The notes beneath the pieces were generated by a model. That model was not told the origin of the DNA. It saw only the letters and a program-made list of their open reading frames with translations, and did no database searches. Source: Sphingomonas sp. (lineage in GTDB: Bacteria; Pseudomonadota; Alphaproteobacteria; Sphingomonadales; Sphingomonadaceae). Taken from it: DNA of 46,365 nucleotides. Positions 1 through 46,365 of this stretch are shown here, piece by piece (position 1 is the first letter of the stretch; every line of letters begins with the position of its first letter). The stretch lies in the NCBI GenBank assembly GCA_017418975.1, contig JAFOMG010000007.1, positions 1 through 46,365 of the forward strand, read 5' to 3'. The translations under genes were made by a program, and so were the position numbers.

Positions 1-37
1 GCGGGGATGACGGGCGTTGCTGATTGAGTCGTGGCCC

Positions 38-181
38 TAGGTTGAGAACCCAAACAAGTATTTGATTTTCTACCGTCATCCCGGCCTTGAGCCGGGATCC
101 CGCTTCTTCTTGCGCTGGCGAGACAGCGGGACCCCGGCTCAAGGCCGGGGTGACGAAGGAGGAATATGAGTCCTCAACCTA
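38..181. repeat. Nested palindromic repeat element, copy 1
   Basis: The inner inverted repeat has 31-base arms at 74-104 and 125-155 that pair with only a few mismatches or G-T pairs around a 20-base loop. Outer arms at 38-49 (taggttgagaac) and 170-181 (gtcctcaaccta) are inverted copies of each other with one mismatch. A related copy lies at 28460-28611 and a rearranged one at 46118-46250. The right outer arm contains the stop codon of the pterin dehydratase gene (cta at 179-181, read as TAG on the minus strand). Bases 1-14 read like the end of a further short repeat seen again at 46261-46290. It resembles REP/BIME-type or MITE-like elements; no transposase is present. Confidence 0.85.
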
Positions 182-466
182 GAGCAGCGCGTCGATCGCC
201 TGCGCCATCTGGATGTCGCGGGTGGAGAGGCCGCCGGCGTCGTGCGTGGTCAGCAGGATGTCGACCTTGTTCCACACGTTCGACCATTCGGGATGATGGT
301 CCGCCTTCTCGGCGAGCAGCGCGACGCGCGCCATGAAGCCGAAGGCCTGGTTGAAGTCGCGGAACGCGAAGTGCCGGGTGATCGCGTCGCGCGCCGGATC
401 CCATTGCCAGTCGGGCAGCGCCGCGAGCGATTCCCCGCGAAGTCCATCCGTCAGACGCGCCACCAT
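179..466 (-). CDS. phhB: Pterin-4a-carbinolamine dehydratase
   Basis: A 95-residue protein, the normal family length. It dehydrates 4a-hydroxytetrahydropterin, the by-product of aromatic amino acid hydroxylases such as PhhA, in the cytoplasm. The family signature is visible in the middle: [16 protein letters not shown] followed by [11 protein letters not shown], carrying the two adjacent active-site histidines and the later TH. Two ATG codons are adjacent (469 and 466). The second is chosen because GGGAGG sits five bases before it and only two before the first. It is divergent from the metallopeptidase gene, with 48 bases between starts, so the promoters must be close. Its TAG stop lies inside the outer arm of the repeat at 38-181. 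Confidence 0.92.
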
Positions 467-514
467 CATTGCCTCCCTTGCCGTAGCTCCATTGTCCGGC
501 CTATTCCCCCCGGC

Positions 515-907
515 ATGACCGGGCAAGCCCCAGACGCCGCCGCGATCGAGCGCCTCGCCCGCGCCGCCCTCGCACGCATTCCCGAACCGTTCCAGGCGCA
601 TCTCGCCGATATCGTGCTGGTGATCGAGGATTTCGCCGATGACGAGACGCTCGACGCCATGGGCATCGAGGATCCGTTCGACCTGACCGGCCTGTATCGC
701 GGCCGGCCGCTGGGCGAGAAATCGGCCTGGGACGGCATGACCATGCCCGACGAGATCCATCTCTATCGCCGCCCGCTGCTCGACGAATGGGTGCATACCG
801 GCGTGACGCTCGAATCGCTGGTCAACCATGTCGTGGTGCACGAGGTCGGCCATCATTTCGGGCTTTCCGACGACGACATGCACGCGCTGGAGGACAGCGC
901 CGAGTGA
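515..907 (+). CDS. Zincin-like metallopeptidase family protein
   Basis: A 130-residue cytoplasmic-looking protein with no signal peptide. Near the C-terminus it has [18 protein letters not shown], the HExxHxxGxxDD zinc motif of the short 'metallopeptidase family' (DUF1025-like minimal zincins) that is common in actinobacteria and alphaproteobacteria. Substrates are not known for the family. The start at 515 is the ATG that gives the usual family length; a longer in-frame opening upstream overlaps the divergent gene and looks spurious. The stop overlaps the GTG start of ccmA (GTGA), so the two are probably translationally coupled and in one transcript with ccmAB. Confidence 0.88.
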
Positions 908-1470
908 CGCGCCTGGCCCTGCGCGGTGTCGCCTGTCTACGCGGGGGGCGGCTGTTGTTCGAGGGGCTGGACCTTGCGCTCGCGGCGGGCGAGGCGGCCT
1001 TGGTCACCGGCCCGAACGGCGTCGGCAAGTCGAGCCTGATCCGCATCGCCGCCGGGCTGCTCGCGCCCGCTGCCGGCAGCATCGAATGCGAAGGCGCGCG
1101 CGCCCTGATGGCCGAGGCGCCGGCGCTCGACCCCGAATTGCCGCTCGGCGCGGCGCTGCGCTTCTGGGCCGGGATCGATGGCCGGCCCGATGCCGTGCCG
1201 GAAGCGCTGGCGGCGGTGGGGCTGGCCGATCTGGCGCTGGTGCCCGTGCGCCTGCTTTCCACCGGGCAGCGCCGCCGGGCGGCATTGGCACGGGTGGTGG
1301 CGAGCGGCGCGCCGGTCTGGCTGCTCGACGAGCCCGCCAATGGGTTGGATATCGCCTCGATCGCGCTGCTCGAGGGGCTGATCGCCGGGCACCGCGCCGC
1401 CGGCGGCATCGCCTTGGTCGCCACGCATTTGCCGGTCGCGCTGCCCGATGCGCGCGAGGTGGCGCTGTGA
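904..1470 (+). CDS. ccmA: Heme exporter ATP-binding protein CcmA
   Basis: A 188-residue ABC ATPase of the System I cytochrome c maturation complex (CcmABCD). It powers release of holo-CcmE from CcmC/CcmD at the inner membrane. Visible motifs are Walker [10 protein letters not shown] (about residues 36-44), signature [13 protein letters not shown], Walker [13 protein letters not shown] and the switch histidine in VATHLP. It starts at GTG 904 overlapping the preceding TGA, and its own TGA overlaps the GTG start of ccmB. The length is slightly short for CcmA (about 200), with all ATPase motifs intact. Identity rests on the short CcmA-type fold plus the directly following CcmB. Confidence 0.93.
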
Positions 1471-2105
1471 GCCTCTATGCCGCCCTGATCCGGCGCGAGC
1501 TGCGGCGGGCCTGGAGCACGGGCGGGCTGGCGCTGCCGGTCGTCTTCTTCCTGCTCGTCGCGATTCTCTTTCCCTTCGCGGTCGGCCCCGATGCGCAGCT
1601 GCTCGGCCGCATCGCGCCGGGCGTGATCTGGGCGGCGGCGCTGCTCGCGGCGCTGCTGCCGGTCGAGCGGCTGGTGACGCCCGACCTGGAGAGCGGGATG
1701 CTCGACCAGCTCGCGGTGCGCGGGCTGCCCGATGCCGGCGTGGCCGCCGCCAAGGTGGCCGGCCATTGGCTGGGCTTCGCGCCCGCGCTGCTCGCCGCGA
1801 CGGTGATCGCCGCGGGCCTGCTCCAGCTGCCGGGTGATGCACTGGCCCCGCTGCTGCTTGCGCTGCTGATCGGCACGCCGGGCCTGGCGGCGCTGGGCGT
1901 TGCCACCGCTGCACTGGTCGCCGGGCTGCGCGGGGCGGGTGCGCTCGCCGGACTGGTGATGCTGCCCTTCGCCGTGCCGCTGCTGATCTTCGGCGCCACT
2001 GCCGACCAGCCGGGCGCGCTCAAGCTGCTCGGCGCGGTGAGCCTGTTGCTGGTGGCGGGCTGCCCGTTCGTGGCGGGCGCGGCGGTGCGGATGGGGCGGA
2101 GTTAA
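1467..2105 (+). CDS. ccmB: Heme exporter membrane protein CcmB
   Basis: A 212-residue integral membrane protein with about six hydrophobic spans, beginning [15 protein letters not shown], the standard CcmB opening. The conserved LESGMLDQL segment follows around residue 75. CcmB is the permease partner of CcmA in cytochrome c maturation. It begins at a GTG that overlaps the ccmA stop by four bases. CcmC, CcmD, CcmE and CcmF do not follow; the next gene is an unrelated unknown protein, so the remaining ccm genes must be elsewhere. Confidence 0.93.
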   Translation: MSLYAALIRRELRRAWSTGGLALPVVFFLLVAILFPFAVGPDAQLLGRIAPGVIWAAALLAALLPVERLVTPDLESGMLDQLAVRGLPDAGVAAAKVAGHWLGFAPALLAATVIAAGLLQLPGDALAPLLLALLIGTPGLAALGVATAALVAGLRGAGALAGLVMLPFAVPLLIFGATADQPGALKLLGAVSLLLVAGCPFVAGAAVRMGRS

Positions 2106-2106
2106 G

Positions 2107-2664
2107 ATGATGCGGCGTTCGTTCCTTGCGGGTTTGGATGCCGTGTTCGGCGCGGCGGGCGCGAAGGCGCAGCCGCAGGACAAGCCGGGCTTCCCGCCTG
2201 TACCTGCATGGCATCCTTCTTTTGCACAGCCGCTCGATCGCATCGCCGATCGCGTTCGCTATTATCTCGACGGCAAGCGCGATTTCGCGCTGTTCGGGCA
2301 CGGAACCTTCGCGATCCTGGCGGACGGCCTGTCCGACGACGCCGCACGCATGGCGGCCCTTGCGGCGCTGGCGGGCGTTTATGGTGCTCACCCTGATATG
2401 AACCCGCTGCCGATGGACGACGGCAATATCCTGGTTCGCTATTCGCATTATACCGGTACGGTTGTTCTAAGCGACGTTGCCAAGGCGCATTGGGCGGAAA
2501 TCGAAGCGAAGCACCTCAATGGCCTCACTACTGACGAAGTCCTGATTACGCCGCTGGGGCCCAACAAGTTCGACGATTTCGGCAAGCAGGCGCTGCTAGG
2601 CCGCGCCTATATGTTCCTCGATGCGCAAGCTCCGGAGGTGGTGGCGATCCATCGCCACGGCTGA
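2107..2664 (+). CDS. Unknown exported protein
   Basis: A 185-residue protein I do not recognise. The N-terminus MMRRSFLAGLDAVFGAAGAKA has a twin-arginine-like RRSFL followed by a short, weakly hydrophobic stretch and an AKA cleavage-like site, so export by Tat or Sec is possible. The rest is soluble and mixed alpha/beta in character, with no cysteine pairs or catalytic motif that I can name. It starts one base after the ccmB stop, with GGGCGGAG upstream. Codon choice is less GC-biased than in the neighbours, suggesting a recent arrival. It converges on the next gene with three bases between the stops. The coding call is fairly safe; function is unknown. Confidence 0.7.
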   Translation: MMRRSFLAGLDAVFGAAGAKAQPQDKPGFPPVPAWHPSFAQPLDRIADRVRYYLDGKRDFALFGHGTFAILADGLSDDAARMAALAALAGVYGAHPDMNPLPMDDGNILVRYSHYTGTVVLSDVAKAHWAEIEAKHLNGLTTDEVLITPLGPNKFDDFGKQALLGRAYMFLDAQAPEVVAIHRHG

Positions 2665-2667
2665 AGC

Positions 2668-2964
2668 TCACGCCTCCGGCGGCAGCTCGTCGCCATAGAC
2701 GACCATCGCCGAGCCCTCCGCCAGCGCATCGGCGGCGGCGGCGCGCAGCACGGGATCGTCGGTCGCGCCCGGGTCGGCGACTTCCATGCCCTTTTCCAGC
2801 CGCACCAGCATCCAGCCCGTGCCGAGCGCGACACCGGCGGCCTTGGCCTGCGCTTCCTCGAAGCTGTCGGCCGAGACATAGATGAGCATCGCATGGCGTC
2901 CGCCCGGCCGGCGGCCCTCGACAGTGTCCGCCACCGCGGTGGCGAGGAAGACCGAGAGGCCCAT
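2668..2964 (-). CDS. Small conserved-looking unknown protein
   Basis: A 98-residue protein, soluble and acidic, without signal peptide or membrane span; I do not recognise the family. A central AMLIYVSADSFEEAQAKA stretch suggests a small beta-alpha-beta fold. The ATG at 2964 overlaps the TGA of the upstream methyltransferase (TGATG), so it is the last gene of the minus-strand block and probably translated by coupling. The longer open frame extending to 3234 lies inside the methyltransferase gene and is rejected as a start. Confidence 0.72.
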   Translation of the reverse strand: MGLSVFLATAVADTVEGRRPGGRHAMLIYVSADSFEEAQAKAAGVALGTGWMLVRLEKGMEVADPGATDDPVLRAAAADALAEGSAMVVYGDELPPEA

Positions 2965-3833
2965 CAGCGGCTCCAGCGCGCGAAGATCGCGGTCGGCAGC
3001 TCGAGCCCGCGCGCTTCCTCGCGCACCGCCAGCTCGCCGCATTCCACCTTGCCGGGCAGGTGCGCGACATGCTGGCGCAGCAGCTCGCCGATCGCCAGCG
3101 CCGACATGCGCACGGCATAGACGGTCAGGAACAGGAAGCGCGAGTTCGCGTCGAGCAGCTTCGCCGTGTCGGCGATCAGTCCGGGCAGGCCTTCCTCCAG
3201 CTTCCAAACTTCGCCGTTCGGGCCGCGGCCCCATTTGGGCGGATCGAGGATGATCCCGTCATAGCGCCGTCCGCGCCGCACCTCGCGCGCGGTGAACTTG
3301 GCGGCGTCGTCGATCATCCAGCGGATCGGCAGGTCCTCCATGCCCGAGAGCGCGGCATTGGCCTTGCCCTCGGCGACCGATTTCTTCGAGGCATCGACAT
3401 GGGTGACCTTCGCGCCCTTGGCCGCCATCGCCAGGCTGCCGACGCCGGTATAGCCGAACAGGTTCATGAACTCGGGTGCGTCCATCCCGTCGACCTGGCT
3501 GCGCATCCAGTGCCAGACCGGCGCCATGTCCGGGAAGAAGGCGAGGTGGCGGAACGGCGTGTTCTGCGCGGTGAAGCGCACTTCCTCCCAGGCGAGCGGC
3601 CAGCCTTCGCCCGGCACCGGCTTGGTATAGTTCCAGCGGCCGCCGCCATCCTCGTCGGAGCCGGGGATGAATTCGCCATGCGCGTCCCAGTTGTCGGACG
3701 CCGGCGCCCACATCGCCTGGGGCTCGGGGCGGATGAAGCGATATTTGCCGTAGCGCTCGAGCTTGCGGCCATGGCCGCTGTCGACCAGCCCATAATCGGC
3801 CCAGGGCTCGCCGGTGAGAGTGATAAGGTCCAT
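2964..3833 (-). CDS. Class I SAM-dependent methyltransferase, RlmI/RlmK-like
   Basis: A 289-residue cytoplasmic enzyme. Motif I is in MNLFGYTGVGSLAMAAKGA and the acidic SAM-ribose residue in VTHVDASKKSV. Motif IV is ILDPPKWGRGP, the DPPK form found in the RlmI/RlmK (YccW) group of 23S rRNA methyltransferases. The N-terminal PUA domain of RlmI is absent; instead there is a roughly 110-residue N-terminal part with WNYTKP and RFTAQNTPFRHLAFFPD. Substrate is likely rRNA but unproven. It lies downstream of thrC with a 64-base gap holding a GC hairpin, and overlaps the next gene. Confidence 0.88.
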   Translation of the reverse strand: MDLITLTGEPWADYGLVDSGHGRKLERYGKYRFIRPEPQAMWAPASDNWDAHGEFIPGSDEDGGGRWNYTKPVPGEGWPLAWEEVRFTAQNTPFRHLAFFPDMAPVWHWMRSQVDGMDAPEFMNLFGYTGVGSLAMAAKGAKVTHVDASKKSVAEGKANAALSGMEDLPIRWMIDDAAKFTAREVRRGRRYDGIILDPPKWGRGPNGEVWKLEEGLPGLIADTAKLLDANSRFLFLTVYAVRMSALAIGELLRQHVAHLPGKVECGELAVREEARGLELPTAIFARWSR

Positions 3834-3868
3834 GGGGGGTCTTTAATTGGATACGGCGAAGACGCCAA

Positions 3869-3897
3869 TTCCTCCCCGAGACAAGCTGGGGGAGGAA
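3869..3897. repeat. GC-rich hairpin repeat next to the thrC stop
   Basis: Perfect 9-base arms (ttcctcccc at 3869-3877 and ggggaggaa at 3889-3897) surround an 11-base loop and end exactly where the thrC stop codon begins. No T-run follows on the minus strand, so it is not a classic intrinsic terminator. The 27 bases at 3870-3896 match the reverse complement of 40031-40057 with few differences, so it belongs to a short repeat family. It may stabilise the 3' end of the thrC mRNA or attenuate transcription. Confidence 0.65.
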
Positions 3898-5289
3898 CTA
3901 AGGGCGCGGCTTGGCGATGCCGGCGATGTATTCGCGCACCGCGTCGAGCGTGCCCGGCAGCACGTCGTAGCGCTCCTGCCGGTCGAACAGGTCGCCCACC
4001 CGTGCCGGCAGCCCCGGCCGCACGCCGGTCGCGCGTTCCACCGCGTCGGCGAACTTGGCCGGATGCGCCGTCGCCAGCGTCACCACCGGCACATGGGCGG
4101 GGATGTCCGCCCGGCGCGCGGCCGCCAGGCCGATGGCGCTGTGCGGGTCGATCACCTGCGCGGCTTCGGCCGCGGCCCAGCGCATTGCCGCGTTCATTTC
4201 GTCCGGCGCGATCCGGTCGCTGGCGAAAATCCCGGCGGCGCCCTGCTGCTGCGCATTGGTGAGGCGCATCGCACGCGTGCTCTCGAAACCGCGCATCTGC
4301 TCGGCGACGCTGGCGCCGGCCAGATCGAACAGCAGCCGCTCGAAGTTCGAGCTCACCTGGATGTCCATGCTCGGCGCCGCGGTCGGCGTGACGGTGCCCG
4401 CCGAATAGTCGCCGTTCGCCAGCGCGCGGTGGAGGATGTCATTGACGTTGGTGGCAACGACCAGCCGCTCGATCGGCAGGCCCATGCGCGCCGCGACATA
4501 GCCGGCAAAGACATCGCCGAAATTGCCGGTCGGCACCGCGAAGGCGACCTTGCGCGCCGGCGCGCCCAGGCGGACGGCGGCGTAGAAATAATAGACCACC
4601 TGCGCCATCAGCCGGGCCCAGTTGATCGAGTTGACTGCGCTCAGTCGGAAGCGGCTGGAGAAATCGGCGTCGTTGAACAGCGCCTTCACCATCGCCTGGG
4701 CATCGTCGAAGCTGCCCTCGATCGCAATGTTGTGGACATTGGGCGCCAGCACCGTGGTCATCTGGCGGCGCTGCACGTCGGAGACGCGGCCCTTGGGGTG
4801 CAGCATGAAGATGTCGACGCCGTGCCGCCCGGCGACCGCGTCGATCGCGGCGCTGCCGGTGTCGCCCGACGTCGCGCCGACGATGGTCAGCGGCTCGCTG
4901 CTGCCGGTCAGGAACTTCTCGAAGAGCAGGCCGAGCAGCTGGAGCGCCACGTCCTTGAAGGCGAGCGTGGGCCCGTGGAACAGCTCGAGCAGGAAATGGC
5001 GATGGTCGAGCTGGACCAGCGGCGTCACCGCGGCCTGGGCGAAGCGGCCATAGGCCTGTTCGCACAGCGTGCGCAGCTCCTGTTCGCTCAGATCGTCGCC
5101 GGTGAACGGCGCCATCACCCGGACGGCGGTCTCGACATAGGAAAGGCCCTGCAGCCCCTCGATGTCCTCGCGACTGAAGCTGGGCCAGCGCGTGGGGACA
5201 TATAGACCGCCGTCGCTCGCCAGGCCGGCAAGGGTCACGTCACGGAAGCCAAGCAGCGGCGCACTGCCTCGGGTGCTCTGATATTGCAT
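3898..5289 (-). CDS. thrC: Threonine synthase
   Basis: A 463-residue PLP enzyme converting O-phosphohomoserine to threonine, the last step of threonine synthesis. It begins MQYQSTRGSAPLLGFRDV, typical of the long proteobacterial ThrC class. The PLP lysine is K112 in FHGPTLAFKDVALQ, and the phosphate-binding loop is in IVGATSGDTGSAAIDAVAG. Length is normal. It lies downstream of the HAD phosphatase gene with 49 bases between them, on the same strand as the cox assembly block. Confidence 0.96.
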   Translation of the reverse strand: MQYQSTRGSAPLLGFRDVTLAGLASDGGLYVPTRWPSFSREDIEGLQGLSYVETAVRVMAPFTGDDLSEQELRTLCEQAYGRFAQAAVTPLVQLDHRHFLLELFHGPTLAFKDVALQLLGLLFEKFLTGSSEPLTIVGATSGDTGSAAIDAVAGRHGVDIFMLHPKGRVSDVQRRQMTTVLAPNVHNIAIEGSFDDAQAMVKALFNDADFSSRFRLSAVNSINWARLMAQVVYYFYAAVRLGAPARKVAFAVPTGNFGDVFAGYVAARMGLPIERLVVATNVNDILHRALANGDYSAGTVTPTAAPSMDIQVSSNFERLLFDLAGASVAEQMRGFESTRAMRLTNAQQQGAAGIFASDRIAPDEMNAAMRWAAAEAAQVIDPHSAIGLAAARRADIPAHVPVVTLATAHPAKFADAVERATGVRPGLPARVGDLFDRQERYDVLPGTLDAVREYIAGIAKPRP

Positions 5290-5338
5290 GAGGGCGGGGC
5301 CTAGCGGGCGTGGAGGGCGCCAGCAAGCAAGACTAGCT

Positions 5339-5950
5339 TTAGCCGGCCCGTCCTTCGATCATGCCCCGGGCGGCATCCCGCCAGCGCCGCTTCTCGACGC
5401 GGCGCACGTTCGCGCAATCCTTCATCGCATGCAGATAGGCCTGGAGCAGCAGCAACTCGCCATCTTCCGGATCGCCTTCGAACGGACGCGGGTAAATGGC
5501 ATTGCCATAGTTGCGGGCGCACTTCTCCGGCGTGTCGTCGACGATCAGGATGCGCTCCAACGGCCAGCCGCGCTTCCGGACCTTGGTCAGCGGCTTCAGA
5601 TAATGCCGGTGATCGTCGGGGTAATGGAAATGGAGGTCGTCGGCCATGGGCAGGCGGCCCAGCGTGGCGCGGCTCCGGCCCCAGATGAAATGGAGGTGGG
5701 ATGGATCGGGAAAGATGCGCCGCACCATTTCGACGACATAGCGATCCGATGCCGATGACCAGATCGCCAGGTCGTACCAGTCCGCGCACGCGGCAAGGAA
5801 GGCATCCAGATGCGGGCGCCGGTACACATGATAGCCGAATATCTCGAAATCGGCGGGACGATCCAGCGGCGTTTCGCGGGCATGGATCAGCGTTTCGTCG
5901 AGGTCGAGGATGAGCAGGCCCTTCCGGCCTGGCGGCGTGCCGCCCGCCAT
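5339..5950 (-). CDS. HAD-family NIF/FCP1-type phosphatase
   Basis: A 203-residue protein with LLILDLDETLIHA near the N-terminus, the DxDxT motif of FCP1/NIF-type HAD phosphatases. Motif II-like serine is in LAIWSSASDRYV and motif III acidic residues in RILIVDDTPEK. The family includes RNA polymerase CTD and small-molecule phosphatases; the bacterial substrate is unknown. ATG 5950 is chosen. A GTG at 5959 overlapping the surf1 stop (GTGA) is the alternative start and would add three residues. It sits between surf1 and thrC and has no obvious link to either. Confidence 0.85.
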   Translation of the reverse strand: MAGGTPPGRKGLLILDLDETLIHARETPLDRPADFEIFGYHVYRRPHLDAFLAACADWYDLAIWSSASDRYVVEMVRRIFPDPSHLHFIWGRSRATLGRLPMADDLHFHYPDDHRHYLKPLTKVRKRGWPLERILIVDDTPEKCARNYGNAIYPRPFEGDPEDGELLLLQAYLHAMKDCANVRRVEKRRWRDAARGMIEGRAG

Positions 5951-5955
5951 GCCCG

Positions 5956-6579
5956 TCACGCCTTGGGCTGCCGCCGCCATCTGAGCGCGAGCAGGTAGAT
6001 CACCGAGGCGACCAGCGCGAACAGGAACCATTGCACCGCATAGGAAAGATGGTTGTTCGGCACGCTCGACAGGTCGGGCTTCGCTGTCGGCGCCAGGCCC
6101 GGCGCGGCGGTGGCCGAGATCAGCATCAGATGCTTGGGCTCGCTGTCGAACAGCCCGGCGAGGAGCGGGCGGTGATCGGGGGCATGGGTGATCGTGCCGG
6201 CCACCTGCCCGCCCCGCCACACCGGCTGGAACTTGGGATCGGGCGCCACGCCCATGTCGACCAGCAGCACCGGCCCCTCGGCGCCGGTGCGGCACTGCGC
6301 GACATGGCGATAGCCGTTGGTGCCGTCGGCGGCGCGCCCGCCCTGGCTCTGCCAGCCGACCACCTGGAGGCAGAAGGCGCTGGCCCGGCGGAACAGATAC
6401 TGGTCGCCCACCGGCAGGCGGGGAAAGGCCATTTCGGGCTTGTCGAAATTGGCGGCATAGAGCGTCAGCGCGTCGTGCTTCTCCGCGCGGCGCTGGAGCT
6501 GCCAGATGCCGAGCCCGATCATCGCGGCGACGGCAAGGGCGACGATGATCGTCGGGATCAGTGGCAGGCGCGGCATCAT
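5956..6579 (-). CDS. Surf1 family cytochrome oxidase assembly protein
   Basis: A 207-residue inner-membrane protein that helps place heme a into oxidase subunit I. It has the classic Surf1 plan: an N-terminal span ending GLGIWQLQRRAEK (residues about 9-33), a periplasmic domain, and a C-terminal span after NNHLSYAVQWFLFAL. The C-terminus is basic (RWRRQPKA). The start ATG 6579 overlaps the stop of the DUF983 gene (ATGA); a second ATG follows immediately. It belongs to the oxidase assembly operon. Confidence 0.94.
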   Translation of the reverse strand: MMPRLPLIPTIIVALAVAAMIGLGIWQLQRRAEKHDALTLYAANFDKPEMAFPRLPVGDQYLFRRASAFCLQVVGWQSQGGRAADGTNGYRHVAQCRTGAEGPVLLVDMGVAPDPKFQPVWRGGQVAGTITHAPDHRPLLAGLFDSEPKHLMLISATAAPGLAPTAKPDLSSVPNNHLSYAVQWFLFALVASVIYLLALRWRRQPKA

Positions 6580-6977
6580 TCGCCCCGCACGCGCCCTTCG
6601 CCCGCGCGGTTGCGATATTCGAGCGCGAGCAGCAGGCCCTTGGAGAAGCGCAGCGCCAGGATCACCAGCGCCGTGGTGATCGGGATCCAGAGCAGCGCAT
6701 GGATCAGCACGCCCGGCCGGAAGCCGAACTCCACCCATAGCGCCAGCGCCGTGACGAGCGCGCCGATGCCCAGGGTAAGGAACACGACGGGCCCGTCGCC
6801 GACGTTGAACCGGGTGAAGTCGAGCCCGCAGGCGGTGCAGCGGTCGGCAAAGCCCGTGAAGCTGCGGAACAGCGTGGGCGCGCCGCAGCGCGGGCAGGCT
6901 CCCCGGGCCCCCGAAAGGATCGGGGGAGGCGATGCTGGACCGCCTCCCCCGGAAATGCCGTGCGTGCCGTCGGTCAC
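6576..6977 (-). CDS. DUF983 family membrane protein with zinc-ribbon-like cysteines
   Basis: A 133-residue protein. A CPRC and CTAC pair (CPRCGAPTLF then RCTACGLDF) forms a likely zinc ribbon ahead of two hydrophobic spans. DUF983 genes are common in alphaproteobacterial cox operons, between coxC and surf1 as here, but their molecular role is not established. The GTG start at 6977 is one base from the ctaE stop, and the gene overlaps surf1 by four bases, so expression is tied to oxidase assembly. The GTG is chosen because the upstream in-frame region lies inside ctaE. Confidence 0.88.
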   Translation of the reverse strand: MTDGTHGISGGGGPASPPPILSGARGACPRCGAPTLFRSFTGFADRCTACGLDFTRFNVGDGPVVFLTLGIGALVTALALWVEFGFRPGVLIHALLWIPITTALVILALRFSKGLLLALEYRNRAGEGRVRGE

Positions 6978-6978
6978 G

Positions 6979-7881
6979 TCAGCCGTGGACCGGCGCGCCC
7001 CAGCCGCCCCAGACATAGATGGAGGCGAACAGGAACAGCCACACCACGTCGACGAAGTGCCAGTACCAGGCCGCCGCCTCGAAGCCGAAATGCTGCTTCG
7101 GCGTGAAGTCGCCCCGATAGGCACGGACCAGGTTCACGATCAGGAAGATCGTGCCCACGATCACGTGGAAGCCGTGGAAGCCGGTCGCCATGAAGAAGGC
7201 GCCGCCATAGCTCGAGCCGCCTTCGGACCCGGCATGGAAGGGGAAGGGCGCCTCGCTATATTCATAGGCCTGCAGGCAGCTGAAGGTGATGCCCAGGATC
7301 ACGGTGAGCCACAGGCCCTTCTTGACCGTGTCGTTCTCGCCCACGCCGATCAGGCCCCACAGGCCCTTCTTCTCGCCGCCGCGCTCATTGTGGATCAGCC
7401 CGTGATGCGCCCAGGTGACGGTGCAGCCCGAGAGCAGCAGGATCAGCGTGTTGAGCAGCGGGAACTTCCAGGCATCGAGCACTTCCATGCCCTTGGGCGG
7501 CCATTGCCCGCCCACCGCTTCGACGTGCGAAGGGAAGAGCGCGAAGTCGAACCAGGCCCAGAACCAGCCGACGAAGAACATCACTTCGGAAGCGATGAAC
7601 AGGATCATGCCGTAGCGCAGGTGGAGCTGCACGATCGGCGTGTGATCGCCGGCATGCGCCTCCTCGATCACCTTGCCCCACCAGCCGAACATGGTGAACG
7701 CCACGCCGACCAGGCCGGCCAGGAACACCCAGCCGCCGCCATTGTCCTTCTCCGGGGAGATATGCGCGCCGTGCATCCACATGATCGCGCCTGACGCGAG
7801 CACGAGCGCCGAGAACGAGCCGAACAGCGGCCAAACGCTAGGCGGAAGGATATGGTACTGGTGATTCTTTGCCCCGGCCAT
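6979..7881 (-). CDS. ctaE: Cytochrome c oxidase subunit III
   Basis: A 300-residue, seven-span inner-membrane subunit of the aa3-type oxidase, starting MAGAKNHQYHILPPSVWPL. Family landmarks are SEVMFFVGWFWAWF and TGFHGFHVIVGT, and the C-terminus has WYWHFVDVVWLFLF. It stabilises subunit I and supports proton uptake. An 86-base gap separates it from ctaG. On the minus strand this gap shows an aggagcaggga Shine-Dalgarno and a weak TTGCGG-N17-TAAAGC promoter-like pair, so an internal promoter is possible but unproven. Confidence 0.97.
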   Translation of the reverse strand: MAGAKNHQYHILPPSVWPLFGSFSALVLASGAIMWMHGAHISPEKDNGGGWVFLAGLVGVAFTMFGWWGKVIEEAHAGDHTPIVQLHLRYGMILFIASEVMFFVGWFWAWFDFALFPSHVEAVGGQWPPKGMEVLDAWKFPLLNTLILLLSGCTVTWAHHGLIHNERGGEKKGLWGLIGVGENDTVKKGLWLTVILGITFSCLQAYEYSEAPFPFHAGSEGGSSYGGAFFMATGFHGFHVIVGTIFLIVNLVRAYRGDFTPKQHFGFEAAAWYWHFVDVVWLFLFASIYVWGGWGAPVHG

Positions 7882-7967
7882 CGAACTTCCCTGCTCCTAT
7901 TTTGCAGCAAGCTTTACGGTGCGAAATCGCTTCCCGCAACAATAGTCGCGCGCGTCCGGCGCCGGCG

Positions 7968-8528
7968 TCAATGGGCCTTGGCGGCGGCTTCCTTCACTGC
8001 CGGCGATTCGGCCGGATAGAAGGTGTAGGAGAGCGTGATCTCCTGCACGTCGCGCGTGTCGGGATCGTCGAGGATCTTGGGATCCACGTAGAAGATCACC
8101 GGCATCCGCACCGTCTCGCCCGGCTTCAGCGTCTGCTGGGTGAAGCAGAAGCACTGGATCTTGGTGAAGTATTTGCCGACGAAGACCGGCGTGACGTTGA
8201 ACGTCGCCGTGCCCGTCACTTCATGGTCGGAGGTGTTGGTGGCGGTGAAGAACGCCATGTCGCGCCCGCCGATGTCGATCGTGTCCGATCGCCGCTCGGG
8301 CTGGAACTTCCAGGGAATGCCCTTGGCGACGTTGCTGTCGAAGGCGATGGTGATCTTCTGGCCGACGCTGCCCGGGGCGCGGGCCCCGCGCTGGGTGGTG
8401 CCGTTCAGCCCGGTCGCCTCGCAGAACATGCGGTAGAGCGGCACCGCCGCGAAGCCCAGGCCGGTCATCGAGCACACGCCGATCCCGGCGAGGATCGCGA
8501 CGCGCAGGTTCCGGCTGATGCGGATCAT
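7968..8528 (-). CDS. ctaG: Cytochrome c oxidase assembly protein CtaG/Cox11
   Basis: A 186-residue membrane-anchored periplasmic protein that delivers copper to the CuB centre of subunit I. One N-terminal span (about residues 9-29) precedes the Cox11 domain. The copper-binding cysteines lie in KIQCFCFTQQTLKPGE, and the first conserved cysteine in YRMFCEATGLNGTTQ. The ATG at 8528 overlaps the stop of the preceding 59-residue gene (ATGA). It ends with a charged AVKEAAAKAH tail. Confidence 0.96.
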   Translation of the reverse strand: MIRISRNLRVAILAGIGVCSMTGLGFAAVPLYRMFCEATGLNGTTQRGARAPGSVGQKITIAFDSNVAKGIPWKFQPERRSDTIDIGGRDMAFFTATNTSDHEVTGTATFNVTPVFVGKYFTKIQCFCFTQQTLKPGETVRMPVIFYVDPKILDDPDTRDVQEITLSYTFYPAESPAVKEAAAKAH

Positions 8529-8704
8529 CCGGCATGGCCCAGCTGGATCTTCACGATCGAGATCGCGAAGACGAGCACCACGAACAGGCCCAGCAGCACC
8601 GCCATCACCCGGGCCCGGCCGCGCTGGCGGGCGCGGATCAGCTCGGCCTCCTCGACCGGCGTCGCCGGGGCCTTGGACGGAGTCGGGATCAGATCATCGG
8701 TCAT
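8525..8704 (-). CDS. Small single-span membrane protein of the cox operon
   Basis: A 59-residue protein with a soluble N-terminus ([21 protein letters not shown]), a basic patch [10 protein letters not shown] and one membrane span ([19 protein letters not shown]). By position between ctaB and ctaG it corresponds to the short CoxF-like proteins annotated in alphaproteobacterial cox operons; their role is not established. It overlaps both neighbours by four bases (ATGA at each end), which strongly supports its being a real translated gene. Confidence 0.85.
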
Positions 8705-9603
8705 GCGAACCACCTGTCGACGACGAGCGCGCCGAAAATGACGAAGAGATAGAGGATCGAGAATTTGAACAGCCGCTTCTCGGGCGCCATGCCGTCCCCG
8801 GGCTCGGCGCGGCGGACCGCCACCTGCACCGCCATGGCGAGGAACAGGCCGGACATCACCGCTGCGACGATCCCGTAGATCGGCCCGGCGAGCCCCAGCG
8901 GCCAGGGCGCGGCCGCGCACAGGATCATCGGGATCGTGTAGAGCCCGATCTGGATCCGCGTCGATTTCTCGCCGGCCACCACCGGCAGCATCGGCACCCC
9001 GGCATTGGCATAGTCGGTCTTCACGAACAGCGCGAGCGCCCAGAAATGCGGCGGCGTCCACAGGAAGATCAGCGCGAACAGCAGCACCGGCATCAGCGTG
9101 ACGTCGCCTGCCGCCGCCGCCCAGCCGATCATCGGCGGAAAGGCCCCGGCCGCGCCGCCGATCACGATGTTCTGCGGCGTGCGGCGCTTGAGCCAGATCG
9201 TGTAGACGAACACATAGAACAGGATCGACGCGGCGAGGATGAGCGTCGCCACCAGGTTGATCGCGAAATACATCAGCGCGAGGCTGAAGCCCGCCAGGCC
9301 GACGCCGAAATGCAGCGCCGACTGGCGCTCCATCCGGCCGGCCGGGAGCGGGCGCTGCTGCGTTCGCTTCATCTTGGCGTCGAGATCGGCCTCATACCAT
9401 TGGTTGAGCGCCCCCGCCGCGCCCGCGCCCAGCGCGATGCACAGGATGGCGGTGAAGCCCAGCACGGGATGGATCGGCACCGGCGCGGCCAGCATGCCGC
9501 ACAGCCCGGTGAAGACGACGAGGGTCATCACCCGCGGCTTGGTGAGCGCGAGGAAGTCGCGCCAGTCGGCGGGCAGAGTGACGGTGGCGGAAGCGGTGCT
9601 CAT
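8701..9603 (-). CDS. ctaB: Protoheme IX farnesyltransferase (heme O synthase)
   Basis: A 300-residue polytopic UbiA-superfamily prenyltransferase that adds farnesyl to heme b to make heme O, the precursor of heme a. The prenyl-diphosphate/Mg site is in [21 protein letters not shown] and the second aspartate region in [14 protein letters not shown]. The start [24 protein letters not shown] at 9603 gives the standard length; the open frame continues to 9717 but that extension looks non-coding. It is coupled to the following small gene by ATGA overlap. No heme A synthase (ctaA) is in the window. Confidence 0.96.
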
Positions 9604-9665
9604 GGTCCTGCGCCGGCTATAGGGCCGGGTTGACCGAGGGGGAAGGGGCGGTTTGCCCCGGCCAT

Positions 9666-10082
9666 TCAACCAAAGTCCCCATTCATCAGCCATTTGGTAT
9701 CCGAGGCCGTTCGGCAATATTCCGCGAATTCGTCGCCGCGGACGAAGAGATCATAGTCGTCGTCGATCAGGAAATTCGGATCATCTGCGATCGCGGTCAG
9801 AACTGCCTTCAATTGTGCTGCATCATGGAAATGCACGAAATAATTCTCGCGGCTCGGGCCCATCGACCGGATGCGTGCCAACCGTTCCGGTTCCTCGGCC
9901 CAGGAGCTGTCGTCCTGCCCAAAGGGCCAGAGCCGGACGCGTTCGCCCCCTAAAATGCCGTGAAACTCGAATTTGGCGGGGTCGTCATGCCTCGGGTGCG
10001 CGGTCCACTGCATTTCAGGCGCACGCGATACCAGCTGGTCAAGCTGAAGCGGCTGGGGCGCGAAAAGAACTACATAGCGCAT
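9666..10082 (-). CDS. Unknown soluble protein in the cox operon
   Basis: A 138-residue soluble, acidic protein, beginning [18 protein letters not shown] and ending [13 protein letters not shown] do not recognise it. No signal peptide, membrane span or catalytic motif is evident; tryptophans and aspartates are frequent ([15 protein letters not shown]). Codon use is less GC-rich than in the flanking oxidase genes, suggesting acquisition. The ATG at 10082 is preferred over an upstream in-frame TTG, although neither has a good ribosome-binding site. It lies with the retropepsin gene between ctaD and ctaB, an atypical insertion. Confidence 0.6.
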
Positions 10083-10461
10083 GCAGGTGAATACCAAGCG
10101 GTACCGCGCCTGCAAGGGCTGGGGCGGATCGACATTCGGCGTGGAGGAGCCGCCATGGCCCCCTCTATCCTGTCAGCCCGGCCCTGTGCCGGGGGCCGCC
10201 GGGAGGCTGTCGGAAAGCAAGAAGCTCCTGGCGCTGGATTTGAGGCGCCGTGGGCCCCGGCACAAGGCCGGGGTGACGATAGCGGGCGGGGCGCCACAAA
10301 TGTCGATTCATTCCAGGGCGGCAAGCCCAAGCTGGCGTGTCGTCGTCCCTGCTTCTCTCCGGCCCCCTTCGGTCCCAAGGCAGCGGGTTCCCGGGCTCCA
10401 GCTCCGTTCGGAACACCTCCGTTGCGGGCCGCCATATGGGGCGGGGCAACGACGGATGACC
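10083..10461. other. 379-base intergenic region with hairpin repeat
   Basis: No convincing gene. The main content is a large inverted repeat (listed separately at 10165-10282). The remaining right part (10283-10461) has further GC-rich, degenerate repeat-like sequence (for example around 10340-10440) but no clear arms. High-GC open frames crossing here in several phases lack start signals and family resemblance. Confidence 0.6.
10165..10282. repeat. Large inverted repeat between ctaD-side and ctaB-side genes
   Basis: The left arm at 10165-10194 and right arm at 10255-10282 pair over about 28 bases with a few mismatches (right-arm core ccccggcacaaggccgggg), around a 60-base centre. The arm sequence resembles the inner arms of the elements at 74-155, 28504-28585 and 46118-46205 (accccggc...aaggccggggtgacga), but the core differs (cacaag instead of ctcaag). 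It is therefore a related subfamily without the outer arms. Confidence 0.7.
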
Positions 10462-11352
10462 CTATTGCTTCACCGCCTGGTCGAGCGGGATCGCCGGCTT
10501 GGGCGGCACGGGCGGCTTGCCGATCCAGGCGAGGCCGCGGGCGAGGTCGAGCGTCACCACCCAGTTGCGCAGGAACGGCATGCCAAGATTGCCGTCCATG
10601 ATCATGTCCGGCGTGAAGGCATCGGGCGTGGTCGCGCGAATGTCGCCCAGCACTTCGAAATCGGCCGGCTGCTTGTCTTCCAGCTTCGGGTCCATCCCCA
10701 CCAGCTCGGCGATGGGCTTGGAGACGAGCACGGTGCCGCCATTGCCCGAATCGAGCTCGAACCACAAAGTGCCCAGCCTGCTCGGTACCGCGGCCATCAC
10801 CGCCAGCGCGCCGCCGTCGATCTCGCGCTTCAGCCGGATGCGCAGCGGCCGCATGCCGGCGATGCGCGCCGCCCGGCTCGCTTCCGATTCGAGCGTCATC
10901 GTGCCGGCCGCGAAGTCGAGGGTCACGGTGCGGCCCTCGAACAGGTTGAGCCCGATGATCCCGTCCAGGGCGGCGTTCTTCGGATTGTCCGCCGCCATGT
11001 TGACCAGCCCGGTGATCGGTGGCCTGGCGGCGATCCCGCCTAGCGTGATCGCGATATTCTCGCCGCAATGGGGGCCGTCGAAGCGCTTGCCCATCATGTT
11101 GTAGCCGGTGAGACGCCCCCAGGGCGTGCAGCCGGCCCGCGTCGCGGTTTCGCGCGAGACGAGGGTGATGCCGGCGCCGGTATCGAGCAGGTACAGCCCC
11201 TTCTTGCCGGCGATCTCGGCTTCGATCGCCCAGCGGGTGCGCCACGGCGTCAGCTGGATCACCGCTTCGGGCTTGGCCGGCGGTGCCGTCTGCGCTTCGG
11301 CGGCGGGCATGGCGGCGAACAGCAGCGCGAGCGCGCCGGGCAGGAACTTCAT
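10462..11352 (-). CDS. Secreted retropepsin-like aspartic protease with two active-site motifs
   Basis: A 296-residue protein with a Sec signal peptide (MKFLPGALALLFAAMPAAEA). Two aspartic-protease signatures are present in one chain: LLDTGAG (D57) followed by ITLVS, and ELDSGNG (D201) followed by GTVLVS. It is therefore predicted to fold as a pseudo-dimer rather than needing homodimerisation. Predicted location is periplasmic. The ATG at 11352 has ggagaagcgag before it. It is same-strand and 178 bases downstream of ctaD, beyond a terminator-like hairpin, so it probably has its own promoter. Substrate unknown; some family members are annotated only as 'aspartyl protease family'. Confidence 0.82.
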   Translation of the reverse strand: MKFLPGALALLFAAMPAAEAQTAPPAKPEAVIQLTPWRTRWAIEAEIAGKKGLYLLDTGAGITLVSRETATRAGCTPWGRLTGYNMMGKRFDGPHCGENIAITLGGIAARPPITGLVNMAADNPKNAALDGIIGLNLFEGRTVTLDFAAGTMTLESEASRAARIAGMRPLRIRLKREIDGGALAVMAAVPSRLGTLWFELDSGNGGTVLVSKPIAELVGMDPKLEDKQPADFEVLGDIRATTPDAFTPDMIMDGNLGMPFLRNWVVTLDLARGLAWIGKPPVPPKPAIPLDQAVKQ

Positions 11353-11477
11353 CTCGCTTCTCCCTGGATTTCCCGGCATCGTTCCGCCTGCGCATCTTTC
11401 TCCAGGATGAACGGCGCGATTCATGCGGTCAATGCCATGCCTGGCGCGACCAAATCGCGCGGCGCCGGACATGAGAA

Positions 11478-11503
11478 CGCCCCGGAAGTTTCCTTCCGGG
11501 GCG
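11478..11503 (-). terminator. Putative terminator after ctaD
   Basis: A perfect 11-base stem (cgccccggaag at 11478-11488 with cttccggggcg at 11493-11503) closes a four-base loop, 28 bases past the ctaD stop in the minus direction. There is no strong T-run after it (gttctcatg), so termination may be partial or Rho-assisted. Its position separates coxB-ctaD from the inserted downstream genes. Confidence 0.6.
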
Positions 11504-11530
11504 CTTCATGCGTCAGCCTTGCGGCCGGGC

Positions 11531-13198
11531 TCAGTGGTGATGCCCGTCCTCGATGACCGGCAGCGTCTCGAACTGGTGGAACGGCGGCGGGCTCGACAGC
11601 GTCCATTCGAGCGTCGTCGCGCCTTCGCCCCAGGGATTGCCCTCGGCCTTCTTGCCCGCGACCAGCGCCCAGATCACGTTCACGAAGAAGATCACCATCG
11701 AGGCGAACATGATGAAATAGCCGATCGTGGCGACATGGTTCCACAGCGCATAGGCGTCCGGATAGTCCGGATAGCGGCGCGGCATGCCCTGCAGGCCCAG
11801 GAAGTGCATCGGGAAGAACAGGATGTTCACGCCGACGAAGAAGATCCAGAAGTGCAGCTGGCCGAGCAGCTCGCTGTACATCCGGCCGCTCATCTTCGGG
11901 AACCAATAGTAGAAGCCGGCGAACAGCGAGAACACCGCGCCGAGCGACAGCACATAGTGGAAGTGCGCGACGACGTAATAGGTGTCCTGCATATAGTCGT
12001 CGACGCCGCCGTTCGCGAGCACGACGCCGGTCACGCCGCCCACGGTGAACATGAAGATGAAGCCGATCGCCCAGACCATCGGGGTCCTGAAGCTGATCGA
12101 GCCGCCCCACATGGTGGCGATCCACGAGAAGATCTTCACCCCGGTCGGCACCGCGATCACCATGGTGGCGGCGGTGAAATACATCTTCACGGTGACCGAC
12201 ATGCCGGTGGTGAACATGTGGTGCGCCCACACGACGAAGCCGACCAGGCCGATCGCGACCATGGCATAGGCCATGCCGAGATAGCCGAACACCGGCTTGC
12301 GGCTGAACGTCGCGATGATCTGGCTGACGATGCCGAAGCCCGGCAGGATCATGATGTACACTTCGGGGTGGCCGAAGAACCAGAACAGGTGCTGGTAGAG
12401 GATCGGGTCGCCGCCATATTGCGGATCGTAGAAGGCGGTGCCGAAGTTGCGGTCGGTCAGCAGCATGGTGATCGCGGCGGCGAGCACCGGCAGCGCCAGC
12501 AGCAGCAGGAAGGCAGTGATCAGCACCGACCACACGAACAGCGGCATCTTGTGCAGGGTCATGCCCGGCGCGCGCATGTTGAAGATGGTGGTGATGAAGT
12601 TGATCGCGCCCAGGATCGAGCTGGCGCCCGCCAGGTGGAGCGACAGGATCGCCATGTCGACCGACGGCCCCGGCTCGCCATAAGTGGAGAGCGGGGCGTA
12701 GACCGTCCAGCCCGTGCCCGCGCCGACGCCCGCGAAGGGCGAGGCGAGCAGCAGCAGGAACGCCGGGATCAGCAGCCAGAACGAGATGTTGTTCATGCGC
12801 GGGAACGCCATGTCCGGCGCGCCGATCATGATCGGCACGAACCAGTTGCCGAAGCCGCCGATCATCGCGGGCATGACCATGAAGAACACCATGATCAGGC
12901 CGTGCGCAGTGATCAGCACGTTCCAGAAGTGCATGGCGTCGTCGAACTTGGTCTCGTTGCCGTGCAGGAAGCTCAGCCAATAGGGCAGCCACTGGATGCC
13001 CGGCTCGGCCAGCTCGACGCGCATCAGGCCCGAGATGCCGCCGCCGATGATGCCGGCGACGATCGCGAAGATCAGGTAGAGCGTGCCGATGTCCTTGTGG
13101 TTCGTCGACATGAACCAGCGGGCGAAGAAGCCCGGCTTGTGATCGGCATCATGGTGGTCATGCGCATGATCATGCGCGTGGAGGGCGATATCGGTCAT
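11531..13198 (-). CDS. ctaD: Cytochrome c oxidase subunit I
   Basis: A 555-residue, 12-span catalytic subunit of the aa3 oxidase holding heme a and the heme a3-CuB site. Landmarks are [30 protein letters not shown] (heme a histidine), [17 protein letters not shown] (CuB histidine and the cross-linked tyrosine), [10 protein letters not shown], and [15 protein letters not shown] (heme ligands). Both termini are histidine-rich: the first 21 residues contain seven histidines and the last three residues are HHH. It follows coxB by four bases and is the second gene of the oxidase operon. Confidence 0.98.
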
Positions 13199-13202
13199 GG
13201 TC

Positions 13203-14294
13203 TCACTTGCCCGTCATGTTGCCGGCGGCGGCGTTGGCGGCCGGCGCGGTCTCGTTGGTGGCGGCCGGTTCGGCGGCGGCATTGGTCTCGGCGGCCGGCG
13301 CGGCGGCGTTCTGGGTGGCCGTGGCTGCCGCGGCGGCGGCGACCTCGGCCGGCATGGTGCCGCCCTTCGACTTCACCCACTGCGCGAACTCGGCCGGCGA
13401 CACGGCCTCGACCGCGATCGGCATATAGGCATGGCGCGCGCCGCACAGCTCGGAGCACTGGCCGAAATACAGGCCCGGCTTGTCGATGGTGAAGCTCGTC
13501 TCGTTGAGCTTGCCCGGCACCGCGTCGAGCTTGATCCAGAAGGCGGGCACCGCCCAGCTGTGGATCACGTCCTGTGCGGTGGTGATCAGCCGGATCGGCA
13601 CGCCGACCGGCAGCACCACGCGCTGGTCGGTCGCGAGCAGGCGCGGGCCGTCGGCATCGGTGCGGTAGCGCGTGCCGGCCGGAACCTGGCTCTGCTCCTT
13701 GAGCATGTTGGCGGTCAGCTGGATGCCGCCATTGTCCGGATATTCATAGCTCCAGAACCACTGGTTGCCGATCGCCTTCAGCGTGATCGCATCCTTGGGT
13801 GCCGGCTTGAACTGCGCGGCGAGCAGGCTGATCGACGGCACGGCGATCGCGACCAGGATCAGCACCGGCACCAGCGTCCAGATGATCTCGATCGTGGTGT
13901 TGTGCGCGGTCCGCGACGGCGTCGGGTTGGCGGCGCGGCGATAGCGGAAGATCACCCACACCAGCAGGAGCAGCACGAAGATCGAGATCGCGGTGATCAG
14001 CGGCAGCAGGATATAGTTGTGGAATCTGTGCGCCTCGCGGCCGTTCGGCGTCACCTGCTCCTGCAGCGTGATCGCGTCGGCGGTCGGCTGGCCGATGCCC
14101 GGTGCCGCCTTGGTCCGCGGCTGGCCCGAAGCGTCGAGCGTGGGATCGGCAACCGCCGGCGTGGCGGTCGCGGCCGGCGCGGCGCTGTTCGCGACCGGAG
14201 TCGCGCTGTTCGCGACAGGCTCCTGGGCCGAGGCGGGCGTGGCGAACGCCATCCCCGCCGCCAGGAGGATCGAAGTCAACCCAAGCATGCGCAT
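13203..14294 (-). CDS. ctaC: Cytochrome c oxidase subunit II
   Basis: A 363-residue subunit with a cleavable signal peptide ([23 protein letters not shown]). An Ala/Pro/Thr linker with a [14 protein letters not shown] near-repeat follows, then two membrane spans (about 105-175) and the periplasmic CuA domain. CuA ligands are visible in HSWAVPAF and [12 protein letters not shown], with the aromatic electron-entry stretch [11 protein letters not shown]. The C-terminal 45 or so residues form an Ala/Asn/Glu-rich low-complexity tail, not a cytochrome c domain. It is the first gene of the minus-strand oxidase operon, with the promoter expected in 14295-14454. Confidence 0.97.
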
Positions 14295-14454
14295 CGTCTA
14301 TCTTCACCCTGTTCCGCAAGAGCCCCGGGCTGGGAAAGGATTACCCCCAGTGCAACTGGCGTATACGAGCCACGCATCCATTCTCAACCCTTTTTGATCG
14401 CCCGTTGCGGTCGTTGGAGGGTGGTCCTAAGGGAAATCGACAATCCCGGCGACG
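14295..14454. promoter_or_regulatory. Divergent promoter region between ctaC and pyrE
   Basis: 160 bases without a gene, less GC-rich than the surroundings, between the divergent oxidase and pyrE operons, so both promoters should lie here. A tggcgtatac string at 14357-14366 recurs at 22401-22409 (without the first t aligned exactly) in another divergent gap. No textbook -35/-10 pair is clear to me on either strand. Confidence 0.5.
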
Positions 14455-15051
14455 ATGGAGCGAGCATTGGAAGGCAACGCAATTCTGGACGAGTTTCGTG
14501 CTGCAGGTGCGTTGCTCGAAGGCCATTTCATCCTGTCTTCCGGCCTTCGTTCTCCCATCTTCTTGCAAAAGATGCGTATTTTCGAGGACCCCGTGCGCAC
14601 CGGGCGTGTGTGCAGTGCACTAGGAACGCTGATCCGCGAATCGTTCGGGCGGGTCGACATGGTGGTCTCCCCTGCGATCGGCGGAATCATCCCGGGCTAT
14701 GAGACGGCCCGCGCGCTGGGCTGCAAGGCGGTGTTCGTCGAGCGCGAGGACGGCGAGTTCCAGCTGCGCCGCGGCTTCGAGATTCCCGAAGGCGCTCGGA
14801 TCGTGATGGTCGAGGATATCGTCACCACCGGCCTGTCGTCGCGCGAGTGCATCGCCGCGATCCGCCGGCATCCGGGCAAGCTGCTCGGCGCCGCCTGCAT
14901 CGTCGATCGCTCGAACGGCACGGCGGATATCGGCGTGCCCCTGGTCTCGCTGCTGAAGATGGACGTGCCCGCCTATCCGGCCGACCAGCTCCCGCCCGAG
15001 CTGGCGGCGATCCCCGCGGTCAAGCCGGGCAGCCGGGCGATCACGGCATAG
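14455..15051 (+). CDS. pyrE: Orotate phosphoribosyltransferase
   Basis: A 198-residue cytoplasmic enzyme that joins orotate to PRPP to form OMP in pyrimidine synthesis. The PRPP loop is [14 protein letters not shown], the preceding [17 protein letters not shown] region carries catalytic basic residues, and the N-terminal [12 protein letters not shown] is typical. It starts at ATG 14455 and heads the plus-strand chain. A 13-base gap to pdxJ contains ggaggcgaagg. Confidence 0.96.
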
Positions 15052-15064
15052 GGAGGCGCGAAGG

Positions 15065-15817
15065 GTGACCGCCAAGCTCCAAGAGTCTGCGAGGGACCGC
15101 CTTCGCCTGGGCGTCAACATCGATCATGTCGCCACCGTGCGGAACGCGCGCGGCTCGGGCTATCCCGATCCGGTGCGCGCGGCCCTGCTCGCGGCCGAGG
15201 CCGGCGCCGACGGCATCACCGCGCATCTGCGCGAGGATCGCCGGCACATCACCGACGACGACATCGCCCGGCTCTCCGCCGAGCTGACGGTGCCGCTCAA
15301 CCTGGAGATGGCGGCGACCGGGGAGATGCTGGCGATCGCGCTCCGCCACCGCCCGCATGCCGTGTGCATCGTGCCCGAGAAGCGCGAGGAGCGCACCACC
15401 GAGGGCGGGCTCGACGTCGCCGGGCATTTCGATCACCTCGCCCCGATGGTGGCGAAGCTGCGCGAGAATGGCAGCCGCGTCTCGCTGTTCATCGAGCCGG
15501 ACGAGCGCCAGATCGACGCGGCGCTGCGCCTAGGCGCCCCGGTCGTCGAGTTCCACACCGGCCGCTATTGCGAGCTGGCCGAGGCGGACCGCGCCGCCGA
15601 GCTGCGCCGGATCGCCGATGCCGCCGCGCTCGCGGCCAAGGCGGGGATCGAGCCGCATGCCGGCCATGGCCTGACCTTCGACAATGTGATCCCGATCGCG
15701 GCGATCCCGCAGGTCATGGAGCTCAACATCGGCCATTTCCTGATCGGCGAGGCGATCTTCGACGGCCTCGCCCCGGTGATTCGCCACATGCGCGCGCTGG
15801 TGGACGCGGCGCGGTGA
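15065..15817 (+). CDS. pdxJ: Pyridoxine 5'-phosphate synthase
   Basis: A 250-residue TIM-barrel enzyme condensing 1-deoxyxylulose 5-phosphate with 3-amino-2-oxopropyl phosphate to PNP, for de novo PLP. Family stretches are [38 protein letters not shown] and [12 protein letters not shown]. The GTG start has ggaggcgaagg directly upstream. The stop overlaps the next gene (GTGA). The thrC and ltaE products elsewhere in the window need PLP, but no direct link is implied. Confidence 0.97.
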
Positions 15818-16101
15818 GGCGCATTCTCTTCGCAGTGGTCGCCGCCGGTGCGATGGGCGCGGCGGTGGTTGCCGGGCTGCACCCGGTCTGGTTCGCGCTG
15901 GCGAAGCTGGGGACGGACAGCGAGATCATCGACTGGGCTTTCTGGCAGCAGTCGATGCCGGCGGTAGCGGTTGGGCTTGCGGTCGGCGCGGGAGCCCTTG
16001 CGATCGCGGATCGTCGGCCGCGCACGGCCCTGGCGCTTCTCGTGATCTCGCCGGTTGCCGCCTTTGCCGCCGGCAACGTCATTCTGGCGCTGACCCTATG
16101 A
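15814..16101 (+). CDS. Small integral membrane protein
   Basis: A 95-residue hydrophobic protein with three likely membrane spans: an N-terminal one, one around [16 protein letters not shown], and one in the last 25 residues. I do not recognise the family. It starts at GTG overlapping the pdxJ stop and ends overlapping the acpS ATG, so it is embedded in the operon with four-base overlaps on both sides. Such small proteins occur at this position in sphingomonads, but no function is known. Confidence 0.75.
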
Positions 16102-16502
16102 TCCTCGGCCTGGGCTCGGACCTCTGCAATATCGAGCGGATCCAGAAGTCGCTGGACCGTTTCGGCACACGTTTCGAGCAGCGCAGCTTCACCGACCTGG
16201 AGATCGCCAAGGCCAGGACCCGCCCGCACAACTATGCCGCCACCCTCGCCAAGCGCTTCGCCGCCAAGGAGGCTTTCTCCAAGGCGGTGGGAACCGGGTT
16301 CAAGGCGGGTGTGTTCATGAAGGACATCGGTGTCGTCAACGCGCCCTCCGGCGCCCCTACGCTGGCATTGACCGGAGGCGCGAAGGCGAGGCTTGACGCC
16401 ATCACCCCCGCGGGTCACGTCGCCATGGTGCATCTGACGCTGACGGACGATCATCCCTGGGCGTTCGCCATGGTGATGATCGAGGCGGTGAAGGAAGGTT
16501 GA
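16098..16502 (+). CDS. acpS: Holo-[acyl-carrier-protein] synthase
   Basis: A 134-residue enzyme that transfers 4'-phosphopantetheine from CoA to acyl carrier protein. It opens [15 protein letters not shown] with the Mg-binding aspartate at residue 8. The second signature is [18 protein letters not shown], with the catalytic glutamate and lysine. Length is normal. Both ends overlap neighbouring genes (ATGA with the small membrane protein, TGATG with lepB), the common alphaproteobacterial order pdxJ-acpS-lepB. Confidence 0.96.
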
Positions 16503-17374
16503 TGGGGGCGGACGAGCTCGCGTTGAGTCACGAAGCGTTCGAGGAAGAGGTCGAAGCCCGGCCGCGCACCGACTGGTGGGCGGAGGCGCGCGGCATCCTC
16601 TGGCTCGTGCTCGCGGTGCTCGGCTTCCACAGCCTGATCGCCAAGCCCTTCTTCATCCCCAGCGAATCGATGCTGCCCGGGCTGCTGGTCGGCGACCGGC
16701 TGGTGGTGACCAAATATCCCTATGGCTATAGCTGGGTCACGCCGACCTTCCATGTGCTGCCCTTCATGCACGGCCGCATCCTGGGCAGGCTGCCCGAGCG
16801 CGGCGACGTGGTGATCGTCACGCCGCCCGGCACCAACACCGACTATATCAAGCGCGTGATCGGTCTGCCCGGCGACACGATCGCGGTCAGGGGCGGCATC
16901 GTCTATCTGAACGGCAAGGCCATCCCGCGCCGGGCGATGGGCGCTCGCGACATCCCCGTCGATCCCAACACGCGCTGCAGCGAGGACCAGTATCCCGGCT
17001 TTCTCGTCACCCGAGCCGGCCGGCAATATTGCCGCCTGCCGATCTTCCGCGAGACGTTGCCGGGCGGCCGCTCCTACGACACGATCGACCTTGGCTTCCG
17101 CCCCGGCCGCGCGGACAATTATCCCGAGATCCACGTGCCCCGGGACAAGGTGTTCCTGATGGGCGACAATCGCGACAATTCGGCCGACAGCCGCTTCCCG
17201 CTCGCGCAGGGCGGGCTGGGCGGCCCGGTGCCCTGGGAGAATATCGGCGGTCGCGCCGAGTTCATCACCTTCAGCCTCGACGGCAGCGCCAGCTGGAATC
17301 CGCTGACCTGGCCGCGATCCTTCCGCCCCGGCCGCGCCGGCACCTCGCTTCACCCGCAACGGGACAGTCAATGA
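16502..17374 (+). CDS. lepB: Signal peptidase I
   Basis: A 290-residue inner-membrane protease that removes Sec signal peptides. After one N-terminal span (about 31-47), the catalytic serine is S56 in FIPSESMLPG and the general-base lysine is K117 in DYIKRVIGLPGD. Box E is FLMGDNRDNSADSRF. The ATG at 16502 overlaps the acpS stop and has aaggaagg before it; a TTG at 16499 is less likely. In many alphaproteobacteria rnc and era follow lepB; here they do not. Confidence 0.97.
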   Translation: MGADELALSHEAFEEEVEARPRTDWWAEARGILWLVLAVLGFHSLIAKPFFIPSESMLPGLLVGDRLVVTKYPYGYSWVTPTFHVLPFMHGRILGRLPERGDVVIVTPPGTNTDYIKRVIGLPGDTIAVRGGIVYLNGKAIPRRAMGARDIPVDPNTRCSEDQYPGFLVTRAGRQYCRLPIFRETLPGGRSYDTIDLGFRPGRADNYPEIHVPRDKVFLMGDNRDNSADSRFPLAQGGLGGPVPWENIGGRAEFITFSLDGSASWNPLTWPRSFRPGRAGTSLHPQRDSQ

Positions 17375-18537
17375 TGAGCGATCCGCTTGCCTCCGATCAC
17401 GTCCATGTCGTCCAGGAACCGGGACCCAACGAGCTGCGCGACCCGGTGGTCCGCGCCGAGCTGAAAAGGGCGAGCGTCTGGTTCGGCCTGGGTATCGCGG
17501 TCGCCCTGTTCGTGCTGCTGATCCAGCCGATCCTGATCATCTTCGGCGGGCTGGTCTTCGCATCGATGCTGGATGGCGGCGCGCGGCTGCTCGGCCGCAT
17601 CCTGCCGATCCCGCGCGCGCTGCGGATCGTGATCGTCGTCCTGCTGGTGATCGCCTTCTTCGCCGGCATCTTCTACCTGACCGGGGTGCAGATCGCCGCC
17701 CAGGCCGAGCAGCTGCGCACCACGCTGGAAGTGCAGGCGAACAAGGTCGCCCAATGGGTGGCCGATCTGGGCCTGATGCCCGGCCGCTCCGATCTCACCG
17801 GCCTCGTCCAGCAGGCGCTGGGCAGCGTCGGGCGGCTCACCTCGGCGGTGGGCTCGGTGTTCGGCGCCGTCTCGTCGCTGCTGATGATCGTGATCATCGG
17901 CCTGTTCGTGGCGCTGGAGCCGCGCATCTACGAGCGCGGCCTGCAATGGATGGTGCCCAGGGACGCGCGCGATTCGTTCGCGCTCACGCTCAGCCGCATG
18001 GCGACGACGATGCGGCGGCTGCTCGCCGGGCGCCTGTTCGGCATGCTCTTCGAAGGCGTGGTCACTGCCTTCTTCCTGTGGCTGGCCGGCGTGCCGATGG
18101 CGCTGCTGCTCGGCATCATCACCGGCGTGCTCGCCTTCATTCCCAATATCGGCGCCTTCATCTCCGGCGTGATGATGATCTCGGTGGGGTTCAGCGCCGG
18201 CACCGAGACCGGCATCTGGGCGATCATCATCTATTTCGGCGTGCAGAATTTCGACGGCTATGTCGTGATTCCGATGGTCGCCCGGCGCACCGTGGACATG
18301 CCGCCGGCGCTCACCCTCTCGTCGCAGATCCTCGCCAGCACGCTGTTCGGCGTGCTCGGCCTGGCGCTGGCCGATCCGATCGTGGCGATGATCAAGGTCG
18401 CGCTGGAGAGCGAGGCGGAGCGCGCCGCCCGCGCCGCCGACGAGGAGAGCCCCCGGCTCAAATGGCGGGTCCGGCTGCGACGGGGCTATGAGGAAGGGGC
18501 GCCGACGCCGCTCGAGCCGCCGGCGGGTGCGGCATGA
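17371..18537 (+). CDS. AI-2E family transporter (permease)
   Basis: A 388-residue polytopic protein of the AI-2E/YdiK/PerM family, with about eight spans. Typical stretches are GLFVALEPRIYERGLQWMVP, GVLAFIPNIGAFISG and QNFDGYVVIPMVARRTVDMPP. Family members have been proposed to export autoinducer-2 or act as Na/H antiporters, so substrate cannot be assigned here. The C-terminal 35 residues are charged and cytoplasmic. The ATG at 17371 overlaps the lepB stop; a second ATG follows immediately. It takes the place where rnc is often found. Confidence 0.88.
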   Translation: MMSDPLASDHVHVVQEPGPNELRDPVVRAELKRASVWFGLGIAVALFVLLIQPILIIFGGLVFASMLDGGARLLGRILPIPRALRIVIVVLLVIAFFAGIFYLTGVQIAAQAEQLRTTLEVQANKVAQWVADLGLMPGRSDLTGLVQQALGSVGRLTSAVGSVFGAVSSLLMIVIIGLFVALEPRIYERGLQWMVPRDARDSFALTLSRMATTMRRLLAGRLFGMLFEGVVTAFFLWLAGVPMALLLGIITGVLAFIPNIGAFISGVMMISVGFSAGTETGIWAIIIYFGVQNFDGYVVIPMVARRTVDMPPALTLSSQILASTLFGVLGLALADPIVAMIKVALESEAERAARAADEESPRLKWRVRLRRGYEEGAPTPLEPPAGAA

Positions 18538-19154
18538 TCCTCTACGACTATTTCCGCTCCTCCGCCGCCTATCGCGTCCGCATCGCGCTGAACTTGAAGG
18601 GCGTGGCCTATGCCCGGCGCGACATCATGCTGCTCGAGAACCAGCAGCGTTCGCCGGAGCATCTCGCCCGCAACCCCCAGGGCTTCGTCCCCGCGCTGGA
18701 GGCCGAGGGCAAGGTGATCACCCAGAGCCTGGCGATCATCGAGTGGCTCGACGCGCGCCATCCCGAGCCGCGGCTGATCCCCGCCGATCCCGATGCCCGC
18801 GCCGCGGCGATGGCCCGCGCGCTCGTCGTCGCGGCGGACACGCATCCGCTCAACAATTTGCGCGTGATGCGGCGTCTGAAGGAAATGGGCGTGGACGAGG
18901 AGGGGCGGAACGCCTGGACGCGCCACTGGATCGCCGAGGGCTTCGCCGCGCTGGAGGCGATGGCGGGGGACGGGCCCTTTCTCGGCGGCGACGCGCCGGG
19001 AATCGCCGATCTCTGCCTGGTGCCCCAGATGTACAATGCCCGGCGCTTCGAGACGCCGCTGGACGCCTTCCCCCGGCTGGTGGCGATCGACGCCGCCGCC
19101 ACCGCATTGCCCGCCTTCGCCGCCGCTCATCCTGACGCGGTGGCGCCCAAGTGA
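18534..19154 (+). CDS. maiA: Maleylacetoacetate isomerase (zeta-class GST)
   Basis: A 206-residue cytoplasmic, glutathione-dependent enzyme of tyrosine/homogentisate catabolism. The zeta-class active-site motif SSAAYRVRIALNLKG is at residues 9-23, and the thioredoxin-like fold continues with NPQGFVPALEAEG and ITQSLAIIEWLD. Other homogentisate-pathway genes (hmgA, fahA) are not in the window. It overlaps the transporter upstream and the receptor downstream by four bases each. Other zeta GST roles, such as maleylpyruvate isomerase, are possible. Confidence 0.9.
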   Translation: MILYDYFRSSAAYRVRIALNLKGVAYARRDIMLLENQQRSPEHLARNPQGFVPALEAEGKVITQSLAIIEWLDARHPEPRLIPADPDARAAAMARALVVAADTHPLNNLRVMRRLKEMGVDEEGRNAWTRHWIAEGFAALEAMAGDGPFLGGDAPGIADLCLVPQMYNARRFETPLDAFPRLVAIDAAATALPAFAAAHPDAVAPK

Positions 19155-21217
19155 GGATCGCCGGGCTGGCGGCGGGCCTGCTGCTCGCCGTCCCCGCCCT
19201 GGCGCAGGAGCAGGAACGGGAACAGGAGCCCGACGCGATTATCGTCACCGGCCGCGGGCTCGCCGCGCCGCCGGGCGACGCCGCCTATGACGTGGTGACG
19301 ATCGCGCGCGATCGCATCGCCGGTACCGCCAGCGGCCGGCTGGAGGATGCGCTGCGCGATGCCGCCGGGCTCGCCCAGTTCCGCCGCTCCGATTCGCGCT
19401 CGGCCCACCCGACTTCGCAGGGGATCACGCTGCGCGGCCTGGGCGGCAATGCCTCCAGCCGCGCGCTGCTGCTGCTCGACGGCGTGCCCCAGGCCGATCC
19501 GTTCGGCGGCTGGGTCGCCTTTCCCGCCTATCTCCCGATAAGGCTCGCCGGCGCGCGGATCGTGCGCGGCGGGGGCAGCGGCTATGCCGGGCCGGGCGCG
19601 CTGGCGGGCACGATCGAGCTGGAGAGCGGCAGCCCCGCGCAGCTTGGCCGCCTGTCGCTCGACGCGCTCGGCGGCAGTCGCGACAGCCTCGATCTCGCGG
19701 GGGTGGGTGCCGTCGAGCTCGGGCGCGGCTTCGCCACCCTCGCCGGCCAATATGCGCGCGGCGATGGCTTCACTCCGATCGTCGCGGCGGATCGCGGACC
19801 CGCCGACCGGCCGGCCCCCTATGAACAGGCCGCCATCGCCCTGCGCGCCGTCACTCCCCTTGGCGCCGATACCGAGCTCCAGGCCAATCTCTCCGCCTTC
19901 ACCGACCATCGCGATCGCGGCGTCGATTTCACGCGAGTGAAGAGCGAAGGCGCCGATGCCAGCCTGCGCCTGGTCGGCCGCGGAGCCTGGGGCTGGTCGG
20001 CGCTCGCCTGGCTCCAGACGCGCGGCTTCGCCTCGGGCTTCGCCAGCGTCAACGATGCGCGCACCGTTGCCGCGCCGACGCTCGACCAATATGCCGTGCC
20101 TGCCACCGGTCTGGGCGCGCGCCTGGAGGTCGCCCCGCCCGTCGGCGGCGGCGTGACGCTGCGCCTGGGCGGCGACCTGCGCCGGGTCTCCGGCCGGACC
20201 GAGGAGCTGTTCACCTATGTCGCCGGGAGCCCGACCCGGCGCCGCGTCGCGGGGGGCGAGAGCCTGACCGTCGGCGGCTTCGCCGATGCCAGCTACGAGC
20301 GCGGGCCGCTCACGCTCAGCCTGGGCGGGCGGCTCGATCACTGGGACATTGCGGACGGTTCGCTGCTGGAGACTTCGCTTGCGCCCGGTCCGGTGATCAC
20401 GGACGGCCGCTTCCCCGATCGCCGGGGCTGGGAAGCCACCGGCCGCGCGGGCGCCGCCTATCGGCTGGGCGGCGTGACGCTGCGCGCGGCCGCCTATCGG
20501 GGCTGGCGCCTGCCGACGCTCAACGAGCTCTACCGCCCCTTCCGGGCCGGGGCAGACGCCACCGCCGCCAATGCCGCGCTCGATCCGGAGCGGCTGGCCG
20601 GGGCGGAGATCGGGATGGACTGGCGCCCCGCCGCCGCGCTGACTCTGCGCGTCACCGGCTATTGGAACCGTCTCGACGGCGCGATCGCGAATGTCACGCT
20701 GGCGCAGGGGCCGGGCAGCTTCCCCGGGGTCGGCTTCGTCTCGGCGGCGGGCTTCTATCGCCAGCGGCGGAACGTCGACGCGGTAACGGCCCGCGGCGTC
20801 GAGCTCGACGGGCGCTGGGCGGCGGGGCCGCTCAGCCTGGCCGCGTCCTATGCCTTCACCGATTCGCGGGTGTCGGCCTCGGGCGTGGCGGCGTCGCTCG
20901 ACCGCCTGCGCCCGGCCCAGACCGCGCGGCACCAGGCGAGCGCGACGCTTGGCTGGGCGCGGGGCGATGCCGGGGCGTCGCTCACCGCCCGCTATGCCGG
21001 GCCGCAGTTCGAGGACGACCAGAACAGCCGCACGCTGAAGGGCGCCTTCACGCTCGACGCCGCCGCGGCGCTGCCGCTCGCGCGTGGCTTCGCCCTCCAG
21101 GCGCGCGCGGAGAATCTCCTCGATGCCGAGGTGCAGGCCGGGATCAGCGGTCCGGGCGTGATCGAGCGGGCGCTGCCGCGTACCCTGTGGCTGGGCCTGC
21201 GGCTGAAGCTGCGCTGA
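19151..21217 (+). CDS. TonB-dependent outer-membrane receptor
   Basis: A 688-residue protein with a signal peptide (MRIAGLAAGLLLAVPALAQ). A TonB-box-like DAIIVTG follows, then a plug domain (about 35-145, with ITLRGLGGNASSRALLLLDG) and a 22-strand-type beta barrel ending in an aromatic-poor but strand-like LWLGLRLKLR. It imports a large or scarce ligand (siderophore, vitamin or glycan) with energy from TonB. The plug resembles the BtuB/catecholate type, but the ligand cannot be read from sequence. The GTG start overlaps the maiA stop, making it the last gene of the pyrE chain. It converges on the next gene with six bases between. Confidence 0.9.
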   Translation: MRIAGLAAGLLLAVPALAQEQEREQEPDAIIVTGRGLAAPPGDAAYDVVTIARDRIAGTASGRLEDALRDAAGLAQFRRSDSRSAHPTSQGITLRGLGGNASSRALLLLDGVPQADPFGGWVAFPAYLPIRLAGARIVRGGGSGYAGPGALAGTIELESGSPAQLGRLSLDALGGSRDSLDLAGVGAVELGRGFATLAGQYARGDGFTPIVAADRGPADRPAPYEQAAIALRAVTPLGADTELQANLSAFTDHRDRGVDFTRVKSEGADASLRLVGRGAWGWSALAWLQTRGFASGFASVNDARTVAAPTLDQYAVPATGLGARLEVAPPVGGGVTLRLGGDLRRVSGRTEELFTYVAGSPTRRRVAGGESLTVGGFADASYERGPLTLSLGGRLDHWDIADGSLLETSLAPGPVITDGRFPDRRGWEATGRAGAAYRLGGVTLRAAAYRGWRLPTLNELYRPFRAGADATAANAALDPERLAGAEIGMDWRPAAALTLRVTGYWNRLDGAIANVTLAQGPGSFPGVGFVSAAGFYRQRRNVDAVTARGVELDGRWAAGPLSLAASYAFTDSRVSASGVAASLDRLRPAQTARHQASATLGWARGDAGASLTARYAGPQFEDDQNSRTLKGAFTLDAAAALPLARGFALQARAENLLDAEVQAGISGPGVIERALPRTLWLGLRLKLR

Positions 21218-21223
21218 GTCCGA

Positions 21224-22318
21224 TCAGCGCCGGCGGCCGTCCACCATCCGGTCGAACAGTGCGAGATAGTCGGCGATCGGATCGCCCGTGGCCGTCACCG
21301 GCGCGGGCCGCACCGCGTCCGGCGCCAGCCAGTGATCGAGGGCGGCGACCAATGCATCGCCATCCTCGCGGGCGATTACCGTGCCCAGTTCCGGCGCATG
21401 GACGATCTCGCGCACCGCGACGCTCGATTCGGTGGATACTACCGGCGTCCCGACCGAGAGCGCCTCGCGCAGCACGCCGGGCACACCTTCATAGTCCGAG
21501 GTCAGCACCGCCACTGCCGCGCCCCTGAGCGCCGGCAGCGGATCGCCGGCATGGCCGGGCATGATCACCCGGTCACCCAGCCCGAGCGCCGCGATCTGCG
21601 CGTCGAGCGCGGCGCGCGCGGCGCCCTCGCCGAGCAGCAGCAGCTTCACCTGCGCGTCGGCGAGCCGGGGCAGGGCGTCGAGCAGCCGGTCCCAGCGCTT
21701 CTGCGGCTCCAGCCGCCCGACGCCGATCAGGTAGCGGCCCATGGGCAGCGCCACCGGCGTGGCACCGGCGATCGGCCGGGCGGGCGGATTGGCGATCACG
21801 CCCACCCGCTCCGGCGGCATGCCCATCTCCGCCATCGTCTCGGTCGCCATTGCCGGAGTCATTGCCACGACATGATCGAGGAAGCGCGGATGCAGCCGCA
21901 GCCAGCGCCGATAGCGCCAGGCGGCGCCGCGCGAGAGCTCGGGGCGCACCAGCGCGTTGGAGACCTTGCCCACGATCGGCGGCGCGGCGCGGCCCAGCCG
22001 CAGCCGGGCGAGCGCGGTGACGCCGGTATAGCGGTTGCCCGGGCAGAACAGCAGGTCCGGCCGTGCGCGTCGTATCTCGTCCGCGAGCCGGAACAGTGCC
22101 TGGTGGCGCCCGTCGCCCAGTTCGATCACTTCGATCCCGTCGGGGATCTCCGCGGCCAGCGGCCCTTCGCGGCTGCCCAGCACCAGGGTCACCCGGCGCC
22201 CCGCCGCCTGCCATCCCGCGGCCATGCGCAGCATCGCCCGCTCCACCCCGCCGCCCTGCAATTGCTGGGCGTAGGTGAGGATGTGCTGAGCGGTTTCGGA
22301 ATGGGTGCGGTGCAACAT
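21224..22318 (-). CDS. GT4-type glycosyltransferase
   Basis: A 364-residue GT-B fold enzyme. The N-terminal domain opens with a glycine loop (YAQQLQGGGVERAMLRMAAGW). The C-terminal domain starts near YLIGVGRLEPQKRWDRLLDAL and carries the donor-binding DYEGVPGVLREALSVGTPVVST. Such family 4 enzymes add sugars to lipid carriers, lipopolysaccharide or exopolysaccharide; the acceptor is unknown. ATG 22318 fits the family N-terminus better than the upstream extension. It is divergent from the membrane-protein/DUF2141/GT4 trio with 191 bases between. Confidence 0.9.
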   Translation of the reverse strand: MLHRTHSETAQHILTYAQQLQGGGVERAMLRMAAGWQAAGRRVTLVLGSREGPLAAEIPDGIEVIELGDGRHQALFRLADEIRRARPDLLFCPGNRYTGVTALARLRLGRAAPPIVGKVSNALVRPELSRGAAWRYRRWLRLHPRFLDHVVAMTPAMATETMAEMGMPPERVGVIANPPARPIAGATPVALPMGRYLIGVGRLEPQKRWDRLLDALPRLADAQVKLLLLGEGAARAALDAQIAALGLGDRVIMPGHAGDPLPALRGAAVAVLTSDYEGVPGVLREALSVGTPVVSTESSVAVREIVHAPELGTVIAREDGDALVAALDHWLAPDAVRPAPVTATGDPIADYLALFDRMVDGRRR

Positions 22319-22509
22319 AGGGTCTTGCGGATTGCCACTCTTAAGCCCAAATCGCCCCCGCAATAAACCGCAATCTGCTGCCACCAGCCATTTTCGTGTT
22401 GGCGTATACTGGGGGGCTGTACGCCGCATGGTGCGGATAAAGTGCTGGAAATGCCCGTTTTTGGGCGGCGGAATGTGAATCGGTGAACGAACCAGGTCTG
22501 GAGGCTTCG
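22319..22509. promoter_or_regulatory. Divergent intergenic region of the glycan cluster
   Basis: 191 bases between divergently read envelope genes, with lower GC than the neighbours, so promoters for both directions are expected. A tatact hexamer at 22405-22410 could be a -10 element for the plus-strand trio, but I see no good -35 at the right distance. A cccg-ttttt-gggc mini-hairpin lies at about 22454-22467. Confidence 0.4.
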
Positions 22510-23442
22510 GTGAACACGAGCGTTGTCGAGGCCGTCCCCCTCCCGGGCGCGCCCGACCTTGCGGGTCTCGAACCCGTCGAAAAGATCAAGCGCCGCTGGC
22601 CGGCGTTTCTGGGCGGCGCGCTGACGCTGCTGATGATCGTGGCGCTGGGCCGCGAGCTGTTCGGATCGGGGCTGCAGGGCCTTTATCGCAATCTGCCCGC
22701 CAACCCGCTCTTCTATCTGGTCTTCGCGCTCTATTATGTCGGGCCGCCGACCTTCGACTATGTGATCTTCCGGCGGCTGTGGCAGATTCCGCTCGCCGGG
22801 CTGGCCGCGCTCCACAAGAAGCGCATCTCGAACGAAGTGCTGTTCGGCTATTCGGGCGAGGCCTATTTCTATGCCTGGGCGCGCCAGCGCACCCAGATGG
22901 TCGCGGCGCCCTTTGGCGCGGTGAAGGACGTGATGATCCTGTCGGCGATCGCCGGCAACGCGATCACGCTGCTCATGATGATCCTCGGCCTGCCGCTCTA
23001 TCTGGGCCTGGTGCCGCCGCAGTGGAAGGGCGCGGTGCTCGGCTCGGTGGTGGTGCTGGTGCTGATGTCGGTGCCGTTCGTGCTCTTCTCCAAGCGCGTG
23101 TTCTCGCTGCCCCGCCGCGAGCTGTGGTGGGTGTTCCTGGTGCATTGCGCGCGCATCGTCACCGGATCGCTGCTCGTCGCGATCGCCTGGCACCTGGCGA
23201 TGCCGAACGTCTCGATCGGCGTGTGGCTGATGATGGCGGCCGGCCGGCTGCTCGTCTGGCGCCTGCCGCTGGTGCCGAGCAAGGAGGCCGCCTTCGCCGC
23301 GATCACCGGGGTGGTGATCGGCCAGGGCTCGGCCATGTCCGAGCTGATGGCGCTGATCGCCGGCCTCACTCTTCTCGTCCATGTCACCTTGATCGGGGGC
23401 TTCAGCGTGCAGGCCCTGCTCACGAGGAACAAGCAGTCATGA
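22510..23442 (+). CDS. Polytopic membrane protein, possibly flippase-like
   Basis: A 310-residue protein with about seven or eight spans after a 30-residue cytoplasmic N-terminus; I do not firmly recognise the family. The LRREL-like charged turns and a late RLPLVPSKEAAFAAITGVV segment recall the LPG-synthase TM/flippase-like (AglD) superfamily, where an LP-x-G-x-G-x-REAA motif occupies the same place; this is a loose resemblance. The start is GTG 22510, preceded by GGAGG at five bases; GTG 22483 in frame is the alternative. Its stop overlaps the ATG of the DUF2141 gene, which is followed by a GT4 enzyme, suggesting work on a lipid-linked glycan or lipid. Confidence 0.72.
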   Translation: MNTSVVEAVPLPGAPDLAGLEPVEKIKRRWPAFLGGALTLLMIVALGRELFGSGLQGLYRNLPANPLFYLVFALYYVGPPTFDYVIFRRLWQIPLAGLAALHKKRISNEVLFGYSGEAYFYAWARQRTQMVAAPFGAVKDVMILSAIAGNAITLLMMILGLPLYLGLVPPQWKGAVLGSVVVLVLMSVPFVLFSKRVFSLPRRELWWVFLVHCARIVTGSLLVAIAWHLAMPNVSIGVWLMMAAGRLLVWRLPLVPSKEAAFAAITGVVIGQGSAMSELMALIAGLTLLVHVTLIGGFSVQALLTRNKQS

Positions 23443-23978
23443 TCCGTTCCCTGATCGCCCCGACGACCATCGGCGCCGCGGGCGCGCTCGCCCTTGCGGC
23501 GGCGCCGGCCTGCGCCGCGGCCGCGCAGCCGGATCCGGTCGACGGCAATTGCGCCACGCGCACCGGCGTGCCGCTCTATGTGAACGTCACCGGCCTCAAG
23601 GATCGCACCGGGCGGCTGAAGCTCGAAATCTATCCGCCGAACGAGGAGGATTTCCTGCGCGACGACACGTCGCTCAAGCGGGAGAGCAAGCCGTTCCGCC
23701 GCATCTGGGCGCAGACGCCGGCCTCCGGCCCCGTCCGGCTGTGCATCCGCGCGCCGGGGCCGGGCACCTGGGCGGTGCTGTTCACCCACGATCGCGACGG
23801 CAAGAACAAGTTCAACTTCTGGGAGGACGGCGCCGGCTTCCCGAGCAACCAGAAGCTCGGCCGCAGCCGCCCCAAGGTGCGCCAGGCGCTGGTCAATGTC
23901 GGGCCCGGTGGTGGACAGATCACGATCAAGGCCCAATATCTCCGGGGCCTGGGCGGCTTCGCGCCGCTCGACGACTGA
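23439..23978 (+). CDS. DUF2141 family exported protein
   Basis: A 179-residue protein with a signal peptide ending in CAAAAQ. Its core YVNVTGLKDRTGRLKLEIYPPNEEDFL and later PGPGTWAVLFTHDRDGKNKFNFWEDGAGFPSN are hallmarks of DUF2141, a beta-sandwich family of uncharacterised exported proteins. A conserved-looking calcium-like acidic turn DRDGKNKFN is visible. It overlaps the membrane protein upstream (ATGA) and is 12 bases before the GT4 gene. The genetic coupling suggests a periplasmic accessory role in envelope glycan or lipid handling. Confidence 0.87.
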   Translation: MIRSLIAPTTIGAAGALALAAAPACAAAAQPDPVDGNCATRTGVPLYVNVTGLKDRTGRLKLEIYPPNEEDFLRDDTSLKRESKPFRRIWAQTPASGPVRLCIRAPGPGTWAVLFTHDRDGKNKFNFWEDGAGFPSNQKLGRSRPKVRQALVNVGPGGGQITIKAQYLRGLGGFAPLDD

Positions 23979-23990
23979 GGGGCAGGGACG

Positions 23991-25190
23991 ATGCGCATCG
24001 TCGACGTCAACGAGTTCTACTCGCCGACCGGTGGCGGCGTGCGCACCTATCTCGACCGCAAGATGGGGATCATGGCCGATATGGGCCATGAGCTGACCGT
24101 CATCGCGCCGGCGCTCGAATCGAGCGTCGAAGAGCGCCCCGGCGGCGGCCGGATCTTCTGGGTCAAGGCGCCGCCGCTGATCCTCGATCGCAACTACGGC
24201 ATCTTCGTGCACGACGAGCCGGTGTGGAAGCTGCTCGACATGCTGCGGCCCGACATCGTCGAGACCAGCTCGCCCTGGCTCCCGGCCTGGACGGTGGCGC
24301 GCTGGCAGGGCGACGCGGTGAAGGTGTTCTTCGCGCATGGCGACAATATCGGCGCCTATCCGCAGCGCTGGCTCGACAGCGTAGCGACGCCGATCCAGGT
24401 CGAGCGGGCCTTTGCCTGGTACACGCGGTACATGAGCCGCTTCCTCGAGCATTACGACGCGTTCGTCACCAACGGCCCGGCGCTGGCCAAGCGGTTCCGC
24501 CGGCGCGGCATGCATGTCCACGCCTCGATGCCGCTGGGGATCGAGCGGCAATGGTTCTCGCCCGATCTGCGCGACGAGAAATTGCGCGTGGCGCTGCTCG
24601 CCCAGCTCGGCCTGCCGCCGGAGGGGCATCTGCTGCTCGGCCTGGGCCGGCACCACAAGGAGAAGCGCTGGCCGCTGGTGATCGACGCGGTCGAGGCCGC
24701 GGCGAACGACCTGCCCGTCGGCCTGATGCTGATCGGCGACGGCCCGCAGCGCCGCCAGCTCGAGGCCCGCATCGCGGGCAGCCCGCACATCAAGATCTTC
24801 CGTCCGGTCTATGACCGGGTGCGTTTCTCGCGGATCATGGCCAGCTGCGACGCGCTGATCCACGGATCCGACGCCGAGCCCTTTGGCCTGGTCGCTTCCG
24901 AGGCGCTGGCCTCGGGCCTGCCGCTGATCGGGCCCGACGAGGGCGGCTTCGCCGAGCTCGCCGATCCGCTCTTCGCCGAAACCTATCGCGCGCGCGACGC
25001 CTATTCGGCGGCCGGCGCGATCCGCCGCATGTTCGGCCGCGAGCAGGCCATTCTGCGCAACGCCGCCCGGGTCGCCGCCGGCAAGGTCCGCAGCGACGCC
25101 GACCATGCCGCCGAGCTGATGGCCTATTACGAAGGCCTGCTCGAGGCGAGGCGCGGCGGCGCCGGCGTGCGCGCCGCCGGCAGCGCATAG
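23991..25190 (+). CDS. GT4-type glycosyltransferase
   Basis: A 399-residue GT-B glycosyltransferase. The N-terminus DVNEFYSPTGGGVRTYLDRK has the glycine-rich acceptor loop; the C-terminal domain begins near LLLGLGRHHKEKRWPLVIDAV and contains HGSDAEPFGLVASEALASGLPLIGP, the E-x7-E-type donor motif. It is probably cytoplasmic and membrane-peripheral, acting on a lipid or lipid-linked acceptor. It is the third gene of the trio starting at 22510. Its last 64 bases overlap the 3' end of the convergent GT39 gene. Confidence 0.9.
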   Translation: MRIVDVNEFYSPTGGGVRTYLDRKMGIMADMGHELTVIAPALESSVEERPGGGRIFWVKAPPLILDRNYGIFVHDEPVWKLLDMLRPDIVETSSPWLPAWTVARWQGDAVKVFFAHGDNIGAYPQRWLDSVATPIQVERAFAWYTRYMSRFLEHYDAFVTNGPALAKRFRRRGMHVHASMPLGIERQWFSPDLRDEKLRVALLAQLGLPPEGHLLLGLGRHHKEKRWPLVIDAVEAAANDLPVGLMLIGDGPQRRQLEARIAGSPHIKIFRPVYDRVRFSRIMASCDALIHGSDAEPFGLVASEALASGLPLIGPDEGGFAELADPLFAETYRARDAYSAAGAIRRMFGREQAILRNAARVAAGKVRSDADHAAELMAYYEGLLEARRGGAGVRAAGSA

Positions 25191-26680
25191 ACCGAGATGC
25201 TGAGGTCGCCGAGCGGCCAGCGGCCGCGCAGGCGATAGCCCAGCGCCTCCATTCGCTGCACCGCCAGCTGGTGCGATGCCATGCGCTCGCCGAAATAGAC
25301 CGGGCGCATCACCACGATCTCCGGCCGTTCAGCGGTGAAGATGCGGTCGATCTCCTGGAGCTGGTCCACGCCCAGCGCGCCATTCTCCCGCTCGCGCGAA
25401 AGATGGCTGGGGAAGACCCAGGGCGACACGGTGCAGCGGCCGGTATAGCCGTAGAGGATCGGATTGCCCGAATAGATGTACATGCAGCCCGGGCCGCGTC
25501 CGATGCCGTCGGCCAGTGCCTGGAGCTGCGCGGCGTTGCCGCGGTGCAATTTCACGCTGACCAGCCGGGCTTCGCCGCCGAGGGCCGCCACGAGCAGCAG
25601 CAGCGGCGCCACCCATTTGCGGCCGGTCTCGGTGCCGCCCAGATAGCCGGCGCAGCACAGGCTGGCGGGCAGCAGGACGGGCAGCGCATAGTGATTGAAC
25701 CAGGTGCCGAACACGAGCAGCCCGATCACCGCGGCGATGAGCCAGCCGAAGAGCAATGCCCGCACCGGATGCTCGCGGCGCTCGCCCACCGGCACATGGC
25801 GCGAGAGCCCGGAGACGATCAGCAGCGGCGCCAGCATCAGCGCCACTTCCAGGAAGTTGCGGATCAGCACCATCGGCGGATCGCTCTGCCGCGCCAGGAT
25901 CGAGCCGAAATTGGCATAGAACCACGGGTCGCCATGGCCGAGCAGGATGAACACCGCCCAGGCGGTGAGTGTGGGCAGCCAGACCGCCGCCGCCCAGAGC
26001 GCGCCGCGCCGCAGCACGTGCGCCATGCTGGTGCCCAGGCGCATCTCGTTCCACATCAGCCACAGGCCGATGAAGATCGCCTCGAAGACCACCGAATATT
26101 TGATCTGCATGGCCAGGCCGAGGATCAGCATCGCCGCGGTGGCGCGGTGGATGCGCCGGCGGTCGTCGCTCGCATCGTCGGGGCGCGGCACGATCAGCAG
26201 CACGGCCCAGGCCGTCAGCAGATTGTAGAAGACCGGCGCCTGCCCGCCCTGGCCGTCGGCGAAATTGAGCATGAGCAGATAGAGGAGCGCGGCAGGCAGG
26301 CCGCCACGGCTCCAGCCGGCCTTGTCGGCGAGCCGCCAGATCAGCAGCGCGGTGCCCACCACGGCGGCGAGCGCCATCGCCTGATAGACCCAGATCCCCG
26401 CCGGCGTGCCGAAGGCGGCCGGCAGCAGATAGACCAGGAACAGCCCGACCGGCTTGCGGTCCCAGACATCGACAAAGGGAACGGCACCGTGCAGCATCTG
26501 CTGTGCGGTGACGAGGTAGAATTCCTCATCGATATGGACGACGGGATTGCCAAAGGTGATCGCGCGCGCCGCCACGGCGGCGAGCAGCAGGATCGACCAG
26601 CGCGGCAAGGCGGCGATCGCGACGACCAGATCGGAAAGGCGAGCAGTCCGGCTCCCCAGCACTTCGGACTTGCTCGCCAT
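25127..26680 (-). CDS. ArnT/GT39-like polyprenyl-linked glycosyltransferase
   Basis: A 517-residue protein with about eleven to twelve membrane spans and a periplasmic C-terminal domain. The first loop after span 1 carries VVHIDEEFYLVTAQQMLHG, the acidic DEE position typical of GT-C enzymes (ArnT/PMT group), followed by VPFVDVWDRKPVGLFL. Such enzymes move a sugar from an undecaprenyl or dolichyl-type phosphate to lipid A, protein or another acceptor in the periplasm. ATG 26680 is chosen by family N-terminus despite a poor ribosome-binding site. It overlaps the convergent GT4 gene by 64 bases at its 3' end. Confidence 0.83.
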   Translation of the reverse strand: MASKSEVLGSRTARLSDLVVAIAALPRWSILLLAAVAARAITFGNPVVHIDEEFYLVTAQQMLHGAVPFVDVWDRKPVGLFLVYLLPAAFGTPAGIWVYQAMALAAVVGTALLIWRLADKAGWSRGGLPAALLYLLMLNFADGQGGQAPVFYNLLTAWAVLLIVPRPDDASDDRRRIHRATAAMLILGLAMQIKYSVVFEAIFIGLWLMWNEMRLGTSMAHVLRRGALWAAAVWLPTLTAWAVFILLGHGDPWFYANFGSILARQSDPPMVLIRNFLEVALMLAPLLIVSGLSRHVPVGERREHPVRALLFGWLIAAVIGLLVFGTWFNHYALPVLLPASLCCAGYLGGTETGRKWVAPLLLLVAALGGEARLVSVKLHRGNAAQLQALADGIGRGPGCMYIYSGNPILYGYTGRCTVSPWVFPSHLSRERENGALGVDQLQEIDRIFTAERPEIVVMRPVYFGERMASHQLAVQRMEALGYRLRGRWPLGDLSISVYALPAARTPAPPRLASSRPS

Positions 26681-26778
26681 CAGGAGCGCGGCGCCCCGGG
26701 CGGAAGGAGATGCAGCATGATTGTCGAAGGGACCCTTCCCGGTGAATTCTGACCCGTGCTTAGCGCCGCGCGCGCGCG

Positions 26779-26796
26779 CTGTCACGAACTCGCCAC
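26779..26796 (+). promoter_or_regulatory. Possible Pho box upstream of phoD
   Basis: Two 7-mers, ctgtcac (26779-26785) and tcgccac (26790-26796), are spaced by four bases, 46 bases before the phoD ATG. The first matches the PhoB half-site CTGTCAT at six of seven; the second matches at only three or four. The 11-base repeat period fits PhoB boxes. Tentative. Confidence 0.3.
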
Positions 26797-26842
26797 GAGA
26801 GCACGGCAAGGCTTGCGATGAAATAGTCCGGGAACGCTACAA

Positions 26843-28462
26843 ATGACGCTTCGCACCGATCGCCGCTCGCTTCTCCTCACCGGCACGCTGGGCCTTGGCG
26901 CGCTGGCCATTCCGGGCTTCTCGCTGGCCCAGGCGCTGGCCACGGGCTTCACGCATTCGGTCGCCAGCGGCGAGCCCGGGCAGGACACGATGCTGCTCTG
27001 GACCCGCTATGTTCCCGCCGATGGCGGCGCGGTGAAGCTCAGGGCCGAGATTTCGAAGACCGCGGATTTCGCGAAGATCGCCTCGGGCGGCGAGCAGATC
27101 ACCGGCCCGTGGCGCGACCACACCGCCAAGATCACCGTCGAGGGGCTCGAGCCGGGCACCAGCTATTTCTATCGCTTCGTCGGCCCCGATGGCAGCTTCT
27201 CGCCGGTGGGCCGGACGAAGACGCTGCCGGCGGGCAATGTCGGCCGCTTCGGCATCGGCGTCTTTTCCTGCGCGAACATGCCGTTCGGCTTCTTCAATGC
27301 CTATGGCCATGCCGCGGCACGCGCCGATATCGACCTGTGGGTGCATCTCGGCGACTATCTCTACGAATATAAGCGGGGCGGCTATGCGCCGGCCGGCGGC
27401 GCGGTGGCGGATCGCTGGCCCGAGCCGGCGACCGAGATGGTCCATCTCGCCGATTATCGCCTGCGCTATGCCAGCTATCGCAGCGATCCCGATCTGCAGG
27501 AACTGCACCGGGTCAAGCCGATGCTGATCCAGATGGACGATCACGAATCGACCAACAACAGCTGGGAAGGCGGCGCGCAGAACCATCAGCCGGACGAAGG
27601 CGACTGGAGCGTCCGCAAGGCGGCGGCGCTGCAGGCGTTCAAGGAATGGCTGCCGGTCTCGGAAACGCCCTGGGGCAGCTACGACATTGGCGGCCTGGCC
27701 ACGCTGTTCCGCACCGAGAGCCGCCTGCTGGCGCGCAGCGACGAGCCCGATCTCGCCCCGCTGTTCCGCTCCGCCGACGCGCAGAAGGCGCTGATCGCCT
27801 TTCGCGACGGCGAATTGCAGGATCCCGCGCGCACCATGCTCGGCACCGAGCAGGAGGTGTGGCTCGGCCATGCGCTGCGCAAGTCGGTGCGCGCCGGCCA
27901 GAAGTGGCAGCTGGTCGGCTTCGGCACGATCATGGGCAAGCAGCGCATGCCCGAGCAGGCGCTCGACTGGATCAAGCCCGATGCCCCGGCCCGCACCCGC
28001 GCCTATGTCCAGTCGGGCGTGATCGCCAGCAAGCTCGGCGTGCCGTCGGACCTCGACAATTGGGGCGGCTTCCCGGCGGCGCGCGCGCGCTTCCTAAAGT
28101 CCGCCCAGGCGGCGGGCGCGAACCTCGTCGTGCTGTGCGGCGACAGCCACAATGCCTGGGCGTTCGACCTGGGGCAGGACGGCAAGCCCGCCGGCGTGGA
28201 GTTCGCCGGCCACAGTGTCACCTCGCCGGGCTATGAGAACAGCACCACCACCGATCCGAAGATCATCGCCGCCGGCCTGGTCGCCGCCAATCCCGAGCTG
28301 AAATGGTGCGACACCAGCCGCCGCGGCTATATGGCGCTCACGCTCACGCCGGAAAAGGCGAGCAACGACTGGGTGTTCATGGACACGGTCACCCAGCGCA
28401 CCACCAAGGCCAGCGTGGGGCACACCGCGGTGGTGACGCGCGGCCGCAACGTGATGGCATAG
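26843..28462 (+). CDS. phoD: Alkaline phosphatase D (PhoD family)
   Basis: A 539-residue exported phosphodiesterase/phosphomonoesterase. The N-terminus has a Tat signal (TDRRSLLLTGTLGLGALAIPG), as expected for a metalloenzyme folded before export. An Ig-like N-terminal domain (about 35-130) precedes the catalytic domain with GIGVFSCANM, the metal site HLGDYLYEY, QMDDHESTNN and LCGDSHNAW. It would release phosphate from organic esters in the periplasm or outside. Its TAG stop at 28460-28462 lies in the left outer arm of the repeat that follows. A possible Pho box precedes it. Confidence 0.94.
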   Translation: MTLRTDRRSLLLTGTLGLGALAIPGFSLAQALATGFTHSVASGEPGQDTMLLWTRYVPADGGAVKLRAEISKTADFAKIASGGEQITGPWRDHTAKITVEGLEPGTSYFYRFVGPDGSFSPVGRTKTLPAGNVGRFGIGVFSCANMPFGFFNAYGHAAARADIDLWVHLGDYLYEYKRGGYAPAGGAVADRWPEPATEMVHLADYRLRYASYRSDPDLQELHRVKPMLIQMDDHESTNNSWEGGAQNHQPDEGDWSVRKAAALQAFKEWLPVSETPWGSYDIGGLATLFRTESRLLARSDEPDLAPLFRSADAQKALIAFRDGELQDPARTMLGTEQEVWLGHALRKSVRAGQKWQLVGFGTIMGKQRMPEQALDWIKPDAPARTRAYVQSGVIASKLGVPSDLDNWGGFPAARARFLKSAQAAGANLVVLCGDSHNAWAFDLGQDGKPAGVEFAGHSVTSPGYENSTTTDPKIIAAGLVAANPELKWCDTSRRGYMALTLTPEKASNDWVFMDTVTQRTTKASVGHTAVVTRGRNVMA

Positions 28463-28611
28463 GTTGGGGACGCATCTTTTCCTGTCCCTGCCCTGTTTTC
28501 CACCGTCATCCCGGCCGTGAGCCGGGATTCCGCTTCTTCTTCCGTGAGCGAGGCAGCGGGACCCCGGCTCAAGGCCGGGGTGGCGAAGGAAGAATGGGTA
28601 TCCTCAACCTA
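28460..28611. repeat. Nested palindromic repeat element, copy 2
   Basis: Inner arms lie at 28504-28534 and 28555-28585 (31 bases, few mismatches, 20-base loop). Outer arms lie at 28460-28470 (taggttgggga) and 28601-28611 (tcctcaaccta), inverted copies with one mismatch. The architecture matches copy 1. The left outer arm starts with the TAG stop of phoD (plus) and the right outer arm contains the TAG stop of ubiB (minus), so the element fills the whole space between two convergent genes and terminates both reading frames. Confidence 0.88.
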
Positions 28612-30111
28612 AAGCACCAGCGCCATGGCCAGGATCGCCGCCCCGCCCAGCAGCGCGGCCGCGATCCAGCCGGCACCGCGCCGGATCGCGGCGGCGGTCG
28701 CGGCGTCGTTCGGCGGCTCGGCCTCGATCCGCCGGATCGCGGCGCGCAGCAGCCGCGGCGCATCGTCGCCGAGCCCCGCCAGCGTCCAGGCGAGCATGCC
28801 GCCGCTCGCCGCCAGCCGCCCCGGCGCGAAGCGCGCCGCCACCAGCCGCGCCGCCGCCCGCCGGATCGCGTCGGACAGGTCGAAGCCCGGCGCGATGCGC
28901 GCGAGCACGCCGTCCATCGTCACAAACGCCTTGAACACCAGCAGCAGGTCCGGCGGCATCACCAGCCCTTCCTCGCGCAGCAGCCGCAGGAAATCGGGCA
29001 CCATCTCCGCCATGACGATGCGCCCGCCGCCATGCCGCTGGACGATCTGCTCGGCGGCGCGATCGATGCGGCCGCGCGGCACGCCATGCCCTTCGGACCA
29101 GAGCGCCAGCGTCTCCGCGAGCGCGCGCGGATTGCCCCAGGCCAGCGATAGCACGAAGCCCAGAAACTCCTCGCGCCGTCCCGGCCCGATATGGCCGATC
29201 GAGCCCAGGTCGAGCAGCGCCAGCCGGTCGCCGGGCAGGCAGAGCAGGTTGCCGGGGTGCGGATCGCCGTGAAAGCGGCCATGGACCAGCACCATCTCGA
29301 TGACGAGATCGGCGCCCAGCGCGGCGATCGCCGCGGGATCGATCCCGCGCGTTTCCAGTATTTCGGCCGAGAGCGGCTTCACGCCCTCGACATAGTCCAT
29401 CACCAGCAGCGTCTCGCTGGTCCATTGCCAGTGGATGCCGGGTACGAGCACGCCGGGCTGGCCCGCCAGGTCCTCGCGGATCCGATCGGCGTTGCGGCCT
29501 TCCTGGGTGAAGTCCAGCTCCTCGAGCATCGCCTGGCGCAGTTGCCGCGCCAGCGCCACCGGCTCGAAGCGCCGCGCCTCGGCGCTGCCCCGCTCGACCA
29601 GCGCGGCCAGCTCGGCGATCAGCCGCATGTCGGCCTCCATCGCGCGGCGGATGCCGGGGCGGCGGACCTTGAGCACGACTTCGCTTCCGTCCCTCAATCG
29701 GGCGCGATGGACCTGCGCCATCGACGCGGCGGCGAGCGGTACCGGATCGAAGCGCGCAAACGCGGCCTCGGGCGGCTCGCCCAGCGCTTCCTCCACGGCC
29801 GCGCGGATCGCCTCGAAGTCCAGCGTGGGCGCGTCGCTGTGCAGCAGCTCGAGCTCGGCGATCCATTCGGGGGGCAGCAGGTCGCCGCGCGTCGCGAGGA
29901 TCTGGCCGATCTTGACGAAGCTGGGGCCCAGCGCCTCGAGCGTCAGCCGGGTGCGGCGCGGGAGCGGGAGCGCGCCCGCCTCCGCCTCCGCCCCCTCGTT
30001 CGCGAAGCCCAGCCGGGCGAGCAGCACGCCCAGGCCGAAGCGCGCGGCCACGGCCGCGATCTCGCCCACCCGGTCGCGGTCGCGGGCAGTGGTGGCAATC
30101 AGCTTGATCAT
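28609..30111 (-). CDS. ubiB: UbiB/ABC1 family atypical kinase-ATPase
   Basis: A 500-residue membrane-attached protein needed for ubiquinone biosynthesis. The ABC1-specific KxGQ motif is at 67-70 (ALGPSFVKIGQILATRGDLLP); the nucleotide lysine is in SEVVLKVRRPG; the catalytic and metal stretches are HGDPHPGNLL and LALLDLGSIGH. The C-terminus ends in hydrophobic spans (GWIAAALLGGAAILAMALVL), as in UbiB. No ubiE or ubiJ is adjacent, so ABC1-family naming is safer than a strict UbiB assignment. A nearly equal open frame in another phase (28604-30121) is a GC-driven shadow. Confidence 0.88.
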   Translation of the reverse strand: MIKLIATTARDRDRVGEIAAVAARFGLGVLLARLGFANEGAEAEAGALPLPRRTRLTLEALGPSFVKIGQILATRGDLLPPEWIAELELLHSDAPTLDFEAIRAAVEEALGEPPEAAFARFDPVPLAAASMAQVHRARLRDGSEVVLKVRRPGIRRAMEADMRLIAELAALVERGSAEARRFEPVALARQLRQAMLEELDFTQEGRNADRIREDLAGQPGVLVPGIHWQWTSETLLVMDYVEGVKPLSAEILETRGIDPAAIAALGADLVIEMVLVHGRFHGDPHPGNLLCLPGDRLALLDLGSIGHIGPGRREEFLGFVLSLAWGNPRALAETLALWSEGHGVPRGRIDRAAEQIVQRHGGGRIVMAEMVPDFLRLLREEGLVMPPDLLLVFKAFVTMDGVLARIAPGFDLSDAIRRAAARLVAARFAPGRLAASGGMLAWTLAGLGDDAPRLLRAAIRRIEAEPPNDAATAAAIRRGAGWIAAALLGGAAILAMALVL

Positions 30112-30148
30112 GCGGCGCCAACGCCGGTCCGGCGCGAACGCTCCCGCG

Positions 30149-30634
30149 TCAGCCGGCGCGGCGCTCCAGCGCGAGCAGATATTCCTTGGCGTCCAGCCCG
30201 CCGGCGAAGCCGGTGAGCTTGCCCGTCGATCCGATCACCCGGTGGCACGGGGCAACGATCGAGATCGGGTTGCGTCCATTGGCGGCGCCGACCGCGCGCG
30301 ACGCCTTGGGGCGGCCCAGCTTCGCGGCGATCTCGCCATAGGAGCGAGTCTCGCCAAAGGGGATGGCGAGCAACTCGGCCCAGACGCTCTTCTGGAATTC
30401 GGTCCCGCGGAAATCCAGCGGCAGGTCGAACCGGGTGCGGGTGCCGGCGAAATATTCGCGCAGCTGGGTCTCGGCCGCGATCAGCACCGGATGCCCGGCA
30501 TCGCCGGTCGCTTCGTCCAGCTTCACTCGGTCGGGCGAGTCGTTCTCCCACAGGATCGCGACAAGGCCCTTGGCGCTGGCGACAAGGGTGAGCGCGCCGA
30601 CGGGCGAGGGGATGGTCTTGGTCGACAAGGTCAT
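30149..30634 (-). CDS. ogt: Methylated-DNA-protein-cysteine methyltransferase
   Basis: A 161-residue suicide DNA repair protein that transfers alkyl groups from O6-alkylguanine to its own cysteine. The acceptor is C130 in IVAPCHRVIGSTG. The helix-turn-helix arginine finger region is RSYGEIAAKLGRPKASRAVGAANGRNP, and the downstream GFAGGLDAKEYLL is conserved. Length fits the Ogt/single-domain class without an Ada N-terminal domain. It sits between pepN and ubiB on the same strand, 37 bases upstream of ubiB. Confidence 0.95.
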   Translation of the reverse strand: MTLSTKTIPSPVGALTLVASAKGLVAILWENDSPDRVKLDEATGDAGHPVLIAAETQLREYFAGTRTRFDLPLDFRGTEFQKSVWAELLAIPFGETRSYGEIAAKLGRPKASRAVGAANGRNPISIVAPCHRVIGSTGKLTGFAGGLDAKEYLLALERRAG

Positions 30635-30671
30635 GCTGTGTCTCCTTACCCCGCCGATATGGACGGCGGCC

Positions 30672-30689
30672 CCGGGAATCGCTTCCCGG
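30672..30689 (-). terminator. Short GC hairpin between pepN and ogt
   Basis: Seven-base arms (ccgggaa, ttcccgg) around a four-base loop lie 50 bases after the pepN stop in the minus direction and 38 bases before the ogt start. No T-run follows. It could be a weak terminator. The bases 30708-30735 next to it (gtcacccccgccttggccgggat) look like a degenerate arm of the repeat family found elsewhere in the window. Confidence 0.35.
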
Positions 30690-30738
30690 TGCCTGCGTTC
30701 AAAGCAAATACGTCACCCCCGCCTTGGCCGGGATGGCG

Positions 30739-33327
30739 CTAGTCCAGCGACTTGCTCGCCTGCTCGAACATGTCCTTGCTCAGGCCCGGCGTGGCGACGA
30801 TCCGCTCCAGCTCGGCGCGCATCCTGGCCGCGCGCGCCGCGTCGAAGCGCTTCCAGCGGCCGAGTGGCGGCACCAGCCTGGCCGCGGTCTGCGGATTGAG
30901 CCGGTCGAGCGCGATCAGCTGGTCGGCGACGAAGCGATAGCCGCGGCCCGAGGGATCGTGGAACGCGCGCTGGTTGACGCTGAACGCGCCGATCAGCGCC
31001 CGTGCGCGGTTCGGGTTGGCGAGCGTGAAGTCCTTGTGCGCCGCCAGCGCCTCGACCGCCCGGGCGGTATCGTCGCGCGACGAGAGCGCCTGGGTCTGGA
31101 ACCATTTGTCGAGCACCAGCGCATTGCCCTGGTAGCGCTGGTAGAAGGCCGCCAGCGCCGCCTCGCGCCGGTCCGAGTCGCCATTGACCAAAGTGGTCAG
31201 CGCGCCCTGGCGATCGGTCATGTTGTCCGCCGCCTCGAACTGGCCGAAGGCGAGCGCGGCGGCGTCGTCCGCGCCGCTCGCCGCGACATAGCCGAGCGCC
31301 ACCGTCTTCAGCCGCCGCGCGCCCTTGGCGGCCGGCGAATATTCGAAGCGATTGGCCTGCGCCCCGTCATAGGCGGCGCGCCACTCGCCCTCCAGCGCCT
31401 TGCCCAGGTCGGCGCGGAGCGCCTCGCGCGCCGCGAAGATCGCATCGGGATCGACCACGCCCATCTGGTCGCCGATGAAGCTGTCCGACGGCAGCAGCAC
31501 CGCTTCCGCGACGAATGCCTTGTCGAGCGCGGAATCGCGCAGGGTGTTCCGCACCGCCTCGATCACCGCGCCATGCTCGCCCCTGCCGCTGGTCACGGCG
31601 GCGACCAGCGTGTCGAGCATCAGCTGCTGCATCGCCTCGTAGCGGGCGAAGGGATCGTCGTCATGCGCGGAGAGGAAGGCGAGGTCACTCGCCGTGCGGT
31701 TGGTCTCGACGATCACCGGGGCGGAGAAACCGCGGTTGATCGAGAGCACCGGCGCCTCGGACAGATTCTCGAACAGGATCTCCTGCGCCGCGTCCTTGAG
31801 CAGGATCAGCTGCTCGTCGCACATCGGCCGCCCGGTAATCCCGCCGAACAGCTTGAGCCTGAGCGGCAGCACCATCGGCTCCTTGGCCGGCTGGCCCGGC
31901 GTCGGCGGTACGGCCTGGGCGAGCCTGAGGCGGGCGCGGCCGCCCTCCTGGCTCAGCGTCGCGGAGACGCGCGGCGTGCCCGCCTGGCTGTACCAGCGGC
32001 GGAACTGGGTCAGGTCCACCCCGCCGGCTTCCTCCATGCAGCGGACGAAATCCTCGCAGGTGGCGGCGGTGCCGTCGAACCGGTCGAAATACAGGTCGGT
32101 CGCGGCGCGGAACTTCTCGCGCCCCAGGATGGTCGACATCATCCGGATCACTTCGGCGCCCTTGTTGTAGATGGTCGCCGTGTAGAAGTTGGAGATCTCG
32201 ATATATTCGTCCGGGCGCACCGGATGGGCGAGCGGGCCGGCGTCCTCGGGGAATTGCGACGCGCGCAGACCGCGCACGTCCTCGATCCGCTTGACCGCCT
32301 TGCTGCCCTGGTCGCCGGAGAAGCTCTGGTCGCGGAAGACGGTGAAGCCTTCCTTCAGGCTGAGCTGGAACCAGTCGCGGCACGTGACGCGGTTGCCCGA
32401 CCAGTTGTGGAAATATTCGTGCGCCACCACCGCGGCGATCGCGTCGTAATCATAATCGGTGGCGGTGTCGGGATCGGCGAGGATGTAGCGGCTGTTGAAG
32501 ACGTTCAGCCCCTTGTTCTCCATCGCGCCGAAATTGAAGTCGTCCACCGCGACGATGTTGAACACGTCGAGGTCGTACTCGCGGCCATAGACGCTCTCGT
32601 CCCAGGCCATCGACAGCTTGAGCGCGTGCAGCGCGTGATCGGTCTTGGGCAAGTCGCCTTCGCGCACCCAGATGCCGAGATCGACCGTCCGCCCGGTCAT
32701 CGTGGTGAAGGTGCCGCGATTGGCGACCAGGTCGCCGGCGACCAGCGCGAACAGATAGCTCGGCTTGGGGAAGGGATCGTGCCACTCGGCCCAGTGGCGC
32801 CCGTCGCCCGCATCGCCCTGCGCGATCGGATCGCCGTTCGCCAGCAGCACCGGGAAGCGTGCCTGGTCGGCGGTCATCCGCACCTTGTACCTGGAGAGCA
32901 CGTCCGGCCGATCGGGGAAGAAGGTGATGCGGCGAAAGCCCTCTGCTTCGCACTGGGTGCAGAGCATGCCCGACGAGGCATAAAGGCCCTGCAGCTGGGT
33001 ATTGCGCTCGGGCGCGATCGTCACGACCGTCTCGATCTCGTGCGCGTCGCCGTCGAGCGGGATCACCAGGTCCGCGCCGTCCATGCGCCAGCCCTGGGCC
33101 TCGGCACCGTCGACCTTCACCGACTCCGCCGCCAGCCCGTCGCCGTTCAGCACCAGCGGCCGGTCGTGCGCGCCGCTGCGCGCCACCTTCAGCGTGGCGC
33201 GGACCCGCGTCGCCACCGGATCGAGATCGAAGTCGAGCGCGATCTCGGGAACCGTCCAGTCGGGCGCGCGATAATCCTCGCGGCGCGTGATGTGCGGAGT
33301 CTGCGGGGCGTTGGAAGCGTCTGCCAT
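30739..33327 (-). CDS. pepN: Aminopeptidase N (M1 family)
   Basis: An 862-residue zinc aminopeptidase, the usual length for proteobacterial PepN, cytoplasmic (no signal peptide). The exopeptidase motif GAMEN is at 267-271 and the zinc site is HEYFH (303-307) with the third ligand E326 in LSLKEGFTVFRD. The C-terminal helical domain completes the monomer. It trims N-terminal residues from peptides. The start at 33327 (MADASNAPQTPHITRREDYRAP) matches the family; the open frame extends much further upstream through the M28 genes but that is non-coding. It diverges from three secreted M28 peptidases, a peptide-utilisation neighbourhood. Confidence 0.96.
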   Translation of the reverse strand: MADASNAPQTPHITRREDYRAPDWTVPEIALDFDLDPVATRVRATLKVARSGAHDRPLVLNGDGLAAESVKVDGAEAQGWRMDGADLVIPLDGDAHEIETVVTIAPERNTQLQGLYASSGMLCTQCEAEGFRRITFFPDRPDVLSRYKVRMTADQARFPVLLANGDPIAQGDAGDGRHWAEWHDPFPKPSYLFALVAGDLVANRGTFTTMTGRTVDLGIWVREGDLPKTDHALHALKLSMAWDESVYGREYDLDVFNIVAVDDFNFGAMENKGLNVFNSRYILADPDTATDYDYDAIAAVVAHEYFHNWSGNRVTCRDWFQLSLKEGFTVFRDQSFSGDQGSKAVKRIEDVRGLRASQFPEDAGPLAHPVRPDEYIEISNFYTATIYNKGAEVIRMMSTILGREKFRAATDLYFDRFDGTAATCEDFVRCMEEAGGVDLTQFRRWYSQAGTPRVSATLSQEGGRARLRLAQAVPPTPGQPAKEPMVLPLRLKLFGGITGRPMCDEQLILLKDAAQEILFENLSEAPVLSINRGFSAPVIVETNRTASDLAFLSAHDDDPFARYEAMQQLMLDTLVAAVTSGRGEHGAVIEAVRNTLRDSALDKAFVAEAVLLPSDSFIGDQMGVVDPDAIFAAREALRADLGKALEGEWRAAYDGAQANRFEYSPAAKGARRLKTVALGYVAASGADDAAALAFGQFEAADNMTDRQGALTTLVNGDSDRREAALAAFYQRYQGNALVLDKWFQTQALSSRDDTARAVEALAAHKDFTLANPNRARALIGAFSVNQRAFHDPSGRGYRFVADQLIALDRLNPQTAARLVPPLGRWKRFDAARAARMRAELERIVATPGLSKDMFEQASKSLD

Positions 33328-33447
33328 GGTGCCTCGGATATAAGGGCAAGCTCGGCGCTCGCCACCTTGAAAATCTGCCGGCTTGCGCCTGCGCCAAGCC
33401 GTGCTACCGAAGCGATATACCGAGTTGCCGCCGAGAGGTTCCCCCAC

Positions 33448-35136
33448 ATGATCCGCACCACCACGCCGCTGGCCCTTGCGCTGATGCTGGCGCTGCCCGC
33501 CCATGCCCAGAACGCGCCCGCTCCGGCGCCCGCCCCGGCCCCCAGCGCCGCCGAGCGCAATGCGATCGTCAATGCCGAGCTGCCCGCCGACCAGGCGGCG
33601 CTCAAGAGCCATGTCATGTTCCTCGCCTCGGACGCGCTGAAGGGCCGCGAGGCCGGCAGCCCCGAATTCGACATCGCCGCCCAGTATGTCGCGTCGCAAT
33701 TCTACGCGGCCGGGCTCAAGCCGGCGGGCGACGAGGGCGGCTATCTGCAGAAGGTGCCGCTGGTCAGCGCCAAGCTGGACGGCCCCGGCACGATGACGGT
33801 GACGGGCAAGGGCGGCACGCCGGTCGCGCTCGAATTCGGCAAGGATTTCGTTTCCTCGGCCAATCCCGAGACGCCCAGCTACAGCGTCACCGCGCCGGTG
33901 GTGTTCGTCGGCTATGGCATCGTCGGCCAGGGCCGGGACGACTATAAGGGCGTCGATGTGAAGGGCCGGATCGTCGCCTATTTCGGTGGCGCGCCCGAGA
34001 GCTTCCCCGGCGAGGTCGCCGCGCATTTCTCCAATCCGGCCGCCAAGGCCGAGATCGCGGCGAAGCACGGCGCGATCGCCACGATCACGATTGAATCGCC
34101 GCGCGTCGGCAAGGCGCCACCGTTCAGCCTCTATATCACCTACGCGTCGCGGTCGCGCTTCACCTGGGGCAATCCCGACGGCACCGGCCATATCGCCGCG
34201 CCGGGCACGCCCTCGGCCGGCACGGTCAGCCTGGTCGGCGCCGAGAAGCTGTTCGCCGGCGCCAGGCAGAAATGGGCCGATATCGCCAAGGCGGCCGCGG
34301 CGCCCGACGCGGTGTTCAAGGCGGAGGCGCTGCCGGTGACCGTCACCGTCGCCGCCAAGACCGCGCTCACGCCGGTGAAGAGCTACAATGTCGCCGGCAT
34401 GCTGCCGGGCAGCGACCCGGCGCTGTCGAAGGAAGTCGTGGTCCTTTCCGCGCATCTCGACCATATCGGGGTCGGCCGGCCCGACAAGACCGGCGACACG
34501 ATCAACAACGGCGCGCTGGACGACGCGGTCGGCATCGCCTCGCTGATCGAGGAGGCCAAGCGCTTCAAGACGGCGGGCACGAAGCCGCGCCGCTCGATCC
34601 TGTTCCTCGCCGTCACCGCCGAGGAGAAGGGGCTGGTCGGCTCGGACTATTTCGCCAACAACCCCACCGTGCCGCTGTCGAGCATCGTCGCCGACGTCAA
34701 TCTCGACATGCCGATCATCACCTACAAGTTCCAGGACATCGTGGTGTACGGCGCCGGCCATTCCACGCTGGGCCCGATCGTCGAGCGGGCGGGCAAGGCG
34801 ATCGGCGTGCCGCTGTCGGACGATCCGCTGCCCGGCGAGAACATCTTCGTGCGCTCGGATCACTATAATTTCGTCCGCAAGGGCGTGCCCTCGGTCTTTC
34901 TCTGGCCCGGTGCCGGCGGCCCGGGCCGTGCCGCGATCGACGATTTCATGAAGAACCATTATCACCGGCCCTCGGACGAGATCGGCCAGCTGCCGGCGAT
35001 CGACTGGGAATCGGGCGTGCGCTTCGTCGACGTGAACTATCGCATCGCCCGCGAGATCGCCGATGGCGAGCAGCGGCCGATGTGGAACAAGGGCGATTTC
35101 TTCGGCCTCACCTATAATGGCGCGGGGGCCAAGTGA
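33448..35136 (+). CDS. Secreted M28 family metallopeptidase, copy 1 of 3
   Basis: A 562-residue protein with signal peptide MIRTTTPLALALMLALPAHA and a short Pro-Ala linker. The M28 aminopeptidase fold is split by an inserted PA-like domain (about 125-290). All five zinc-ligand positions are visible: SAHLDHIG (near residue 336), NNGALDDAVG, TAEEKGLVG (catalytic and ligand glutamates), ADVNLDMP and RSDHYNFV. It probably releases N-terminal amino acids from peptides in the periplasm or outside. It is the first of three tandem paralogues joined by four-base or near overlaps. Confidence 0.92.
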   Translation: MIRTTTPLALALMLALPAHAQNAPAPAPAPAPSAAERNAIVNAELPADQAALKSHVMFLASDALKGREAGSPEFDIAAQYVASQFYAAGLKPAGDEGGYLQKVPLVSAKLDGPGTMTVTGKGGTPVALEFGKDFVSSANPETPSYSVTAPVVFVGYGIVGQGRDDYKGVDVKGRIVAYFGGAPESFPGEVAAHFSNPAAKAEIAAKHGAIATITIESPRVGKAPPFSLYITYASRSRFTWGNPDGTGHIAAPGTPSAGTVSLVGAEKLFAGARQKWADIAKAAAAPDAVFKAEALPVTVTVAAKTALTPVKSYNVAGMLPGSDPALSKEVVVLSAHLDHIGVGRPDKTGDTINNGALDDAVGIASLIEEAKRFKTAGTKPRRSILFLAVTAEEKGLVGSDYFANNPTVPLSSIVADVNLDMPIITYKFQDIVVYGAGHSTLGPIVERAGKAIGVPLSDDPLPGENIFVRSDHYNFVRKGVPSVFLWPGAGGPGRAAIDDFMKNHYHRPSDEIGQLPAIDWESGVRFVDVNYRIAREIADGEQRPMWNKGDFFGLTYNGAGAK

Positions 35137-35138
35137 GC

Positions 35139-36725
35139 ATGAAGCGCGCATTCCTCCTGGCCGCGACCCTGCTCGCGGCGGCGCCCGCCTTCGCCCAGGA
35201 TCTCGGCAAGGACGCGGCGGCGCTGAAGGCGCATGTCCAGTTCCTCGCCTCCGATGCGATGAAGGGCCGCGACACCGGCTCGCCCGAGCTGGCCATCGCC
35301 GAGCAATATGTCGCGGCACAGATGCTCGCGGCGGGGCTCAAGCCCGCGGGCGCGGGCGGCGGCTGGCTCCAGCCGGTGCCGCTGGTCGCCTATAAATCGG
35401 CCGATCATGGCACGCTGTCGCTCAACCGCGGCGGCGTCGAGACTGCGCTGGTCTGGGGCAAGGACTATGTCGCCCGCGCGGTGCCGTCGAACCCCAAGGT
35501 CGCGGTGTCGGGGCCGGTGGTCTTTGTCGGCTATGGCAGCGAGGCCGAGTATAAGGGCCTCAAGACCAAGGGCGCGATCGTCGCGGTGCTGCGCGATTCG
35601 CCGCACGACCTGCCGAGCGACATTCGCGCGCATTCCGGCCAGCCCGAGCAGCAGGCGGCGGTGGCCGCCCGCCACGGCGCCGTCGGCGTCATCCTGATCG
35701 AAGGCAATGCCCGCCACGCGATCTTTCCGTTCTCCGTCAGCGTCGGCTATGCGCAAAGCGAGGCGATGACCTGGGCCGGCTCCGAAGCCGGCGCCGGCGC
35801 ACCGCCCTTCGCCTATGTCGGCTTCGAAGGCGCCGCCAAGCTGTTCGCCGGTTCGAAGATCCAGTGGGAGGCCGTGCTCGCGGCCGACAAGGCGGACCGG
35901 AAACTGCCGACCGGCGCGCTGGACGTAACCGCCACCGGCACCGCCAACACCGCGATCCGCACGCTCACCAGCAACAATGTCGCCGGCGTGCTGCCGGGTA
36001 CCGACAAGGCGGGCGAATATGTTGTCCTCTCCGCCCATCTCGATCATGTCGGCGTGGGCAAGCCGGATGCGAAGGGCGACACCATCTATAACGGCGCGAT
36101 GGACAATGCCGTCGGCACCGCCGCGATGCTGGAGGTCGCCCGGCGCTTCCAGGCTTCGGGCAAGGCGCCGCGCCGCTCGATCCTGTTCGTCGCGGTGACG
36201 GCGGAGGAGAAGGGCCTGGTCGGCTCCGAATATTTCGCCGCCAACCCCACCGTGCCCAAGGGATCGATTGTCGCCGACGTCAATCTCGACATGCCGATCC
36301 TGACCTATGACTTTGTCGATCTGGTCGCCTATGGCGCGGATCGCAGCACCCTGGGCAAGCTGGTCGAGGCGGCCGCCGCGGCCGAGGGCGTCAAGCTCGT
36401 CCCCGATCCCACGCCCGAGGAAGCCTCGTTCGTCCGCTCGGATCACTACAGCTTCGTCAAGGCGGGCATCCCGGCGGTCTCGCTCGATCTCGGGCCCGGC
36501 GGCCCGGGCGCGGCGGCGACCAAGGAGTTCCTCGACAAGCATTATCACCAGCCTTCGGACGAAGTGGGGCTGATCGACTGGAAGCAGGGGTTGCGCTTCG
36601 TCAGCCTCAACTATGCGATCGCCCGCGCCATCGCCGATGCCGATCAGAAGCCGGTGTGGAACAAGGGCGATTTCTTCGGCACGCTCTACAAGGGGCCGAT
36701 GGCCCAGGGGTCTTCGGAAAAGTGA
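35139..36725 (+). CDS. Secreted M28 family metallopeptidase, copy 2 of 3
   Basis: A 528-residue paralogue of its neighbours, with signal peptide MKRAFLLAATLLAAAPAFA. It starts the mature part with LGKDAAALKAHVQFLASDAMKGRDTGS, almost the same as copy 3. Zinc-site motifs are SAHLDHVG, NGAMDNAVG, TAEEKGLVG, ADVNLDMP and RSDHYSFV, all intact. The ATG at 35139 is preferred; a GTG at 35133 overlapping the copy 1 stop (GTGA) is also possible and adds two residues. Its C-terminus WNKGDFFGTLYKG matches the ends of copies 1 and 3. Confidence 0.92.
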   Translation: MKRAFLLAATLLAAAPAFAQDLGKDAAALKAHVQFLASDAMKGRDTGSPELAIAEQYVAAQMLAAGLKPAGAGGGWLQPVPLVAYKSADHGTLSLNRGGVETALVWGKDYVARAVPSNPKVAVSGPVVFVGYGSEAEYKGLKTKGAIVAVLRDSPHDLPSDIRAHSGQPEQQAAVAARHGAVGVILIEGNARHAIFPFSVSVGYAQSEAMTWAGSEAGAGAPPFAYVGFEGAAKLFAGSKIQWEAVLAADKADRKLPTGALDVTATGTANTAIRTLTSNNVAGVLPGTDKAGEYVVLSAHLDHVGVGKPDAKGDTIYNGAMDNAVGTAAMLEVARRFQASGKAPRRSILFVAVTAEEKGLVGSEYFAANPTVPKGSIVADVNLDMPILTYDFVDLVAYGADRSTLGKLVEAAAAAEGVKLVPDPTPEEASFVRSDHYSFVKAGIPAVSLDLGPGGPGAAATKEFLDKHYHQPSDEVGLIDWKQGLRFVSLNYAIARAIADADQKPVWNKGDFFGTLYKGPMAQGSSEK

Positions 36726-38356
36726 TCTTCCAACGCTTCCTCCTGGCGGTGGCGGCGCTGTTCGCCGCGCCGCTCGCCCAGGCGCAGACCGCGCCGCAGG
36801 CCGGGGCCCCGCTTCCGCCCGACCAGGCGGCGCTGAAGGCGCATGTCCAGTTCCTTGCCGCCGATGTCCTGCGCGGGCGCGAGGCGGGAACGCGCGACTA
36901 TGACGTGGCGGCCGAATATGTGGCGGCGCAGATGCTCGCGATCGGCCTGGCGCCCGGCGCGGCGGGAAGCTGGTTCCAGCCGTTCAAGCTGGTCTCGTAC
37001 AAGCCGGCCGAAAAGGCGAAGTGGAGCCTGGTGCGCGGCGCGATGGAGATCCCGCTCCAGTTCGGCATCGACTATGTCAACACGCCGGCGCCGGCCACGC
37101 CCGATTTCAAGGCCGAAGGCGGCATCGTCTTCGCGGGCTATGGCATCGTCTATCCCGAGGGGCGGCGCGACGATTACAAGGGGCTCGACGTGAAGGGGAA
37201 GATCGTCGCGATCCTTCCCGGCGTGCCCCAGGGGCTGCCCAACGAAGTCGAGGCGCATTTCGGCGACGACGAGCAGAAGGCAGCGATCGCGCAGCAAAAG
37301 GGCGCGGTGGCGGTGATCGTGCTCGAATCGCTCGCCCAGCGCGAGCAGATCCCGTTCGAGGCGATCGTTCCCTATTATGATTATGGGCGCACCACCTGGG
37401 CCCGCCCCGACGGCACTGCCTTCGCGATCGCGGCGGGCGCACCGCCGGTTGGCTATGTCGGCCCGGCCGGCGCGGAGAAGCTGTTTCAGGGCGCGAAGAT
37501 CCGCTGGGCGGACGTGCTCGCCGCCCAGCGCCGGGGCTCGAGGATTCCCACCGGGACGCTGCTCGGCACGCTCCGGGTCGCGAGCAAGACCAAGCTGGTG
37601 ACGCAGGCGACGCGCAACGTGGTCGGGCTGATCCCGGGCGGCGATCCGGCGCTGAAGGCCGAATATGTCGTTCTCTCCGCCCATCTCGATCATGTCGGCA
37701 TGGGGGATGCGGTCAATGGCGACCGCATCTACAATGGCGCCATGGACAATGCGATCGGCGTCTCGACCATGCTCGAGGTCGCGCGCAAGTTCGTCGCCTC
37801 GGGCGAGAAGCCCCGGCGCTCGATGCTGTTCGTGGCATTGTCGGGGGAGGAGAAGGGCCTGCTCGGCTCGGACTATCTCGTCCATTATCCGCCGGTCCCG
37901 AAGGCGGAGCTGGTCGCCGACGTCAACATGGACATGCCGATCCTGACCTATCCGCTGGTCGATGTCGTCGCGCTGGGGGGCGAGCGCTCCAGCCTCGGCC
38001 CGGCGATCGCCGCGGCGGCCGCGACCGAGGGGCTGGCCGTCGTCCCCGATCCGAGCCCGGAGGAGATGTTCTTCGTCCGCTCGGATCACTACAGCTTCGT
38101 GAAGTCGGGCATTCCGGCGGTGTCGATCGATACCGGCCCGGGCGGGCAGGGCGCAGAGGCGCAGAAGAAGTTCCTCGCGGAGAATTATCACAAGCCCTCG
38201 GACCAGATCGACCTGCCGTTCGACTGGAATTCGGCCGCCAAATATATGCGGCTGAACTATGCCGTCGCCCGCGCGCTCACCGACGCGCCCGCGCGGCCGC
38301 GCTGGAACAAGGGCGATTTCTTCGGGGTCCAGTTCGGTGGATATGGCGCGCAGTGA
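36722..38356 (+). CDS. Secreted M28 family metallopeptidase, copy 3 of 3
   Basis: A 544-residue paralogue with signal peptide MIFQRFLLAVAALFAAPLAQA. Zinc-site motifs are intact: SAHLDHVGMG, NGAMDNAIG, SGEEKGLLG, ADVNMDMP and RSDHYSFV. The PA-like insert differs most from copies 1 and 2 (for example FEAIVPYYDYGRTTW), suggesting a changed substrate range. The GTG start overlaps the copy 2 stop (GTGA). The end WNKGDFFGVQFGG is shared. It is followed by a 36-base gap with a hairpin before the SDR gene. Confidence 0.92.
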   Translation: MIFQRFLLAVAALFAAPLAQAQTAPQAGAPLPPDQAALKAHVQFLAADVLRGREAGTRDYDVAAEYVAAQMLAIGLAPGAAGSWFQPFKLVSYKPAEKAKWSLVRGAMEIPLQFGIDYVNTPAPATPDFKAEGGIVFAGYGIVYPEGRRDDYKGLDVKGKIVAILPGVPQGLPNEVEAHFGDDEQKAAIAQQKGAVAVIVLESLAQREQIPFEAIVPYYDYGRTTWARPDGTAFAIAAGAPPVGYVGPAGAEKLFQGAKIRWADVLAAQRRGSRIPTGTLLGTLRVASKTKLVTQATRNVVGLIPGGDPALKAEYVVLSAHLDHVGMGDAVNGDRIYNGAMDNAIGVSTMLEVARKFVASGEKPRRSMLFVALSGEEKGLLGSDYLVHYPPVPKAELVADVNMDMPILTYPLVDVVALGGERSSLGPAIAAAAATEGLAVVPDPSPEEMFFVRSDHYSFVKSGIPAVSIDTGPGGQGAEAQKKFLAENYHKPSDQIDLPFDWNSAAKYMRLNYAVARALTDAPARPRWNKGDFFGVQFGGYGAQ

Positions 38357-38363
38357 TCCTTGC

Positions 38364-38386
38364 TCCCCTCCCCGGAAGGGAGGGGA
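38364..38386 (+). promoter_or_regulatory. Hairpin containing the Shine-Dalgarno of the SDR gene
   Basis: Perfect nine-base arms tcccctccc (38364-38372) and gggagggga (38378-38386) enclose a five-base loop. The right arm is the purine-rich ribosome-binding site (gggagggg) for the ATG at 38393. It may lower translation initiation, or end transcription from the M28 operon partially. No T-run follows. Confidence 0.55.
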
Positions 38387-38392
38387 AGCCAG

Positions 38393-39205
38393 ATGCGGCT
38401 GCTGATCTTCGGCCCCGGCTATGCCGCCACCCGCCTGATCGCCCGGCTCGCCGGCCGGGCGGAAATCGCCACCGTCACTCGCGAGAGCTTCGCTGGCCGC
38501 GCGGGCGACATCGCCCGCGCCACGCACATCCTCTCCACCGTTCCGCCGGGTGAGGAAGACCCCGTCCTCGCGACCTATGGCAGCCAGATCGCGGCCGCGG
38601 GCGCCTGGATCGGCTATCTTTCCTCGACCGGCGTCTATGGCGACACCGGCGGCGCCTGGGTCGACGAGACGGCGCCCATGGGCACCGGCCGCCGCACCGC
38701 GCGGGCACGGGCGGACGCGGCCTGGCTGGCGCTTGCCGGCGCGCATGTGTTCCGCCTGCCGGGCATCTATGGCCCCGGCCGCTCCCCGCTCGACCGCATC
38801 CGCGCCGGCACCGCGTCGCGGATCGACCTGCCCGGCCAGGTGTTCAGCCGCATCCATGTCGACGACCTGGTCGAGGGCGTGATCGCCGGCCTTGCCGGGC
38901 CGCCCGGTGCCTATAACCTGGCCGACGATCTCCCGGCCCCGCAGAGCGATGTCGTCGCCTATGGCTGCGCGCTGCTCGGGCTACCGGTTCCGCCGGCCGT
39001 CCCGCTGGAGGCGGCGGGGCTGAGTCCCCGGGCGCGCGCCTTTTATGCCGAGAATCGCCGCGTCGCGAACGGCAAGGCGAAGCGGGTGCTGGGCTGGCGC
39101 CCGCGCCATGCCGATTACCGGTTGGGCCTGCGCGCCCTCAGCGCCACCACCAGCCCGGCGAGCACCAGCCCCGCGCCGCCCTCCGCCAGCGCGGACCAGC
39201 GATAG
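38393..39205 (+). CDS. NAD(P)-dependent epimerase/SDR-like oxidoreductase
   Basis: A 270-residue Rossmann-fold protein of the extended SDR or YeeZ-like group. The nucleotide loop is LLIFGPGYAATRLIARL; further family-like stretches are YLSSTGVYGDTGGAWVDE, RLPGIYGPGRSPLDRI and RIHVDDLVEGVIAGL. The usual YxxxK catalytic pair is not clear (YGD/TGR), so it may be a non-canonical member; substrate unknown. The ATG follows ggaggggaagccag. The last 91 bases overlap the convergent EamA gene, giving a Ser/Pro/Ala-rich C-terminal tail that looks like an extension beyond the natural end near RPRHADYRLGLRAL. Confidence 0.85.
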   Translation: MRLLIFGPGYAATRLIARLAGRAEIATVTRESFAGRAGDIARATHILSTVPPGEEDPVLATYGSQIAAAGAWIGYLSSTGVYGDTGGAWVDETAPMGTGRRTARARADAAWLALAGAHVFRLPGIYGPGRSPLDRIRAGTASRIDLPGQVFSRIHVDDLVEGVIAGLAGPPGAYNLADDLPAPQSDVVAYGCALLGLPVPPAVPLEAAGLSPRARAFYAENRRVANGKAKRVLGWRPRHADYRLGLRALSATTSPASTSPAPPSASADQR

Positions 39206-40026
39206 CCTTCGAACAGCGTCGAGAAGAGCATCGCGATCACCGGGATCAGCACGCTGGTATAGGCCGCCTTGGCCGGGCCGATCGTGCGGATCAGCCGGAA
39301 ATAGATGCTGAAGGTCAGCGCCGATCCCAGCACGCCGAGATAGAGGATGCCGCCCGCATAACTGGGCCGGGGGTCGAATGCCGGCGGCCCGGCTGTGGCG
39401 AGCGCGAACAGCCCGTCGATTGCCGCTCCGCTCAGCATCGCCCAGCCGAGCATGGTCGCCATCGGATAGGCCTTGGCCGTATCGGTCGCCTGCATGATGT
39501 TGGCGATCGAGGCGCACAGCACGCCGGCCAGCGCGATGGCGATGCCGAGCAGCGCCTGGGCCGGCCCCACCGGGCTCAGCCGCGCTTCGTGCAGGAACAG
39601 CAGGGCGACGCCCGCCATCGCGATTCCCGAGCCGATGAGCAGCTGGCGCCCCATCTTCTGCCCCAGGAAGATCCGCGCCAGCACCGCATTGGGCACCAGC
39701 AGCAATGCATAGACCACCGCCACCACGCCCGAGGTGATGTGCTGTTCGGCGCGATAGACGAAGTTGAAGTTGAACACGAACTGCGCGAGCCCGAGCAGCA
39801 CCGCGAAGCGCACGCCCCGCGCATCGAGCCGCAGCCCGTCGCCGCGCAGCGCCGCCCAGGCGAGCATGGTCACCCCGGCCACCGCGAAGCGATAGGTGAC
39901 CGACCAGCTCGGCGGCACCACCGAGAGCTGGTCGCGGATCACGATCCAGGTCGATCCCCAGATCAGCGTGACGATCGCGAAGGGGACCAGGACGGAAAGC
40001 CGGGCGGATTGGGGGGAGGCGGCCAT
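39115..40026 (-). CDS. EamA/DMT family exporter
   Basis: A 303-residue protein of ten membrane spans, two EamA repeats (about 15-145 and 160-290). The start MAASPQSARLSVLVPFAIVTLIWGSTWIVIRDQL is typical of the drug/metabolite transporter superfamily. Its substrate is unknown, though its place after ltaE suggests amino acid export. The ATG is preceded by ggaggagctg, and that ribosome-binding site lies in the hairpin at 40031-40057. The 3' end overlaps the convergent SDR gene by 91 bases; its C-terminus (VVALRARRPNR) is normal in length. Confidence 0.9.
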   Translation of the reverse strand: MAASPQSARLSVLVPFAIVTLIWGSTWIVIRDQLSVVPPSWSVTYRFAVAGVTMLAWAALRGDGLRLDARGVRFAVLLGLAQFVFNFNFVYRAEQHITSGVVAVVYALLLVPNAVLARIFLGQKMGRQLLIGSGIAMAGVALLFLHEARLSPVGPAQALLGIAIALAGVLCASIANIMQATDTAKAYPMATMLGWAMLSGAAIDGLFALATAGPPAFDPRPSYAGGILYLGVLGSALTFSIYFRLIRTIGPAKAAYTSVLIPVIAMLFSTLFEGYRWSALAEGGAGLVLAGLVVALRARRPNR

Positions 40027-40030
40027 CAGC

Positions 40031-40057
40031 TCCTCCCCGGGCTCGTCTCGGGGAGGA
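40031..40057 (-). promoter_or_regulatory. Repeat hairpin containing the EamA Shine-Dalgarno
   Basis: Arms tcctcccc (40031-40038) and ggggagga (40050-40057) form an eight-base stem. On the minus strand the downstream arm ggggagga lies immediately before gctgATG of the EamA gene and is its ribosome-binding site. The 27 bases are nearly the reverse complement of 3870-3896 (shared core ccccgagac), so the family occurs at least twice. Possible translational control or 3' end stabilisation of ltaE. Confidence 0.55.
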
Positions 40058-40075
40058 TTTGGGGAGGGCTCATCC

Positions 40076-41077
40076 TCACAACCCCGCAATCGCGTCGGCC
40101 AGCGGCCGTATCGCTTCCTCGGCCTGGTCCCAGGAGATCACGAGCCGCGCCTCGCCTACGCCCCAGTCGTAGAAATCGAAGCCGAGCGCGCGCAGCCTCG
40201 CCGCTTCCTCGGCGCGCACCTTGAGGAACACTTCATTGGCCTCGACCGGATAGACCAGCCGCTCCCCCGCCGCCCGGGCGAGCAGCTGCGCGCCGGCATT
40301 GGCCGCGCGGGCGTTCTTCAGCCACAGGTCGTCCTCCAGCATGGCCAGGATCTGCGCGGCCAGATAGCGGCCCTTGGAGAAGAGCAGCCCCGCCCGCTTG
40401 CGGCGATAGAGCGTCGCCTCGGCCAGCTCCGGCCGGAAGAAGATCAGCGCCTCGGCGCTCATCCCGCCATTCTTGACGAAGCCGAAGCTCAGCGCGTCGA
40501 CGCCGGCGCGCCAGGTCACGTCGCCGGGATGACAGCCGAGATGCGCGACGGCATTGGCGAAGCGCGCCCCGTCCATGTGCAGCCCGAGCTTGCGTTCCCT
40601 TGCCAGCGCGCCGATCGCCGCCACTTCCTCGGGCGTATAGGCCAGGCCATATTCGGTCGCGTTGGTGATCGAGATCGCGTGCGGCTGCACCTGGTGCACG
40701 TCCGGACGGATCGGATCGATCACCGCGCGGATCGCCTCGGGCGTCAGCTTGGAGCCAGGGCCCTCGCCGGCCAGCAGCTTGGCGCCGTGCGTGTAGAATT
40801 CGGGCGCGCCGCACTCGTCGACATTGATATGCGCCTCGCGGTGGCAGACCACCCCGCCATAAGGCGGGCAGAGCGCCGCCAGGGCGAGGCTGTTCGCCGC
40901 GGTGCCGGTGGGCACCCACAGCGCGCGTACTTGCGTGCCGAACAGGTCCGAAAAGGCGCCGTCGAGCGCCTGCGACCATTGGTCGCCGTCATAGGCGGTG
41001 TCGAGCCGGTTCACGCTTCCCAGCGCGGCGAGCACCTGGGGGCAGACGGCGGCGGCGTTGTCGGAGAAGAAGCGCAT
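40076..41077 (-). CDS. ltaE: Low-specificity L-threonine aldolase
   Basis: A 333-residue PLP enzyme cleaving threonine or allo-threonine to glycine and acetaldehyde. It begins MRFFSDNAAAVCPQVLAAL. The aldolase motifs are WVPTGTAANSLAL, HREAHINVDECGAPEF and LHMDGARFANAVA (PLP aspartate). The Schiff-base lysine is in LSFGFVKNGGMSAEA, the SFGxxKNG form of the alphaproteobacterial group. It is probably cotranscribed with the EamA gene 49 bases downstream. Confidence 0.93.
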   Translation of the reverse strand: MRFFSDNAAAVCPQVLAALGSVNRLDTAYDGDQWSQALDGAFSDLFGTQVRALWVPTGTAANSLALAALCPPYGGVVCHREAHINVDECGAPEFYTHGAKLLAGEGPGSKLTPEAIRAVIDPIRPDVHQVQPHAISITNATEYGLAYTPEEVAAIGALARERKLGLHMDGARFANAVAHLGCHPGDVTWRAGVDALSFGFVKNGGMSAEALIFFRPELAEATLYRRKRAGLLFSKGRYLAAQILAMLEDDLWLKNARAANAGAQLLARAAGERLVYPVEANEVFLKVRAEEAARLRALGFDFYDWGVGEARLVISWDQAEEAIRPLADAIAGL

Positions 41078-41235
41078 GGGAGAGGTCCATGCTGGGGGTC
41101 CGCCGCAACGTCAACAACGGGATTGCAGGCGTCCTTGCGATTGACTTCCCCGATCCCGCATGCGAGCCGCGCCGCATATCGGCGGCCGGGAAGGCGGCTG
41201 AGATTCTTTCGGCACGATGCCAAGGGAGATCTCAG

Positions 41236-42021
41236 ATGCGCCGCTACCCAAGTTCCCCGTTTCTCGCCCATAATTCGGTCGGCCATGGCCCGCGGAAGGT
41301 CATCGTGCTGCACGACTGGCACGGGGATCGCACGACCTACGATCCCATATTGCCCTATCTCGACCGCGAAAGCTTCCAGTACGCCTTTGCCGATCTGCCC
41401 GGCTATGGCGCGTCTCGCGATCACCCCGTGCCCGCCGGCGTGGAGCAGCTGGCGCGCGCGATCCTCGCCCTAGGCGACGGGCTGGGCTGGCGGCGTTTCC
41501 ATCTTGTCGGGCACTCGCTGTCCGCGATGATCGCGCAATGCGCCGCCATGCTCGCGCCCGAGCGGGTCGCCAGCCTTGCCGCCGTCTGCCCGCTGCCGGC
41601 CAGCGGATCGCCCGCGGACGATGCCGCGCTGGCATTCTTTGCCGCGACCGCCGGCAACGACGATGCCTTTCGCCGGCTGATGCGATTCCTGTCAGGCCCG
41701 CTCGCGGACGGATGGATCGAGGCCAAGCGGAAGCGCAGCCGCGCGGCTTCGGGAGCGGAGGTCAAGATGGCCTATTTCGATCTGTTCCGAACCGATTTCT
41801 CCGCGAAGCTGGCAGGGGCGGCGACGCGGGCCAATCTGATCCTCGGCGATCGCGATCCCGGCCTGGATGCCGCGGCCATGGCGCCGTTGTTCGGGCGCTG
41901 GTACGCGGATCTCGCCGTGGAGACGGTGCGCAACTGCGGCCATTATCCGATGGAGGAGGCGCCGCCCGGTTTCGCGGCCATCCTCGAGCGGCTGCTGGCG
42001 CGGCAGGCAGTCGCGCCCTGA
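41236..42021 (+). CDS. Alpha/beta-fold hydrolase
   Basis: A 261-residue cytoplasmic hydrolase. The oxyanion region is VIVLHDWHGDRTTY, the nucleophile elbow is GHSLSAM (serine between H and L), the acid is likely the D of ILGDRDPGLD, and the histidine is in NCGHYPMEEAP. The overall form fits the epoxide-hydrolase/esterase superfamily (MhpC-like); the substrate is unknown. The ATG is preceded by aagggagatctcag. Its gene diverges from ltaE with 158 bases between and converges on pbp1A. Confidence 0.88.
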   Translation: MRRYPSSPFLAHNSVGHGPRKVIVLHDWHGDRTTYDPILPYLDRESFQYAFADLPGYGASRDHPVPAGVEQLARAILALGDGLGWRRFHLVGHSLSAMIAQCAAMLAPERVASLAAVCPLPASGSPADDAALAFFAATAGNDDAFRRLMRFLSGPLADGWIEAKRKRSRAASGAEVKMAYFDLFRTDFSAKLAGAATRANLILGDRDPGLDAAAMAPLFGRWYADLAVETVRNCGHYPMEEAPPGFAAILERLLARQAVAP

Positions 42022-42090
42022 TGCGCGCGGCGTCCCCGAAGATGCGTGGCCACGCGCGTCAGGGGGGCGGCGCGGACCGTCCCGTGCCGG

Positions 42091-44406
42091 TCAGCGCTCC
42101 TCGCCGCGCCGGTCGTCCGGGCGGAAGCGATCCGGCGGCGGCGGCGACCCGTCCGGCCCCCGGTCGCGGCGCGGGGGGCGGGGCGCGTCGATCGGCGGCT
42201 CGCCCTGCGCGTCGGGGTCGACGCCCTGCGGCACCACCTGGGTCTCGATCCCCGTCCCCTGGATGAAGTCGCCCACGCCGTTCAGCACGTCGCCCAGCGT
42301 CACGTCGTTGCCGTCGGGCTCGGTCGTCGGCTCGGGCGGCGGGATGCGCAGGTCGAGCGCGCGGGTCATGAAGTCGCGCCACACGCGCGCGGGCAGGCCG
42401 CTGCCCGACAGGCCGGGATTGGGCGAATTGTCGTCATTGCCCAGCCACACGCCGCAGACGATGCCCCCGGCATAGCCGATGAACAGCGCGTCGCGATTGT
42501 CCTGGGTGGTGCCGGTCTTGCCATAGGTCGGGATCGGCAGCGCCGCGCCGCGCCCGGTGCCGTCCTCCACCACAGTGCCGAGCAGGCTGCGCAGGTCGTC
42601 GAGCTGGCGCCCGTTGAAGCGGGTGGGGCCGCCCAGCCGCTTGGCCAGCCAGTCGCTCGCCGCCTCGTCGTCGCTCAGGCCCTGCGGCCGCACCGGATAG
42701 GCGCCGTTGGCCACCGCGGCATAGGCGGCGGTCAGCTCGAGCAGCGACACGGTGGAAGTGCCGAGCGCGATCGAGGCGTCGTCGCCGATCGGCGTGGAGA
42801 TGCCCAGGTCGCGCGCCGCGCGCGTCACTTCGCGCACGCCCAGCTTCTGGGTCAGCCGCGCGGCGACGACGTTGGAGGATTTGGCGAAGGCCTGGCGCAG
42901 CGTGATCCTGCCGGCATAGCTGCCATGCGAATTCTCGGGCTTCCAGTCGCCGATCTGCACCGGGCTGTCGTCGACGATCGTGTCGGGGTCCATGCCGCTG
43001 CGCAGCGCCGCCAGATAGACGAACAGCTTGAAGGTCGATCCCGGCTGGCGCCGCGCCTGGGTGGCGCGGTTGAACGGGCTCTCGCCATAGCTCTTCCCGC
43101 CCACCATCGCGATCACCCGGCCATCGGGATGCATCGCGACGATCGCGATCTGCGACTTCTTCAGCCCCGCGCCGCGCACCGCCCGCTCGGCGGCCTGCTG
43201 CGCGGCGAGCTCGAGCGTCGTCTGCACCGTCTGTTCGGTGCCGACCCCGCCGGCCCGGTCGCGGGCCTGGGGCAGCACCCAGTCGGCGAAATAGGTGCCG
43301 TTGGGCAAGTCGTCCCTGGACCGGGTGACGTTGAGCACCGCCGGGCGGATCGCCGCCGCCCGGCCCTTGGTGATCAGGCCGGCGTCGACCATCGCGCCGA
43401 TCACCAGCTTCTGCCGCTCGCGCGCGCCCTTCAGGTTGCCGGTGGGGGCGAGCCGCGAAGGCGCCTGCACCAGCCCGGCCAGCAGCGTCGCCTGGCTGAG
43501 GGTCAGGTCCTCGGGCTCGGTGCTGAAATAATGCCGCGCAGCAGCGCGCAGGCCGTACACATTGTCGCCGAAATAGACGTTGGAGAGATAGCGCGAGAGA
43601 ATCTCGTCCTTGCTCAGCCACGCCTCGAGCCAGAAGGCGATCAGCACTTCCTGCGCCTTGCGGCCGAAGGTGCGCTGCGAATTGAGAAAGGCGTTCTTGG
43701 CGAGCTGCTGGGTGATCGTGCTGCCGCCCTGCGAGCCGCCGCTCTGAGTGACGTTGTGCACGAACGCGCGCAGGATGCCGCGCGGATCGACGCCCCAATG
43801 GCTGTAGAAGCGCCGGTCCTCGATCCCGACGAACGCGTTGCGGACATGCGCGGGCAGCTTCGTCGCGTCCACCGGCTCGGCGATCACCGCGCCGCGCCGC
43901 GCGATCGGCCTGCCCTCGGCGGAGAGCAAGGTGATCGAGGGCGGCGCCGGCGGCTGCAGCGACTTGGAGAGCGGCGCGGTCAGCGCCAGCCAGGCGATCG
44001 CGAGGAAGAACAGCAGGATGAAGCCGGCGACCGCCCAGCTCGCCCAGCGCAGCCAGTTCCGCTTCCGAACCACCACCGGCAGGTTGGTGGTGTAGCCGCC
44101 CGCCGGCAGCGGCTCGGCATGGCCCGGCTGGATCGGTGGCGGCGGAGGGGGTGGCGGGGGCGGCGCGGCGCGGCGCCAGCGCGGGGCATAGTCTCCGGGC
44201 GGAGGCATGCCGCCGGACAGCTCGAGCGGCGGCTCCTGCCGTTGCGGCCGCACCCGCCTGAGCGCGTCGCCCACGATTCCCTCGAGCGATGGCGGCCGCC
44301 AGGCGCGCGGCTCCGGCCTGGCCGCCGGAGCGGGCGCAGGCTCGAAATCGTCGCCGGACCGGCGCAGCGGAAAACGGACGTTCCTCGGATCGTTCCCGTC
44401 AGCCAT
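42091..44406 (-). CDS. Class A penicillin-binding protein (PBP1A type)
   Basis: A 771-residue bifunctional peptidoglycan synthase. A long Pro/Arg-rich cytoplasmic N-terminus (1-116, with ten consecutive prolines at 82-91) leads into one span (about 117-143). The glycosyltransferase domain has catalytic E196 in FVGIEDRRFYSHWGVD and GGSTITQQLAKN. The transpeptidase domain has S457 in RQPGSTFK, SSN (510-512) and YGKTGTT. A Pro/Asp-rich C-terminal tail (about 50 residues) follows. It polymerises glycan strands and crosslinks them in the periplasm. An AT-rich palindrome lies 47 bases upstream of the start. Confidence 0.95.
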   Translation of the reverse strand: MADGNDPRNVRFPLRRSGDDFEPAPAPAARPEPRAWRPPSLEGIVGDALRRVRPQRQEPPLELSGGMPPPGDYAPRWRRAAPPPPPPPPPPIQPGHAEPLPAGGYTTNLPVVVRKRNWLRWASWAVAGFILLFFLAIAWLALTAPLSKSLQPPAPPSITLLSAEGRPIARRGAVIAEPVDATKLPAHVRNAFVGIEDRRFYSHWGVDPRGILRAFVHNVTQSGGSQGGSTITQQLAKNAFLNSQRTFGRKAQEVLIAFWLEAWLSKDEILSRYLSNVYFGDNVYGLRAAARHYFSTEPEDLTLSQATLLAGLVQAPSRLAPTGNLKGARERQKLVIGAMVDAGLITKGRAAAIRPAVLNVTRSRDDLPNGTYFADWVLPQARDRAGGVGTEQTVQTTLELAAQQAAERAVRGAGLKKSQIAIVAMHPDGRVIAMVGGKSYGESPFNRATQARRQPGSTFKLFVYLAALRSGMDPDTIVDDSPVQIGDWKPENSHGSYAGRITLRQAFAKSSNVVAARLTQKLGVREVTRAARDLGISTPIGDDASIALGTSTVSLLELTAAYAAVANGAYPVRPQGLSDDEAASDWLAKRLGGPTRFNGRQLDDLRSLLGTVVEDGTGRGAALPIPTYGKTGTTQDNRDALFIGYAGGIVCGVWLGNDDNSPNPGLSGSGLPARVWRDFMTRALDLRIPPPEPTTEPDGNDVTLGDVLNGVGDFIQGTGIETQVVPQGVDPDAQGEPPIDAPRPPRRDRGPDGSPPPPDRFRPDDRRGEER

Positions 44407-44452
44407 CAGTCGTCGATTCCGCCGCTCGCATGCGGTCCTTCTAGCGCAGCAT

Positions 44453-44474
44453 CTGTATTACTACAATAATACAG
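44453..44474. promoter_or_regulatory. AT-rich perfect palindrome upstream of the PBP1A gene
   Basis: ctgtatta (44453-44460) and taatacag (44467-44474) are exact inverted copies around the six bases ctacaa, in a region otherwise very GC-rich. It lies just after the serine hydrolase stop (44479) and 47 bases before the PBP1A ATG. Without a T-run and with a weak A/T stem it fits a dimeric-regulator operator or an AT-rich promoter better than a terminator. No regulator gene is nearby. Confidence 0.55.
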
Positions 44475-44478
44475 TTGA

Positions 44479-46065
44479 TTACGGCACCGGCACGAAGGCG
44501 AGATGCTGATAGTCATAGCTGAAGTCGGCGAGCGGCGAGAGCGGCTTCATCGTCACGCCGGCCACCTTGCCGTCCCTGATCTCGAAGCTGACCACGGCGT
44601 CCTCGCCGGCATCCTTGGCGAAGCGGGTGCGGAAGGCGTCCGGCCCCCAGGGCTCGAGCGCGCTCTTGAAGACGGGGGTCGGCACGAAGTCGATCCACAG
44701 CCTGCCGCCCTTCTGGCCCACCACCACATCGCCGTACCAGGGGTCGCGATAGCGCCCGGCATAGGCGGCGAGCGGCAGCGAGGGGCCGCCGGCCGGCGCC
44801 TTGTCCACGCCGCCCTCGACGCTCGCCAGCGCCTCGTCCTGCGCTGCCTTCTGGCGGGTGCGGTAGCTCGCCACCCAGTCGAACGCCGGCGCGTCGATCA
44901 GCCGGTCGAGGATCGCGTTGCGGATCGCGGCGGAGACGCTTTCCTCGACATTGCTCAGCACCGAGACGCCGATGCCGCGCGATGGCAGCATCCCCGAATA
45001 GGTCACCTGGCCGGACAGTCCACCGCTGTGCTGGATCATCCGCATGCCGCGATAGTCCTGCACGAACCAGCCGAGCGCATAGGCGGCGAGCACCGGCCGC
45101 GCCGGATTGGTGTCGGTCGGCCCGTCGCTCGCCGCGGTGATGGTCTGCGGCTTCCACATCTCCTTGGCCTGTTCGGGCGACCAGAGCTGCTTGCCGTCGG
45201 GCAGCTTGCCCTGGGCCAGCTGCACCTGCAGCCATTTCGCCATGTCGCTGATGCTGGCGTTGATCCCGCCCGCGGCATCGACCATCGGGCCCTCGTCGGG
45301 CTGGACCACTTCGAGCTTGCCGATCCCGCGCACCGGCGGCCCCAGCCGGGCGTGCCGGCCGGCGACATTGTCGGTCCGGAGCGACTGGCGCGATCCCACC
45401 GCGTCGGCCATGCCGAGCGGCGCGAACAGCCGCGCCTCGACGAACTTGTCCCAGGCCATGCCCGCCACCCGCTCGATCAGCAGGCCGGCGACGATGTAGA
45501 GGATGTTGTCATAGTCATAGCCGGCCCGGAAGCCGCGCGCCGGCTTCAGATAGGGCAGCGCCTTGAGCACGTCCGCGGCGACATGGGTGCCGGCGGGGAA
45601 GAACATCAGGTCGCCGGCGCCCAGGGGCAGTCCGGAGCGATGCACGAGCAGGTCGCGCACCGTCATCATCCCGGTGACGGCGGGATCGGACATGCGGAAC
45701 TCGGGCAGGTGCTGCACCACCGGGTCTTCCCAGCCGAGCTTGCCCGCATCGACGAGCAGCGCCAGCGCGGCGGCGGTGAAGGCCTTGGAGTGCGAGGCGA
45801 TGCCGAAGCGGGTATGCGCGTCCACCGCGCCGGGCTTGCCGAGCGTGCGCACGCCATAGCCCTTCACGAACGCGGGCGCGCCGGGGCGGACGATCGCCAC
45901 GGCGATGCCCGGCGTCTCGAACGCGGCCATGAAGGGCCGGACGATCGCGTCGACCGCCGCCTCGTCGAGCGCGGCGGCAAGGGCCAGCCGCGGAAAGGCG
46001 ACCGTGGCGGCGCCGCCCAGCGAAAGCGCCAGCGCCGTGCGCCGGTCGATGGTGAAGCCGCTCAT
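44479..46065 (-). CDS. Exported serine hydrolase, beta-lactamase/PBP4-like fold
   Basis: A 528-residue protein with a Tat-like signal (IDRRTALALSLGGAATVAF...ALA). Class C beta-lactamase-fold motifs are intact: SxxK at 91-94 (ASHSKAFTA), YxN at 185-187 (YDYDNILY) and HSGG (MIQHSGGLSGQ). A C-terminal beta-domain of about 100 residues (SLPLAAYAGRYRDPWYGDVVV...) is the DUF3471-like lipocalin part. Such enzymes are usually D-aminopeptidases or esterases, rarely beta-lactamases; activity is not assignable. It is on the same strand as PBP1A, 72 bases upstream of it. Confidence 0.9.
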   Translation of the reverse strand: MSGFTIDRRTALALSLGGAATVAFPRLALAAALDEAAVDAIVRPFMAAFETPGIAVAIVRPGAPAFVKGYGVRTLGKPGAVDAHTRFGIASHSKAFTAAALALLVDAGKLGWEDPVVQHLPEFRMSDPAVTGMMTVRDLLVHRSGLPLGAGDLMFFPAGTHVAADVLKALPYLKPARGFRAGYDYDNILYIVAGLLIERVAGMAWDKFVEARLFAPLGMADAVGSRQSLRTDNVAGRHARLGPPVRGIGKLEVVQPDEGPMVDAAGGINASISDMAKWLQVQLAQGKLPDGKQLWSPEQAKEMWKPQTITAASDGPTDTNPARPVLAAYALGWFVQDYRGMRMIQHSGGLSGQVTYSGMLPSRGIGVSVLSNVEESVSAAIRNAILDRLIDAPAFDWVASYRTRQKAAQDEALASVEGGVDKAPAGGPSLPLAAYAGRYRDPWYGDVVVGQKGGRLWIDFVPTPVFKSALEPWGPDAFRTRFAKDAGEDAVVSFEIRDGKVAGVTMKPLSPLADFSYDYQHLAFVPVP

Positions 46066-46117
46066 ATCTCTATTCCCCGCAAGACCTTGTTGCGGGAATG
46101 CTAGCGTGCCCCACCAA

Positions 46118-46250
46118 CTTCGTCACCCCGGCCTTGAGCCGGGGTCCCGCTGCCTTGCCCGCGAAAGAAGAAGCGGGACCCCGGCTCAAGGCCGGGGTGA
46201 CGAAGGGAGAATATGAGTCCTCAACCTGGTTGAGAACCCAAACAAGCCCT
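46118..46250. repeat. Nested palindromic element, rearranged copy 3
   Basis: Perfect 34-base arms (46118-46151 and 46172-46205) enclose a 20-base loop. This is the strongest hairpin in the window and closely matches the inner arms of copies 1 and 2. After it comes gagtcctcaacct directly joined to ggttgagaacccaaacaag, the right-end and left-end flanks of copy 1, as if two units were fused end to end. The left outer arm is missing. Confidence 0.8.
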
Positions 46251-46260
46251 TGAAACCACA

Positions 46261-46290
46261 CCCGTCATCCCCGCGAAGGCGGGGATCCAG
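46261..46290. repeat. Short REP-like hairpin
   Basis: ccccgc-gaag-gcgggg forms a six-base stem within cccgtcatccccgc...gcggggatccag. The gcggggatgacggg at bases 1-14 of the window is the reverse complement of its left half. Such cgtcatccccgcgaaggcgggg units are widespread REP-like sequences in proteobacteria. Confidence 0.65.
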
Positions 46291-46365
46291 GGTAGCAGGG
46301 GACGATCGAAGCAATCACGCGGGTGCGTGCCGGAAACGGCAAGGCGAGCCGCGCCGTCCTTGCCC

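Follow-up and report, generated by a model that had tools for sequence, protein, structure and literature searches.

A dispersed, MITE-like palindrome of Sphingomonas that probably inserts at CTAG and often lies exactly at the TAG stop codons of convergent genes

The IS427 group of the IS5 family (IS1248, ISPaes2 and others) comprises in Paracoccus insertion sequences of 832–865 bp, nearly all of which generate 2-bp target duplications (TA in the case of ISPaes2). Some of them have two overlapping ORFs, and in most of them the left end contains an IHF-like site (PMC3281130, PMC3832669). MITEPsy1 of Pseudomonas syringae is a 100-bp MITE of the IS5 type that inserts at CTAG or YTAA; it duplicates 4 bp, and the passages that describe it mention no link with stop codons (PMC3189936). 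A published precedent for the keeping of a stop is TnRErm46/ISRe46 of Rhodococcus equi (IS481 family), a CTAG-targeting, autonomous transposon that keeps the TAG stop of its target gene by an NCTAGN duplication in which the whole TAG is contained (PMC6794481). QMITE1 and QMITE2 of Coxiella burnetii, present in about 50 copies each, struck the affected functional genes at their 3′ ends, and for one entry a 2-bp overlap with ubiB giving the stop only is listed. Their duplications are variable (2–4 and 7–11 nt), and the authors considered the reason for the 3′ preference unknown and suggested C-terminal tolerance (PMC5896051). Finally, the CGTC REPs of alphaproteobacteria consist of a CGTC tag, an 8-bp stem and a 5-base loop, and often occur as inverted pairs, according to the passages that define them (PMC3733652).

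The palindrome analysed here belongs to a family that shares the 2-bp duplication with the IS427 group, but that consists of units of 91 to about 236 bp, too short to hold a transposase gene and without one, with a palindromic REP-like core. Its ends and its duplication differ from those of MITEPsy1, and the latter also from the variable duplications of the QMITEs. Compared to TnRErm46, it is linked to another transposase family, and it duplicates TA alone and adds a G on both sides. We probably deal with one copy of a group of dispersed, likely non-autonomous MITEs having IS427-like ends, which would insert at the TA of CTAG, most often in TAG stops, and by which the stop would be rebuilt from the duplicated TA and the terminal G. 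In the open-access literature that we searched, there was no report of this family or of a TA-plus-G rebuilding of a stop on both sides; the both-strand geometry, the two-genome count and the empty-site evidence for the stop having come first were likewise not found in print.

The phoD–ubiB palindrome and its family

The window, i.e. the whole stretch of 46,365 nt that was analysed, is contig 26 of a Sphingomonas genome of 4.69 Mb in 32 contigs. A palindrome of 152 bp, reading TAGGTTGGGGAC...GTATCCTCAACCTA, exactly fills the gap between the convergent genes phoD and ubiB (Table 1). The ORF coordinates and the Pfam matches of the two products (PhoD, 1.3e-86; ABC1, 7.2e-65) confirmed the claim of the first-pass annotation that its two ends are the stop codons of both genes, and the coordinates of a second locus, where the CTA at 179–181 at the right end of copy 1 was said to be the stop of a phhB-type (Pterin_4a) ORF, also hold. 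The outer arm had been given as taggttgag. This is indeed the recurrent end motif of the family, but the left arm of the focal copy, TAGGTTGGG, has one mismatch relative to TAGGTTGAG. The focal copy is the most diverged among the 16 copies compared. It folds into one nested hairpin of −95.3 kcal/mol (z −8.4 relative to shuffled sequences). No Rfam family reached its gathering score in the window. Elsewhere in the window (33448–38356), three same-strand tandem genes, whose repeats are 72–76% identical at a 1.6-kb spacing, are tandem paralogues.

Table 1. Coordinates of the focal element, of two further copies and of the adjoining genes in the window
Feature	Position	Strand	Remark
Focal element, nested palindrome	28460..28611	.	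Diverged family copy, 80% to the 144-bp consensus
Left terminal TA+G	28460..28462	+	TAG stop of phoD
Right terminal TA+G	28609..28611	-	TAG stop of ubiB (CTA on the forward strand)
Left terminal inverted repeat	28460..28470	+	TAGGTTGGGGA
Right terminal inverted repeat	28601..28611	-	TAGGTTGAGGA
CGTC-tagged hairpin, REP-like cargo	28504..28528	+	8-bp stem ATCCCGGC, 5-base loop; as defined in passages of PMC3733652
Second, inverted hairpin of the REP-like pair	28559..28588	-	By eye; tag altered, hence unscored by the scan
phoD, PhoD-like phosphatase	26843..28462	+	ORF, Pfam
ubiB, ABC1 kinase-like	28609..30111	-	ORF, Pfam
Copy 1, canonical 144-bp element	38..181	+	100% to the consensus; L end left, R end right
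phhB-type gene (Pterin_4a)	179..490	-	Its TAG stop coincides with the right end of copy 1; ORF 179-883, gene start provisional
Copy 3	46118..46228	.	Right end kept (CTCAACCTG), left end lost; abuts the L end of a second, longer element reaching the contig end

A blast search with the element gave 61 matches in the genome (40 of the 147 first-look candidates were scored, and one place was often counted on both strands). For the end motif TAGGTTGAGRA there are 37 exact occurrences and 123 at one mismatch or less (100 of these 123 places were listed), compared to 33 for a reversed-pattern control, and it is therefore not due to chance. Two kinds of end, L (TAGGTTGAGAACCCAAACAAG) and R (TAGGTTGAGGACTCATATTC), can be told apart. 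Thirteen of the 16 compared copies, all of the standard size class, are 144 bp long, and several canonical copies are 97–99% alike, a similarity that would support a recent spread. Other forms measure 91 bp, or about 200–236 bp with another interior. In compound elements, two units have a common CCTAGG or CCTGG or meet there. A shared single CCTAGG at C25:155–174, C22:204–223 and C12:47200–47219 resembles a second unit inserted into the TA of the first unit's end.

At one mismatch or less, a longer end motif was found in 19 of 121 genomes of the genus: 70 ends in the genome of the window, 24 in Sphingomonas leidyi and at most 5 in each other genome, where single matches may be due to chance because the reversed control also gives 1 or 2 in some genomes. 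We examined 47 family sites in this genome and 21 in S. leidyi (G046). The 47 are those that were fetched and bounded, and the full count would be higher. Several contigs (C4, C6, C8, C11, C15, C19, C22, C25, C29 and that of the window, at 1–37 and 46230–46365) start or end inside or beside family copies, which indicates that the repeat breaks the assembly; the end of C29 overlaps the start of C26, and the end of C6 that of C25.

Stop codons, the CTAG target and gene context

Coding frames around the sites were obtained from our own codon-usage model seeded on phoD and ubiB, and not from an annotation. We observed the following. The coincidence with stops that had been noticed at the first two loci recurs at 28 of the 47 sites, where at least one adjoining gene uses a terminal TAG as its in-frame stop (on one side at 25 sites and on both at 3). 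The same holds for 18 of the 21 sites of S. leidyi, whose copies were picked by a motif that needs an almost intact end and thereby favours copies with the TAG still a stop. A stop at an end was missing from 19 and 3 sites, respectively. The proposal of a dispersed, mobile-looking element that presents a TAG inward from both ends, and lies at gene 3′ ends with the stop kept, was thus borne out in both genomes. Of the 73 ends, 31 are gene stops. At 23 the facing gene stops at another position, in most cases short of the element, and 19 lack a gene that ends towards them within 300 bp. Seven of the 47 clusters touch contig ends, some of them being perhaps halves of one insertion, and without them 24 of 40 are at stops. 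In clusters 33b and 46, the gene stops fall at −5 and +3 because the right boundary was estimated. We saw no gene that continued beyond a located end and entered the element in another frame, whereas random insertion into coding DNA predicts this for two thirds.

The base before the terminal TA is C at 58 of 73 ends, compared to a 30% background, which is consistent with a CTAG target, although ATAG, counted on both strands, is six times as common as CTAG. This tetranucleotide, CTAG, is rare: 120 CTAGs (the elements' own included) were observed in 190 kb of fetched fragments relative to 563 expected by composition, an about 5-fold depletion. As a control, we scored the 112 scorable CTAG sites in 20 blindly placed 20-kb stretches: 38 are stops, 15 are coding, 24 lie within 300 bp after a gene end and 35 elsewhere. 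At least one of these control sites, C25:104294 (L321:4292), turned out to be a further family end with one mismatch, located at the TAG stop of a gene and outside the 47 sites; it was left among the controls. Relative to the sampled CTAG sites, the stop sites of the elements are in excess in both genomes (28/47, p 0.004; 18/21, p 1e-5).

We could assign an orientation to the neighbouring genes at 36 of the 47 sites in this genome and at 19 of the 21 in S. leidyi. The context is convergent for 34 of these 55 elements (21/36 and 13/19) compared to 16 of the 112 CTAG sites, and divergent for none of the 55 compared to 15 of the 112. Among the 16 CTAGs at convergent ends, 11 are stops, which is the same rate as that of the elements (46/68, p 1.0). 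The earlier judgement that the coincidence is more than chance was therefore right as to its recurrence, but the chance level is higher than had been assumed. A transposase that seeks stop codons was considered and rejected, as the excess vanishes against the CTAG sites at convergent ends; no such preference is needed when CTAG is rare, is so often a stop already, and the copies lie mostly between convergent genes, where most CTAGs are stops.

The same figures bear on a simpler account by target chemistry, in which the transposase needs only CTAG, and the stop link is a by-product of the rarity of this tetranucleotide, with no positional selection or benefit. The proportion of stops among the blindly sampled CTAGs, and its equality with that of the elements at convergent ends, argue for such an account. 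However, the elements differ from CTAG sites in general in being so frequently convergent and never divergent, which means that survival or target choice also depends on the context. We regard target chemistry as a possible sole cause, but lean against it. CTAG targeting combined with survival at convergent gene ends is enough for the stop link.

Empty sites, the hairpin core and the age of the stops

Of the 44 flanks searched, 34 had a corresponding place in S. leidyi and 10 had none; in the reverse direction, 17 of 19 S. leidyi flanks had a place in this genome. Clean empty sites, which had been named as support for a mobile element, do exist: four were found, each with a single TA (C17:72162, C17:110065 and C4:234627, and in the reverse direction C1:373258 of S. 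leidyi). Those corresponding to copies of this genome read GGCCC-TA-TTCCCC, AGCCC-TA-CGCGCC and GAGCC-TA-TAGCC, and GGCCC-TA-GGCGC is the empty site in this genome for an S. leidyi copy. The filled counterparts have TA on both sides, with one of the pair mutated in 3 of the 4. From these sites we infer that the family is mobile. The place of one element of this genome is taken in S. leidyi (L241, near 862880 of C2) by TAGGGCCCTA, which is flanked by two convergent stops and may represent a footprint or a copy that has lost part of its interior.

The focal locus itself is less simple. In S. leidyi the phoD–ubiB gap is 56 bp long and has a different hairpin, the family element being absent. The end of phoD is identical (NVMA followed by TAG at the same codon), while ubiB is one codon longer and also stops with TAG. 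No clean empty site was found for this copy. In relatives (L089, L096, L098, L119, L120, L122 and L130), the gap corresponding to 28463–28608 has six different sequences, those of L098 and L122 being the same, and by eye they are mostly unrelated palindromes. As one insertion into a gap like that of S. leidyi cannot give the present arrangement, a deletion or replacement would be needed as well, and a simple insertion at phoD–ubiB is not shown by this comparison.

Hairpins tagged with CGTC, having a stem of about 8 bp and often forming an inverted pair, were present at least once in 24 of the 25 elements scanned; the focal copy has one. The tag is CGTC and not GTAG, and the core hairpins have the tag, 8–9 bp stem, 4–5 base loop and short tail of CGTC REPs. 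In the sampled stretches, none of 33 CGTC clusters lay inside TA-flanked terminal repeats (control, 1/165), as judged by a finder that recovered 7 of 11 known copies. Enclosure in IS-type terminal repeats thus distinguishes the hairpins of the family from most others in the genome, which seem not to be enclosed, and the element was rejected as a general vehicle for CGTC REPs.

Each copy brings a strong two-way hairpin, for which a role as a putative terminator or at mRNA ends is possible. It could be argued that the elements are domesticated two-way terminators or mRNA-end hairpins, that selection has maintained them, and that recombination, not transposition, has multiplied them. The strength of the focal fold, the convergent bias and the other palindromes seen in the phoD–ubiB gaps of relatives are consistent with this. 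However, a search for rho-independent terminators (a G+C-rich hairpin followed by a T run) found none at 28300–28800, and the sharp, TA-bounded ends together with the clean single-TA empty sites are marks of transposition. Domestication without transposition is therefore unlikely.

We compared the stops in this genome with those of their S. leidyi orthologues. For 28 of the 31 ends that are gene stops a counterpart exists. It has TAG at the same codon in 20 cases and TGA at the same codon in 3, and its stop is shifted by 1 to 4 codons in 5. Among the 20, 3 hold a family copy (sites 5, 16 left and 35; with a diverged end), and in the remaining 17 no copy is recognisable: over the interval from −60 to +260 bases around the stop, no sequence scores above 12 of 20 to either end. 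These labels and scores of absence refer to the present family alone. Overall, the stop is TAG in 23 of the 28 orthologues, compared to 27 of the 131 genes that are not near an element (p 1e-9). In the reverse test, one of the 17 placed S. leidyi flanks was not a stop site. The other 16 ends have in this genome TAG at the same codon in 10 cases (1 with a family copy), TAA or TGA at that codon in 5 (one of them poorly aligned) and a shifted stop in 1. The site C2:136107 of S. leidyi, which has both stops at its ends, also shows a shift.

It had been proposed that the element supplies the stop. This was not upheld: S. leidyi orthologues without a recognisable element largely share the TAG and the C terminus, and the element was rejected as a stop supplier. 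The comparison shows that, to judge from the two genomes, the element most likely occupies stops that existed before and rebuilds rather than creates them. The stops would be preserved because the target TA is duplicated and the terminal G of the element rebuilds TAG. An element that lands at any position close to a gene 3′ end, shortening or lengthening the reading frame so that its own TAG becomes the new stop, could explain the shifted orthologues (that of ubiB included) and those with TGA, as well as the one shifted and five other stops of the reverse comparison. It is nevertheless very unlikely, given the 17 same-codon TAGs without a recognisable copy among the 20 and the finding that no frame was seen to enter the element out of phase.

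Probable affiliation with IS427-type elements and its meaning

An element of 838 bp from TA to TA in another Sphingomonas genome (G106) has the ends TAGGTTGTGGACTCATAAG and TAGGTTGTGAACTCATAAAGG, which are similar, though not identical, to TAGGTTGAGGACTCATATTC and TAGGTTGAGAACCCAAACAAG of the family. Its two ORFs match DUF4096 (PF13340, 4.4e-31) and DDE_Tnp_1 (PF01609, 5e-15), and in size (about 830–870 bp), the two ORFs and the DDE transposase it agrees with autonomous members of the IS427 group. We regard the family as MITE-like because its ends (C-TA-GGTTGAG) resemble those of this IS5-family (IS427-group-like) element. As expected of IS427-type MITEs, the copies have terminal inverted repeats resembling those of an IS, a TA duplication, a short length without a transposase gene and, in part, an IHF-like site in the L end. 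The exact IHF-site consensus was observed in 21 of 45 L ends and 0 of 49 R ends, with 4 matches in 400 kb of random stretches; neither the focal copy nor the ends of the G106 element contain it. We found no transposase having exactly the ends of the family in this genome (32 contigs) or in S. leidyi. Of the PF13340 matches (4 here and 1 in S. leidyi), three have other ends and two have no credible ends.

These ends, the TA duplication and the IHF-like site make it highly improbable that the family consists of REPs moved by a RAYT transposase, despite the CGTC-tagged hairpins of its cores and the preference of REPs, too, for gene 3′ ends, the same passages on CGTC REPs reporting no dedicated transposase for them (PMC3733652).

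The G106 element (L261), too, terminates in a TAG that is the stop of an adjacent ORF. Ends at the TAG stop of a gene were observed for 3 of the 30 transposase loci examined (L261, L282 and L283), and CTAGG ends also flank several more transposases of the genus; many of the 30 have no credible terminal repeats, and the CTAGG-ended ones are illustrative only. Other IS427-type families have the ends TAGGTCGAATCGACATT, TAGGACGGATCGACA and TAGGGTCA. Other CTAGG-ended sequences (TAGGTCGAATCGACA, TAGGACGGATCGACA) lie exactly at TAG stops of genes at L316:16284, L317:2945 and L343. At the last of these, the stop is followed by such a sequence, and in S. leidyi by the present family.

In the reading that we favour, that of a MITE inserting at pre-existing CTAGs, the target C-TA-G would become C-TA-[GG...CC]-TA-G, and a gene reading in from either side would meet TAG at its old codon, leaving the protein unchanged. 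A transposase of the IS5 family (IS427-group-like) would act in trans. Selection would remove the copies that fall into coding or promoter DNA, and those that persist would be concentrated at the 3′ ends of genes, particularly in convergent gaps, in which most CTAGs are stops.

It is possible, though we put it forward only tentatively, that a whole guild of IS427-type elements that start with G after the duplicated TA use TAG stops as docking sites. If so, such elements could fill the gene ends of a dense genome without cost, TAG being rebuilt on both strands. In sister species, one element would take the place of another at a given stop, and the gaps between convergent genes would receive two-way hairpins (captured CGTC REPs). 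The family offers a testable reason for the presence of small mobile repeats at gene 3′ ends, namely that the target tetranucleotide holds the stop and the first base of the transposon keeps it. It would help to explain the fast turnover of hairpins in the convergent gaps of Sphingomonas, and it could serve as a vehicle for the movement of some CGTC REPs, said in the passages on them to be without a transposase of their own (PMC3733652).
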